From: Candidatus Thioglobus pontius
GTDB taxonomy: Bacteria > Pseudomonadota > Gammaproteobacteria > PS1 > Pseudothioglobaceae
Direction: 5' to 3'
DNA: 56,507 bases
NCBI GenBank assembly: GCA_014384345.1
Contig: JACNGB010000038.1
Coordinates: 1 to 56,507, forward strand
Part shown: in pieces, positions 1 to 56,507 of the stretch
How positions within the stretch are numbered: the stretch's first letter is position 1
Layout of the letters: each line of letters opens with the position of its first letter
Program-made: the position numbers and the translations under genes
Notes under the pieces: model-generated
Told to the model about the DNA's origin: nothing
Databases searched by the model: none
The model's input: the letters and a program-made list of their open reading frames with translations, nothing else

Positions 1-92
1 GACGGGTGTTGATGCTCGTCAATTGGGAGTTGTGCACTTATGAGTCGAATCCGCCACCTTTAGCTTTATAAGTGGATAAAATGAAGCACATG

Positions 93-905
93 ATGATTCA
101 ATTTACAAAAATGCATGGGCTTGGCAATGACTTTATGGTGATTGATAATACTCGTGGCGATATTCAACTAACTACCGAGCAAATTGTTAGCTGGTCGGAT
201 CGACATTTTGGTGTTGGTTTCGATCAACTACTTATGGTTGAATCAAGTAGCTCTTCTGGGGTAGATTTTCGCTATATTATTTATAATGCTGATGGTTCAG
301 AAGTTGAGCAATGTGGTAACGGTGCACGCTGTTTTGCGCGCTTTGTACGAGAAAAAGGCTTAAGTGCCAACAATCCAATTGTCGTTGAAACGCGCACCGG
401 ATTAATCACCCTAACCATTAATCCGGATAATTCGGTAAAAATTGATATGGGTGCGCCACATTTTGACCCAAATAGCATTCCCTTATTAGTGTCTGAAGCG
501 CAATCCACTTATCAAATTAAAGGCTTTGAAATGGGCGTTGTGTCAATGGGTAACCCACATTGTGTCATGATCGTTGATGATGTGACCAATATGGAGATTG
601 AAACAACTGCTTTAGCTATACAAGCAAGTGATTTATTGCCTAATCAGGCAAATGTTGGCTTTATGCAGATTCTCAATCAATCAGAGATTAAATTACGCGT
701 GTATGAGCGGGGCGCTGGCGAAACGCTGGCTTGCGGTAGTGGCGCTTGCGCTGCTGTTGTGCATGGTGTTGAACAAGGCTTACTAGGCTCAGCTGTGACT
801 ACACATCTAACAGGTGGTGATGCTTTGGTTGAGTATCAGAGCGGTGAGTCTGTGTTTTTATCAGGCCCAGCTGAATTTGTTTTTGAAGGTCAAGTAGAAG
901 GCTAA
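93..905 (+). CDS. dapF: Diaminopimelate epimerase
   Basis: Converts LL- to meso-diaminopimelate for lysine and peptidoglycan synthesis in the cytoplasm. The protein opens with the family N-terminus [11 protein letters not shown]. Both catalytic cysteines are present, in NGARCF near residue 72 and in ACGSGAC near residue 215. In-frame GTG (72) and ATG (81, 90) codons lie upstream. I chose 93 because GAAG sits six bases before it and the 270-residue product then matches the usual length and N-terminus. It converges on apaH, with the two 3' ends overlapping by four bases. Confidence 0.95.
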
Positions 906-1708
906 CAACTCACTGAAAACACTTGCTTATCTGATAGTCTGATTGCACTCAACATTCCACCCCAAACACACCCATGATCCATTGGATAAATATGCGGGTG
1001 ATGAACATTTTTTAAAGTTGACCAATGTCCAAAGAAAATATCAGTATCTTTTAATGCACGATCTTTGTGCTCAAACCAAGCTTTAAATCCAGTTGGAGGA
1101 TGCTCAGCATCAAGCTTATGTTCAAACTCCAATGTAGCGTCGGCTTGGCAAAAGCGCATACGCATTAACGCGTTAATCGTGTAGCGACATTGTTCAATTT
1201 CATTTAATGCTTCATGCCAAGTGTAGGGGTGGTTGTGATACATTTGCTTTAAAAAATTTCCTAAATTTCCTAAATTTTCAGATTGAAGCTGTTGATGCAC
1301 TTGTTGTGCTTGAGTGGTTAGCGTGTCCAAATCCCAATTTGGTGGAATACCTGCGTGCACCAACAATGCATCATTGTGGTTAATTAATAATGGCTGCTGT
1401 ATGAGAAACTCGAACAATGGAGAGCTGTCTTTAGCTGTCAGAATGTCTGTGAATGTATCTTTTTTATTGGGATTAATATCAGCAAACGCACAGGCCAATA
1501 GATGAAAATCATGATTTCCTAATACCATTGATGTATTGTCAGTATGCTCATGAATAAATCGTAGTGTATCAAGCGATTTATCCCCACGATTAACCACATC
1601 ACCCAGAAAAAATAACTGATCTTTATCTAGTGAAAAGTTAATTTTTTTTAATAGCAGCTGTAAGGAGTCGTAACACCCTTGCACATCCCCAATTAAATAA
1701 TCAGCCAT
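902..1708 (-). CDS. apaH: Diadenosine tetraphosphatase (symmetrical)
   Basis: Hydrolyses Ap4A to two ADP; a calcineurin-like metallophosphatase. Metal and phosphate motifs are all visible: GDVQG (residues 7-11), GDVVNRG (36-42), GNHDFH (64-69) and the histidine in HAGIPP (about 118). At 268 residues it is the normal length. Its ATG overlaps the apaG stop by one base (TAATG), so it is the last gene of a pdxA-ksgA-apaG-apaH operon, the same order as in Escherichia coli. Confidence 0.95.
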
Positions 1709-2079
1709 TAATGCAGTGTGTAAGGTTCGCTTAAAATAAACTCAGCAATTTCAGCTTCAAAACGTTCGCCATCATCATTAATCATGCCGTAAGCGCCTTT
1801 CATGGTGCCTGTTGCAGTTTTAATCACAGAGCCTGAGGTGTACTGATAAGATTCTCCAGGATGCAGGTGTGGCTGTTGGCCAACAACACCTTCGCCAATC
1901 ACTTCTTCCAGATGGCCTGTTTCGTCTTGAATCAGCCAACGTCTGGTTAACAATTGAGCACCGATAGAGCCGTTGTTAGTTATGGTAATCGTATAGCTAA
2001 AAGTAAACTGATGATGTTCAGGATGAGATTGATCCTTAATAAATCTCACATCGACATTAATATTAATGTTGTTTTTCAT
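1708..2079 (-). CDS. apaG: ApaG domain protein (Co2+/Mg2+ efflux protein ApaG)
   Basis: Small beta-sandwich protein of the ApaG/DUF525 family, whose biochemical role is poorly defined. The sequence has the family core, with L-L-T-R-R-W, VGEGVVG-like and YTSG segments and a C-terminal G-x-Y-x-M stretch. The frame stays open upstream to 2142, but the residues before the Met at 2079 look unlike the family and would run deep into ksgA. Starting at 2079 gives the usual 123 residues and a 17-base overlap with ksgA. It is followed by apaH through a TAATG junction. Confidence 0.9.
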   Translation of the reverse strand: MKNNININVDVRFIKDQSHPEHHQFTFSYTITITNNGSIGAQLLTRRWLIQDETGHLEEVIGEGVVGQQPHLHPGESYQYTSGSVIKTATGTMKGAYGMINDDGERFEAEIAEFILSEPYTLH

Positions 2080-2830
2080 AATCTTTGGCAAGGGTAATGA
2101 AGGTGTCCACATCAAGCATCTCGGCGCGCTGAGATAGGTCAATTTGAGTCTGCTCTTGAGTTAATAATGATTTTAAACAATTTCTAAGGGTTTTTCTTCG
2201 GTGCGCAAAAGCAGCCTTAACTACTTTTTCAAAAATAGCGATATTAGCAACTTTGCATTGTTTAAGTGGTGTCAGATAAACGATTGCTGAATCAACTTTA
2301 GGCGCAGGATCGAACGATTCTGGTGGTACGATAAAGATCATTTCAACATTAAAAAACGCCTGCATCATTACACTAAGACGACCATAAATTTTAGAGTTGT
2401 GTTTGGCCACCATCCTTTCAACTACTTCTTTTTGTAGCATGAAAGTCATGTCAATAATCTTATCTCGATTCTCTAATAAGTGAAACAAAATGGGCGATGA
2501 TATATTATAAGGCAAGTTACCGACTACTCGAATCGGCGGATTAAACTGATTTAAATCAAAATTAAGTGCATCACCCTCGTTAATGATTAGATTTGGTTTA
2601 TTGTAGCTGGTTAAAATCTGAATCAAATCTCGATCAATTTCAATTACATTTAAACACTCAACCTTTTCCAATAGTGGCAGCGTCATTGCCCCTTGGCCAG
2701 GGCCAATTTCCAATAAATTATCATCAACCTTAGGTGCAATGGTTGCAATGATTCGATCAATAATCTTTTCATCGGTTAAAAAGTTTTGACCAAAGCGTTT
2801 ACGTGCCTTATGGGCGGTGGATGTGGGCAT
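2063..2830 (-). CDS. ksgA: 16S rRNA dimethyladenosine transferase
   Basis: Dimethylates two adjacent adenines in the 3'-terminal hairpin of 16S rRNA during 30S maturation. The N-terminus K-R-F-G-Q-N-F-L is typical, the SAM-binding loop EIGPGQG is at 41-47, and the catalytic NLPY is at 105-108. Length is 255 residues, slightly short but complete. Its ATG overlaps the pdxA stop by one base (TAATG) and its 3' end overlaps the apaG start. Confidence 0.96.
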   Translation of the reverse strand: MPTSTAHKARKRFGQNFLTDEKIIDRIIATIAPKVDDNLLEIGPGQGAMTLPLLEKVECLNVIEIDRDLIQILTSYNKPNLIINEGDALNFDLNQFNPPIRVVGNLPYNISSPILFHLLENRDKIIDMTFMLQKEVVERMVAKHNSKIYGRLSVMMQAFFNVEMIFIVPPESFDPAPKVDSAIVYLTPLKQCKVANIAIFEKVVKAAFAHRRKTLRNCLKSLLTQEQTQIDLSQRAEMLDVDTFITLAKDYEKQH

Positions 2831-3792
2831 TAATTAGCTGATTGATTAATAAAATGTTGAGCATATTCTAACGCAGTATTTAAACTACCAAGACTAATAT
2901 TGCCAGAACCAGCTAATGGCAGGGCGGTTCCATGATCAACCGAAGTGCGAATAAAAGGCAGTCCTAGGGTGATATTAACTGCCTTTTTAAAGCCTAATGT
3001 TTTTAAAACTGGCAAACCCTGATCGTGATACATACTTAATACGCAATCAACACCCTGAAGTGCCTCGGGCGTGAAAGCAGTATCAGCAGGCACGCTACCA
3101 ACAAGATTTAACCCTTGGGCGTTTAATTGTTTGATCAAAGGATTAATAATCTCAATCTCCTCCATGCCCAAATAGCCATCTTCTCCAGCGTGCGGATTAA
3201 GCCCACAAACAACAATTTTAGGACGCCTAACCCCATACATCTCAAGAGATTGATGAATAATGCGAATCACTCGCTCTAGTGATTGATGGGTGATATTAGC
3301 AGCCACTTGAGAAAGGGGCAGGTGTGTTGTAGCTAACGCTACTCTAAGACCTTTTGTAGCCAACATCATTACTGTTTTATCTACTCGCGATCGTGCTGCC
3401 AAATATTCAGTATGCCCTGTAAAGCCAGGGTTAATATGGTTAATAACCCCTTTATGAATTGGGCCAGTAACCAAAGCATCACAATGTTGATTTAAGCAAT
3501 AATCAGTTGCCATATCTAAGGTGTTTAAGACATACTGTGCATTCTCAGTATTTAATACGCCTGTTTCAACTTTGCCTGGTGCCTTAATTGGATAAACGCA
3601 TAATTGTTGCGTATTATTTGTTTGCTCAGATTCAACAATTTTAAGTGGCAGATTTAGTTGTTTTGCACGCGCTAATAAAATATCTGGATCAGCAAAAATC
3701 AATAAATTATCTGTTGATTTTTTTTGAGCATGAATAATGGCTAAATCAGGGCCAATTCCAGTAGGTTCTCCAGGGGTAAATGCAATCGTCAT
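2830..3792 (-). CDS. pdxA: 4-hydroxythreonine-4-phosphate dehydrogenase
   Basis: NAD-dependent step of pyridoxal 5'-phosphate synthesis. The metal-binding histidines are seen in TGHTE, NPHAGE and YHDQG, and the N-terminus T-P-G-E-P-T-G-I-G-P-D is diagnostic. An ATG ten codons upstream (3822) is in frame. I prefer 3792 because the protein then begins M-T-I-A-F-T-P-G like its relatives (320 residues). A TATAAT-like box (reverse strand, about 3828-3833) lies just upstream, which would put a transcript start near the upstream ATG. First gene of the pdxA-ksgA-apaG-apaH operon. Confidence 0.94.
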   Translation of the reverse strand: MTIAFTPGEPTGIGPDLAIIHAQKKSTDNLLIFADPDILLARAKQLNLPLKIVESEQTNNTQQLCVYPIKAPGKVETGVLNTENAQYVLNTLDMATDYCLNQHCDALVTGPIHKGVINHINPGFTGHTEYLAARSRVDKTVMMLATKGLRVALATTHLPLSQVAANITHQSLERVIRIIHQSLEMYGVRRPKIVVCGLNPHAGEDGYLGMEEIEIINPLIKQLNAQGLNLVGSVPADTAFTPEALQGVDCVLSMYHDQGLPVLKTLGFKKAVNITLGLPFIRTSVDHGTALPLAGSGNISLGSLNTALEYAQHFINQSAN

Positions 3793-4021
3793 TAGGGATT
3801 GAAAGTTTTGTAAAAATATCATATATTATAGTGCCAATATATAATAAATATTTTATATAGTTAAATAAAAATAATATTTTAATTTATGATTAAAAATCAA
3901 AGGGTTGCAAATCAATAAAAAAGATAGTTTGTTATTTAAAATAAATACTAAACATAAGTCAAATGAATCATATAAAATTCCGATTAATAATATATTTTTA
4001 ACATCTAAAAACAGGTTAACT

Positions 4022-5170
4022 ATGAGCTCTACACTTACCCCTTTAGTCGCATCCGTTTTACTCGCATTTTCTCTACCATCTCAAGCTCAAATACTCAATC
4101 AAAATTCCAATAGCTTTGAGTCGGTTTATAACATTCAAACTGTCAGTGGCATGTCGCTTGATAAGCGTGCTTTATTGGGTGGCTCAGTCATCTCTTCATC
4201 TCAAGTTAATTTATCTGCTCAAGTTTCGGGTGATGTCTTAAGCGTAGCTGGTAAAGAAGGTGACATGTTTAAAACAGGCTCAATTTTAGTTACTTTGGAG
4301 CAAGACTCCATTCAAGCGCAGCGCGACTCAGCCTATGCTGAAATCGCTTCTGCTAATGAAGCGCTTAGAAATGCTGGCGTTCAATATTCACAATCGATTG
4401 TTTCTCCAAATGGCGGCGGTATGTTAGGTGGTGTGCCAGGCATGTTCTCCATGTTTACTGACCCGATGCTGAAGATGAGTGGTCAAGGCAACCCTGAATT
4501 TGACAAATTTGCCAATAGAACCTCAAGATATACCGCCTATCAACAGGCTAAAAACAAACTAACACAAGCTGAAAACAACCTTAAACAAATTGAATCGCGC
4601 TTAAAAGATGCAAACGTTACCGCACCATTTGACGGTGTTATTGTTGGCAAAGAAATTAATGAGGGTGATATTGTTCAGCCGGGGCAGACGCTACTAAGAT
4701 TTGCCAACATTAAAGATCTTCAGGTTGAGGTTAACATCCCATCAAGATTAGTAAGAAGTTTAAAACTTGATACAGATTATCGCATTAAGCTTGATATTGC
4801 CAACATTGTGGTTGAGGCTAAATTATCTCAAATCTATCCTATTGCTGATAACGCTAAACACAGTGTTAAAGTGAAATTTGACTTACCCGCTAATGTGCCA
4901 GTACTACCAGGTGCTTATGCAGAAGTTGAAATTTTTGAAACCGATTCAGGTGTATTAACGCCAATTGTGCCGGAATCTGCCATTATGTGGCGTTCATCAC
5001 TGCCAAGTGTATTTGTTATTAACCCATTAACGAATAAAACTGAGTTGCGCTTTGTGCGCCTAGGCGAGCAGGTGGGCAAAAACAAAAAGAGTGTTTTATC
5101 AGGGTTGAAAATTGGCGAAAAAATTGTCGCCAATCCAAACATCTTAATGATTTCAGGAATGAGCATCTAA
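4022..5170 (+). CDS. RND efflux periplasmic adaptor (membrane fusion protein)
   Basis: Links an inner-membrane RND pump to the outer membrane. A signal peptide (hydrophobic run and S-Q-A-Q cleavage region near residue 23) is followed by a biotinyl-lipoyl half-motif (QVSGDV), an alpha-hairpin with a Gly/Met-rich insertion (G-G-G-M-L-G-G-V-P-G-M), the second half-motif (APFDGVIVGK) and a beta-barrel domain. The frame is open back to a TTG at 3905, but the signal peptide and an AGG ribosome site six bases upstream fix the ATG at 4022 (382 residues). The pump gene follows ten bases later. Substrate cannot be read from sequence. Confidence 0.88.
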   Translation: MSSTLTPLVASVLLAFSLPSQAQILNQNSNSFESVYNIQTVSGMSLDKRALLGGSVISSSQVNLSAQVSGDVLSVAGKEGDMFKTGSILVTLEQDSIQAQRDSAYAEIASANEALRNAGVQYSQSIVSPNGGGMLGGVPGMFSMFTDPMLKMSGQGNPEFDKFANRTSRYTAYQQAKNKLTQAENNLKQIESRLKDANVTAPFDGVIVGKEINEGDIVQPGQTLLRFANIKDLQVEVNIPSRLVRSLKLDTDYRIKLDIANIVVEAKLSQIYPIADNAKHSVKVKFDLPANVPVLPGAYAEVEIFETDSGVLTPIVPESAIMWRSSLPSVFVINPLTNKTELRFVRLGEQVGKNKKSVLSGLKIGEKIVANPNILMISGMSI

Positions 5171-5180
5171 TTTATCAATT

Positions 5181-8100
5181 ATGTCAAATAACAACACCAC
5201 ATCAAACGACGAGGTTGATTTAGGAATAGCCGGTAAGTTAACTAAGGCCTTTATCACTTCACCGCTTTCGATTATTATCTTCTTCGCCATGTTGGGCGCC
5301 GGAATCATTGGACTGATTTCCACCCCTCGACAAGAAGACCCACAAATTTCAGTACCACTGATTGATCTATTTGTTGAGTATCCAGGCGCTTCTTCTGAAG
5401 AGGTTTCCAATATTGTGGTTAAGCCATTAGAGCGCTTAATGTCGCAAATCTTGGGTGTGAAGCACGTTTATTCAGTTAGCGACAAGGGCCAAGGTATTGT
5501 GACGGTTGAATTTGATGTTGGTCAGGATATGAATGCATCCATCATTAAAGTACGTGACAAAATGCTGGCCAACCTGGACTTTATGCCGCCAGGCGCTAGA
5601 CAGCCACTAATTAAGCCAAAAGAAATTGATGACGTACCGATTATTAACTTGACGCTTTGGTCAAAATCATTGGATGATGGTCAATTGCGCTCACTGGGTT
5701 TAGAATTAATCCAGCAACTAGAAAAAGTTAAAGACACCAATAACGGCTTTATTGTTGGCGGTCGAAAAGAAATATTTCACATTGATGCGTACCCAGGTAG
5801 ATTAGCAGGGTATGGCGTTTCTATTCAGCAAATTGCTGGCACTATTGGCAATGCTAACGTTCGTGAGCATACCGGTAATATCGAGCTTAATGGTTTTAAA
5901 ATGGAAGTCTATTCGGGTGACTTCTTTAGCAAAGTTGAAGATATTGAAAACTTAGTAGTGGCAGTTCACGATGGCAAGCCTATTTATGTGCGCGATGTTG
6001 CTGATGTGTACTATGCGCCAGAAGAAACAGAGCATATGGTTAGTTACTACACTGGTAAAGCCAATAAAACTGGTAAAAAAGCCACAGCTGAACAAGCAGT
6101 TACTATCGCTATTGCAAAGAAATTTGGTACCAACGGTGTTGCGGTAGCTGAAAATATTCTTGCCAAAGTAGAAGAGTTAAAAGGTCGAATTATTCCAGAT
6201 AACGTTGAAGTAGCAGTAACCCGAAATTATGGAAAATCTGCCAAAGATAAAGTTAACGCCTTAATTAAAAAGCTATTTATTGCAACCGGTGCGGTAACGC
6301 TACTAGTATGGTTTGCACTAGGTGTTCGTCCTGCCATCGTGGTTACCCTGGTTATTCCAGTGGTGTTATTGATGACCATATTCTCAGCCTGGATTTTGGG
6401 TATGACCATTGACCGAGTTAGTCTTTTCGCACTAATTTTCTCTATTGGTATTTTAGTAGACGACGCTATTGTTGTCACTGAAAACATATATCGACGCTGG
6501 CTAATTGACAATAAGATTACTATTGGCACAGCAATTGATGCAGTGCGAGAAGTGGGCAATCCAACCATTCTAGCCACCTTTACGGTTGTGGCTGCACTAG
6601 TGCCAATGGCCGCAGTAAGTGGCATGATGGGTCCTTACATGGCGCCAATTCCAGTATTAGGTTCAGTGGCTATGATGTTCTCGTTGTTTGCAGCTTTTGT
6701 CTTTACACCGTACTTCATTATGAAATTTGTGCCGCCACTTAATGTGTTGCACAAAATGCATGAAAAAGAAGAAAAAGAAGCTAAGGTAATGTATGCCTTT
6801 TATCACTCAACCATTACCGCATTGTTCAATAAAGCAACTTATGGCTGGGGCTTTTTAATCGGTCTAGTAATTACCTTCTTTATGGCTATGTCGATGTTCT
6901 ACACGACTTCAGTGCCAGTTAAAATGCTACCACTTGATAATAAATCAGAGTTTGGTGTGATGCTTGATATGCCTGATGGCACTTCATTATCAGACACAGC
7001 ATCAACACTTCATTTAATGGCGCAAACGCTACGTAATGTTGAAGAAGTGATTGATATTCAAGCTTATTCTGGCACTGCAAAACCATTTGACTTTAATGGC
7101 TTGGTGCGCCATTCATATCTGCGCCAATCATCATCTGTGGGTGAGCTACAAATTCAATTAACTGAAAAAGCAGATCGCTCTCGATCTAGCCATGAGATCG
7201 CCTTAGAGGCGCGTGAGCTAATCAAGAGTATTGCTGAAGAAGCAGGTGCTGATTACGCCGTTGTAGAGATGCCACCAGGTCCGCCAGTATTAAGACCGGT
7301 TGTTGCAGAGGTTTATGGCCCAGACAAGCAAACACGACGCCAACTAGCCAACGACTTAACTGAGTTGTTTATTGAGTCTGGTACTATGACTGATATTGAC
7401 AACCTAATGCGTGATGAATATCCTGTTATTGATTTCCAGGTTGACACGGCAAAAGCTTCAAGATTTGGCGTAAGTGTAATGACAGTTAAAGAAACACTAG
7501 CCATGGCAATGAGCAGCTTTAACGTGGGTACAATTCGACTGAAAAACGCCCTTGAGCCATCACGTATTTGCTTGCAAGTGCCACTGACTAAGCGCTCACA
7601 ATTGTCTTACCTTACTCAGCTGCCTGTACCGTCACAACATGGCGGCATGATTCCAATTTCTGAACTGGGTTCATTTAGCTATAAAAAACAAGACGACCTC
7701 ATCTATCATAAAGATTTAGCTGACGTTGAATACGTATTGGGTGAGCCAATTGGTCGACTAAGCGCGCCAATCTATGCCATGTTTGCAGTTGACGATTTAC
7801 TACTTCGCCACCAAACATTAGACGGTTCTCAATTGCAAGGTGAATACCTAGGTCCGCCTAAAAATCAAAACATCCCAGGCTTTGAATGGGGTGGTGAGTG
7901 GACGGTTACTTACGAAACCTTCCGTGATATGGGTATGGCCTTTGGCGTTGCATTGGTGGTAATCTACATGTTGGTTGTCTGGCAGTTTGGTAACTTTATT
8001 ATTCCAGCAGTTATCATGGCGCCAATTCCATTAACCTTATTAGGCATCGTTCCAGGTCATTGGTTGCTGGGTGCAGAGTTTACTGCAACTTCCATGATTG

Positions 8101-8630
8101 GCTGGATTGCACTAGCTGGTATTATTGTTCGAAATTCAATCTTATTGGTTGATTTCACTGTGCAAGAATATGCCAAAGGAAAGCCGTTCTTTGATGCAGT
8201 TATTAACTCATGTGCATCTCGTACACGTCCAATTATGATCACTGCATTCGCACTAGTGGGCGGATCCAGTGTAATTCTATCTGATCCTATTTTCCAAGGA
8301 ATGGCTATTTCATTGTTATTCGGTGTATTGGTTTCAACAGTGCTTACGTTGATTGTAATTCCTTTGGGCACGCTATCAGCTGGAGAAGAGTCTTGTCGTA
8401 ATATTGCTGTTAATATGGGCTTGTTACCAGGTGATGCGGACGCAGATGCAAAGTACAACGTGCAAAAAGAGCCTAAGCCTACAGCAGACAAAAAAACCAC
8501 TGATCCAAAAAATTGGATCAAATCAGCACTGTCTAAAAAGAATAAGGCAAATGCTGATGGCCAAGATGATTCAGCAGAAAAGATCGATACTAATGGATTG
8601 CTAAAAAAGGAAGATAAAAACGATCTGTAG
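5181..8630 (+). CDS. RND efflux transporter permease
   Basis: Proton-driven resistance-nodulation-division pump, 1149 residues. It shows the RND layout: first membrane segment near residues 26-46, a large periplasmic porter domain, a cluster of helices, a second porter domain (after about 590) and a second helix cluster (after about 920). Helix 4 carries GILVDDAIVVTEN with the proton-relay pair D427-D428. The helix 10 motif reads VRNSILLVDF, with Arg where AcrB has its Lys. After the last helix comes a charged Lys/Asp-rich tail of roughly 90 residues. No outer-membrane channel gene is nearby. Exported compound unknown. Confidence 0.9.
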   Translation: MSNNNTTSNDEVDLGIAGKLTKAFITSPLSIIIFFAMLGAGIIGLISTPRQEDPQISVPLIDLFVEYPGASSEEVSNIVVKPLERLMSQILGVKHVYSVSDKGQGIVTVEFDVGQDMNASIIKVRDKMLANLDFMPPGARQPLIKPKEIDDVPIINLTLWSKSLDDGQLRSLGLELIQQLEKVKDTNNGFIVGGRKEIFHIDAYPGRLAGYGVSIQQIAGTIGNANVREHTGNIELNGFKMEVYSGDFFSKVEDIENLVVAVHDGKPIYVRDVADVYYAPEETEHMVSYYTGKANKTGKKATAEQAVTIAIAKKFGTNGVAVAENILAKVEELKGRIIPDNVEVAVTRNYGKSAKDKVNALIKKLFIATGAVTLLVWFALGVRPAIVVTLVIPVVLLMTIFSAWILGMTIDRVSLFALIFSIGILVDDAIVVTENIYRRWLIDNKITIGTAIDAVREVGNPTILATFTVVAALVPMAAVSGMMGPYMAPIPVLGSVAMMFSLFAAFVFTPYFIMKFVPPLNVLHKMHEKEEKEAKVMYAFYHSTITALFNKATYGWGFLIGLVITFFMAMSMFYTTSVPVKMLPLDNKSEFGVMLDMPDGTSLSDTASTLHLMAQTLRNVEEVIDIQAYSGTAKPFDFNGLVRHSYLRQSSSVGELQIQLTEKADRSRSSHEIALEARELIKSIAEEAGADYAVVEMPPGPPVLRPVVAEVYGPDKQTRRQLANDLTELFIESGTMTDIDNLMRDEYPVIDFQVDTAKASRFGVSVMTVKETLAMAMSSFNVGTIRLKNALEPSRICLQVPLTKRSQLSYLTQLPVPSQHGGMIPISELGSFSYKKQDDLIYHKDLADVEYVLGEPIGRLSAPIYAMFAVDDLLLRHQTLDGSQLQGEYLGPPKNQNIPGFEWGGEWTVTYETFRDMGMAFGVALVVIYMLVVWQFGNFIIPAVIMAPIPLTLLGIVPGHWLLGAEFTATSMIGWIALAGIIVRNSILLVDFTVQEYAKGKPFFDAVINSCASRTRPIMITAFALVGGSSVILSDPIFQGMAISLLFGVLVSTVLTLIVIPLGTLSAGEESCRNIAVNMGLLPGDADADAKYNVQKEPKPTADKKTTDPKNWIKSALSKKNKANADGQDDSAEKIDTNGLLKKEDKNDL

Positions 8631-8647
8631 TTAGCTCTTAAGAAAAC

Positions 8648-8686
8648 AAAAAAAATACCGAACCTTAAGTGTTCGGTATTTTTTTG
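8648..8686. terminator. Bidirectional rho-independent terminator
   Basis: Perfect stem with core ACCGAAC (8657-8663) and GTTCGGT (8671-8677), extended outwards by A-T pairs, with loop CTTAAGT. It is flanked by an A tract on one side and a T tract on the other, so it can stop transcription from both the RND genes and the converging lipA gene. Confidence 0.9.
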
Positions 8687-8702
8687 TTCTTCATTAGTTA
8701 GC

Positions 8703-9665
8703 CTAACTGATTGATTTTCCAGCTGCTTGAAGATCCGCATGATAAGAAGATCTGACCATAGGTCCGCTAGCCACTTGCGTAAAACCCAGCTCAGTTGCAA
8801 TAGCTTTGTATCGTTCAAACTGATCAGGGTGAATGTAGGCCTCAACCGCCAAGTGATGCTTGCTAGGTTGGAGGTATTGACCCAAAGTTAGCATATCCAC
8901 CTGATGGGCGCGTAAATCTTTTAAAACATCAATAACTTGGTTTTCACTTTCACCAACACCGAGCATGAGTCCAGATTTGGTGGTGACACTCGGATGTTGT
9001 TGTTTAAAGGCTTGTAATAATTCAAGCGAATGCTCGTAGCTTGCCCCTGGGCGTACTTTTGGATATAAGCTTGGCACTGTTTCAAGATTATGATTAAACA
9101 CATCAGGTGGGCAAGATTTAAACACTTCTAGCGCCTGATCAATCCTACCTCTAAAGTCAGGTGTTAATATTTCGATTTTTACCTCAGGGGTAGTTTTGTT
9201 AATTTGATCAATACATTGTTTAAAATGCTGCGCACCACCATCACGCAAATCATCACGATCAACCGAAGTAATAACAACATACTTAAGTTGCATTTTTTCA
9301 ATGGTATCAGCTAAATGATTTGGCTCATTAACATCCAAAGGTTTTGGCTTACCGTGCGCCACATCACAAAATGGGCAACGCCGAGTACAAATTTGGCCCA
9401 TGATCATAAATGTGGCAGTGCCATGATTAAAGCATTCACCCAAATTAGGGCATTGTGCCTCTTCACAAACGGTAAACAGTTTTTGATCTCTTAAGGTATC
9501 TTTAAGTTGATCCACTTTTGAGCCGCCCGGGTGTTTAATACGTATCCAGCTGGGCTTACGCAACACAGGGCGCTCAGCATCAGGTTTAATTTTAAGCCGA
9601 GACACTTTTGACTCACCCTTAAGTGCTTTAATTTCAATGTCTTGAGTGTTTATTTTATTGCTCAT
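8703..9665 (-). CDS. lipA: Lipoyl synthase
   Basis: Radical-SAM enzyme that inserts two sulfurs into protein-bound octanoyl groups. The auxiliary cluster cysteines are C67, C72 and C78 (C-x4-C-x5-C), the radical-SAM cysteines are C93, C97 and C100 (CTRRCPFC), and the C-terminal RSSYHAD serine motif is present. An upstream in-frame TTG exists, but the ATG at 9665 is the better start (320 residues). It overlaps the lipB 3' end by 11 bases. Last gene of ybeD-lipB-lipA; a terminator lies just beyond. Confidence 0.96.
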
Positions 9666-10269
9666 AATGCTCAATTGTGTTGATTAATAACGCTGCCAAT
9701 TGCATTGCAATCTTAGTCGTAGGGGGTGTATTATCCGCTAAGTTACTTAATTGTGTGACCGCCAATCCTTGGTAACCACAAGGGTTAATTTGCTCAAAGG
9801 GGGTTAAGTCCATGTCAATATTAACACTTAAGCCGTGATAAGTTTTGCCATGCTTAACTTTTAGCCCGAGTGCAGCGATTTTTGCATGATCTACATACAC
9901 GCCAGGTGCACCTTTCTGAAGATGTGCATTAATACCATAATGACTTAACAACTCAATGACTGACCGCTCTAAAGCGCTAACCATTTGCTTTACACCCAAG
10001 CCTAGACGTCTTAAATCAACCAAACAATAAATCACCAATTGTCCCGGTCCATGATAAGTAATTTGCCCGCCACGATCAGTTTTTACAACGGGGATTTGCT
10101 TAACATTAAGCTCGTGTTCAGCCTTGCCGGCAATGCCTTGGGTAAAGACACTGGGGTGCTCGACAATCCACAATTCGTCTTCAGTGGTAGGGGTTCGAGC
10201 ATCAGTAAAATCTTTCATTGCTTGCCAGGTGTCAGAGTAGTCTTTTAGACCCAGCTTAACAATGTTCAT
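9655..10269 (-). CDS. lipB: Octanoyl-[acyl-carrier-protein] transferase
   Basis: Moves octanoate from acyl-carrier protein to lipoyl domains, the step before LipA. Signature [12 protein letters not shown] is at 66-77, with the catalytic lysine at 130 (K-I-A-A-L-G) and the acyl-accepting cysteine at 164 (NPCGYQG). The 204-residue length is normal. It sits six bases after ybeD. Confidence 0.96.
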
Positions 10270-10275
10270 AAAAAA

Positions 10276-10554
10276 TTATAAAACGTAGGCAACCAGTTTA
10301 CAATCTTGTAAATCTTGATTGATACAATCTAATTGCACTCTGCTAGTGGCAATAATTTTAAGGGTGATGGATACGTAGCCACCTTTTGAACTTTGCTTAA
10401 TGGTAATACTATCCGGGTGAATTTTATCGGTGTGCTGTTCAACAATCGTGCAAACCGTTGTGTGCAATTCATCACAAGTCTTGCCAAACACTTTAACGGA
10501 ATAATCACAAGGAAAATTCCATAGTTCATCAGTAGAGGTAATATTGGTAGTCAT
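10276..10554 (-). CDS. ybeD: YbeD/DUF493 family protein
   Basis: Small alpha/beta protein of the YbeD (UPF0250) family, 92 residues, of unknown biochemical role; the fold is known to resemble ACT-like regulatory domains. The P-C-D-Y-x-V-K-V-F-G N-terminal segment and the G-G-Y-V-S-I-T-L strand are typical. It heads ybeD-lipB-lipA, the usual neighbourhood of this family, which suggests a link to lipoylation. A short gap of about 63 bases separates it from the divergent ATPase gene. Confidence 0.88.
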   Translation of the reverse strand: MTTNITSTDELWNFPCDYSVKVFGKTCDELHTTVCTIVEQHTDKIHPDSITIKQSSKGGYVSITLKIIATSRVQLDCINQDLQDCKLVAYVL

Positions 10555-10617
10555 AGTCAGGGGATTTTATCTTCTATTACGGTAGAATATGGCCAGTTTT
10601 CATTTTTTCAAGTTATT

Positions 10618-11658
10618 ATGCGTCCAGAACAAGTTAGTAAAATCCTTACTCAAGAGTTTGAATCGGTATTTGAAGGTCATCACACGCCTGTTATGTTGTG
10701 GGGTGCGCCTGGAATTGGCAAGTCGCAAATTATTGCTCAAGTGGCTGAAGCACATCAGGTTAAAATGATTGATATTCGCTTGTCGCAAATGGAGCCAAGT
10801 GATCTTCGAGGCATCCCTTTTAAAAATGGCGAATTGGTTGACTGGTCTATTCCTTCATTATTACCTGATGAAAAGCGCCATGGCAAACAGGGGGTTTTAT
10901 TTTTAGATGAAATCACCTCAGCGCCACCAACTGTTTCTGCTGCTGCTTATCAGTTAATCTTAGATAGACGTTTAGGTGATTACAAAGTGCCTGATGGTTG
11001 GGTTATTTTTGCCGCTGGTAACCGCCAGGGTGATCGAGGCGTAACTTATTCTATGCCAGCGCCACTTGCTAATCGATTTTCACATTATGAATTGGACGTT
11101 AATCTCGATGATTGGGTAGCCTGGGCTTATAAAAATAACATCGATGAACGTATTATTGGTTTTTTGCGTTATCGTCCCGAGCACTTATTTGAATTTGATC
11201 CAGCACACAATCCTGTAGCATTCCCTTCGCCAAGAACTTGGGAGTTTGTACACCGTGCTTTAAATAAGTTCGACGATAATCTAGTCTTATTTAGACAAGC
11301 TGCCAACGCTTGTGTGGGTGAAGTAGCAGGGGTAGAAATCACCACGTTTGTTGAGCACATGGCTGATCTTCCTGATTTGGACGCCATTATCAATGGCGAG
11401 TCTGTTAGCATCCCTAAAGCACTAGATCTTCAGTATGCCATTTGTAGCGCCTTAGCAGGGCGTGCAATTGCTGCAAAAGATAGTGATAACGCGCACCAAG
11501 TCTGGGGAAATATTTTAAATTTTGCCAAAGATTTCCCGCAAAAAGAATTGGGTGTAATGCTGGTATCAGACATGCAAAGAGCTATTGGCGCCGAATTGTT
11601 TACTATTGCTGAATTTAGCGACTGGGCAGGGAAAATTGCTGATACCTTGTTTGACTAA
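10618..11658 (+). CDS. MoxR-like AAA+ ATPase
   Basis: AAA+ ATPase of the MoxR/dynein-related type, 346 residues. Walker A is GAPGIGKS (29-36), Walker B is LFLDE (94-98), the sensor asparagine is in AAGN (about 135), and L-A-N-R-F carries a probable arginine finger. Such ATPases usually work with a VWA-domain partner to assemble or activate metalloenzymes (NorQ with NorD is one case). Here the VWA-like partner is three genes downstream. First gene of a five-gene cluster; nnrS starts five bases after its stop. Confidence 0.88.
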   Translation: MRPEQVSKILTQEFESVFEGHHTPVMLWGAPGIGKSQIIAQVAEAHQVKMIDIRLSQMEPSDLRGIPFKNGELVDWSIPSLLPDEKRHGKQGVLFLDEITSAPPTVSAAAYQLILDRRLGDYKVPDGWVIFAAGNRQGDRGVTYSMPAPLANRFSHYELDVNLDDWVAWAYKNNIDERIIGFLRYRPEHLFEFDPAHNPVAFPSPRTWEFVHRALNKFDDNLVLFRQAANACVGEVAGVEITTFVEHMADLPDLDAIINGESVSIPKALDLQYAICSALAGRAIAAKDSDNAHQVWGNILNFAKDFPQKELGVMLVSDMQRAIGAELFTIAEFSDWAGKIADTLFD

Positions 11659-11663
11659 CAATT

Positions 11664-12845
11664 ATGATAAATTTAAACCAAAATGCTGAGTACACAACCA
11701 AGCCTATTTTAAGATTAGGTTTCAGGCCTTTTTTCTTTGCCTCAGGTGTGATTGCAGTTTTGGCCATGCTGATGTGGATGGTATTCTACCCTTCATTAAT
11801 TTTAATCAACAACGCCAATCCAATTGATTGGCATGCACATGAGATGATCTTTGCTTATGCCTCAGCAGTTAGTGTTGGGTTTTTACTCACAGCCAGTAAA
11901 AACTGGACTGGCGTGCAAACCATCTACAACAAGCCGTTACTAGCCTTGTTAACTGTGTGGATTGCGGGGCGCTTTCTACCTTTTATTGCCAATGAGTATT
12001 TAATTTATCAAGCAATCATAGATACCAGTTTTTTAATTCTATCAACCCTTGCTGTTGCTTGGCCAATCATTAAAGCTAAAAACTGGAACAATGTTAGTAT
12101 TGTCGCTAAATTAATACTACTCGCTGCCGCTCATGTTGTATTTTATTTAGGTTTGTTAGGGGTGGTTTCACAAGGGGTTTACATCGGTGTTTACTTAGGG
12201 TTTTATCTAATCATTAGTCTGCTATTTATGATGTCTAGACGTTTATTGCCTTTTTTCATTGAGCGTGGATTAGGCTTACAAACTGAACTTAAAAATTCTA
12301 AATTACTTGATCTAAGCTCTTTATTTTTATTTTTAGCCTTTATGATTGTTGAGGTGTTTTTTCAAAGCCTTATCTCAACTGCACTTGCCGGCATATTGTT
12401 TGTTATTCATGCAATCAGAATGGTGAATTGGTATCACCCTAAAATTTGGACAAAATCACTACTATGGAGCATCTACCTGGCTTACGGGTTATTAACCTTA
12501 GGGTTTGCACTGCATGTGGCTGCTTATTTTTTCAACATGATGCCCAACATTGCCACCCATAGTTTTGCCTTTGGTATGGCGCTGATGACCCTTAGCATGA
12601 TGGCGCGCGTGTCACTTGGACATACAGGGCGCAATGTATTCCAACCGCCTAAACAATTGCATTTTATGTTTGGCCTATTAACACTAGCATTTGTTAGTCG
12701 AGTGCTACTAGTTTCAGCTTTTCCTCAGCACTATGCTAACTTGATTTTCATTTCACAACTATTATGGATTTCAGCCTTTAGTTGGTTTGTGCTAATTTAT
12801 GCGCCGATGTTTTTTAAAGCAAGAGTTGACGGGCAATTTGGCTAA
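11664..12845 (+). CDS. nnrS: NnrS family membrane protein
   Basis: Polytopic inner-membrane haem/copper protein family linked to nitric-oxide tolerance and denitrification. Recognised by the N-terminal L-R-L-G-F-R-P-F-F-F segment, the W-H-A-H-E-M-I-F-A-Y-A motif near residue 55 with putative metal-ligand histidines, and G-F-L-L-T-A-S-K-N-W-T-G just after it. About twelve hydrophobic segments cover the rest of its 393 residues. Another His-containing stretch, S-L-G-H-T-G-R, lies near residue 315. It joins the next gene through a TAATG overlap. Confidence 0.9.
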   Translation: MINLNQNAEYTTKPILRLGFRPFFFASGVIAVLAMLMWMVFYPSLILINNANPIDWHAHEMIFAYASAVSVGFLLTASKNWTGVQTIYNKPLLALLTVWIAGRFLPFIANEYLIYQAIIDTSFLILSTLAVAWPIIKAKNWNNVSIVAKLILLAAAHVVFYLGLLGVVSQGVYIGVYLGFYLIISLLFMMSRRLLPFFIERGLGLQTELKNSKLLDLSSLFLFLAFMIVEVFFQSLISTALAGILFVIHAIRMVNWYHPKIWTKSLLWSIYLAYGLLTLGFALHVAAYFFNMMPNIATHSFAFGMALMTLSMMARVSLGHTGRNVFQPPKQLHFMFGLLTLAFVSRVLLVSAFPQHYANLIFISQLLWISAFSWFVLIYAPMFFKARVDGQFG

Positions 12846-13276
12846 TGAAAATAGCAGACGAATTACTCACCCTAACCCGAGAGCATCACATAGCATTATC
12901 CTTGGGCAACAAATGCGTGAATGCGCTCAAAGCTCAAGATGCTAATTTGATTAGTGAATTATGCTCAAAAATTTCGCAAAATTTCAAAATGGATTTTCAT
13001 CAGCATTTTGAGACTGAAGAAGCGACAATTTTTGCCTTTTTAAGTGAAAAATCAGCTGATTTAGCTCAATTATGCGCCAAATTAACCCACGAACATCAAC
13101 AATTGTATGATTTGGCCAATCATTTAGTCAAAAATCCGCAAACCTTAGAAAAATTTGGCAAATTATTAAAATCACACGCTAGATTGGAAGATCGACAATT
13201 ATTTCCCAATATTAATCTACTGTCAGCCGCTGAACGACAGATTATTTTAGAGTCTAGCCTTAAACATTCGTCATGA
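12845..13276 (+). CDS. Hemerythrin-like (HHE) protein
   Basis: Predicted four-helix di-iron protein of 143 residues. The hemerythrin ligands can be placed at H15 (R-E-H-H), H54 and E58 (H-F-E-T-E), H84 (T-H-E-H) and H111/E115 (H-A-R-L-E). Such proteins bind O2 or NO or take part in iron-centre repair. It is translationally coupled to nnrS (TAATG) and overlaps the next gene by four bases (ATGA), which ties it to nitrosative or oxidative iron chemistry. It is not the repair protein YtfE itself: it lacks that family's N-terminal domain. Confidence 0.85.
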   Translation: MKIADELLTLTREHHIALSLGNKCVNALKAQDANLISELCSKISQNFKMDFHQHFETEEATIFAFLSEKSADLAQLCAKLTHEHQQLYDLANHLVKNPQTLEKFGKLLKSHARLEDRQLFPNINLLSAAERQIILESSLKHSS

Positions 13277-14616
13277 GTGATTCCGACTATCCTTATTGGC
13301 AAGACTCTTCTCTAACACCTGAGACAAAAATCGAGGTGATTGGCGAAGACGTTATTATTGATAACAATGAGGATGATGTTGATTTAGAAGCGGTTGAAGC
13401 CAAATTAACCAAAGCACGAACACAGCTTATTTTGGACAAGCCTTTTTTGGGAAATTTGGTTTTAAGGCTACCCTTAAAAGCAGCAGGATCATGGTGTCAG
13501 ACCAGTGCGACTGACGCTAAAAGCTTTTATTACAACCCCAGTTTTATTGATCAATTAGACAATCATCAAACCAAATTTGTTTTAATTCATGAGGCATTGC
13601 ACTGTGCACTCACACACTTTGCTCGCCGCGGTACTCGTGATAAGCACAAGTGGGATTTGGCCTGTGATTTTGCCATTAATCCATTGTTGGTCAAAGAAGG
13701 TTTTAGGCCGCCACTGGATGTGCCAATTTTTAATAAATACGACAGCATGATTGCGGAAGAAATCTACCCTATGATTGATGATAGTATCGACACTGAGCCG
13801 ATGGATCAGCATCTGTATGATGACAACCCTAAAGATGATGCCAATGAATCAGATGGTGGCATGCGTGAAGATGCTTTGGATGGTCGAGAAGATCAGTCAA
13901 AATCCGCTAGTGGTAAAAATAACCCTACTCAAGGAAACACTGACTCCGGTGATTTAGCACAGAAACCGTCGCCATTAACGCCGGATGAAATGCAGAATTT
14001 AAGTGCAGAGTGGCAAAAAAATCTCGCTTCATCAGCGCAATTAGCCCAACAAGCAGGAAAATTAGATGGAGAATTTGCCAAATTAATTGATTTCTTCTTA
14101 CAGCCTCAGCTGTCTTGGCAATCATTATTGGCACAATATATGTCAAGCTTAGCCAGAGATGATTTTTCCTATGCGCGACCCTCGAGAAGAAGTGGTGCGG
14201 CAATTCTACCCTCACTCAGATCAAGTCAAATTGACATCACCGTGGCTATTGATACCTCAGGCTCTATTTCTCAAGAGGAGATTAATGAGTTTGTTTCGGA
14301 AATTAACGCCATTAAAAGCAATATGCGTGCCTCAATTACTTTAATCGCTTGCGATGAAAAGATCAGTCCTGAGTTAATCTGGCGTTTTGAGGCCTGGGAT
14401 GAATTACAATTTCCGGCTTCACTAGGTGGCGGCAAAGGCACTAACTTTAATCCGGTGTTTGATTACCTAGAGCAGCAAGACTCTAATTCTAGCGTGCTCA
14501 TTTACTTTACCGACGCCAAGGGCAAGTTTCCTGAGTTTGAGCCTAGTTACCCAGTTATGTGGCTGGTTAAAGGCAAAGAACCCATTCCTTGGGGTTCAAG
14601 AATCCAATTAAATTAA
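13273..14616 (+). CDS. HExxH metallopeptidase-like and VWA-like domain protein
   Basis: Two-part protein of 447 residues. The N-terminal half has a zinc-peptidase-like site HEALH (106-110) with a possible third ligand in W-D-L-A-C-D-F. A low-complexity acidic linker (about 165-240) follows. The C-terminal half is a VWA-like domain with a MIDAS start DTSGS (327-331). This DUF2201-type architecture is typically paired with MoxR AAA+ ATPases, as here. Known chaperones of this general kind load metals or activate complexes; the client is unknown. It overlaps the hemerythrin gene by four bases and is followed two bases later by a rhodanese. Confidence 0.85.
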   Translation: MSDSDYPYWQDSSLTPETKIEVIGEDVIIDNNEDDVDLEAVEAKLTKARTQLILDKPFLGNLVLRLPLKAAGSWCQTSATDAKSFYYNPSFIDQLDNHQTKFVLIHEALHCALTHFARRGTRDKHKWDLACDFAINPLLVKEGFRPPLDVPIFNKYDSMIAEEIYPMIDDSIDTEPMDQHLYDDNPKDDANESDGGMREDALDGREDQSKSASGKNNPTQGNTDSGDLAQKPSPLTPDEMQNLSAEWQKNLASSAQLAQQAGKLDGEFAKLIDFFLQPQLSWQSLLAQYMSSLARDDFSYARPSRRSGAAILPSLRSSQIDITVAIDTSGSISQEEINEFVSEINAIKSNMRASITLIACDEKISPELIWRFEAWDELQFPASLGGGKGTNFNPVFDYLEQQDSNSSVLIYFTDAKGKFPEFEPSYPVMWLVKGKEPIPWGSRIQLN

Positions 14617-14618
14617 CC

Positions 14619-14933
14619 ATGCAAGATTTAACCCCAATAGCGCTTCAGGCCCATCTAAAAAATCATTCTCCGCTATTATTAGATGTAAGAGAACAGTGGG
14701 AATGGGATAAATGCCATTTTGATGCAGCGCGATTACTACCCATGGGGCAAATTATGGCAAATGTCGATAGTCTTGATAAATCAGCAGAAGTAGTGATTAT
14801 TTGTCACCACGGCATTCGATCCATGCAAGTCGCTCGTTATTTTGAAATGCTAGGGTTTGAAAAAGTGATTAATTTAAAAGGTGGTATTGATGCTTGGGCC
14901 AAAACTATTGACGACTCAATGGCCTTATACTAA
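14619..14933 (+). CDS. Single-domain rhodanese
   Basis: Small sulfurtransferase-like domain of 104 residues. The catalytic-loop cysteine C62 lies in C-H-H-G-I-R-S, and L-D-V-R-E-Q-W-E-W is the classic substrate-side motif. The frame is open upstream to 14589, but the ATG at 14619, two bases after the preceding stop, gives a standard domain. As last gene of the AAA-NnrS-hemerythrin-VWA cluster it may supply or sense persulfide sulfur. Its 3' end overlaps the converging rlmB by nine bases. Confidence 0.88.
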   Translation: MQDLTPIALQAHLKNHSPLLLDVREQWEWDKCHFDAARLLPMGQIMANVDSLDKSAEVVIICHHGIRSMQVARYFEMLGFEKVINLKGGIDAWAKTIDDSMALY

Positions 14934-15668
14934 CCGCTGACGACTAGCCTCAAATAAACTAATACCCGTGGCAACCGATACATTTAAGCTTTCCACATTG
15001 CCTTGCATAGGAATCAGTGCTAATTGATCACAAGATTGCTTAGTTAACTTGCGTAAACCCTTGCCTTCAGTACCCATAATCAGTGCAGTAGGTGTAGTTA
15101 GATCGATTTGGTAAATTGAGGTTTGGGTGGACCCATCTAAACCAACCACCCAAATATCTTCTTGCTGCAAGGCTTTAATAGCTCTAGCCAAGTTAGTTAC
15201 CTGAAATATTTTTAGCTGATTCAGTGCGCCTGCTGAGGTTTTATGCACTAAGGCGTTAATCGGTGCTGAGCCATCTTTATTAATCACCACACAATCCACG
15301 CCAGCAGCATTAGCACTACGCAAACAAGCGCCTAAGTTTCTAGGGTCTTGAATAGAATCTAAAATCAAAATAAGCCCTGAATGATCCAGTTTGGAAACAA
15401 AGGTAATCAACTCATCTTGATTGGGCAGGGTGGGTAATAGTATTTCTGCCGCCACACCCTGGTGAGTCTGGTTTTTAGTTAACTTATCAAGTTGCTGCTT
15501 GTTGGATTTCTCCACTCGAATACCCAGTTGGTTTAACTGTGCGTTAATTTGCCCAACACGCTTATCATTACGATTATCAAGCACCAAAACCTTTACAAAA
15601 CCTTCAGGCGCTGCCTCAAGCTGAGCTTGTATGGCGTGAAAGCCAAAGATAGTAATGGTTTTAGACAT
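14925..15668 (-). CDS. rlmB: 23S rRNA (guanosine-2251-2'-O)-methyltransferase
   Basis: SpoU-type SAM methyltransferase acting on the peptidyl-transferase region of 23S rRNA. The trefoil-knot motifs are present: D-P-R-N-L-G-A-C-L-R-S-A, G-T-E-G-K-G-L and the C-terminal N-V-E-S-L-N-V-S-V-A-T-G. An N-terminal substrate-binding domain occupies about 1-75. Length 247 is normal. It lies two bases after surA, so the order lptD-surA-rlmB looks like one operon; in many gammaproteobacteria rlmB instead follows rnr. Confidence 0.92.
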   Translation of the reverse strand: MSKTITIFGFHAIQAQLEAAPEGFVKVLVLDNRNDKRVGQINAQLNQLGIRVEKSNKQQLDKLTKNQTHQGVAAEILLPTLPNQDELITFVSKLDHSGLILILDSIQDPRNLGACLRSANAAGVDCVVINKDGSAPINALVHKTSAGALNQLKIFQVTNLARAIKALQQEDIWVVGLDGSTQTSIYQIDLTTPTALIMGTEGKGLRKLTKQSCDQLALIPMQGNVESLNVSVATGISLFEASRQRLV

Positions 15669-15670
15669 AA

Positions 15671-16558
15671 TTAAAGCTTATGATCAAAGATCTCAATATA
15701 AGCATCTTGTCTAAGTTTTTTTGTCCAATTGTTAAAGTAAGTGTTTTCTTTTTGACGCATTAAAGCCGATTTAATATTGCGCAAATGCTGATCCACTTCT
15801 CGTTGTTCAATAACTTTAATCAAGCGCCAACCATTACCCACCTTAAACGGCTTAGAAATTTCATGGGGTGTCAACTCATTAATAACATTGGTAAATTCTT
15901 TAGGAAGGCGCTTGCTAACTAACCAACCCGACTCGCCACCATTTTTGTAAGATTCGTCTTGAGAGTGTAATTTGGCCATCGCAGAGAATGACTCACCTTG
16001 TTTGATTTTATCAGCTAAATCAGTTAAAAAATCTTTGATTAATTCATCTTCAGATTGTAACAAAGAGTCAGCTTTATCAATGGTGCTAATGGCAATTTGC
16101 GCAATGCGAATTTGCTTAACCAAGTCGTTAGCGCCAGCTGGATTGTCTTTTAAAGCTTGATCAATTTCAGCCTGAGTGACTAATAATTTCGCCTTACTAT
16201 TAATTAATTTTTTTAGTCCGTTTAATGATAGCTTTTGCTTAATATCTTTCATCACACGGCCAAAGGCTGAACTAGCCTGAAGCTGTTTAAGGCTTAATGA
16301 ATTTTGCTGAGCAACACGCGCCAACATATTATTAACAGCTAAAGGATTTGGTTCAATGCCCAGTTGCACTACCTTATCCATTTGCAATAGTGTATCTATT
16401 TGATGGTTAACCGCTGCTAATTTTGCCGCCTTAGCGTTAGACGTAATGGTGATTGCATCATAAGTAATCAGCTCATCATTCACAATGGCAACAATGCTAT
16501 TGGGCGCTGCCACAACATTTAAACAAGTGGCCAGTGCCAATAAAGGGAGTTTTTTCAT
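15671..16558 (-). CDS. surA: SurA-like periplasmic chaperone/peptidyl-prolyl isomerase, one parvulin domain
   Basis: Chaperone for outer-membrane proteins in the periplasm. It has a signal peptide (M-K-K-L-P-L-L-A-L-A, cut near residue 18), the SurA start A-I-V-N-D-E-L-I-T, a helical N-terminal core, one parvulin domain at about 140-245 (with Q-D-E-S-Y-K-N-G-G-E-S-G-W-L) and a short C-terminal helix. At 295 residues it is well short of the 428 of E. coli SurA, which has two parvulin domains. It follows lptD by one base, the usual partner and client. Confidence 0.85.
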   Translation of the reverse strand: MKKLPLLALATCLNVVAAPNSIVAIVNDELITYDAITITSNAKAAKLAAVNHQIDTLLQMDKVVQLGIEPNPLAVNNMLARVAQQNSLSLKQLQASSAFGRVMKDIKQKLSLNGLKKLINSKAKLLVTQAEIDQALKDNPAGANDLVKQIRIAQIAISTIDKADSLLQSEDELIKDFLTDLADKIKQGESFSAMAKLHSQDESYKNGGESGWLVSKRLPKEFTNVINELTPHEISKPFKVGNGWRLIKVIEQREVDQHLRNIKSALMRQKENTYFNNWTKKLRQDAYIEIFDHKL

Positions 16559-16559
16559 A

Positions 16560-18770
16560 TTATAAATTGTCTAAATCTGCTAAATAATTTGGCACTTCGT
16601 CTTCAAGACGTCTGGCCAAGCTTGGTGATGTGGTTGCCAAACCTTTAAGTACCAGCTCAAAGTTAGTGACGTAATCATAGTCGTTGTTACCCATGTACTT
16701 TTTAAAGTGCGCTAGGCGTAGCGCCCAGCAGCAAGATTCATAAGCAATACCGGTGGTTTCTTTATTGGTAATCGAATCGGTAATAGATCGATTAATACCA
16801 GCAAATACATGCACATTTTGTGTAACAGGGTAAGTACCATATAATTCAGCAGTTTTGTTGGTTCCATCATAATGATGCGCCAAGGTTAAGAATTTTCTTG
16901 GATTAAGAATGTAGCTTATTGAGCTGTCACGTTTGTCAATTTTGTTGGTTTCCGGGTCGTACTCTAGAGAATTGTCAAAGGTAAAGCTATCAAAGCTTGC
17001 ATTGGCCGATAGGGCGATATCGGAATACTTTCTTGTGCCACCGTTAGTGGTTATAGCATCACCGTAAAAAGTTTGTGCAGATTTTAAACTTAAGTAAGTT
17101 TCACCGGTTTCTTCATCAATAAAATCTGACTCCAAACCAGCAGTTAAATCATTGGCTTTTCCAATTCGATCAACACCGGTATATTTCTTGCCTGAGAATA
17201 AACCTTCATACGAATTACTTTTACTTTCAGAATCGAAGTTAACACTTGGATCGGCTTTACTTGGCGTGTAATTGTAAGCCAACCTTGGGGTTAAGGTTTG
17301 AATTAAATCAGTGCCGAATAAATTAACTTCTCGCTCTAAAAACAATTTAGAGTCTACGCCAACACTATAAATTGAACGCGACTCATCAGCAGCATTATCT
17401 AGCGCATAATCCGTTGTTGATAAGCTTAGCTTAGGCGTTAGTGAATAAGCATTGGTAGCAATAGACCGGCTAAAATCAGCCTGTGCATGAGTTCTAACGC
17501 CTGTTTTTTTGTCAGATGTGTTGCCGTCTTTATGCTCAAACTTAGTACTTACCAATGATAAATCCATTTGGCGACCATCTAACCCTGCAAAGCCTTTTGA
17601 AATTGATAGTTCAGGCGCTCTAGTGTACTTGGCGCTACCACTATTAATTAATTGCTCGCTTTCAGCAAATACAGCAGCACTCAAATTATTTTCATCGTCG
17701 TTATAAGTTAAATCAATGTGTGAATTAAGCGCCGAGGCTGACGTATTAGTATGCGCAATATCTTTAAAATAATTTTGATCGGAAACACGTTTGGTGGAAA
17801 TACTCAATTCAGTATTGCTATTCAACGTAAGGTCAACTTGTGAATTTAACAACCAGCGCTTATTATTAGTAATATCATCCTCATTTAAGTAGTGACCTTC
17901 AATTTCAAAACGACCTTCATCGGTATATTGATTGGCAGCGATTAGTTGACGATACTTACCCTCTACAACACTACCACGGCTAGACAACTGATTAAGCGTT
18001 AACAAGAAATCACGATCTGGGGCAATATTAAAATAATAAGGAATTCTAACTTGATAATTATCATTTTCGCCAGCAACTGATTCATCATAACTACCAAACC
18101 CAGGCGCTAAAAAGCCCGATCCACGACCTTCAAGCACCCATTCGTGATGAGGCGAATAAAACACTGGAACACCTAAAAACTCAACCACAACATCGCTAGC
18201 AACACCTCGATTAGTATCAGAATTAAGCGTAATTTGATCTGCTTTCATTTGCCAGTCAGTATTGCCTAGTGGACATAAAGAATACTCTACAGAGTCGAAT
18301 ACTTGTTGTGTGCCATCATTGGTAACTTGCCCAGCTTGGCCGTTTATTTTACTCTCAGGGTAATGAAACTGAACCTGCTCTAACGTTGTGTAAGTTCTAT
18401 CGCCTTGCTTTTTAACGACTGCACGATCACCTACAAACATTAACTCATGATCTTGATAGCTCACCTGACCTTTAGCTGTAGAAGTTTTATCAGATTTTTT
18501 AATAACCACTTCATCGGCCGCTAAATAATAATCACGCGAATTAAGGGATACATTGCCTGTTAGCAAGTAAGTATCACTTTTGGTGATCTCGCTACGATCA
18601 GCCAAGACGTCTAATGCATCAGAATTACTTAAGACTTGCTTGGGAAAGAGTAGGCTGGAATCTTGGCAATTAACCCCATAACCTTGTGCGCTGGCTAAGC
18701 CAGATAGTAGAGCAAATGAGCAAAAAGCAAGTGACTTTTTCATACGAGTTAATTGGTTTTTCAAATTCAT
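16560..18770 (-). CDS. lptD: LPS-assembly protein LptD
   Basis: Outer-membrane beta-barrel that inserts lipopolysaccharide. It has a signal peptide, an OstA/LptA-like jellyroll (about 45-160, with T-G-N-V-S-L and A-A-D-E-V) and a long barrel domain. All four cysteines of the conserved inter-domain disulfides are present: C35, C166 and the pair C680-C681. Length is 736. The Met at residue 10 (18743) would also give a good signal peptide and may be the true start. First gene of lptD-surA-rlmB. Confidence 0.93.
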   Translation of the reverse strand: MNLKNQLTRMKKSLAFCSFALLSGLASAQGYGVNCQDSSLLFPKQVLSNSDALDVLADRSEITKSDTYLLTGNVSLNSRDYYLAADEVVIKKSDKTSTAKGQVSYQDHELMFVGDRAVVKKQGDRTYTTLEQVQFHYPESKINGQAGQVTNDGTQQVFDSVEYSLCPLGNTDWQMKADQITLNSDTNRGVASDVVVEFLGVPVFYSPHHEWVLEGRGSGFLAPGFGSYDESVAGENDNYQVRIPYYFNIAPDRDFLLTLNQLSSRGSVVEGKYRQLIAANQYTDEGRFEIEGHYLNEDDITNNKRWLLNSQVDLTLNSNTELSISTKRVSDQNYFKDIAHTNTSASALNSHIDLTYNDDENNLSAAVFAESEQLINSGSAKYTRAPELSISKGFAGLDGRQMDLSLVSTKFEHKDGNTSDKKTGVRTHAQADFSRSIATNAYSLTPKLSLSTTDYALDNAADESRSIYSVGVDSKLFLEREVNLFGTDLIQTLTPRLAYNYTPSKADPSVNFDSESKSNSYEGLFSGKKYTGVDRIGKANDLTAGLESDFIDEETGETYLSLKSAQTFYGDAITTNGGTRKYSDIALSANASFDSFTFDNSLEYDPETNKIDKRDSSISYILNPRKFLTLAHHYDGTNKTAELYGTYPVTQNVHVFAGINRSITDSITNKETTGIAYESCCWALRLAHFKKYMGNNDYDYVTNFELVLKGLATTSPSLARRLEDEVPNYLADLDNL

Positions 18771-18878
18771 TTATTTTAACACCAACCAATGAACAAATAG
18801 CCAACATATATTAGTTACATAACACTGTGTTTATTTGGGTAAAATAACTCAGGTTTTAATAATAATGGAAGCATATAA

Positions 18879-20042
18879 ATGGCTTGGAACGACAACAATA
18901 ACAATCAAAATCCTTGGGGTGGCAATAACCAAACACCACCTGAATTAGACGAGGTGATTAAAGAATTTAAAAATAAATTTAACGGTGCATTCGGCTCAAA
19001 GAAATCTGGCGATAACACCACCCCGCAAGCACCCAAGGGAAGTGTTAAATTTATTGTACTGGTTGCCGTGCTGGTTTGGATGTTATCAGGCATCTATATT
19101 ATCGATCCAGCCGAAAAAGGTATTGTGTTGCGCTTTGGTGCGTTTCAAGAAGAAACTGGTCAAGGTCCTCATTGGCACCTGCCGTTTCCGATTGAAACCG
19201 TTAATCGCATTAACGTAGAGCAAATTAGAACCGCTGAAATTGGCTATCGTAATGTAGTCAAAGGTAGTAGTCGTATGGGTGGCAATGTTTCTTCGGAATC
19301 AATCATGCTAACCAAAGACGAAAACATGATTGATGCAAAATTTGCAGTTCAATATAAAGTCAATGATGCACAAGCCTATTTATTTAATGTAGCCAACCCA
19401 GACACAACACTTCGCCAGGTGGCTGAAAGTGCGATTCGCCAGGTTGTTGGTAAAAATACCATGGATTACATTCTAACTGAAGGTCGTATTAATATCGCTG
19501 ACGGCATTAAAGAACACTCTCAAGAGTTACTTGATTTATACAAAACTGGCTTATTTATTACCACCGTTAACATGCAGGATGCACAACCACCTGAGCAGGT
19601 ACAAGCAGCATTTTCTGATGCAGTTAAGGCGCGTGAAGACAAGCAGCGCTTAATCAATGAAGCGCAAACTTATGCGAACGATATTTTGCCAAAATCTCGT
19701 GGTTTGGCAGCAAGACTATTAGAAGAATCTAGAGCTTACAAATCAGAAGTTGTGTCAAAATCTGAAGGTGAGTCAGCTCGATTCAATCAAATCTTAGCAG
19801 AATATGAAAAAGCACCAGAGGTTACTAGAGAACGCCTATATCGTGAAACCATGGAAGGTGTGTTAGCTGCTACCAGCAAAGTAGTGGTTGATTCAAAAGC
19901 CAATTCAATGATGTATTTACCCATTGATAAACTAATTAGTGCTAAACAATCTAGCGCTCAAATTACCATTCAAGAGTCAGCTGAACAAGCAGAAGACCCG
20001 AATAATGTTAGAAATGTTTTCCGTAACAGAGGAGTAAGATAA
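18879..20042 (+). CDS. hflK: FtsH protease modulator HflK
   Basis: Band-7/SPFH membrane protein that forms the HflKC cage around FtsH. It has a short Asn/Gly/Trp-rich N-terminus, one membrane segment (about 55-75), then the SPFH domain (I-D-P-A-E-K-G-I-V-L-R-F-G) and a long helical region. GGAAG lies eight bases upstream of the ATG. It overlaps hflC by one base (TAATG). Length 387 is normal. Confidence 0.94.
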   Translation: MAWNDNNNNQNPWGGNNQTPPELDEVIKEFKNKFNGAFGSKKSGDNTTPQAPKGSVKFIVLVAVLVWMLSGIYIIDPAEKGIVLRFGAFQEETGQGPHWHLPFPIETVNRINVEQIRTAEIGYRNVVKGSSRMGGNVSSESIMLTKDENMIDAKFAVQYKVNDAQAYLFNVANPDTTLRQVAESAIRQVVGKNTMDYILTEGRINIADGIKEHSQELLDLYKTGLFITTVNMQDAQPPEQVQAAFSDAVKAREDKQRLINEAQTYANDILPKSRGLAARLLEESRAYKSEVVSKSEGESARFNQILAEYEKAPEVTRERLYRETMEGVLAATSKVVVDSKANSMMYLPIDKLISAKQSSAQITIQESAEQAEDPNNVRNVFRNRGVR

Positions 20043-20899
20043 TGCAAAAATTAGGATTAATTATTGTTGCGGCAGCGTTCTTTGTTTTAAGTTCAGCGCT
20101 TTATACCGTAGATGAAACTCAAACAGCCATCAAATTGCGCCTAGGTGAAATTGTTAGTGTTGAAAAAGAACCGGGTCTTAAATTTAAAATGCCATTTGTT
20201 AATAACGTAGTTAAGTTTGATGATCGTGTACAAACATTAGATGCGCCTTCAGAGCGTTTTTTAACCGGCGAAAAGAAAAACGTTATTGTTGACTCGTATG
20301 TCAAATGGCGCATTGTTGATGCAGAGCAGTTTTATAAGTCAACCGGTGGTAACTTAGCTCGTACTAACAATCGTCTAGCTCAGATCATTAAAACCGGCCT
20401 TAAGAGTGAGTTTTCAAAGCGTACCATTGCTGATGTTGTCTCTGGCGAGCGTAGCGAAATCATGAGTAACATCGCCACACTAGCTAAAAAAGACATTGGT
20501 GAGTTTGGTATTGAAATTATTGATGTACGTATTAAACGTATTGACTTATCTCAAGAAGTATCAAACTCTGTTTATCGTCGTATGCAAGCAGAACGACAGC
20601 GTGTTGCTAAAGAATTCAGATCAAAAGGTGCGGAAGAGGCCGAAGTTATTCGTGCGGCAGCCGACAAAGAAAGAACCATTATTCTAGCGGATGCTTATCG
20701 AGATTCAGAGATTATTCGAGGTGAGGGTGACGCAATGTCAGCAAGCAATTACGCTAAAGCGTACAGTAAAAATGCTGATTTTTATTCATTCCACCGCTCA
20801 CTAGAATCGTACAAAAAATCATTTGCTAATCAAAGTGATGTTATGGTGCTAAATCCAAATACAGAGTTTTTTCGTCACTTTAATCCGGTCGTTAAATAA
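20042..20899 (+). CDS. hflC: FtsH protease modulator HflC
   Basis: SPFH-domain partner of HflK. One N-terminal membrane segment (residues 3-20) is followed by the band-7 fold with T-V-D-E-T-Q-T-A-I-K-L-R-L-G and R-I-K-R-I-D-L. The family hallmark S-N-Y-A-K-A-Y-S-K-N-A-D-F-Y near the C-terminus is clear. Length 285. It starts in the hflK stop codon (TAATG), and hisZ follows six bases after its end. Confidence 0.94.
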   Translation: MQKLGLIIVAAAFFVLSSALYTVDETQTAIKLRLGEIVSVEKEPGLKFKMPFVNNVVKFDDRVQTLDAPSERFLTGEKKNVIVDSYVKWRIVDAEQFYKSTGGNLARTNNRLAQIIKTGLKSEFSKRTIADVVSGERSEIMSNIATLAKKDIGEFGIEIIDVRIKRIDLSQEVSNSVYRRMQAERQRVAKEFRSKGAEEAEVIRAAADKERTIILADAYRDSEIIRGEGDAMSASNYAKAYSKNADFYSFHRSLESYKKSFANQSDVMVLNPNTEFFRHFNPVVK

Positions 20900-20905
20900 A
20901 GTATT

Positions 20906-21859
20906 ATGAACACCTGGCAACTGCCTGAGGGTATTGATGAGCTGACGCATGATCAAGCATTAACGTTTGAGCTATTGCGCCGCTCATTGATTGATTTATA
21001 TACTGAAAAAGGTTATGGATTGGTTATTCCACCAATGGTGGAGCATGTTGATTCATTGCTATTAACCAGCGATGCGGTCAATGAAAAAACTTTTAAATTT
21101 TTAGATCCTGCTAGTGGCAAAATGCTAGGCGTGCATGCGGACATCACCCCGCAAATTGCTAGAATTGATGCAAAGCGTGCTAGCGATAATATTGAGAAAT
21201 ATTGCTATATCAATGCCATTTTGCAAACTAGTGCAACGGATTTTTACGATTCGCGCTCGCCAATTCAGGCGGGTGCAGAGTTGTACGGCTCGCACGATAT
21301 TAGTGCCGATGTTGAAGTGATTAGCTTAATGCTTGAAAGCTTAAAGTTATTGTCAATTGGTTCGGTTGTTATTAGTCTGGGTAATGTTGCTATTTTTGAT
21401 GCCTTAATTGAGAGTGAAAATGTTTCGGAATCACAAGCTGGCGAATTGCGACAGATTTTTGCACATCGTTCAACACCTGATTTGGACGTCTTTATTGCTA
21501 ATACAACCTTAGTCAATGCTGATTTATTCAAAGCGCTAATGACACTTGAAGGTGATGCTGATGTGCTTGATCAAGCGATGGATTTATTTAACGCTTTTCC
21601 AGCAGCTCAAACAGCGATTAAAGACTTGCAAGCCATTGATCAACAACTTCAAAATCAAAGTATTCAGGTTCATTACGATTTGGCTGAATTGCAAACCTAT
21701 GAATATCACACTGGCGTGGTATTCTCAGCTTATAACGAGAACTACTCTAAGGCGCTTGCTCAAGGTGGTCGTTATAACGGTATTGGTGAATCATTCGGTC
21801 AATCAAGAGCAGCCACAGGATTTTCATTTGATTTGAAATTTTTATCTCAATCAAAATAA
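20906..21859 (+). CDS. hisZ: ATP phosphoribosyltransferase regulatory subunit HisZ
   Basis: Catalytically inactive histidyl-tRNA-synthetase paralogue needed by short-form HisG for the first step of histidine synthesis. It shows class-II synthetase-like motifs (V-I-P-P-M-V-E-H, R-I-D-A-K-R and a late G-G-R-Y-N-G) but is only 317 residues and lacks an anticodon-binding domain. The position between hflC and purA is the one commonly seen for proteobacterial hisZ. hisG itself is not in the window. GGTATTGATGAGC-like sequence is coding, so the upstream ribosome site is weak. Confidence 0.88.
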   Translation: MNTWQLPEGIDELTHDQALTFELLRRSLIDLYTEKGYGLVIPPMVEHVDSLLLTSDAVNEKTFKFLDPASGKMLGVHADITPQIARIDAKRASDNIEKYCYINAILQTSATDFYDSRSPIQAGAELYGSHDISADVEVISLMLESLKLLSIGSVVISLGNVAIFDALIESENVSESQAGELRQIFAHRSTPDLDVFIANTTLVNADLFKALMTLEGDADVLDQAMDLFNAFPAAQTAIKDLQAIDQQLQNQSIQVHYDLAELQTYEYHTGVVFSAYNENYSKALAQGGRYNGIGESFGQSRAATGFSFDLKFLSQSK

Positions 21860-21884
21860 TCATTATTAAAAACACATTAAATAG

Positions 21885-23216
<1,332 letters not shown>

Positions 23217-23219
23217 TTT

Positions 23220-25403
23220 ATGAGTCGCGATCCGCACCAAAAAAGAGAAGCTAAAAAGTACGACAATCCAATCCCATCAAGAGAACACATCCTCTCTTTT
23301 TTCAATAAAAATAAATCATTCTCAAAATATGATCTCTTCGACCTTCTAGAAGTTGAAGGCAAACAGAAAAAGCCACTAACTCACCGCCTTAAGGCTATGG
23401 TGCGTGACGAACAACTAGATTACAACAAAGACGGTGATTTTGTTATTTTTGATCCAAATGCGGGCATTAAAATTGGTACAGTTGTTGCTAACCCTAAAGG
23501 CTTTGGCTTCTTAAAGTTAGAAGAGGGCGGTCGTGATTTGCGCTTAAATTCACGCCAAATGCAGCTGGTATTTCATGGTGACAAGGTCAAGGCTCGCTTA
23601 ATCAGTAAGCGTGGTGATGCGAAAATTGTTGAAGTGCTAGAAAGTGTTAAAACCGTGGTGGCACGTCTACATATTAATGAAGATGGCGGCGCTTACGCCG
23701 TTGTTGATGACAAGCGCATTCGTAACAACATTAACATCCCTAAAATTACTAATGAAAATACTAACGAACAAATTGTTATTGTTGAAATTACCAAATCACC
23801 AACATTCAAATCATTAGCAGAAGGCAGAATTATTCAAATCCTTGGCTCGTACATGGATGAAGGCGTTGAAACTGATGCAGCGCTTTATCGCAACGGCATT
23901 CCTGTAGATTTTTCAGAAGAAGCGTTAGCACAAACTGCCAAAATCCCTGCCGAAGTTACCGCTGCTGACAAGCAAGGTCGTAAAGATATTACTGACATGA
24001 AGCTAGTCACTATCGATGGTGAAGATTCTAAAGACTTTGACGATGCAGTGTTTGCTGAGTCTACAGACAACGGCTGGAGATTAGTAGTAGCCATTGCTGA
24101 TGTCTCTCATTACGTAGCAGAAGGTACAGCGCTAGATGATGATGCGATTGAACGAGGTAATTCAGTATACTTCCCGCGCCGTGTGGTGCCAATGCTGCCT
24201 GAGGCTTTGTCAAATGGCCTATGTTCAATTAATCCGGGTGTTGAGCGCCTATGTATGACCTGTGAAATGAACATCGATACACAGGGAAATTTGCTTGATT
24301 ACACCTTTTATCCAGCAGTAATGTTTTCACATGCGCGCTTAACTTACACCAAAGTAAGTCAGATCTTAGAGCATGACGATCAAGCTCTAAAAACAGAATA
24401 TGCGCCAGTACTTGACAACCTTAACGACTTATACGATTTATACAAAGTCTTAAAAGCTGCCAGAACCAAGCGTGGTGTCATGGATTTTGATCGTATCGAA
24501 TCTCAAATTTTGTTTAACGATAACGGCAAGATTGACAACATCATTGCCCGCTCTAGAAACGATGCACACAAGCTAATTGAAGAATGCATGCTAATGGCTA
24601 ACCAAGCAACCGCTAAATTTTTAGGTGAAAATAGAGAGGATTTCTTGTACCGAATTCATCCGAAGCCAACGGCTGAAAAAATAGAGGTAACACGTCAGTT
24701 CTTAACTGCTGTTGGTTTAACCTTAGAAGGTGGCGATCAGCCAGATTCGAAACACTTTGCTAAAGTATTAGAAGATGCCAAAGGTCGCGATGATGAAAAC
24801 ATCATTAAAACCGTGGTACTTCGCACCATGAAACAAGCGGTATACACGCCAGCTAACGAAGGCCACTTTGGTTTAGCATTTGAAGATTACACACACTTCA
24901 CTTCACCAATTAGAAGATACCCAGACCTTCTTGTTCATCGCGCCATTAATCGTGTGCTGAATAAGAAAAAGCCATCATTTGTGGGTAAGCTAGTCAACAA
25001 GGTATTAGGTGGCAAAGAGAAAAAACCATCTAAGAAAATGATTGAGTTAGGCACAAACTTATCAGTGACCGAGCGTCGTGCTGATGAAGCTTCACGTGAC
25101 GTTGAACAGTGGCTTAAATGTGAATACATGCGTGATAAAGTCGGTGAGACTTTTAACGGGGTTATCTCGGGCGTTGCCGGCTTTGGTATCTTTATCGAGC
25201 TTACCGAGGTATTTGTCGAAGGCATGATTTCCATTCGTGACCTAAAAGACGATTATTACAATTTTGATGATATTCATCATCAACTCAAGGGCGATCGTAC
25301 CGGTAAAGTGTTCCGCCTTGGTGACACCATTAAAATCCAAATTGCCTCGGTTAATTTAGACGATAGACAAATGGTATTTGTTCCAGCGCCCGAGGAAGAG
25401 TAA
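23220..25403 (+). CDS. rnr: Ribonuclease R
   Basis: Processive 3'-to-5' exoribonuclease. Domain order is an N-terminal winged helix (about 20-80), two cold-shock domains, the RNB catalytic domain with D-S-K-D-F-D-D-A-V metal ligands (about 268-276) and R-R-Y-P-D-L-L-V-H-R, and one S1 domain (about 640-715). At 727 residues it lacks the Lys-rich C-terminal tail of E. coli RNase R. A Lys-rich stretch around 575-605 sits in a variable loop before the E-R-R-A-D-E-A motif. Confidence 0.95.
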   Translation: MSRDPHQKREAKKYDNPIPSREHILSFFNKNKSFSKYDLFDLLEVEGKQKKPLTHRLKAMVRDEQLDYNKDGDFVIFDPNAGIKIGTVVANPKGFGFLKLEEGGRDLRLNSRQMQLVFHGDKVKARLISKRGDAKIVEVLESVKTVVARLHINEDGGAYAVVDDKRIRNNINIPKITNENTNEQIVIVEITKSPTFKSLAEGRIIQILGSYMDEGVETDAALYRNGIPVDFSEEALAQTAKIPAEVTAADKQGRKDITDMKLVTIDGEDSKDFDDAVFAESTDNGWRLVVAIADVSHYVAEGTALDDDAIERGNSVYFPRRVVPMLPEALSNGLCSINPGVERLCMTCEMNIDTQGNLLDYTFYPAVMFSHARLTYTKVSQILEHDDQALKTEYAPVLDNLNDLYDLYKVLKAARTKRGVMDFDRIESQILFNDNGKIDNIIARSRNDAHKLIEECMLMANQATAKFLGENREDFLYRIHPKPTAEKIEVTRQFLTAVGLTLEGGDQPDSKHFAKVLEDAKGRDDENIIKTVVLRTMKQAVYTPANEGHFGLAFEDYTHFTSPIRRYPDLLVHRAINRVLNKKKPSFVGKLVNKVLGGKEKKPSKKMIELGTNLSVTERRADEASRDVEQWLKCEYMRDKVGETFNGVISGVAGFGIFIELTEVFVEGMISIRDLKDDYYNFDDIHHQLKGDRTGKVFRLGDTIKIQIASVNLDDRQMVFVPAPEEE

Positions 25404-25414
25404 GCGAATAAACA

Positions 25415-26755
25415 ATGAAAATATGTGCACCGTGGGAAAAATCATTTAAAAAAATCTCCACGCCGTTTGAGCATTTTATTCATGCGCAAACCACCACCGG
25501 ACTGATTTTAATGATCATGACGGTTGTTGCTTTAATTCTTGCAAACTCACCTTTAGCAGAAGCTTACAGTCATTTTTTTCATATGAATGTTGACTTCAAT
25601 GTTGGCACATGGAAGTTATCACACAGCATTCATCATTGGATTAATGATGGATTGATGACTCTTTTCTTTTTCATTATTGGTCTTGAGATAAAAAGAGAGA
25701 TTTTAGTTGGTGAACTTTCTAATGTAAAAGTGGCTATTTTGCCAATCATTGCGGCCATTGGTGGCATGATTTTCCCTGCTTTAATTTACTTTAGTATTAA
25801 TTCGGCGGGGGTTGGTGCAGATGGCTGGGGCATACCGATGGCAACGGATATTGCTTTTGCCATTAGTGCACTCATTCTACTAGGCAAAAGAGTGCCAACT
25901 ACCTTAGTGACTTTTTTGGTGGCATTGGCTATTGTTGATGATCTTGGCGCTGTGTTAGTCATTGCCATCTTCTATACCGATCAAATTCACTTAGTGCCAC
26001 TCATGCTATCTGGTGTGTCATTTTTAATTTTGGTTGTGTTTAATCGCCTTGGCATTCATATGGTTCTGCCTTATTTTATTATTGGTATGTTTATGTGGTT
26101 TTTTACACTTGAATCGGGTGTACACGCAACGGTTGCTGGTGTTATCGCTGCTATGGCCATTCCGTCAAAACCTAAACGAGCACCTGTAAGTTTTACCAAA
26201 GATTTTCATCACCTATTAGACGAATATGAAAGCTATCCTGCGCTTGAAAACCATTTAATGCATGAGAAGCAAAAGGCTATTTTGATTAACATTCAAGATA
26301 GAATTAATGAGGTTGGCACGCCAGCTGCTCGACTAGAGCAAGATCTACACCTGCCAGTTGCACTCATTGTTATTCCGCTTTTTGCCTTGGCTAATGCCGG
26401 CATCTCTATAGATGTTAATGCCATTAGTAACACTATCATGCAGCCCATTTCAATGGGTATTATTGCTGGATTGATTTTGGGAAAGGTTATTGGTATTTTT
26501 GGTGTATCTTGGCTGGCCATTAAACTTAAAATCGCCAAATTGCCACATAATAGCAGCATGAGCCAGATTTTTGGCGTGTCATTTTTAGGCGCAATCGGCT
26601 TCACTATGTCGATATTTGTTGCAGATCTGGCTTTCTTAAATACGCCAGAACTTATCTTTCAGGCAAAAATCGGCATCTTATCCGCCTCTTTGTTTGCTGG
26701 TCTATTTGGGTTTTTATGGCTTAAATATGTCGCCAAAGTAAATACAAAAAATTAG
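25415..26755 (+). CDS. nhaA: Na+/H+ antiporter NhaA
   Basis: Electrogenic sodium-proton exchanger of the inner membrane. The ion-binding aspartates are present: D145 in M-A-T-D-I-A-F-A and the pair D175-D176 in A-I-V-D-D-L-G. The pH-sensor-like F-F-F-I-I-G-L-E-I-K-R-E is near residue 84. About twelve membrane segments. At 446 residues it is longer than E. coli NhaA (388), mainly through a hydrophilic insertion around 245-305. It starts 11 bases after rnr and ends before a strong hairpin. Confidence 0.93.
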   Translation: MKICAPWEKSFKKISTPFEHFIHAQTTTGLILMIMTVVALILANSPLAEAYSHFFHMNVDFNVGTWKLSHSIHHWINDGLMTLFFFIIGLEIKREILVGELSNVKVAILPIIAAIGGMIFPALIYFSINSAGVGADGWGIPMATDIAFAISALILLGKRVPTTLVTFLVALAIVDDLGAVLVIAIFYTDQIHLVPLMLSGVSFLILVVFNRLGIHMVLPYFIIGMFMWFFTLESGVHATVAGVIAAMAIPSKPKRAPVSFTKDFHHLLDEYESYPALENHLMHEKQKAILINIQDRINEVGTPAARLEQDLHLPVALIVIPLFALANAGISIDVNAISNTIMQPISMGIIAGLILGKVIGIFGVSWLAIKLKIAKLPHNSSMSQIFGVSFLGAIGFTMSIFVADLAFLNTPELIFQAKIGILSASLFAGLFGFLWLKYVAKVNTKN

Positions 26756-26772
26756 ACACTCTTGCAATCAGT

Positions 26773-26814
26773 TAAACATTAAAAAGGAGGCTTTCACCTC
26801 CTTTTTAATGTTTA
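26773..26814. terminator. Bidirectional rho-independent terminator
   Basis: Eighteen-base stem (26773-26790 with 26797-26814) centred on GGAGG/CCTCC with A-T-rich flanks and a six-base loop. It separates the converging nhaA and ilvD genes, and its distal arm includes the ilvD stop codon. Confidence 0.92.
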
Positions 26815-28506
26815 ATCCAACTCAGTTCTAAGCATGGCGCCATTACTAGCGTTCCTAACCAGGAGTCGATACTGTTGTAACCATTTGGAGCTTAAGGTTT
26901 TTTTAATTGGTTTAAAGTTAGCTTGACGCTCGGCAATCTCTGCATCAGATAAGTTAACACTCAAGATGTATTCGTCCACATCAATATGAATTTCATCACC
27001 ATCTTTAAGTAGGCCAATCATGCCGCCTTCAGCCGCCTCAGGTGACACATGGCCAATTGAAGCACCACGCGTCGCACCTGAAAAGCGTCCGTCGGTAATA
27101 AGTGCGACTTTATCACCCAAACCCATACCCATAATCAGTGAAGTAGGGGCAAGCATCTCTTGCATGCCTGGGCCACCTTTAGGGCCTTCATAGCGAATGA
27201 CCACCACATTGCCCGCCTCAACCTTGCCAGATTTAATGCCGTCAATCGCATCATCTTGAGAATCAAAGCACACAGCTGTTCCGGTAAAGACTCGATCGCC
27301 TGTAATACCTGCTGTTTTAATAACCGCACCTTGCTCTGCTAAATTACCATACAAAATTGCCAAACCGCCTACTTTAGAATACGGGTTGTCAATGGTATGA
27401 ATAATATTGGTATCTTTAATTTCAGCACCAGCAATTTTTTCATATAAGGTTTCACCACTAATGGTTGGATTGTCAATCAACACCTCGCCACGTTTGTTCA
27501 TCTCATGCATCACAGCATTCACGCCACCTGCAGTATTAATATCTTCCATGTGTACGGTTGAAAGTGATGGCGAGATCTTGGCAATGTGCGACACCTTTTT
27601 GCTAATTTTGTTAATATCACTGAGCTGAAAATCAGAATTAGCTTCTTGTGCAATCGCCAACATGTGTAGCACTGTATTAGAACTACCACCCATCGCCATA
27701 TCCACCGCAAAAGCATTTCGAACTGCATTATCATTTAAGATATTTTGCATGTTAAATTGATCACGATCTGCTTTGTTTTCCATTAAGGCAATTTCACAAA
27801 CACGGCGCGCTGCTTGACGATACAACACTTCACGCTCAGGCGTTAGCGCCAAAATAGTGCCATTACCCGGCAGGGCGATGCCCATTGCTTCCATCAGCGT
27901 ATTCATTGAATTGGCAGTAAACATACCTGAACAACTGCCACCACTTGGGCAAGCGTTACACTCAATATCTTTTAATTCTTCGTCGGAAATTTTTCCAGTT
28001 TCGTGCTTACCAACCGCCTCAAAAGCAGTGGCTAAATCAATTGCAGTGCCGTCTTTAGTAAAGCCTTTTTTCATCGGCCCACCCGACACAAATACGGTTG
28101 GCACATTAACACGTTGCGCACCCATAATCATGCCAGGAACAATTTTGTCACAATTTGGGATGGCAATCATAGCGTCTAACTTATGCGCATTCATCACTGT
28201 TTCAATTGAGTTGGCAATCAACTCTCTTGAAGGCAATGAAAACAACATGCCGTCATGACCCATGGCGATACCATCATCCACACCAATGGTGTTAAATTCA
28301 AACGGTACACAACCTGCAGCACGAATCTCATCTTTAATGATAGCTGCCACCTTGTCTAAGAAATAATGCCCTGGAATAATTTCAATAAATGAGTTGGCAA
28401 CACCGATAAAAGGCTTGTCAAAATCCTCGTCTTTTAGTCCAGTTGCACGCAACAATGAACGGTGTGGTGTTTTGTCATAACCTTTTTTTACTGTATCACT
28501 TCTCAT
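26812..28506 (-). CDS. ilvD: Dihydroxy-acid dehydratase
   Basis: Iron-sulfur dehydratase making the 2-keto acids for valine and isoleucine. Cluster cysteines lie in P-N-C-D-K and in [14 protein letters not shown], and the terminal G-R-F-S-G-A-T-R-G motif is present. The frame extends to 28563, but the Met at 28506 begins the family N-terminus (M-R-S-D-x-V-K-K-G). This gives 564 residues. It is divergent from the acetyltransferase gene. Confidence 0.95.
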
Positions 28507-28585
28507 TTTCTTGTTTTCAAATAAATAAAATTTAAATTTTAGACTAAAATGGGCGTCTCTCATTAAAGTTTTAAATGCACATATT

Positions 28586-29011
28586 GTGGATAAGGCCAGT
28601 CAAATTCTAACATTAATCCAGCCCTTTGTTGACGAGGGCAAGATTTTGCCTAGAGATAAGCGTGAGATTGAACGACACATTGATGATTTTGTTTTGCTAT
28701 TTGACAACAATCAACTCATCGCTTGCGCTGGCCTTAAAGATTGTCAAGAAGGCGCTATGGGCGAGATTTATTCACTTGCTGTGGCGCAGAATTTGCAAAA
28801 TACCGGGCTTTCTAGTCAGTTACTTAGCAAGATACTAGCTCAAGCCAAACAGCGTCAATTTTCAAAAATTTTCGCACTCACTAAGTTTGGCACAGATTGG
28901 TTTATCAAACATGGCTTTACTCAAATGCAAATAGCCGATCTTCCAAGCAAACGTCAACAATACTTCAATCATGAGCGCAATTCTTCTATTTTTTTCAAAG
29001 AGGTTAACTGA
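28586..29011 (+). CDS. Stand-alone ArgA-type GNAT domain (putative N-acetylglutamate synthase)
   Basis: GNAT acetyltransferase of 141 residues that resembles only the C-terminal catalytic half of classical ArgA. It has [15 protein letters not shown] at the front, M-G-E-I-Y-S-L-A-V for the acetyl-CoA site, D-W-F-I-K-H-G-F and a terminal S-I-F-F-K-E-V. The amino-acid-kinase domain that binds arginine is absent. Start is GTG at 28586; no better in-frame ATG is seen. It ends in TGATG with rnt. Substrate glutamate is an inference from similarity. Confidence 0.75.
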
Positions 29012-29607
29012 TGAAAATTAACGAGCGCATTCGTGGCTATCTACCGGTTGTAATTGATATTGAAACAGCAGGCTTTAATCATCAAACCGACGCTATGCTT
29101 GAAATCTGTGCAGTGATTATTGGCATTGACGAAACCGGCAAATTCTTTTCAAAAGAGCCGCAGCATTTTCACATCAATCCGTTTAAGGGTGCCAATCTAG
29201 AGTCGTCAGCGTTGAAATTTAATGGTATTGATGTGGACAATCCGCTACGTGGCGCTATTGATGAAAAACTGGCGTTAAACGATATGTTTAAAACCATTCG
29301 CAGTGAAATGAAAACGCAAGATTGTACGCGCTCAATTCTAATCGGACACAACGCATTTTTTGATCTAAACTTTTTATACGCAGCCAGCGACAGATCCAAG
29401 CTTAAAAATCCCTTTCATCAATTCTCAACCATTGATACGGTTAGTTTATCAGCACTAGCTTATGGTGAAACGGTGCTGGCAAAAGCCATTGCCAAAGCTG
29501 GCATTGAGTTTGATAATGCACAAGCACATTCGGCACTTTACGACACAGTTAAAACTGCTGAATTGTTTTGTCAAATTTTTAATAATTATCAGTTTGGCGA
29601 AATCTGA
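29011..29607 (+). CDS. rnt: Ribonuclease T
   Basis: DEDDh 3' exoribonuclease that trims tRNA CCA ends and other small RNAs. Exo motifs: I-D-I-E-T-A (D16, E18), I-G-H-N-A-F-F-D-L-N-F, and the final A-H-S-A-L-Y-D-T with His and Asp. Length 198 is normal. Translationally coupled to the GNAT gene (TGATG). Its 3' end overlaps the converging pxpC by 19 bases. Confidence 0.92.
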   Translation: MKINERIRGYLPVVIDIETAGFNHQTDAMLEICAVIIGIDETGKFFSKEPQHFHINPFKGANLESSALKFNGIDVDNPLRGAIDEKLALNDMFKTIRSEMKTQDCTRSILIGHNAFFDLNFLYAASDRSKLKNPFHQFSTIDTVSLSALAYGETVLAKAIAKAGIEFDNAQAHSALYDTVKTAELFCQIFNNYQFGEI

Positions 29608-30500
29608 AAAAATTGATTAAACTTTAAGCGCTGTTTCTGCGCTTGATGAATGTCCATTAACTCAAACTTAAGTTTTGTCTGTGGCTGTTTTTGTGCAAGC
29701 TTCGCTAAGTCTAGTGAAAACACCGTGCCGATCTTAGGATAGCCACCAATGGTTGGCGCATCTTTTAATAAAATAATTGGCAAGCCATTCGTGGCAATTT
29801 CTACACTGCCATAACTCATGCCTTCGGAAATCATTTTCTCTTGCTCGAGCGCAATAGGGGCGCCATCTAGTCGGCATCCAGTTCGATCATTAGCATTGGT
29901 AATTTGATAACTTTGATTAAAAAACAAAGCCCTTTGAGCCTCGCTAAACTCAGCATACTGATAACTAGGTAATAATCTTAATACAATGTCTTGATTGTAA
30001 TTCGGAATATATTGAGGCGCAACAAAATGATCTAACTCAAGCGAGGAGCTTTCACAGTCTAAAATGTCATTTTCTGCTAACTTTGAGCCAATATTTTCAC
30101 GCAGATTAACTGATCTAGAATCAAACAAAATAGGGGTTTTGAACCCGCCTTTAACGGCTAAATAAGTGCGTATGCCACGCTTTGGCAACGCCCAGCTAAG
30201 TACATCACCTTGATTCACTTTCACGCTATGCCAAATCAGTGCAGCTTGGTCGTTAATTTTAAAATCAAGATCGGCGCCACACACACTAATCACCGCATCA
30301 TCAAGTGCCTTAAGCTCAACACCACCAAAGGTTATCTCTAAAACCGCATCATTAAAATCATTCTCAAGCAAGTGATTAGCCCAGCAAAAAGCATGCTCAT
30401 CCATCACCCCTGATTGACTCATGCCATGCGCACCATGCGTTGTTCGCCCATAATCCTGAATGGTGGTTAAAAACCCTGGTTTAAGCACTTTAAAACTCAT
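29589..30500 (-). CDS. pxpC: 5-oxoprolinase subunit C (KipA-type carboxyltransferase domain)
   Basis: Subunit of the ATP-dependent PxpABC complex that opens 5-oxoproline to glutamate. The sequence has the family start K-P-G-F-L-T-T-I-Q-D-Y-G-R, then S-G-V-M-D-E-H-A, and late S-E-G-M-S-Y-G-S-V-E-I and P-T-I-G-G-Y-P-K. Length 303. It overlaps pxpB by four bases, giving the order pxpA-pxpB-pxpC. Confidence 0.92.
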   Translation of the reverse strand: MSFKVLKPGFLTTIQDYGRTTHGAHGMSQSGVMDEHAFCWANHLLENDFNDAVLEITFGGVELKALDDAVISVCGADLDFKINDQAALIWHSVKVNQGDVLSWALPKRGIRTYLAVKGGFKTPILFDSRSVNLRENIGSKLAENDILDCESSSLELDHFVAPQYIPNYNQDIVLRLLPSYQYAEFSEAQRALFFNQSYQITNANDRTGCRLDGAPIALEQEKMISEGMSYGSVEIATNGLPIILLKDAPTIGGYPKIGTVFSLDLAKLAQKQPQTKLKFELMDIHQAQKQRLKFNQFFQISPN

Positions 30501-31180
30501 AATATGCCACCATACTTAATATATTCATCACGAGTAATAGGGTAGAACTTAACCCGATCACCCATGTTAAATTTGTTCAAGTTATCTGGATTATTAAGCG
30601 ATAAGTCTAATAAGGTTCGTCCAATAATATTCCAGCCACCTGATGAATCGGTTGGATAGACAGCGGTCTGTGAATCGGCAATACCAACACTACCTGCAGG
30701 AATTTTTATTCTTGGTGTGGCCAAACGTGGCGCTTGAATACAAGAATCAACCTCAGCTAAAAAAGCAAACACCGGACTAAAGCCAATCGCATGAACTAAA
30801 TATTCTTGCGAACTGTGAATGTCTACAAATGCCTCAAGTGTCAACTCTTTTTCAGCTAGTAGTCGCTCTAAATCAAGCCCAGTTTCAAACCCATAATAAA
30901 CCGGAATATGGATCAGCTCAGAGCGCTCAACAGCACTAGAAAAATCAAATCCACTCAACAAGCGCTCAACATCAGCTGCAAACTTAAGGTAATTGGTTTT
31001 ACCAAGGTTATAACTCACCAGCAATGAAGTGTAGGCCGGTGTTAAATCAATAATTAACTCAGAAAACTCAGTTTTTAAGGCATTTGCAAAATTTGTGATA
31101 TTTTTAGGCAAGCGAGCATCGATCTTATCGCCAAAATAAATAAGGATTGAATTTTCGCCTGCTAGGGTGATTTTATGCAT
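30497..31180 (-). CDS. pxpB: 5-oxoprolinase subunit B (KipI type)
   Basis: Partner of PxpC in 5-oxoproline hydrolysis. Recognised by G-E-N-S-I-L-I-Y-F-G-D near the N-terminus, the H-I-P-V-Y-Y-G strand, H-A-I-G-F-S-P-V-F-A-F-L and the C-terminal G-S-V-G-I-A-D-S-Q-T-A-V-Y-P segment with G-G-W-N-I-I-G-R-T. Length 227. It overlaps pxpA by eight bases and pxpC by four, so the three subunits are made from one message. Confidence 0.92.
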   Translation of the reverse strand: MHKITLAGENSILIYFGDKIDARLPKNITNFANALKTEFSELIIDLTPAYTSLLVSYNLGKTNYLKFAADVERLLSGFDFSSAVERSELIHIPVYYGFETGLDLERLLAEKELTLEAFVDIHSSQEYLVHAIGFSPVFAFLAEVDSCIQAPRLATPRIKIPAGSVGIADSQTAVYPTDSSGGWNIIGRTLLDLSLNNPDNLNKFNMGDRVKFYPITRDEYIKYGGIL

Positions 31181-31859
31181 GTTTAAGCACCTTTAACGCC
31201 TCAACAGAGGCTGGATTGTCACTATGAAAGCAAATTGTATCAATTTTTAGGCTTGTATCAGCTGAAAATCGCTGATATTGCTTAATAATGGCTTTCGGAT
31301 TATCCAAAACTGCCTCTGGTTCACCTCTAGCAATCATGCGCATACCTTTATAACCCCGATCGGCAAACACTTCGTGCAAAAATCCGTCATTGTTAAAATT
31401 TTCAAATTTTTTAAAATGCGCCTCATTGCCTGCTTGCACTATCAAAGCCAAATTTGGATCAGTCTCAGCAATTACACGGCACATCATCTCAAACACCAAC
31501 TGATTATGCGTCATATCATGATACAAAGCACCATGTGGTTTAATATATTCAAGCTTAGCACCTTGCTGATGACAAAGCGTTTGAAAATAAACCACCTGAT
31601 CATGAATCAAAATGTACAAATCCTCAGTACTTAAGTCATGACTAATTCGGCCAAAATTTGCCTTATCAGCATAGCTAGGATGAGCGCCAATTTTGACATT
31701 GTTTTGTTTCGCAAGTTGGATAGTGTTAACCATACTTTTATCATTACCCGCATGCCCACCACAAGCAATATTCGCCATGTCAATTAGTGGCATTACATCA
31801 GTATCAGGGTTAGGTGACAAGCATTCGCCTAAATCACAATTAATCAGCTTTTTATTCAC
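31173..31859 (-). CDS. pxpA: 5-oxoprolinase subunit A (LamB/YcsF family)
   Basis: Catalytic-type subunit of PxpABC. Hallmarks are N-C-D-L-G-E at the N-terminus, A-N-I-A-C-G-G-H-A-G-N, G-A-H-P-S-Y-A-D and Y-I-K-P-H-G-A-L-Y. Start codon is GTG (31859). At 228 residues it is a little shorter than the usual 240-250. It is divergent from the dUTPase gene across about 54 bases that contain TATAAT-like boxes. Confidence 0.92.
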   Translation of the reverse strand: MNKKLINCDLGECLSPNPDTDVMPLIDMANIACGGHAGNDKSMVNTIQLAKQNNVKIGAHPSYADKANFGRISHDLSTEDLYILIHDQVVYFQTLCHQQGAKLEYIKPHGALYHDMTHNQLVFEMMCRVIAETDPNLALIVQAGNEAHFKKFENFNNDGFLHEVFADRGYKGMRMIARGEPEAVLDNPKAIIKQYQRFSADTSLKIDTICFHSDNPASVEALKVLKHA

Positions 31860-31913
31860 ACTCGGTTGTATAATGTTTATCGATAAATTTCGTATTATTA
31901 TAAGGCTTTATTC

Positions 31914-32567
31914 ATGAATCAAATTAAGCAAATGTTTGAGTTGCAGCAACAACTTAATGATGCCACCAATGGTGAAATATGGACAGAAGGCGCCACCAAA
32001 GAAGGGCGTCAGATTTCCTGGTTGCGTTGTATTTACATGGAAGCAGCCGAAGCGATTGACTCCTTTAACTGGAAGCACTGGAAGGATATTGATGCCAAAC
32101 CTGATCTTGATAATGCCAAAGTAGAGTTGGTTGATATTTGGCATTTTCTAATGTCTGAAGCGATTCATTTTGGTGATGCAAGCTTTGCAGAAAGCTACAA
32201 CGATATGCAGGCTGAGCGTGATACTGATCCTGAAAAATTAGTGGAAATTTTAGAAAAAATGATTGCCACTGCAGCAAGTGCCAATGTTGACCAATCACAA
32301 AATTCTTTATACCAATTATTTGCCTTATTTTTTCAGGCCATTGCACACATGGAAATGGATGTGCCTGAGCTTTACAGGCGTTATGTTGTTAAAAACCAGC
32401 TGAATACCTTTAGACAAGATCATGGTTATAAAGAGGGTACTTACGTCAAAATCTGGGATGCAGTTGAAGACAATGTGGTTGCCTTTAATATCATGGATGA
32501 ACACCCTGACCTTACGCCAGATCAACTATATAAAAAACTAGAAGAAGAATACAAGCAAATCAATTAA
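31914..32567 (+). CDS. Dimeric (all-alpha) dUTPase
   Basis: Hydrolyses dUTP to dUMP, keeping uracil out of DNA. It belongs to the all-alpha NTP pyrophosphohydrolase superfamily (dUTPase_2): L-R-C-I-Y-M-E-A-A-E-A-I-D-S and F-N-W-K-H-W-K near residues 38-57, then D-L-D-N-A-K-V-E-L-V-D-I-W-H-F with the Mg2+-binding acids. Length 217. This is not the trimeric beta-sandwich Dut common in gammaproteobacteria. It lies upstream of, but is probably transcribed separately from, the toxin-antitoxin pair. Confidence 0.87.
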   Translation: MNQIKQMFELQQQLNDATNGEIWTEGATKEGRQISWLRCIYMEAAEAIDSFNWKHWKDIDAKPDLDNAKVELVDIWHFLMSEAIHFGDASFAESYNDMQAERDTDPEKLVEILEKMIATAASANVDQSQNSLYQLFALFFQAIAHMEMDVPELYRRYVVKNQLNTFRQDHGYKEGTYVKIWDAVEDNVVAFNIMDEHPDLTPDQLYKKLEEEYKQIN

Positions 32568-32576
32568 TTTTTACAC

Positions 32577-32604
32577 TTGTACATTAAACTGTACATGTTA
32601 TAAT
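32577..32604 (+). promoter_or_regulatory. yefM-yoeB promoter with twin TGTACA operator
   Basis: Two copies of TGTACA (32578-32583 and 32590-32595) lie 12 bases apart centre to centre. This is the core and spacing known for the E. coli YefM-YoeB operator. They overlap a promoter of form TTGTAC (32577-32582), 16 bases, TATAAT (32599-32604), so bound antitoxin would block the -35 region and spacer. A GGAG ribosome site follows at 32620-32623. Confidence 0.85.
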
Positions 32605-32631
32605 GACTCTAATTATTTCGGAGATTAGAGC

Positions 32632-32886
32632 ATGAGAACTGTTAATTTTACTGAGGCTAGAAATCACTTAAAAACTGTATTAGATCAAGTTGTTGAAGAT
32701 ACTGACTACACAGTAATTTCTCGTAGAGACACAGAGGATGCTGTCGTTATGTCGCTTAGTCAATTTAATGGCTGGATGGAGACCATGTATTTATTACGTA
32801 GCCCTGCCAATGCTAAACATCTTGCAGAATCTATCGCTCAAGTAGAAGCGGGCAAAGTTAAAGATCATCCGTTAATTGATGATTGA
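32632..32886 (+). CDS. yefM: YefM-type antitoxin (Phd/YefM family)
   Basis: Antitoxin and repressor of 84 residues. The N-terminal DNA-binding fold begins M-R-T-V-N-F-T-E-A-R-N-H-L and continues with V-I-S-R-R-D and V-V-M-S-L-S-Q-F-N; the C-terminal part should wrap the toxin. GGAG lies eight bases before the ATG. It overlaps yoeB by eight bases, the usual antitoxin-first order, and is preceded by a matching operator. Confidence 0.93.
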   Translation: MRTVNFTEARNHLKTVLDQVVEDTDYTVISRRDTEDAVVMSLSQFNGWMETMYLLRSPANAKHLAESIAQVEAGKVKDHPLIDD

Positions 32887-33142
32887 TGCGCTTACCTGGT
32901 CAGGCACAGCATGGGGTGATTATGTTTATTGGCAAACAAAAGATAAAAAAACTTTAAAACGCATCAATAAACTGATTACAGACACAATGCGACATCCTTT
33001 TGATGGTATAGGAAAACCCGAGCCTTTAAAAGGTAACTTATCTGGATTTTGGTCTAGAAGGATTGATGACGCTAATCGCTTGGTTTATAAAGTCAACAAC
33101 AATCAATTAATTATTATTTCTTGTCGATATCATTATGATTAA
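32879..33142 (+). CDS. yoeB: YoeB-type mRNA interferase toxin
   Basis: Ribosome-dependent endoribonuclease of the RelE superfamily, 87 residues. It follows E. coli YoeB closely: [22 protein letters not shown], and the C-terminal catalytic C-R-Y-H-Y. It looks intact. A TTG one codon earlier is in frame but the ATG at 32879 is preferred. Its last eight bases overlap the selD start, leaving no room for a separate selD promoter in between. Confidence 0.93.
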
Positions 33143-34169
33143 ATTAACTGAATATAGTCACGGCCAAGGTTGTGGCTGCAAGATTTCACCCAAAGTTTTA
33201 GATACAATTCTAGAGTCATCATTGGATGAATTTAAAGATCCAAATTTATTAGTTGGTAACGCCTCACGTGATGATGCCGCTGTGTACGATTTAGGCAATG
33301 GTGAGGCGGTCATATCTACCACAGATTTTTTTATGCCAATTGTGGATGATCCATTCACTTTTGGTCGTATTGCTGCCACGAATGCCATTAGTGATATTTA
33401 CGCCATGGGTGGCTCGCCAATCATGGCTATTGCCATCTTTGGCTGGCCGCTGGATAAACTCCCGCCCGAAGTTGGACAACAGGTTATTGAAGGCGGACGC
33501 AGTGTTTGTGCTGATGCTGGCATTGCTTTAGCAGGTGGACACAGTATTGATGCACCAGAGCCGATTTTTGGCTTGGCAGTCACTGGTCGAGTGGCTATTA
33601 AACATCTTAAAGAAAACTCTAAGGCGCAAGTGGGGGATAAGATTTATTTAACCAAACCGCTAGGCATTGGTATTCTGACCACGGCGCAAAAACAAAAAAA
33701 GATCACCCCTGAAGATGAACAACGCGCGATTGAAACCATGTGTCAGTTAAATGATATTGGCGCTAAATTGGCGACTATTGATGGTGTTAACGCTATTACC
33801 GATGTAACGGGTTTTGGCCTGGGCGGACATTTGGTTGAAGTATGCCAAGGCTCAAACGTATCAGCAGCGGTTAATTATTCAGCAGTGCCAACACTGCCAA
33901 ACATTCAAAGCTATTTAGCCAACGGTTGTTCGCCAGGCGGAGCACAGCGAAATTTTGACAGTTATGGTCAACACCTAAGTAGCATGAGTGACGAAGTTCA
34001 GTCTATTATTTGCGACCCACAAACCAGTGGCGGCTTGTTGATTATGGTAAGCAGTGAGGCGCAAGCATCGTTTGAGAAGATGATGCAATCAGCTGGCTTT
34101 AACGCAAGTGCCATCGGCGAAATTCTACCATCAAATAACAACACAGCAATTATCACCATCAATGAGTAA
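33135..34169 (+). CDS. selD: Selenide, water dikinase (selenophosphate synthetase)
   Basis: Makes selenophosphate from selenide and ATP. The catalytic region S-H-G-Q-G-C-G-C-K places the active cysteine at 13 and the essential lysine at 16; cysteine, not selenocysteine, is encoded. Gly-rich and Asp motifs of the PurM-like fold ([27 protein letters not shown]) are complete. Length 344. It overlaps yoeB upstream and mnmH downstream by eight bases each. Confidence 0.95.
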
Positions 34170-35262
34170 CCCACTCACTCAAATTGAGGATTTTCGCACG
34201 CTAGTTACCAGTGACACGCCAATGTTTGATACGCGTGCACCAGTTGAGTTTGCACAAGGTGCCTTTCCGCATACGCTCAGCTTGCCACTAATGGGCGACA
34301 AAGAGCGTGAATTGGTTGGCACGTGTTATAAAGAGCAAGGTCAAGACGAGGCTATTAAATTAGGCCATGAATTAGTCCAAGGAAATATCAAACAATCGCG
34401 AATTAAAGCTTGGACTGAATTTGTTAAAAATAACCCAAATGGTGCTTTGTATTGTTTTCGAGGTGGGCTACGCAGTCAAATTACCCAACAGTGGATTTAC
34501 GAGGCAACCGGCATAGACTATCCACGACTCAAAGGCGGCTATAAAGCGCTACGTCGCTATTTGATTGACGAAACTGATCGCATCATGGAAAGCATCACTC
34601 CGATTGTTATTGGCGGACAAACAGGTTGTGGAAAAACCCTGTTATTAGATAGCATCACACCAATGATTGATTTAGAAGGGCTGGCCAACCACCGAGGCTC
34701 GGCATTTGGTAACACCACAACGGCGCAACCTACCCAAATCGCCTTTGAAAATGAATTGGCCGTTGAACTTATTAAAAAACAAGACTACAGACATTTAATC
34801 TTTGAAGATGAAGGCGCAAACGTGGGTACTGTGCATATTCCTGAGTGCGTTAAACGTAAAACTGCCCAAGCGAACTTGATACTACTAGAAGCCAGCACAC
34901 AAGAGCGAATCAGTGTCAGCATGGATGCCTATGTGATTAATATGTATGCAGATTTTATCAACCAAGATGCTGAAAATGGCTTTAATAATTTTGCCAATTA
35001 TTGGCTCAACAGTCTTGAGAAAATCCAAAAAAGACTAGGATTAGAGCGCTACAAAGTTATGAAATTGAGCGTTGAACAAGCCCTAAAAACCCAGCAAACA
35101 ACAAACAGTTTTGATGGATTTTTGCCGATTGTAGAATCACTGCTGGTTGACTATTACGACCCAATGTATAACTATCAAATTCAAAAGAAGTTGGATCGTG
35201 TTGTGTTTAAGGGTAGTCGATCAGAGGTATCAGACTATATTGACGATCTAGCTATTTCTTGA
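34162..35262 (+). CDS. mnmH: tRNA 2-selenouridine synthase
   Basis: Replaces sulfur with selenium at the wobble 2-thiouridine of certain tRNAs, using the product of SelD. An N-terminal rhodanese domain carries C98 in Y-C-F-R-G-G, and a P-loop domain follows with GQTGCGKT (152-159). The frame extends to 34108, but the ATG at 34162 fits the family (366 residues). The adjacent selD supports a selenouridine pathway; no selA or selB is in the window. Confidence 0.93.
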
Positions 35263-35514
35263 GCCAATTTTAATATCAGTGATCGGCTTAGCTTGACACG
35301 CTAAAATCTCGCCCTGAGACAAGGGCACCAAACAATCCTGATGTATCACATCACCTTTTAACAACTGCAATACACAAGAGCCGCAATGGCCTTGACGACA
35401 TGAATAATTGATCAGCACATTGTGTGCTTCAAGTTCGGTTAGGATTGATTGCTCGCCATACACATATAGCGATTCTGTTTTACCGTTTATATTATCAACT
35501 TCAATCCTAAACAT
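35248..35514 (-). CDS. yfaE: 2Fe-2S ferredoxin (YfaE type, ribonucleotide reductase maintenance)
   Basis: Plant-type ferredoxin of 88 residues with cluster cysteines C39, C44, C47 and C73. In E. coli the equivalent protein follows nrdAB and supplies electrons to build or repair the NrdB di-iron tyrosyl-radical cofactor. The same order nrdA-nrdB-ferredoxin is seen here, nine bases after nrdB. Its 3' end overlaps the converging mnmH by 15 bases. Confidence 0.9.
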   Translation of the reverse strand: MFRIEVDNINGKTESLYVYGEQSILTELEAHNVLINYSCRQGHCGSCVLQLLKGDVIHQDCLVPLSQGEILACQAKPITDIKIGSRNS

Positions 35515-35523
35515 GGTGTCAAA

Positions 35524-36660
35524 CTACAGCTTAAACTCTCCAAAGTCTGAATCAGATTCATCCAAGGTGTTGTCAATCGCACTCACCAAATAAGAGGTGA
35601 TTTCAGTTTCTTGAGGAGCCACTTGAACATTGTCAGAATCTAGCCAATGATTAATCCATGGCAGTGAGTTAGAGCGCTCTTCAAATAACGGCTTAAGGCC
35701 GATGGCAGTCATGCGAATGTTGGTGATGTATTCAAGGTATTGTTTAAGAATTTCAGCATTTAGACCAATCATAGAGCCGTCTCTAAACAAGTATTCGGCC
35801 CAATTTTTCTCCTGTTCGCAAGCCTCTTTAAACATCTGAATAACCTCTTCTTCGCACTCAGCAGCAATACTAGCCATCTCTGGATCATCCTTGCCATCAC
35901 GAATAAGATTAATCATATGCTGGGTGCCAGTTAAATGCAACGCCTCATCCCTAGCAATCATCTTAATAATTTTGGCATTACCCTCCATTACCTTGCGCTC
36001 AGCAAAGGCGAACGAACAAGCAAATGACACATAAAAACGCACAGCCTCGAGGATGTTGACCGACATAATAGTTAGATATAATTTACGCTTTAAGCACTTA
36101 AGATCAATGGTAGTTTGCTCGCCATTCAGGTCATGCGTACCTTCACCATGAAGCAAATAGGCCTGAGAGAATTTGATCAATTCGTCATAGTGCTTAGAAA
36201 CACTCTCAGCACGCTCAATGATTTGCTCGGTCTTCATAATGTCATCAAACACGGCACCCGGCTCATTCACAATAGCGCGAATAATATGGGTGTACGAGCG
36301 CGAATGAATGGTTTCTGAAAAGCTCCAAGTTTCAATCCAGTTTTCTAGCTCTGGTAAAGAGACAATGGGTAAAAAAGCAATGTTAGGGCTACGACCTTGC
36401 ACCGAATCTAACAAAATCTGATACTGCAGATTTGATAAGAAAATATGCTTTTCATTAGGCAATAGTTTGGCAAAATCCATCTTATCTTTAGAGACATCAA
36501 TCTCTTCTGGGCGCCAGAAAAACGACAATTGCTTTTCTGTTAATTTCTCAAACATTTCAAATTTTTGCTTGTCGAAACGCGCTACGTTAACCGTATCGCC
36601 AAAAAACATTGGCTGAGTTAAGGTATCAACAATTTTTTTACTAAAAATAGAATATGACAT
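35524..36660 (-). CDS. nrdB: Class Ia ribonucleoside-diphosphate reductase, beta subunit
   Basis: Holds the di-iron tyrosyl radical for deoxyribonucleotide synthesis. Ligands and radical line up with E. coli NrdB with an offset of one: D85, E116, H119 and radical Y123 (E-T-I-H-S-R-S-Y). The C-terminal tail F-G-E-F-K-L should bind the alpha subunit. Length 378. A strong AGGGAG site lies just upstream; it is co-transcribed with nrdA, nine bases away. Confidence 0.96.
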
Positions 36661-36669
36661 AATAACTCC

Positions 36670-38946
36670 CTATAATTTACAAACGCCGTCAGCACAGGCA
36701 TTATCATCTTCTTTTTCAAGCATATCGTCACCGCCACCATCACGTGTTGTATGATAATAAAGCGTCTTAACACCGTATTTATAAGCCTTCAATAGATCCA
36801 TTAAGAACAATTTCATCGGCACTCGATTGCCTTCAAATAATGACGGGTCGTAATGTGTATTGGTACTGATTGACTGATCAACAAACTTTTGCATAATCGC
36901 ACATAACTGCAAATAGCCGTCATTATCTTTAATATCCCAAAGCAACTCGTACTTATCTTTAAGTTGCTGATAATCAGGCACAATTTGTTTAAGGATGCCG
37001 TCTTTTGATTGCTTGATTGACACAAAGCCACGAGGTGGCTCAATACCATTCGTAGAGTTAGATATTTGTGAAGAGCTTTCACAAGGCATCAGTGCCGTTA
37101 AGGTAGAATTTCTTAGACCTGTTGTCTTGATATCGCCACGCAACTTTTCCCAATCTAGCTTTAATTCACAACCGCAAAAATCATCTACATCTTTTTTATA
37201 GGTGTCAATTGGCAGAATTCCTTGTGCGTATTGAGTTTCGCCAAATGAAGGACAAGCGCCTTTTTCATTCGCCAAAATATTGGAGGCTTTTAATGAGTAA
37301 TACTGCAAAGCTTCAAAAGTTTGGTGAATAAGCCCATTACCCGAACCATCAGAATATTTAGCGTTATTCTTAGCTAAGTAATAAGCCACGTTAGTTACAC
37401 CAATACCCAGCGTTCGACGATTCATGCTCGCCAACTCTGCCGCTTTAATAGGGTAGTCTTGATAATCTAATAAAGAATCCAGCGCACGCACAATAATATC
37501 AGTCACATCTTCAAGCTCGTCCAAAGAGTCTAGTGCACCAAGATTAACCGCAGACAAGGTACATAGAGCCACCTCACCATTTTCATCCTGGACAGAATGC
37601 AGTGGCTTAGTTGGCAGGGTAATTTCCATGCACAAGTTTGATTGTCGAACTGGGGCCACTTTAGGGTCAAAAGCACCATGCGTATTACAATGATCAACAT
37701 TTTGCAGATAAATACGCCCTGTATTGGCTCGCTCCTGCATAAATTTGGCAAACAAATCTCTAGCTTTAATGGTTTGCTTACGAATCAACTCATCTTGCTC
37801 GTATAGCTCGTATAAGCGCTTAAATTCAGCCTGGTCTTCAAAAAATGCATCATACAAGCCAGGCACATCATGAGGGGAAAATAAAGTAATATTGCCATCA
37901 GCTAAAAATCGCTGATACATCAAACCATTAAACTGTACGCCATAGTCTAGATGGCGAATTCTATTCTCATCCGTACCGGTGTTATTCTTAAGCACCAATA
38001 AGCTTTCCACCTCAAGATGCCATAATGGATAGAACAGGGTGGCTGCACCACCACGAACGCCGCCTTGAGAGCAAGATTTAACCGCCGTATGAAAATGCTT
38101 ATAAAAAGGAATACAGCCCGTATGCGTAGCCTCACCATTGCGAATAGGACTGCCAATTGCACGAATGCGCCCTGCATTCACACCAATACCAGCGCGCTGC
38201 GATACATATTTAACAATGGCGCCAGCCGCTGCACTAATGGAATCAAGATCATCGTCTGCTTCAATTAACACACAAGACGAAAACTGACGAGTTGGTGTAC
38301 GCACACCCGCCATAATTGGTGTTGGTAATGAAATTTTAAAATTCGACACACCATCATAAAAACGCTTAACAATTGACATACGCGCTTGAGTCTCGTACTC
38401 TTGAAATAAGCACATACCCACCAACATGTACAACTGTTGCGGGGATTCATAAATATCGCCAGTGACACGGTTTTGAACCAAATACTTGCCTTCTAATTGC
38501 TTAACAGCAGCGTAAGAAAACTTCATATCACGCCAATGATCAATATACCCATCAAGCTCTTCAATTTCAGCTTGTGTGTATTTATCTAAAATATCTTTGT
38601 CGTAAATCCCTAAATCGGTAAATTTTTGAATATGCTCAAAAAGCGCAGGGGGTGTAAATGATTTAAAGGCTTTTTTACGCAAATGAAAAATGGCCAAACG
38701 CGCTGCCAAATATTGATAATCTGGCGCATCAGTTGAAATTAAATCTGCCGCTGATTTGATAATCGTTTCGTGAATATCTTCGGTCTTAATACCGTCAAAA
38801 AAAGCCAATTGTGCATTGATCTCAACTTGAGAAACACTAACCCCTTCTAAGTCTTGAGAAGCCCAGTGCACAACGCGATGAATTTTCTCCATATCAATCG
38901 GCTCTTGTTGGCCGTTACGCTTGGTGACTTTAATATTTTGATCCAT
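36670..38946 (-). CDS. nrdA: Class Ia ribonucleoside-diphosphate reductase, alpha subunit
   Basis: Catalytic subunit, 758 residues. An N-terminal ATP cone (K-R-N-G-Q-Q-E-P) gives overall allosteric control. The radical-chain and active-site regions are intact (S-S-C-V-L-I-E, N-L-C-M-E-I-T-L-P, and a Tyr pair near the end, K-T-L-Y-Y-H-T-T-R). The C-terminal redox pair is C-A-D-G-V-C with the normal spacing. A very strong ribosome site (GGGGGAGG) precedes the ATG. Two NrdR boxes lie upstream. Confidence 0.96.
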   Translation of the reverse strand: MDQNIKVTKRNGQQEPIDMEKIHRVVHWASQDLEGVSVSQVEINAQLAFFDGIKTEDIHETIIKSAADLISTDAPDYQYLAARLAIFHLRKKAFKSFTPPALFEHIQKFTDLGIYDKDILDKYTQAEIEELDGYIDHWRDMKFSYAAVKQLEGKYLVQNRVTGDIYESPQQLYMLVGMCLFQEYETQARMSIVKRFYDGVSNFKISLPTPIMAGVRTPTRQFSSCVLIEADDDLDSISAAAGAIVKYVSQRAGIGVNAGRIRAIGSPIRNGEATHTGCIPFYKHFHTAVKSCSQGGVRGGAATLFYPLWHLEVESLLVLKNNTGTDENRIRHLDYGVQFNGLMYQRFLADGNITLFSPHDVPGLYDAFFEDQAEFKRLYELYEQDELIRKQTIKARDLFAKFMQERANTGRIYLQNVDHCNTHGAFDPKVAPVRQSNLCMEITLPTKPLHSVQDENGEVALCTLSAVNLGALDSLDELEDVTDIIVRALDSLLDYQDYPIKAAELASMNRRTLGIGVTNVAYYLAKNNAKYSDGSGNGLIHQTFEALQYYSLKASNILANEKGACPSFGETQYAQGILPIDTYKKDVDDFCGCELKLDWEKLRGDIKTTGLRNSTLTALMPCESSSQISNSTNGIEPPRGFVSIKQSKDGILKQIVPDYQQLKDKYELLWDIKDNDGYLQLCAIMQKFVDQSISTNTHYDPSLFEGNRVPMKLFLMDLLKAYKYGVKTLYYHTTRDGGGDDMLEKEDDNACADGVCKL

Positions 38947-38965
38947 ATCCTCCCCCGAGTGAGAA

Positions 38966-39012
38966 ACACTATATATAGTGTTATTTAATTTAACTGCAAC
39001 TAAATATAGTGT
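38966..39012 (-). promoter_or_regulatory. Two NrdR boxes
   Basis: A perfect 16-base palindrome ACACTATATATAGTGT (38966-38981) matches the NrdR box. A second, weaker copy (38997-39012, about 13 of 16 positions) lies 31 bases away, the three-turn spacing typical of tandem NrdR boxes. The second box overlaps the -10 of the nrdA promoter, so binding should repress nrdA-nrdB-yfaE when dATP is high. Confidence 0.9.
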
Positions 39013-39031
39013 GTTTCATGGTATTTTGCAA
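39003..39031 (-). promoter_or_regulatory. nrdA: nrdA promoter
   Basis: On the reverse strand TTGCAA (39026-39031), a 17-base spacer and TATATT (39003-39008) form a good sigma-70-type promoter. It reads into nrdA after a leader of about 50 bases that includes the perfect NrdR box. Confidence 0.75.
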
Positions 39032-39247
39032 GGGGTGAAAATTCAGAAATTACACCAAAATCGCCACATAGTTTGCTACCAAAGGGATTGCGAGAATGAA
39101 AAAAAATTAAAATAATTTAAGGGGTTTTTTAAGCCAAAATATTAGTAATTTATGATGCGATTATATTACTTATTTTTAATAAAAAGCGTAAGGCGCACTG
39201 CAACAAGATTTCAGAAAAAATCAATTTAAAATAACCTTAAAAAAAGA
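39032..39247. other. AT-rich intergenic stretch without a recognised gene
   Basis: With the nrdA leader and promoter this makes a gap of about 300 bases between nrdA and the ferredoxin-reductase gene. I see no convincing reading frame, RNA gene or terminator hairpin. A 25-codon forward frame near 39150 lacks a ribosome site. Confidence 0.5.
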
Positions 39248-40255
39248 TTAAATAGGGGAGGCGATTAATTGAGCTTCATCAAGGCCATTTTCAAGCAATA
39301 ATTCACCTAAATAAATTAACACTTCGGCGGGCGCAGAAATATAGAGCTCAGATTGATTAACCACTTTATGATCTAATGAATCATAAATCTGTTGTGCCAC
39401 TTTATGGCAGTCATTTTTACTCGATCGATCAAATTCACAAGCGATTGATTGATAATGATACTCATCCATTACCACTTGCCAAGATTTAGCATGATTGTCC
39501 AAATAAGGCATAGACTCGGTAACCGGATAAGCCCAATAAAAATAAACAGGATTTGACATTTCTAATGAAAATGCATGCTCAATCAAGCTTCTAATAGGGG
39601 CAAAACCACTATCCCAGGCAATGAACACCATAGGCTTGTTAGAGGTTTCTTTCAAAACAAATACACCCTTGGGGCCGGTTAAATCAATTTTTGATTTGGA
39701 CTTGATGGACTTAGAGAATATCGCTTGTGAAAAATCATCACTCGCTAGCTTTCTAATGTGAAACTCAAGCTCCATACCGTAACAAGGACATGAGGCGATA
39801 GGGTAGCGAGCCAAAATTCCTTTGTAGCAAAGCTCAACATCCTGGCCCGCCATAAATTGCAAGGTTTTGGATCTGGGCGTGCGCACACTCACAATAGCCA
39901 TATCGTCACTCACAAAGCGTATATCTTTAACCTTAATCTGAATTTCTTGAAGTGGTATGGTGCGAACATCGCCAATTAAATCAACCTCCAGCTCAAGATC
40001 TGAACTGGGTGCCTGACAACACATTAAAAACACCTTACTAGCTAACTCGTCATCAGACAAAGAAAAATCATGGTGTTTAACTTGCTCAATATTGCCAGTC
40101 ACAAGTTTGGCTTTACAAGCGCCACAAGTGCCATTGCTGCATTCGTAACGTAGCGCCAAACCATGACGCAAACCACCTTTTAAAATAGAATCTGACTCAC
40201 TACACTCAAAAGATTTATTTGCAAGCGTGAGTGTAACTTGATGAATATCAGCCAT
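39248..40255 (-). CDS. Ferredoxin-fused FAD/NAD(P)H oxidoreductase
   Basis: Electron-transfer protein of 335 residues. The N-terminal plant-type ferredoxin has cluster cysteines C39, C44, C47 and C79 or C80. A ferredoxin-reductase unit follows, with an R-Y-P-I-A-S FAD motif and a nucleotide site W-D-S-G-F-A-P-I-R-S. This is the layout of phenol-hydroxylase or CDP-glucoseen reductases. Its electron acceptor is not evident: no oxygenase is nearby. A GTG two codons earlier (40261) is an alternative start. Confidence 0.82.
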   Translation of the reverse strand: MADIHQVTLTLANKSFECSESDSILKGGLRHGLALRYECSNGTCGACKAKLVTGNIEQVKHHDFSLSDDELASKVFLMCCQAPSSDLELEVDLIGDVRTIPLQEIQIKVKDIRFVSDDMAIVSVRTPRSKTLQFMAGQDVELCYKGILARYPIASCPCYGMELEFHIRKLASDDFSQAIFSKSIKSKSKIDLTGPKGVFVLKETSNKPMVFIAWDSGFAPIRSLIEHAFSLEMSNPVYFYWAYPVTESMPYLDNHAKSWQVVMDEYHYQSIACEFDRSSKNDCHKVAQQIYDSLDHKVVNQSELYISAPAEVLIYLGELLLENGLDEAQLIASPI

Positions 40256-40353
40256 CGACACTAACTATCACTAGAAAAAGAAAGGGTGGCAAAGTTAATA
40301 ATTTTCTGCTTAAAAAATAAACAATTTAACATAATATAAATTATACGAACAAA

Positions 40354-41322
40354 CTATAAATGTTCTAATAACACACTAGCAAGTGCATCAATATGATCTT
40401 GGCGAGTATTTAAAGCAGGAATGTAGCCAAACTCTTTTCCGCCAGCATTGATAAAGTAGCCACGATTTTCATCATCAATCTCTTCCAATGTTTCTAGACA
40501 ATCAGCAGAAAACCCTGGACACACCACCTGAACACTTTTAACACCAGAACGTGCAAAACTCTCTAATGTGTCTTTGGTGTAGGGCTTCGTCCACTCTTCA
40601 CGACCGAAAATAGACTGAAAGCTTGCTTGCCACTGATCATCTCTCAATTTAAGCGATTTTGCTAATAAATCAGCCGTTTGTATGCAGTGTTGATAATACA
40701 CATCGCCATTATCAACATAACGCTGAGGGATGCCGTGGAATGAAATGAGTAATTTATCAGGCGTGCCATTTTTAGCTTGATATTCGCAAATAGAGTTGGT
40801 CAATGCTTGAATATAGGCTTTATTCTGGTAATAATGCTCAATAAACACCATTTCAGGCTTGTTGGACCAAGTAGACAGAGTTTGTTCAATAGCATCAAGC
40901 GTAGATAGTGTAGTTGTTTTTGAATATTGAGGATATAGTGGCAAAGTAATAATTCTCTCGCAACCTTTATCTTTAAGGTTATTGAGCGCATGATCAATCG
41001 AAGGATTGCCATAACGCATACCCATTTCAAACTCATAATCTTGCTCAGAAAGCGTCTTTTTTAGCCCATCTAATTGGGCCTGAGTAATGTTGAGCAGGGG
41101 CGATCCAGGGCCGAAACTATCCCAAATTTTGGCGTAATTTAATGCAGATTTTTTAGGTCTGATATTTAAAATAACTAGATTTAATGCTAGCCACCAAATT
41201 AATTTATTGGGCGGATCGACCACGCGTGGATCAGACAAAAATTCAGACAAATAACGCCTCAAAGCAGACTTGGTTGGCTCATCAGGCGTGCCTAAATTAG
41301 TCAGTAAAATACCTGTTTTCAT
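40354..41322 (-). CDS. hemH: Ferrochelatase
   Basis: Inserts ferrous iron into protoporphyrin IX, the last step of haem synthesis. N-terminal G-I-L-L-T-N-L-G-T-P-D is characteristic, the catalytic histidine is in S-F-H-G-I-P, and the conserved acidic region is C-L-E-T-L-E-E-I. Length 322. It overlaps the thioredoxin stop by one base (TGATG). Confidence 0.96.
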   Translation of the reverse strand: MKTGILLTNLGTPDEPTKSALRRYLSEFLSDPRVVDPPNKLIWWLALNLVILNIRPKKSALNYAKIWDSFGPGSPLLNITQAQLDGLKKTLSEQDYEFEMGMRYGNPSIDHALNNLKDKGCERIITLPLYPQYSKTTTLSTLDAIEQTLSTWSNKPEMVFIEHYYQNKAYIQALTNSICEYQAKNGTPDKLLISFHGIPQRYVDNGDVYYQHCIQTADLLAKSLKLRDDQWQASFQSIFGREEWTKPYTKDTLESFARSGVKSVQVVCPGFSADCLETLEEIDDENRGYFINAGGKEFGYIPALNTRQDHIDALASVLLEHL

Positions 41323-41663
41323 CAGCGTTTATCTAGATTATTTTCGATAAAATCACGAACAAAATTAGGCGTTTGAGCTGAATGAAAACGATCTACCTCT
41401 TCGCCATTAATAAACGCAATAACCGTTGGAAATCCACGCACACCATAGCGTCCAGCGATTTTCATATTTTCATCTTCTGCTTCAATCTTGGTTAAAACAA
41501 ATTCAGACGCGTTAAATTCTTGCGCAACTGAGGTGATAACCGGCTCTAAAATTCTGCAAGGGCCGCACCATTCTGCAGAAATATCTAAAACGACCAGTCG
41601 CTCGTGTGATTGCTCAATAACCAACTCGTCAAAAGTATCAATATTTACCTCTAAAGCAGCCAT
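41322..41663 (-). CDS. Thioredoxin-like protein
   Basis: Disulfide reductase of 113 residues with active site WCGPC at 32-36 and the cis-proline region G-F-P-T-V-I-A-F. There is no signal peptide, so it is cytoplasmic. It lies between an SH3-domain protein gene and hemH, and is translationally coupled to hemH. Whether it is the main thioredoxin or a specialised paralogue cannot be told from this window. Confidence 0.9.
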   Translation of the reverse strand: MAALEVNIDTFDELVIEQSHERLVVLDISAEWCGPCRILEPVITSVAQEFNASEFVLTKIEAEDENMKIAGRYGVRGFPTVIAFINGEEVDRFHSAQTPNFVRDFIENNLDKR

Positions 41664-41669
41664 GACTTA

Positions 41670-42395
41670 TTAGCGTCTCAAGGTGCCCAAATCAAAATGA
41701 CGACGCTTATTTCTATTATAAATAGAGAAAAATAACAGCACAACTATGCCAAATGCACCAGCAGCAGCAGCATAAACCCAATTCATATTGAACGGGGTGG
41801 TTGTAACACCTTTAGCAAGATTAGCTTCGTTATTTGCGATAGCTGGTGCATTATTATTAGCGGACTTGGGTTTTTGTTTAACCTTCTTCTCTTGAGAAAT
41901 CTTTACTTTTTTAGCTTCAGATTTTATTTTTAAAAGGTGCTTATTTTCAAGTGTTAGAGCCTCTAAATCAGTAGTTAATTTAGTAATCGTATTATTGGAT
42001 TTTTCATAAGAAGCCTGAAGGTCTTTGAGCTTTTGATCTGCCTCTAAAAGCTTGTCAGAAAGGTCTTTAGCCTTCTTTTTGTAGTGGCCAAGCTCTTTTA
42101 AAAGGGCATCATTGTTGGTATTTTTTTCTAATTTATTGGGCGCCACATCAGTTAAAACAGCAGATGGAATCCAGCCGTTAATATCGTCAATTTCAACTAA
42201 AGACCAACCAGAATAATGCATGGTTGAACGTTGCAATTGCTGGTCTTTGCTGATAACTTTTAAAATATTATTTGAATTTTCCTCAGATTTACTAGAGCGA
42301 ATAGCCGTATTATCTTCCAGCACAAAAACAGTGGAATTAGCCCAAACTCCAACACTCAACAATAGTGAAAAAACAAACAAAAATCTAGCTTTCAT
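41670..42395 (-). CDS. SH3-domain and coiled-coil membrane protein (TIGR04211/YgiM-like)
   Basis: Signal peptide (M-K-A-R-F-L-F-V-F-S, cut near residue 19), a bacterial SH3 domain (about 22-85, with S-G-W-S-L-V-E and N-G-W-I-P-S), a coiled coil (about 95-160), a Lys/Asn-rich linker and one C-terminal membrane segment followed by R-N-K-R-R. This is the layout of TIGR04211/YgiM-type proteins, of unknown function. The frame reaches back to 42428, but the signal peptide points to the Met at 42395 (241 residues). Confidence 0.82.
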   Translation of the reverse strand: MKARFLFVFSLLLSVGVWANSTVFVLEDNTAIRSSKSEENSNNILKVISKDQQLQRSTMHYSGWSLVEIDDINGWIPSAVLTDVAPNKLEKNTNNDALLKELGHYKKKAKDLSDKLLEADQKLKDLQASYEKSNNTITKLTTDLEALTLENKHLLKIKSEAKKVKISQEKKVKQKPKSANNNAPAIANNEANLAKGVTTTPFNMNWVYAAAAGAFGIVVLLFFSIYNRNKRRHFDLGTLRR

Positions 42396-42666
42396 GCCAA
42401 TAGCCAAAAATAAAGAAAAAGTAGTCATAGTATAAGCTGAAAACCATAAAAATCGATAAAATAAGTCAAAAAATTAATAAAATCATTAAAAATCAAAGGG
42501 TTACACTTAAAATATAAATACACCCATATTTGAACGATTAGAGAGCTAGTTAAACGTTGGTATATTTTTTGCGGAAAAACGCCTTAAATCTAAAATTTAG
42601 GATTTTTTAGTAAAAAATTGCCAAAAACATTATTTTAGGTCAGTAATTTAGAAAAAATTACAACAC

Positions 42667-43092
42667 TTATAGATTGGCGCGAACAAATTTACTGGTTACT
42701 CGGTATTTTTGCTTTGGGCTTTTTGGCTTTTCTGGAATGGTCCGTTCAAAAAAATCACATTCCAACAAAGGATTCAAAATATCATTTTTAAATCGTGTCT
42801 TGTGGGTGCGATTTAGAATTTTCATTAGATCATCCGCACTACTTTCAACTTGGCATTTTCTTAAAATTTGAACTTGGTCCGAGCTTATTTTTTCTAAATT
42901 ACAACTTAGTCCCTGCTTAGTACTCGATGTATCCTTATATACTGATACATCAATGTTTTCTGTAAAATCAAACCCTTGCTGTTCAGCAGAATTTACACCC
43001 GAATTATTACGCTTAAAATCCTTACTCCAATCCTTTGCTTGGTCAGCAGACTCTTGTTTTTTTGAACGCTTGCTTTTTCCGAACCAACCCAT
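42667..43092 (-). CDS. Small protein with C-terminal winged-helix domain
   Basis: I do not recognise the whole protein (141 residues). The first 75 residues are polar and charged, beginning M-G-W-F-G-K-S-K-R-S-K-K, and look disordered. Residues about 75-135 resemble the winged-helix end of RecG-like/AlbA-type regulators and Fic proteins: a helix D-D-L-M-K-I-L, I-L-N-P-L-L, and a wing R-T-I-P-E-K-P with K-Q-K-Y-R-V-T. It stands alone between two AT-rich gaps. DNA binding is an inference. Confidence 0.65.
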   Translation of the reverse strand: MGWFGKSKRSKKQESADQAKDWSKDFKRNNSGVNSAEQQGFDFTENIDVSVYKDTSSTKQGLSCNLEKISSDQVQILRKCQVESSADDLMKILNRTHKTRFKNDILNPLLECDFFERTIPEKPKSPKQKYRVTSKFVRANL

Positions 43093-43205
43093 GATAGCTA
43101 AAATTTCATATTAAGTAAGCGTGAGTTTACCAAAAAAACCAAAAATTTGAGCAACGTTACCAAAGATCGGGATGAAAAATTCACTCCAACCCTAAAAAAT
43201 AGACT

Positions 43206-43940
43206 TTATTGGGTTAATATTTGATCTAAGAACGTCTTTAATCGTTCAGATTCAGGACTTTCGAAGAATTTATCCGGTGTATTTTCTTCAATAATTTGCC
43301 CTTCATCCATGAAAATAATACGATCAGCTACTTTTTTAGCAAAGCCCATCTCATGAGTGACACAAACCATGGTAATGCCTTCCTTGGCAAGCTCAACCAT
43401 CACATCTAGCACCTCTGAGATCATTTCAGGATCGAGCGCTGAAGTTGGCTCATCAAACAGCATGATTTTAGGCGATGTACACAGTGCTCTTGCGATAGCT
43501 ACACGTTGCTGTTGGCCACCAGAAAGCTGATTTGGATATTTTTCAGCTTGGTCCTTAATGCCTACTCTATCTAATAGCTTTAAGGCTTTTTGTCTTGCCT
43601 CTCGTTTGGTTTCGTTATGTACCCAAATTGGTGCCAAAGTTAAGTTGTCAATAATACTTAAGTGTGGAAACAAGTTAAAGTGTTGAAATACCATAGACAC
43701 TTCAGATCGTACCTGTCTAATTTGTTTAACATCGTCGGTTAACTCCGTCCCATCGACAACAATAGAGCCCTCTTGAAACTTTTCAAGAAAATTAACACAG
43801 CGAATCATGGTTGATTTACCACTGCCAGATGGGCCACAAACCACGATGATTTCACCTTCTTTAACGCTTAAATTAATGTTTTTAAGGGCATGAAATTCCC
43901 CATACCACTTACTTAATCCACTGATTTCAATAATACTCAT
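43206..43940 (-). CDS. aapP: Amino-acid ABC transporter ATP-binding protein
   Basis: ATPase of a general L-amino-acid importer. Walker A GPSGSGKS, signature L-S-G-G-Q-Q-Q-R, Walker B I-M-L-F-D-E-P and the switch histidine in V-T-H-E-M are all present. Length 244. Last gene of aapJ-aapQ-aapM-aapP, 12 bases after aapM. Confidence 0.93.
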
Positions 43941-43952
43941 ATTGCTTACCTT

Positions 43953-45050
43953 TTAATTTTTATGCTCTGTACTAAAACGCACTTCAAGTTTCTTAGAATA
44001 TCGACTCATTGAGTAAAGAATAACCCACATCACCATAGTGACAAAGACGTAACCTTCTGTTTCTCTACCTAGCCAATTCTCGTCACTGGTGGTTAAATGC
44101 ACCATAGATAAAATATCAAACAAGCCGATAATCAATACTAGGGTTGTGTCCTTAAATAAAGCAATAAACGAACCAACTATATTTGGAATAGATATTTTTA
44201 ATGCTTGAGGTAGAATAATTAATGTGGTCTTTTGAAAAAAGCTTAAGCCCATTGCATCTGCTGCCTCATACTGCCCCTCTGGAATCGCCTGCAGGCCACC
44301 TCTAATAACCTCTGCAATATAGGCAGTTTGAAACATGGTGATGCCAATTAATGCACGCAACAGCTTATCGACATCCATACCAGCACTGAAAAATAGTGGC
44401 AACACAACCGACGCCATAAATAAAATGGTGATTAGTGGCACGCCGCGAATAAACTCAATATAAACAACCGATAAAAATTTAATAATTTTCATTTCTGATT
44501 GTCTTCCTAAAGCCAGCAAAATGCCAATTGGAAACGAAGCAACAATACCTACTGCAGCCACCACTATAGTGAGCATTAAGCCACCCCATTTATGCGTTTC
44601 AACAACCTCTAAGCCAAAACCACCATATAGCAACACAAAAGCAATAACTGGATAGCTAACAATCAACCCTGCAATAACTTTAACCTTGTAGACTGATTTT
44701 TTAAGATTTTTCGCTATTAAAACAAAAACAATTGCTAAGGCTAATACCAGCTGTGGACGCCAGTATTCTTCTGTTGGGTAAAAACCATAAGTAAATAAAT
44801 TGATTTTTTCAAATACGTAACTCCAACAAGCGCCTTCACGACCACATTGATCATTAGATACTTCGGCAAAGGTTGCATCAAAAAACATCCAATCTGCCAA
44901 CGGTGGCACTGACAAATAGATTAAATATAGCGCAGTAAGTGTTAAGAAGCCGTTAGTGATGCTAGAGAATAAATTCTCTCTTAGCCAATGAATCATGCCA
45001 ACCTCTGAAGTTGGCGGCTGTTTGGTTACTTGTTGTTCAAATATAGCCAT
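43953..45050 (-). CDS. aapM: Amino-acid ABC transporter permease (AapM type)
   Basis: Inner-membrane permease of 365 residues. A long N-terminal region with several hydrophobic segments precedes the HisM-type core (after about 150), which ends with the coupling motif E-A-A-D-A-M-G-L-S-F. The extended N-terminus is typical of AapM, one of two unequal permeases in the Aap/Bzt system. It begins one base after the aapQ stop. Confidence 0.9.
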   Translation of the reverse strand: MAIFEQQVTKQPPTSEVGMIHWLRENLFSSITNGFLTLTALYLIYLSVPPLADWMFFDATFAEVSNDQCGREGACWSYVFEKINLFTYGFYPTEEYWRPQLVLALAIVFVLIAKNLKKSVYKVKVIAGLIVSYPVIAFVLLYGGFGLEVVETHKWGGLMLTIVVAAVGIVASFPIGILLALGRQSEMKIIKFLSVVYIEFIRGVPLITILFMASVVLPLFFSAGMDVDKLLRALIGITMFQTAYIAEVIRGGLQAIPEGQYEAADAMGLSFFQKTTLIILPQALKISIPNIVGSFIALFKDTTLVLIIGLFDILSMVHLTTSDENWLGRETEGYVFVTMVMWVILYSMSRYSKKLEVRFSTEHKN

Positions 45051-45051
45051 G

Positions 45052-46224
45052 CTAGCGCCCCTTGATACTCATTTTATGATTAACAATATTTAGGATTAAT
45101 GAAATCACCAACGAAATGGTTAAATATACTGCCATGGTCATTAGAATAATTTCAACTGCCTGACCCACCTGATTAAGCACCGTGCCAGCAAAGGTGGAAA
45201 CCAATTCAGAATAGCCGATAGCAGCTGCTAACGAGGAATTCTTGGTCAAGTTCAAATACTGATTAATAATCGGCGGAATGGCTACTCTGAGCGCTTGTGG
45301 TAAGACAACCAGCTTAAGCGATTGCTTTTGAGTTAGCCCCATCGCAGCTGCCGCCTCTTTTTGCCCCTTAGTCACAGACTCAATGCCTGATCTGATTGCC
45401 TCTGCAATATAAGTCGCTGTGTAAATACTCAGAGCAAAGGCTAGTGACAAAAACTCAGGCGACAAACTCATACCACCTTTAAAGTTAAAACCTTTTAGCA
45501 TAGGGTAGTCAAAATGTAGCGGCGACCCTAATGCCAAATAAACCACTGCCGGAAGACCAATAATAAGCGCCAAAGAATAAGCCAAAGTATTGGTTTCAAC
45601 GCCAGTTTCATCATGTTTTTTATTAAAGTGACGCTTAACCAACACTTTCAAAACAAAACCGACAATCAGTGCGATGACAATCCATACAAAACCCTCTTCT
45701 GCTATAGGCTTAGGCATATAGATACCACGAAGATTAACAAAGATAGAATCAAAGAATTCAAAGCTTCGCTTCGGATGTGGAAAACTAGCTAGTGCAATGT
45801 TGTACCAAAACAAAATTTGCAACAAAATAGGAATGTTGCGAAATAACTCAATATAACCACCAGCCAATTTAGCAATCAGCCAGTTGTTAGATAAGCGAGC
45901 AATGCCAATGATTAAACCAATAACAGAAGCTAAAACAATACCAACAACAGACACCACAATGGTGTTAATTAAACCAACATAAAAAACTGTAAGGTTGCTA
46001 GAAGTAGATGAATAATCGATTAAATATTCAGCAATATCAAAGCCTGATTCAGCCTCCAAAAAGCCAAAACCTGTTTGAATGCCACGACTTTCAATATTGG
46101 CAAACATGTTGTCAACTGCTGCATAGAAAAAATACACAATAGCCAATAGGGTTAGCAATTGAAATAGAAAAGCCCTGACTTCATTATTATAAAGAAAAGA
46201 AAAAATCGACTTGAATTTGCTCAT
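45052..46224 (-). CDS. aapQ: Amino-acid ABC transporter permease (AapQ type)
   Basis: Second permease of the system, 390 residues. A periplasmic stretch follows the first membrane helix (about 20-40), and the conserved core has the EAA loop E-A-A-A-A-M-G-L-T-Q near residue 300. It is separated from the binding-protein gene aapJ by 125 bases that hold two overlapping inverted repeats. Confidence 0.9.
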   Translation of the reverse strand: MSKFKSIFSFLYNNEVRAFLFQLLTLLAIVYFFYAAVDNMFANIESRGIQTGFGFLEAESGFDIAEYLIDYSSTSSNLTVFYVGLINTIVVSVVGIVLASVIGLIIGIARLSNNWLIAKLAGGYIELFRNIPILLQILFWYNIALASFPHPKRSFEFFDSIFVNLRGIYMPKPIAEEGFVWIVIALIVGFVLKVLVKRHFNKKHDETGVETNTLAYSLALIIGLPAVVYLALGSPLHFDYPMLKGFNFKGGMSLSPEFLSLAFALSIYTATYIAEAIRSGIESVTKGQKEAAAAMGLTQKQSLKLVVLPQALRVAIPPIINQYLNLTKNSSLAAAIGYSELVSTFAGTVLNQVGQAVEIILMTMAVYLTISLVISLILNIVNHKMSIKGR

Positions 46225-46258
46225 GTGGTTAAGGTGCTTTATGTAAAGGCTAGCGATT

Positions 46259-46328
46259 GGCTATTTTCTTATTACTTAATGCAGCAAGCAATAAGAAAAT
46301 AGCCAGCTTGACTCATCAGGCTGGCTAT
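46259..46328 (-). promoter_or_regulatory. Two mutually exclusive hairpins between aapJ and aapQ
   Basis: In the aapJ-to-aapQ transcript the first stem pairs 46320-46328 with 46299-46307 (nine pairs, core AGCCAGC/GCTGGCT). The second pairs 46290-46304 with 46259-46273 (fifteen perfect pairs, 16-base loop). Bases 46299-46304 belong to both, so only one can form at a time. Likely roles are partial termination or protection of the aapJ message, giving more binding protein than permease. Confidence 0.7.
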
Positions 46329-46349
46329 ATTATCTAACTAGATAATGGC

Positions 46350-47357
46350 TTATCTAAATGGCGGAGAGTATAAAAGACCACCTTTACTCCAAAGCTCGTT
46401 TTGACCTCTAGAGATGTTTAATGGTGTACTCTTACCAATATTTCTCTCGAAACTTTGACCGTAGTTACCTACTTGAGAAACAATGTTAAAGCCCCATTTT
46501 TTATCTAGGCCTAGGTAGTCATTTAACTTACCAGATTGACCCAATAAACGCGCTACTTCAGGGTTTTTAAACTTCGAGTGAACGTTATGCGAATTAACAC
46601 CTAACTCTTCAGCTGTCACCATGGCATTTAAAGACCACTTAACAATGTTAAACCACTTGTCGTCGCCTTGACGAACCACAGGACCTAAAGGCTCTTTAGA
46701 GATAACACCATCAAGAACGATCGCAGATGAAGGATCTTTTAGTGTTGTTCTTAAAGCGTATAACTGTGATTGGTCAGAAGTTAGCGCATCACAACGACCT
46801 GTTTCAAAGCCATTCTTAGACTGTGCAGACGTATCAGACAAAGATGAGTTGTAACTCATGCCGTTTGATCTAAAGTAATCTGCCAAGTTAAGCTCAGTAG
46901 TTGTACCTGCTTGTAAGCAGAACGTTGCACCATCAAGATCTTTAGCGTTTGTCACGCCTAAAGATTTCTTAACCATAAAACCTTGACCGTCGTAATAGTT
47001 AACGCCAGCAAAGTTAAGACCTAGAGAAGCATCACGTGTTAATGTCCACGTTGTGTTTCTAGATAACATGTCAATTTCGCCAGACTGTAGCGCGGTAAAA
47101 CGCTCTTTAGCCGTTAACGGTACAAATTTAACTTTATTGGCATCGCCCAACGTTGCAGCAGCCACAGCGCGACAAACATCAACATCAAGGCCTTTCCAGT
47201 TACCGGCAGAATCTGCAGATGAAAAACCAACCAAACCTGTAGAAACACCACAGCTCAAGCTCCCCTTAGCTTGTACATCGCTTAACGTATCTGCGTTTGC
47301 GCTTAAGCCAGTAACAGCTAATAAAGACGCAGCAGAAAGTTGTAACAATTTATTCAT
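46350..47357 (-). CDS. aapJ: Amino-acid ABC transporter substrate-binding protein
   Basis: Periplasmic binding protein of the AapJ/BztA type, 335 residues. It has a signal peptide (M-N-K-L-L-Q-L-S-A-A, cut near A-N-A), then G-S-L-S-C-G-V-S-T-G, V-D-V-C-R-A-V-A-A-A and R-N-T-T-W-T-L-T-R-D motifs of the family. The upstream ATG at 47372 lies within the GAGGAGAAG ribosome site, so 47357 is the start. First gene of the operon. Confidence 0.93.
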   Translation of the reverse strand: MNKLLQLSAASLLAVTGLSANADTLSDVQAKGSLSCGVSTGLVGFSSADSAGNWKGLDVDVCRAVAAATLGDANKVKFVPLTAKERFTALQSGEIDMLSRNTTWTLTRDASLGLNFAGVNYYDGQGFMVKKSLGVTNAKDLDGATFCLQAGTTTELNLADYFRSNGMSYNSSLSDTSAQSKNGFETGRCDALTSDQSQLYALRTTLKDPSSAIVLDGVISKEPLGPVVRQGDDKWFNIVKWSLNAMVTAEELGVNSHNVHSKFKNPEVARLLGQSGKLNDYLGLDKKWGFNIVSQVGNYGQSFERNIGKSTPLNISRGQNELWSKGGLLYSPPFR

Positions 47358-47424
47358 AAAACTTCTCCTCATGAGATTAAAAAAACGCAGAAATTAATTA
47401 ACCACTGCGAGTAGAAAGTTTATC

Positions 47425-47452
47425 AAAAAAAAAACCGCTTGAGTGGCGGTTA
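47425..47452 (-). terminator. Rho-independent terminator
   Basis: Reading on the reverse strand, stem AACCGC/GCGGTT (47446-47451 with 47433-47438) is followed by about ten T residues. It ends the transcript that carries the Sel1 gene and the two small frames, just upstream of the aapJ leader. Confidence 0.88.
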
Positions 47453-47465
47453 ATTGAAAAAAAGT

Positions 47466-47645
47466 TTAAGTGTGTTTCTGATGAAGTGCAACAAGCCCTA
47501 AAAGTATTGTCACCGTCATAATAATACTTAAGCCTTTAGAATCGACAATAGGTGAATAACTACTATAAGCCGAGGCTAGGGTTGTGCTGGCCAATAAAGA
47601 CACTGATAAAGCCAATATTGGCTTAATAAAAACAGATAATTTCAT
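47466..47645 (-). CDS. Small membrane or secreted protein, 59 residues
   Basis: Not recognised. It begins M-K-L-S-V-F-I-K-P-I with a signal-peptide-like run ending T-T-L-A-S-A near residue 26, then a short polar segment (Y-S-S-Y-S-P-I-V-D-S-K-G) and a second hydrophobic segment (L-S-I-I-M-T-V-T-I-L-L-G-L-V-A-L) ending H-Q-K-H-T. It starts four bases after the stop of the 25-residue frame and ends 14 bases before a terminator, so it looks like the last gene of a short operon. The ribosome site is weak, consistent with coupling. Confidence 0.6.
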   Translation of the reverse strand: MKLSVFIKPILALSVSLLASTTLASAYSSYSPIVDSKGLSIIMTVTILLGLVALHQKHT

Positions 47646-47649
47646 CCGC

Positions 47650-47727
47650 TTAGTGAATTAATGTCACGCTTAGTGACATAATAACTGCTGCAGATGAATA
47701 GATGATTGTATGTAATGCTAGATTCAT
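47650..47727 (-). CDS. Very small membrane peptide, 25 residues
   Basis: Not recognised. The peptide reads M-N-L-A-L-H-T-I-I-Y-S-S-A-A-V-I-M-S-L-S-V-T-L-I-H, one continuous hydrophobic helix. A strong ribosome site (GGGAG) lies seven bases before the ATG, the best reason to believe it is made. It follows the Sel1 gene by 35 bases and precedes the 59-residue frame by four. Confidence 0.55.
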   Translation of the reverse strand: MNLALHTIIYSSAAVIMSLSVTLIH

Positions 47728-47762
47728 TTTTTTCTCCCTGAAAAAATAGTAATAAAAGTTAA

Positions 47763-48116
47763 TTAGTGAACAGTTGTGCCAATTAACTGGTTAATAATTG
47801 ATTGAGTTGAACTTGAGTTTTTTAGTGTTGCTCTGGCGTACCATTTGTCAGCCAATTGTTTATTAGCCGATGTTCCTTCGCCAGTTAAATAAGCATACCA
47901 AACATTAAATTGTGCTGGCAAGTTACCCTGTTGAGCCGCTCTTTGGTACCAGTAAAAAGCATGCGCTGAGTTCTTAGCAACGCCCTTACCTTTTTGGAAA
48001 ATATCAGCCAACTTATATTGCGAATCAGCGTCGCCTAAATAGGCTTGTTGTTGGATCTTAACAGTGTCAATTTTTAGCTCAGATTCTGCCAATAAATGTG
48101 CATGCATTTGATTCAT
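47763..48116 (-). CDS. Sel1-repeat protein
   Basis: Cytoplasmic helical-repeat protein of 117 residues with two Sel1-like (TPR-like) repeats, about 25-60 (Y-L-G-D-A-D-S-Q-Y-K-L-A-D...) and 61-97 (N-L-P-A-Q-F-N-V-W-Y-A-Y-L-T-G). No signal peptide. Such repeats mediate protein-protein contacts; the partner is unknown. A GAGG ribosome site is eight bases upstream, and a promoter at 48151-48179 drives it. It is divergent from nadE. Confidence 0.8.
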   Translation of the reverse strand: MNQMHAHLLAESELKIDTVKIQQQAYLGDADSQYKLADIFQKGKGVAKNSAHAFYWYQRAAQQGNLPAQFNVWYAYLTGEGTSANKQLADKWYARATLKNSSSTQSIINQLIGTTVH

Positions 48117-48150
48117 GATATCTTCCTCTTTTTGTTGTTAAGTTGATCGA

Positions 48151-48179
48151 AATATACCGTGCTTTATGAGCCTTGTAAA
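48151..48179 (-). promoter_or_regulatory. Promoter of the Sel1/small-peptide operon
   Basis: Reverse strand TTTACA (48174-48179), 17-base spacer, TATATT (48151-48156). Good match to a sigma-70-type promoter, giving a leader of about 30 bases before the Sel1 ATG. Confidence 0.65.
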
Positions 48180-48254
48180 GGGTTTTTTTATTAAAAATTA
48201 AATATATTTTTATTTATTAAAAATCAATAAGTTATATGGTTTTTATGGTGGTTT

Positions 48255-48304
48255 TACCACTAGTGGTATTTTTTAACTAATTTAACTTCATTACACTAGT
48301 GGTA
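48255..48304 (+). promoter_or_regulatory. Paired palindromes upstream of nadE
   Basis: A perfect 14-base palindrome TACCACTAGTGGTA (48255-48268) and a near copy with core ACACTAGTGG (48293-48302, one mismatch to CCACTAGTGG) have centres 36 bases apart. The second lies over the -35/spacer region of a TATAAT box at 48314-48319 that would serve nadE. This looks like an operator; the helix-turn-helix at the N-terminus of NadE is the obvious candidate to bind it, which is inference. Confidence 0.65.
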
Positions 48305-48354
48305 AAAATTAACTATAATAGGTAAAAAATTCAAGTATAAAATCACAAAATACC

Positions 48355-50229
48355 ATGGCCAATAAAACCAAAGATTATCTTGCTAAAGTCCGCAAAAAGA
48401 CTGGCTTTTCAGACTACAAAATTTCCCAAGAATATGGCATTAACCAATCTAATTTAAGTAAATATAAATCTGGAAAATCCACCCTTTCAGAAACACACGC
48501 TTGGTTGTTTGCTGATATTTTGAACATCAACCCTGCCGAAGTCGTGGCTTATACCAAACTTGAGGCGGCAAAAATCAAGGGTGATAAATCGAAGGCCATA
48601 TTTTGGCAGGAACAGTTAGAAAACCTTTCTCAGAGCTCAGAGTCTATCAAAATCGATATCGCGCAAATTAACCCTGTTGTTGGCGATTTGGATAACAACG
48701 CCCAACAAATTATTGATTTAAGTATTGAAGCGGCTAAAAATGGATCTGACCTATTGGTATTTCCAGAATTGGCTTTAGTTGGCTATCTTCCAGAAGATCT
48801 ATTATTGCGCCATGGCTTTATGCAACAAGTGGAGCAAAAGGTTACATTTATTAAAAGCAAAATTCCTGACAATATTTCGATTATTTTCGGTGCACCCTGC
48901 AAGCAAAACAACACTTTATACAACTCTGCTTACCTTATTCAGAATGGTGAAATTAAAATTTACCATAAACAACAACTACCCAACTACAGTGTCTTTGATG
49001 AAAAACGCTACTTTACACCAGGCAATCAAACTTGTGTTTTTACCATTAACAACCAACGCATTGGACTATTGATCTGTGAAGACATCTGGGATGCTGATAC
49101 CGTTAAGGAAACGGCCAAATACGGCGTACAAACCTTGATTGCTATTAACGCCTCACCTTTTCATGTTGACAAACATCAACAACGCTTAGCAGAGGCAAAA
49201 AAACGCGTCATGGAAAATAATATTGACCTGGTGTATGTCAATCTAGTGGGTGGCCAAGATGAGATTGTTTTTGATGGTGGGTCATTCATAATGAACAATA
49301 AAGCGCAAATCACCCAACAACTCCCCTTCTTTAAATCCACCAGCACTCTACTTGAGCCGGCTCATAGCACCACAGCAACTATCAGCGTTGAACAAACCAT
49401 CTATGATGCTTTAGTGCTTGCCACCCAAGATTACATTAATAAAAATGGTGTATTTGATGGGGTGGTTATTGGTTTATCGGGTGGTATTGATTCTGCACTT
49501 ACCCTGGCCATTGCTGCTGATGCCGTGGGCAGTGAGAAAGTTAAAGCTATTATGATGCCTTACACTTACACCTCAAACATGAGTCTTGAAGACGCCAAAG
49601 CGCAAGCCAGCATCATGAATATTGATTATGATGAAATCAGCATTCACACGATGGTGGATAGCTTTAACGCTCAACTTAATGGTATTTTTAGCGGCATGGA
49701 AGCCGACACCACTGAAGAAAATCTACAAGCGCGCGTACGTGGCACACTGCTGATGGCCATTTCTAACAAACTAGGCAGTATCGTACTAACCACAGGCAAC
49801 AAATCTGAAATGGCTGTGGGTTATGCAACGCTTTACGGCGATATGTCTGGTGGTTTCGCCCCATTAAAAGATATTTCTAAAACCATGGTCTATCGATTGG
49901 CTAACTATCGCAATAGCCAATCCTATATTATTCCAGGGCGTGTCATTGATCGCGAACCTTCGGCGGAGCTTGCACCCGATCAGGTCGATCAAGATTCATT
50001 ACCACCGTATGACGAGCTAGACGACATCCTAGAGCTATTCATTGAGCAAAGGCTTTCTATTGCTGAGATTGTTCAACGTGGCCACAATCAACAAACAGTT
50101 GATCGCATTAGCAAGTTGGTGCTTAACAACGAATACAAGCGCAGACAAAGCGCGCCTGGACCTAAAATAAGTAAAAACGCTTTTGGTAAAGAGCGTCGTT
50201 ACCCAATGACTTCAAAGTTCAAGCCTTGA
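48355..50229 (+). CDS. nadE: Glutamine-dependent NAD+ synthetase with N-terminal helix-turn-helix domain
   Basis: Last step of NAD+ synthesis. Residues about 97-360 form a nitrilase-type glutaminase with catalytic triad E138, K205 and C241. Residues about 360-615 form the ATP-pyrophosphatase synthetase with SGGIDS (375-380). Before these sit about 90 extra residues with a Cro/C1-like helix-turn-helix (about 16-57, Y-K-I-S-Q-E-Y-G-I-N-Q-S-N-L-S-K-Y) and a helical linker. The family is normally about 540 residues; this is 624. The first Met after residue 1 is at 156, beyond E138, so the enzyme cannot start separately from the extra domain. Autoregulation is inferred. Confidence 0.9.
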   Translation: MANKTKDYLAKVRKKTGFSDYKISQEYGINQSNLSKYKSGKSTLSETHAWLFADILNINPAEVVAYTKLEAAKIKGDKSKAIFWQEQLENLSQSSESIKIDIAQINPVVGDLDNNAQQIIDLSIEAAKNGSDLLVFPELALVGYLPEDLLLRHGFMQQVEQKVTFIKSKIPDNISIIFGAPCKQNNTLYNSAYLIQNGEIKIYHKQQLPNYSVFDEKRYFTPGNQTCVFTINNQRIGLLICEDIWDADTVKETAKYGVQTLIAINASPFHVDKHQQRLAEAKKRVMENNIDLVYVNLVGGQDEIVFDGGSFIMNNKAQITQQLPFFKSTSTLLEPAHSTTATISVEQTIYDALVLATQDYINKNGVFDGVVIGLSGGIDSALTLAIAADAVGSEKVKAIMMPYTYTSNMSLEDAKAQASIMNIDYDEISIHTMVDSFNAQLNGIFSGMEADTTEENLQARVRGTLLMAISNKLGSIVLTTGNKSEMAVGYATLYGDMSGGFAPLKDISKTMVYRLANYRNSQSYIIPGRVIDREPSAELAPDQVDQDSLPPYDELDDILELFIEQRLSIAEIVQRGHNQQTVDRISKLVLNNEYKRRQSAPGPKISKNAFGKERRYPMTSKFKP

Positions 50230-50237
50230 GAACACCT

Positions 50238-51530
50238 CTAAGAAAAAACCTTAAGAATGCCTTGTGCCTTATGCGTCGTTTCTTCTAATTCACGAGCTGG
50301 CTTTGAATCAAACACAATGCCAGCACCTGCTCTAAAACTTAACGTTTGGTTTTGCTTGATCATGGTTCGAATCAGAATGTTTAAATCCATTTTACCATTA
50401 TTGCTAATATAACCTAACGAGCCCGTATAAGCCTCACGAGCGCCTTGCTCTAATTCGGCAATAATCTCCATGCAACGAATCTTAGGACAGCCAGTAATCG
50501 TGCCGCCCGGAAACAAAGCTCGGATTAGCTGATCTACGTGCGTATCAGGCTTTAACGTACCCTTGATATTAGACACAATATGATGCACATAAGGGTAGGT
50601 TTCAAGTGTCATGACTTCATTAACATTAATACTGCCATATTCACACACCCTGCCCAAATCATTACGTTCTAAATCCAACAACATAATGTGTTCCGCTTGC
50701 TCCTTAGGGTGGCTAATCAGCCGCTGCTTAAGCTCCTCATCCTCTTCACCTTGGCCACGCGGATGAGTGCCTGCAATGGGGCGCGTTTCAATTGTATCAC
50801 CATTCACACTAAACAAGCGCTCTGGCGAGGATGAAATAATACTAAATTGTTCGAATTGTGCCAACGCAGAAAATGGTGCTGGATTGGATTTTTTTAAGCG
50901 ACTATAAAGCTGAGCGGCAGAACAATCCTCTTGCAAAGCGTAGCGCCAAGCACGAGATAAATTCACCTGAAAAACATCGCCAGCTTTAATATATTTTTTA
51001 ATCGCCTCAACGCCTGATAGAAACTTTTTGTCCGCCTCACAGGTCAGATTTCCTGAAAAATCAGCCGTTTCAATTGTTTTTACAGCGCCTATGTCTTTTA
51101 GTATTAGCGCCATTCTATCTTCATCACCCTGCTCATCCAGCAAAAAGGTTTTGTCCAATTGGTGATCAATAATAATAGCACTTGGAATCTTAACCGCGAT
51201 GGCAATAGGCAAGCTACTGTCATACATCTTGCTTAATAAGGTTGGCTCAATTTGTCCAATTAACTCATAAGCCAAATACACAAACCAACCACCGGTAAAC
51301 GGCAAATCTTGGCGCTGCTGATCACTAGGCTTAATCTGGCTGGCTAACTCATCTAAAAAATCAAACTCTGTTAAATGGTTAAGCTGTATGGTTTGCTGAG
51401 GATGGGCGAACAAAATAGAATAGCGGTTATTACTATTATGATTAACGCTTTCCAGTAAAAATGGATAACGCTTAGCGTTTAATTGGCACAAGCCATCCAA
51501 GTCAACGCTTGGAATCTCTATCACCTTCAT
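50238..51530 (-). CDS. pabB: Aminodeoxychorismate synthase component I (PabB-like)
   Basis: Chorismate-utilising enzyme of 430 residues, converting chorismate to aminodeoxychorismate for folate. Family motifs include F-Q-V-N-L-S-R, S-S-S-P-E-R-L-F, L-D-L-E-R-N-D-L-G-R, I-T-G-C-P-K-I-R-C-M-E-I-I and A-Y-T-G-S-L-G-Y. The loop P-I-A-G-T (251-255) has Ala where E. coli PabB has its nucleophilic lysine, as in anthranilate synthase TrpE. Length and C-terminal region favour PabB. It lies two bases after cpoB. Confidence 0.75.
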   Translation of the reverse strand: MKVIEIPSVDLDGLCQLNAKRYPFLLESVNHNSNNRYSILFAHPQQTIQLNHLTEFDFLDELASQIKPSDQQRQDLPFTGGWFVYLAYELIGQIEPTLLSKMYDSSLPIAIAVKIPSAIIIDHQLDKTFLLDEQGDEDRMALILKDIGAVKTIETADFSGNLTCEADKKFLSGVEAIKKYIKAGDVFQVNLSRAWRYALQEDCSAAQLYSRLKKSNPAPFSALAQFEQFSIISSSPERLFSVNGDTIETRPIAGTHPRGQGEEDEELKQRLISHPKEQAEHIMLLDLERNDLGRVCEYGSINVNEVMTLETYPYVHHIVSNIKGTLKPDTHVDQLIRALFPGGTITGCPKIRCMEIIAELEQGAREAYTGSLGYISNNGKMDLNILIRTMIKQNQTLSFRAGAGIVFDSKPARELEETTHKAQGILKVFS

Positions 51531-51531
51531 G

Positions 51532-52215
51532 CTAATTAGCTTGGCTAGGCTCGCTGACAGTTGACTCTTTTGGGCTAATCTTACTGAGCAATTGTTTGGC
51601 TCGATTAATAGTGTGATGCGCTGGAAATTTACTAATCATACTATTAAGTAATGTTTGCGCCTTTTGAGTTTGCTTCAGCTCAACATAAACTCGAGCCAAT
51701 TCAAACAAAGAATTTGAAAACTTATGGTGCAAAGGACTGCCTTGCTGAAAAGCCACAAAGGTGTTTTTAGCTTGCTGATAATCACCCTTAGCTAAATAAG
51801 CTTTAGCCAGCCAATACTGCGCATCCGAGGCATGATTATTGTCAGGATAAATATCTAAATATTGCTTAAATAAAATAATGGCTTGATCGTATTGATCAGT
51901 CACCAACAAGGATCGCGCACTGGTATAGATCTTTTTAGCTTTTTTGTTATGCTCACGCACACGCATCATGGTTTGCTCAACCACCACACTGGATTTTTTG
52001 TACTCCATCAAATTAAACAATTCAGCAATTTTTTTACTACTTTGCTGCTGTTGTTGCTCTAATTGTTCAATTTTACCTTTAAGGGTTCGGTTCTTTTTAA
52101 CCAGGCGTTTAATTTTCTTATTGTGATCCATGATCACTTTGTCGGTATTAATACCCGCAAAAGTTGGCTGACCAACAAAAGCAGCCATAAGAACAATTAA
52201 AGAAAGACGCTTCAC
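51532..52215 (-). CDS. cpoB: Cell division coordinator CpoB (YbgF)
   Basis: Periplasmic protein linking Tol-Pal to peptidoglycan synthesis at the septum. GTG start, signal peptide cut near residue 20, a Gln-rich coiled coil (about 30-65) for trimerisation, and a TPR domain (about 95-205, Y-D-Q-A-I-I-L-F and Y-W-L-A-K-A-Y). Length 227. It follows pal by six bases. Confidence 0.9.
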   Translation of the reverse strand: MKRLSLIVLMAAFVGQPTFAGINTDKVIMDHNKKIKRLVKKNRTLKGKIEQLEQQQQQSSKKIAELFNLMEYKKSSVVVEQTMMRVREHNKKAKKIYTSARSLLVTDQYDQAIILFKQYLDIYPDNNHASDAQYWLAKAYLAKGDYQQAKNTFVAFQQGSPLHHKFSNSLFELARVYVELKQTQKAQTLLNSMISKFPAHHTINRAKQLLSKISPKESTVSEPSQAN

Positions 52216-52221
52216 AATAGG

Positions 52222-52791
52222 CTACTGATAAACAAACTCAACACGTCTGTTTTTCTGCCAAGCGCTCTCATCATGTGCTTGTGCTAATGGACTTTCTTCA
52301 CCAAAACTAATCACCTCAACTCTAGAGCTAAGATCGTACAGCCCTAGCACTTCTTTAACTGCCAAGGCTCGATTCTCACCCAGAGCTAAGTTATACTCAC
52401 GAGTGCCGCGCTCATCTGCATGCCCTTCTAAGCGTAAATTAAGCGCAGGATTGTCACGCATAAAATTAGCATGTTTAATAATTTCCTGGGTGGCCGACTC
52501 GCTAATTTCACTACCATCATAATCAAAATACAATACAAATTGAGTACCGGTATTTTTAAGCTCAGCGGACGCTAACTGGGCCGCTGTTACTTGGGTGTTT
52601 GAGCGTTTATAGTTACCCGCATATTCGGTTGATTGAAAACTAGAGGTATCTTGAGCAACAACATGCTCTTGAGTATCATCCTGTGCAACAACACTAGGTC
52701 TTGGCGCTACTTTTTGGTACAACTCTTCAACCGTGGTAGAGCAAGATGACAACAACGCAGTGGCTGTTAATAATGCAGTGATTTTTAACAT
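52222..52791 (-). CDS. pal: Peptidoglycan-associated lipoprotein
   Basis: Outer-membrane lipoprotein of the Tol-Pal system. The lipobox L-S-S-C puts the lipidated cysteine at 17. After a flexible linker the OmpA-like domain (about 82-189) has Y-F-D-Y-D-G-S-E-I and L-E-G-H-A-D-E-R-G-T-R-E-Y-N. A strong GAGGAG site precedes it. Length 189. Confidence 0.95.
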   Translation of the reverse strand: MLKITALLTATALLSSCSTTVEELYQKVAPRPSVVAQDDTQEHVVAQDTSSFQSTEYAGNYKRSNTQVTAAQLASAELKNTGTQFVLYFDYDGSEISESATQEIIKHANFMRDNPALNLRLEGHADERGTREYNLALGENRALAVKEVLGLYDLSSRVEVISFGEESPLAQAHDESAWQKNRRVEFVYQ

Positions 52792-52806
52792 AATAAACTC
52801 CTCGAA

Positions 52807-54081
52807 TTATTTAGAATAATGTGACCAATTAGGCTCTCGAACCTCACCCGCTTTACTGGCCAGCTCAAAAGTTTGCTGACCCAAAATTGAAACAACAGAT
52901 AGTACGCCGGTATCACCTTTGTTGGTTGCATAAATAATCATACTACCATTGGGTGAAAAGAATGGAGATTCGTCCAACTTATTACTGGTCATAATGGTCA
53001 GATCTTGTGTGGCAATATCAAGCATGGCGATACGATAATCTCGATCTAAACGATGTACCAAAGCTAAACTTTTACCGTCAGGTGAGAATACCGCTTTGGC
53101 ATTGTAACTGCCGTCAAACGTAGCGCGCTTAATTTTGCCTGATGCTAGGTGTTTAATATAAACCTGAACTTGGCCTGAACGATTAGAGGTAAAGGCGATG
53201 CGCTCACCATCAGGCGAAAAGCTCGCCTCAGTGTCAATACCAACATCTTGAGTCAGACGGGTTAATTTTTTATCAGTTAAGTGATAAGCGTAAATGTCTT
53301 TATTACCATCTTTTGATAATGTTAATACAATGCTTTCACCATTAGGGTGCCAGGCTGGGGCTGAGGCAATGCCGTCAAAATAAGGTAATTTTTGTGTTTT
53401 TCTGCGCATAAATGGATACTGAATAAACACCTCAGATCGGCCATTTTTAAACGAAACATACGCAATTTTATTTTGATCTGGCGACCAAGCAGGTGACAAA
53501 ATTGGACTAGCCGCTCTAAAAATAGTTTGTGGATTTTGCGCATCAGAATCAGAAATTTCTAAACGATACTCACGCTTACCTTGGCCTTTGTTAGCCACTG
53601 TCACATAAGCAAGGCGAGTGTCAAACGAACCCTTAATGCCCAATAGAGCAAAATAAATTTGATCGGATAAATAATGCGCGATTCGTCTGATACCGCTGTT
53701 ATGAACAGCAAACTTCTTAGCATATAAAGTTTTCTTAGAATAAGTGTCAATCAGTTCAATTTCAACGTTGAAAATTTTCTGACTAACCTGGTCAAGCTTT
53801 CCAATAACAATCGCCTCAATTTTTTTAGCTTGCCATTGTTTAAAATTAATTTGATCATCAATAATTTGATTAGCACTTGAGGCATTAAACTCACCCGAGC
53901 GATTAAAATTATCACGCATGATATGCGCGATCGCCTCACCCTGTTTGGCATCACCTGTAACGGAAAATGGAGAAATAACAATTGGAAAAGCGTCTTCATC
54001 TGTTTTTAAAACAGTCACCTCTAAAACAGCAAACGCTGATGAAGCGTAAAGTGCAAAGCAAGCAGCTATTAGTTTAATCAT
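52807..54081 (-). CDS. tolB: Tol-Pal system protein TolB
   Basis: Periplasmic beta-propeller that shuttles between TolA and Pal. Signal peptide (cut near A-F-A, residue 18), an N-terminal alpha/beta domain (to about 160), then repeated propeller blades with S-P-D-G-x-x-I-A and S-P-A-W-S-P-D motifs. Length 424. It overlaps iscX by four bases (ATGA). tolQ, tolR and tolA, which usually precede it, are not here. Confidence 0.94.
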   Translation of the reverse strand: MIKLIAACFALYASSAFAVLEVTVLKTDEDAFPIVISPFSVTGDAKQGEAIAHIMRDNFNRSGEFNASSANQIIDDQINFKQWQAKKIEAIVIGKLDQVSQKIFNVEIELIDTYSKKTLYAKKFAVHNSGIRRIAHYLSDQIYFALLGIKGSFDTRLAYVTVANKGQGKREYRLEISDSDAQNPQTIFRAASPILSPAWSPDQNKIAYVSFKNGRSEVFIQYPFMRRKTQKLPYFDGIASAPAWHPNGESIVLTLSKDGNKDIYAYHLTDKKLTRLTQDVGIDTEASFSPDGERIAFTSNRSGQVQVYIKHLASGKIKRATFDGSYNAKAVFSPDGKSLALVHRLDRDYRIAMLDIATQDLTIMTSNKLDESPFFSPNGSMIIYATNKGDTGVLSVVSILGQQTFELASKAGEVREPNWSHYSK

Positions 54082-54272
54082 TCTTTTTCTTCAATCCAAT
54101 TCATTTGAATAGCTTCAAGAATTTTTTCACCTGATTTCTCAGGGTCGTCGTCAAACTCTTCTAATGCCATCACCTTATCTCTTAATTCTACAAAGCCTAT
54201 GCTCAGTGGATCTGTATCCGGATAGGTTTCATCTAGCGCAATCGCAATGTCTAAAGAATCGGTCCAATTCAT
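54078..54272 (-). CDS. iscX: IscX (YfhJ) iron-sulfur assembly protein
   Basis: Small acidic helical protein of 64 residues, which in E. coli binds iron and the cysteine desulfurase IscS and tunes cluster assembly. It matches the family along its length: N-W-T-D-S-x-x-I-A-x-A-L, Y-P-D-T-D-P, L-E-E-F-D-D-D-P-E-K and K-I-L-E-A-I. IscX is normally at the end of the isc operon; here it is coupled to tolB through ATGA. Confidence 0.9.
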   Translation of the reverse strand: MNWTDSLDIAIALDETYPDTDPLSIGFVELRDKVMALEEFDDDPEKSGEKILEAIQMNWIEEKE

Positions 54273-54353
54273 ATCAAATACCTAAAAAAAATAATGCTTT
54301 AATTTTAACCAAATCATCAGGTGTTATGCAGTATTCTCGATGTGAAAAATCAA

Positions 54354-56492
54354 CTAATAACGGGACACACCTTGAACAAATTCTAGCGCTCTAAGCGCAT
54401 CACTGACAGCTTTCAAATGATCAATATCTGTAACGCTGACCGCCAGTTCTAATGACTTAATAGAATTATCTTTTTCACGAATCTCAATATGTTCAATATT
54501 ACATTCGAGCTTAGCCGCCGTATTAGCAATAGCAGCTAGCGTACCTCGCTGATTAGCCACATCAACCACAATCTTAACTTCAAAACTATCTTGCTTATCC
54601 GCCTCCCAATCAATCGCTAGCCACTGTGCATGTTTGGCTTTTAATCGTATTAGATTTGTACAGTCAGATCGGTGCATAACCATGCCTTTGGATGTGGTTA
54701 AAATCCCTGCAACCTTATCCCCAGGAATTGGATAACAACAGTGTGCAAAACTAATGGCCTTATCACGCGTGGTATTAATTTTAATCTGCTGTATTTTTTG
54801 TTGATCATCACCATACTGTAGTTTATTCAACACCACAGAAACTAATATTTCACTCAAACCAATACGCAAGTGCAGCTCATCTAACGAATCACAACCCAAC
54901 TCATCAAGACATACTTGCCAGCGTTCAGCCTCAATATTGGCCATATTGACATTTTGATAATCAAGTGCATTTGACAGCAAATATTCACCAAGGCGTATTA
55001 ATTCTGAGGCAGATTGCGATTTAAGATAACTCTTAATAGCTGATTTAGCCTTGGCAGTAACCACCATTTGCAACCAAGATGGATGTGGTTTAGCCTGCTT
55101 ACTAGTGACAATTTCAACGGTTTGTCCGGAGCGAAGCTGAGTTGAAATAGAGGCGCCAACTTGGTCAATTTTAGCCTTAACCGCACCATGACCGATGTTA
55201 GTATGCACCATATAGGCAAAATCGAGCGCTGTGGCTCGGTAAGGCAGTTGCATAATCTCACCTTGCGGTGTAAAGACAAACACCTCAGATGGAAATAGAT
55301 CGTTTTTTGTTTCTTCCAAAAACTCAACTGACGTGCCAGAATTTTGCTGAATATCTAGCAAAGAGCCCAGCCAGTTACTAGCTAACTCTGAATCATCATC
55401 TGCATCACTTTTATAATGCCAATGAGCAGCAATACCGTATTCAGATACAAAATGCATGTCTTCAGAGCGAATTTGAACCTCAATAAAGATTTTGTTTGGG
55501 CCAAATAAAATCGTATGCAAAGATTGGTAGCCGTTAGATTTTGGCAAGGCCACATAATCTTTAAATTTACCGGGCAAAGGCTTGTACAAGTTATGAATAA
55601 CGCCTAACGTTTGATAGCACTGTGCCACGTCTTTAACAATCACCCTAAATGCATACATGTCCAGCACTTGAGAAAATTTCAACCCTTTGTTTTTCATCTT
55701 TTTGTAGATGCTACAAGGTTGTTTTCTTCGACCACTGATCTCAACATCAGGCAAGCCTTCTTGCTGTAATCGATCATTAAGCTGTTGCTGAATATGAGTA
55801 ATAACTTTGGTACGATTACCACACTGCTTTTTAATTTGGCTGACCAACACCTGATGACGAAACGGATGAATAATCGCAAAACACAAGTTATCCAACTCCA
55901 CTCTAATGCTATTAAGGCCTAATCTTCTGGCAATTGGCGCATGAATTTCGACCGTTTCCTTGGCGATTCTAAGCTGCTTATCACGCCTCATTGAGCCTAA
56001 CGTGCGCATATTGTGCAAACGATCAGCCAGCTTAATAACCATCACTCGCATGTCATCACTCATGGCTAAAAACAGCTTGCGGAAATTTTGCGCTTGCTTG
56101 TCTGCATTGGTATGAAATTCAAGCCCGGTTAACTTAGAAACACCTTCTACAATATGGGCAATTTCATAGCCAAAATCATATTTTATTTCTTCATAAGTAA
56201 CACTCGTATCTTCAATGCAATCATGCAGTAAAGCAGCCACAATACAGTAATAATCCAGCTGAAGCTCAGCCAAAATCATGGCCACGGAAATCGGGTGAAA
56301 CACATAAGCTTCGCCCGATTTGCGATACTGGCCATCATGTGCAGTAGCGGCAATAATATAGGCTTGATAAACCCCTTCTACTTGCGACTTAGACATGTAC
56401 TCTCCAATCACTTCACATAAGTCACTAATTAGAATTCTTGGATTGTTTTTTGACATGTAATTTGAACTGAATCTTGAATTAAGTTTTGCCAT
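54354..56492 (-). CDS. spoT: Bifunctional (p)ppGpp synthetase/hydrolase
   Basis: Makes and degrades the stringent-response alarmone. The HD hydrolase domain is intact (H66 in F-H-P-I, L-L-H-D at 88-91, E-D-T at 94-96, L-A-D-R-L-H-N-M). The synthetase domain has G-R-R-K-Q-P-C-S-I-Y-K-K-M and K-S-N-G-Y-Q-S-L-H-T. TGS (V-F-V-F-T-P-Q-G) and a C-terminal ACT domain (about 640-712) follow. Length 712, close to E. coli SpoT. Start could also be the Met at residue 13; neither has a clear ribosome site. Confidence 0.93.
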   Translation of the reverse strand: MAKLNSRFSSNYMSKNNPRILISDLCEVIGEYMSKSQVEGVYQAYIIAATAHDGQYRKSGEAYVFHPISVAMILAELQLDYYCIVAALLHDCIEDTSVTYEEIKYDFGYEIAHIVEGVSKLTGLEFHTNADKQAQNFRKLFLAMSDDMRVMVIKLADRLHNMRTLGSMRRDKQLRIAKETVEIHAPIARRLGLNSIRVELDNLCFAIIHPFRHQVLVSQIKKQCGNRTKVITHIQQQLNDRLQQEGLPDVEISGRRKQPCSIYKKMKNKGLKFSQVLDMYAFRVIVKDVAQCYQTLGVIHNLYKPLPGKFKDYVALPKSNGYQSLHTILFGPNKIFIEVQIRSEDMHFVSEYGIAAHWHYKSDADDDSELASNWLGSLLDIQQNSGTSVEFLEETKNDLFPSEVFVFTPQGEIMQLPYRATALDFAYMVHTNIGHGAVKAKIDQVGASISTQLRSGQTVEIVTSKQAKPHPSWLQMVVTAKAKSAIKSYLKSQSASELIRLGEYLLSNALDYQNVNMANIEAERWQVCLDELGCDSLDELHLRIGLSEILVSVVLNKLQYGDDQQKIQQIKINTTRDKAISFAHCCYPIPGDKVAGILTTSKGMVMHRSDCTNLIRLKAKHAQWLAIDWEADKQDSFEVKIVVDVANQRGTLAAIANTAAKLECNIEHIEIREKDNSIKSLELAVSVTDIDHLKAVSDALRALEFVQGVSRY

Positions 56493-56507
56493 TATAATAC
56501 TTATGCG

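Follow-up and report, generated by a model that had tools for sequence, protein, structure and literature searches.

The window, by which we mean the whole stretch of 56,507 nucleotides that was analysed, raises the question of whether two very small hydrophobic frames behind a gene for a Sel1-repeat protein are genuine genes and, if so, which cellular machinery their products serve. All components of this locus lie on the minus strand. Transcription would start from a promoter of the form TTTACA-N17-TATATT (48151-48179), which was identified by a promoter scan (10 of 12) and by a family alignment in which the −10 and mostly the −35 element are conserved in most members. It is followed by the sel1 gene (47763-48116; 117 aa, Pfam Sel1) and by a 25-codon hydrophobic frame, here termed A (47650-47727), which has a strong SD sequence (GGGAG), carries TTCAGGGAGAAAAAAATG and encodes the peptide MNLALHTIIYSSAAVIMSLSVTLIH. 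After a gap of exactly four bases (GCGG) the ATG of a 59-codon frame is reached, here termed B (47466-47645), which encodes a 59-aa protein, and an intrinsic terminator (stem 47433-47451; 6 pairs, 4 of them GC, with an 8-T tail) closes the operon. The promoter scan returned 10 promoters against 7.7 ± 3.5 in shuffled sequences and the terminator scan 5 terminators against 2.7 ± 2.0, and on their own these scans are weak evidence. Membership of A and B in this operon is predicted, and sel1, A and B would be co-transcribed; the compact sel1-A-B operon between promoter and terminator that the initial annotation had described was right in its coordinates as well as in its description.

Comparison across relatives addresses the reality of the two small frames. 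At the sel1 locus A retains the same length and an SD sequence in 11 of the 12 loci of the genus, while the start and stop of B are kept in all 12 genomes, and no frame breaks were observed in either; in genome G003 A has been cleanly lost and B directly follows sel1. The median pairwise dN/dS within the genus is 0.08 for A (sel1 locus) and 0.20 for B, and a value of 0.16 was obtained for the copies of A at the second locus described below. Judged by these substitution rates and by the maintenance of frames, A and B are real genes under purifying selection. The initial annotation had considered chance frames unlikely and had proposed a Ka/Ks check, which, together with the conserved frames and SD sequences, bears it out; it had also named frameshifts or stops in close relatives as evidence to the contrary, and of these none was found in A and almost none in B, the exception being one decayed B in another genus.

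Neither A nor B matches a Pfam or NCBIfam family above the curated cut-off, and relatives of B produced scattered weak matches only. Among approximately 365 other gammaproteobacterial genomes no homologue of A was detected, and for B a single borderline match (E 1e-3) containing two stops was obtained; a search of the open literature with the terms used found no papers on these small genes. A relationship between A and B was considered and rejected, as profile comparison gives nothing. Two further observations concern individual loci. In G016, where the sel1 locus is rearranged, B (G016:C81:6315-6476) has two in-frame stops and is a pseudogene. In G005 a third copy of A, MNLVLHTIIYSSAAVIMSLSISLIH, lies behind soxY/soxZ-like genes together with a decayed B remnant that follows it (G005:C1:12580 onwards; L070 1501-1660), showing that A and B have been duplicated jointly as a cassette.

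Regarding the encoded products, hydropathy peaks of 1.9-3.1 over 17 residues were calculated for A and B, and A is predicted to be a 25-aa single-span membrane peptide. Its conserved residues (L5, T7, I9, Y10, A13, I16 and S18) all fall within its first two thirds, and most of the C-terminal columns (21-25) are among its most variable, so that A does not display the strongest C-terminal conservation that characterises nascent-chain arrest sequences. B is modelled by AlphaFold with helices at residues 3-30 and 36-58 (mean pLDDT 73), i.e. a signal-like N-terminal helix, a short loop and a C-terminal membrane helix that ends in QK, and this moderately confident model yielded no significant fold match in the PDB. 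The first helix has an invariant A24 at its end, which is compatible with a signal-peptidase site, though no proof of cleavage, and the basic terminal QK would fit an in-facing end. From hydropathy (A and B) and helix prediction (B), both products are predicted to reside in the inner membrane, in agreement with the original assignment of both frames as membrane peptides.

The Sel1 protein, which is presumably cytoplasmic as no signal peptide is evident, matches Pfam Sel1 (PF08238) at E 4.9e-15 with 55.8 bits against a gathering cut-off of 30.7 and bears two Sel1 repeats. Orthologs are present in 12 of 12 genomes of the genus (Thioglobaceae, Ca. Thioglobus-like) as well as in other genera, the named records being Ca. 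Thioglobus MAGs, the Bathymodiolus heckerae symbiont, Ca. Thioglobus perditus, Ca. Ruthia and Ca. Ruthturnera, and the median pairwise dN/dS within the genus is 0.06. Two more genera (G020, G018) carry both A and B behind Sel1, and another (G026, G032) carries B without A, in which case B has its own SD sequence. Divergently oriented is a gene encoding a fusion of an HTH domain, a carbon-nitrogen hydrolase and an NAD synthase (48355-50229, plus strand; 624 aa; Pfam HTH_3, CN_hydrolase and NAD_synthase), referred to here as HTH-NadE. This divergence is seen in all named loci examined except one that is cut by a contig end, and it persists in symbionts that have no A and B at this locus, such as Ruthia and Ruthturnera, from which A and B are gone. 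In contrast to other Sel1-repeat proteins, the fixed partnership with A/B and HTH-NadE is, as far as searched, particular to these bacteria.

The initial annotation had taken the divergence of sel1 and HTH-NadE to suggest a shared signal. Two operator-like blocks, both conserved family-wide, were found on the plus strand of the spacer: the palindrome TTACCACTAGTGGTA followed by TTTTTTAACTA (48254-48279), and CACTAGTGGTA-N4-TTAACTATAAT (48294-48319), which overlaps the −10 of the nadE promoter. This conserved two-block element thus sits in the nadE promoter, which weakens the notion of a shared signal and suggests that the fusion protein regulates its own gene. The nearer block lies 75 bp upstream of the −35 of sel1, and besides these blocks only one other YACTAGTGGTA site exists in the genome. 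In view of the position of the blocks and the scarcity of the site, HTH-NadE is no more than a possible regulator of sel1, and joint control of sel1 and nadE is likewise possible. Among 369 genomes of the class the fusion was found in family members only, apart from a weak match in one other genome (a 126-aa frame), and it may represent an autoregulating NAD synthase. A second, partial copy of its HTH domain, with a stop codon, was noted in G022 (G022:C117:31507-31773).

The best clue to function, and one that the initial annotation had missed, is the occurrence of both small families at the head of the dcw operon. When the family was searched for A, most genomes of the genus proved to contain a paralogue; in the window genome it precedes mraZ (G000:C14:27775-27849), and the operon, whose genes were recognised by sequence and order, reads A-mraZ-rsmH-ftsL-ftsI. 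Across five genera, 21 genomes have A at mraZ, where it overlaps that gene or lies no more than about 26 nt away, and 14 genomes belonging to two genera have B immediately ahead of mraZ; the two never occur together at this position, and neither is present in 13 genomes of a third genus, in one of a further genus and in G003. The latter genome is 83% complete and contains both sites, which are empty, A being absent from both loci.

The assignment of the mraZ-locus frames to these families is not circular, as models built exclusively from the sel1 locus find their counterparts at the other locus: B is recovered at E 1e-7 to 7e-4 and most copies of A at E 1e-14 to 1e-4 (with a weaker score for the divergent A of G102), while the best E value among thousands of shuffled sequences was 0.2-0.8. 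In the reverse test, with models of the mraZ locus, a minority of the sel1-locus B proteins scored poorly and that of G001 gave no match; identity between the B proteins of the two loci is only about 30%. A plain search with B pointed independently to the same place, with three of its five weak matches falling exactly before mraZ. B and mraZ share their fate where symbiont genomes have been reduced, as both carry stops in G029 and both are truncated or missing in G086, G082, G083 and G033.

The dcw operons also differ from the window locus in their upstream regions. Three AAGTGG repeats with 10-bp spacing (0-2 mismatches of 18) precede A or B in all A/B operons but one, the exception being degraded (G087), and the third box runs into TATAAAAT. 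The repeats match the published MraZ site of Mollicutes, which consists of direct repeats of AAAGTG[T/G] (PMC8475190), while in the spacer between nadE and sel1 no comparable repeats were found, the best candidate having 6-9 mismatches of 18. Both families recur before mraZ, with their position and the repeats conserved, and since such repeats precede A or B here and do not occur in the sel1 spacer, an MraZ-controlled operon probably starts with A or B at this site; the window locus is probably under a different control. Direct box-like repeats followed by mraZ, rsmH, ftsL and ftsI would define an MraZ-regulated dcw head; the repeats are apparent from sequence at the mraZ-locus copies of A and B, and the gene order was read in the window genome. 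The dcw heads of E. coli and Mycoplasma, where MraZ represses mraZ-rsmH-ftsL-ftsI (PMC8475190), have the same gene order and box-like direct repeats; in the present family, in contrast, a microprotein gene, A or B, is inserted between the repeats and mraZ.

Additional elements were observed in the leaders of these operons. The genera that carry A share a conserved ACTTGAGGAG that lies some 50-70 bases ahead of A in the 5′ leader of the dcw operon (L085-L102); in some species a 6-codon frame or an in-frame extension of A comes after it, and in G003 it is missing along with A. In genus g3, which has neither A nor B (L146, L148 and others), TGG repeats and TATAAAAT occupy the last 45 bases before mraZ, and the mraZ mRNA of this genus may be leaderless as these elements are so near the ATG.

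Our preferred reading, which is tentative and which we rate as somewhat short of evenly probable, is that A and B assist the division or envelope machinery as small accessory proteins of the inner membrane, and that the window contains a second locus for them, linked to Sel1. They would act at this machinery as small accessory or regulatory membrane subunits, whose basal dose would be set together with that of the division genes through the dcw operon under MraZ control, while the second copy of A, which together with B follows the gene of a presumably cytoplasmic Sel1 protein in an operon with a separate promoter, would adjust their level under another condition. The protein partners, the division role and the condition served by the second locus are presumed from this context, and we place a role in division, taken by itself, at a similarly cautious level, slightly below an even chance. 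Arguing against such a role, the first position in an operon need not imply a function in division, as it also couples translation to mraZ, and at the window locus neither MraZ boxes nor a neighbouring division gene is present. Two genera with B have no A and a whole genus has neither, indicating that neither protein is essential to division in the family.

Small subunits or modulators of membrane complexes are numerous among bacterial proteins of 25-60 aa, and it is conceivable, albeit unlikely, that A and B serve another complex (respiratory, transporter or export), their place ahead of mraZ then reflecting no more than the chance history of the operon. In most sel1 loci B is followed by amino-acid ABC transporter genes, which is consistent with this explanation, as are the extra A and decayed B behind the soxYZ-like genes of G005. 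The transporter, however, lies behind the terminator and is unlinked to A and B at the mraZ locus, and the independent recurrence of two unrelated families before mraZ is difficult to ascribe to accident.

A different role would be that of mere translational leaders, in which a short frame loads ribosomes and couples the next gene (mraZ or B), with the peptide being unimportant or an arrest sequence. The strong SD sequence on A everywhere, the usual lack of one on the mraZ or B that follows, the short gaps or TAATG overlaps after A in many genomes and the SD sequence that B possesses in G026 and G032, where A is missing from the sel1 operon, all accord with this proposal, and at mraZ translational coupling very likely does play a part. 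As a full explanation it is nevertheless improbable. The amino-acid sequence of A is conserved (dN/dS 0.08-0.16), and this conservation is N-terminal and mid-peptide and weak at the C-terminal end, opposite to the pattern required of an arrest peptide. Moreover, a leader peptide private to each locus is unlikely for A since the same conserved family precedes two unrelated genes, and the loss of both copies in G003 is as expected if they serve one function, while B, a two-helix protein, is not a leader. A leader-type sORF has been described before mraZ in Rhodobacter sphaeroides and resembles the present arrangement as a short frame in that position, although it overlaps an sRNA terminator, is weakly translated and occurs only in R. 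sphaeroides (PMC5089854), whereas A and B are conserved over genera.

The remaining explanations fare worse. The possibility that A is a hydrophobic peptide akin to a type I toxin, restrained by Sel1 or B, is very remote: type I toxins resemble A in size and hydrophobicity, but A is vertically inherited within one family, is first in an essential operon and is kept in two chromosomal operons with strong SD sequences under ordinary purifying selection. Short frames are common in AT-rich DNA and number in the dozens here, but the possibility that A and B are chance open frames is practically negligible given their conserved sequence, SD and position across species and their paralogues at a second conserved locus, and is refuted by dN/dS.

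The nearest functional parallels to the favoured assignment of A and B to the division or envelope machinery are two small division inhibitors of the Caulobacter inner membrane, SidA (29 aa) and DidA, which are induced by DNA damage and act on FtsW and FtsN (PMC4211646). By analogy, A and B would likewise be tiny inner-membrane peptides, two unrelated small proteins serving one machine, although their genes, unlike those of SidA and DidA, form part of the dcw operon, downstream of MraZ-box-like repeats. A more specific and rather improbable extension casts A and B as regulators of septal wall synthesis, either interchangeable or acting as partners, that were joined to the MraZ-controlled dcw operon in Thioglobaceae; the second, separately controlled A-B set beside the HTH-NAD-synthase fusion could then allow division to be tuned to the metabolic (NAD or nitrogen) state of these streamlined bacteria.

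The dcw cluster is among the most conserved of bacterial operons, and a dcw head held by a membrane protein of 25 or 59 aa, with one replacing the other, represents an unexpected variant of it. Absent from the annotation libraries searched, A and B provide a lead to the control of division by small proteins in abundant sulfur-oxidising bacteria and their symbiotic relatives.
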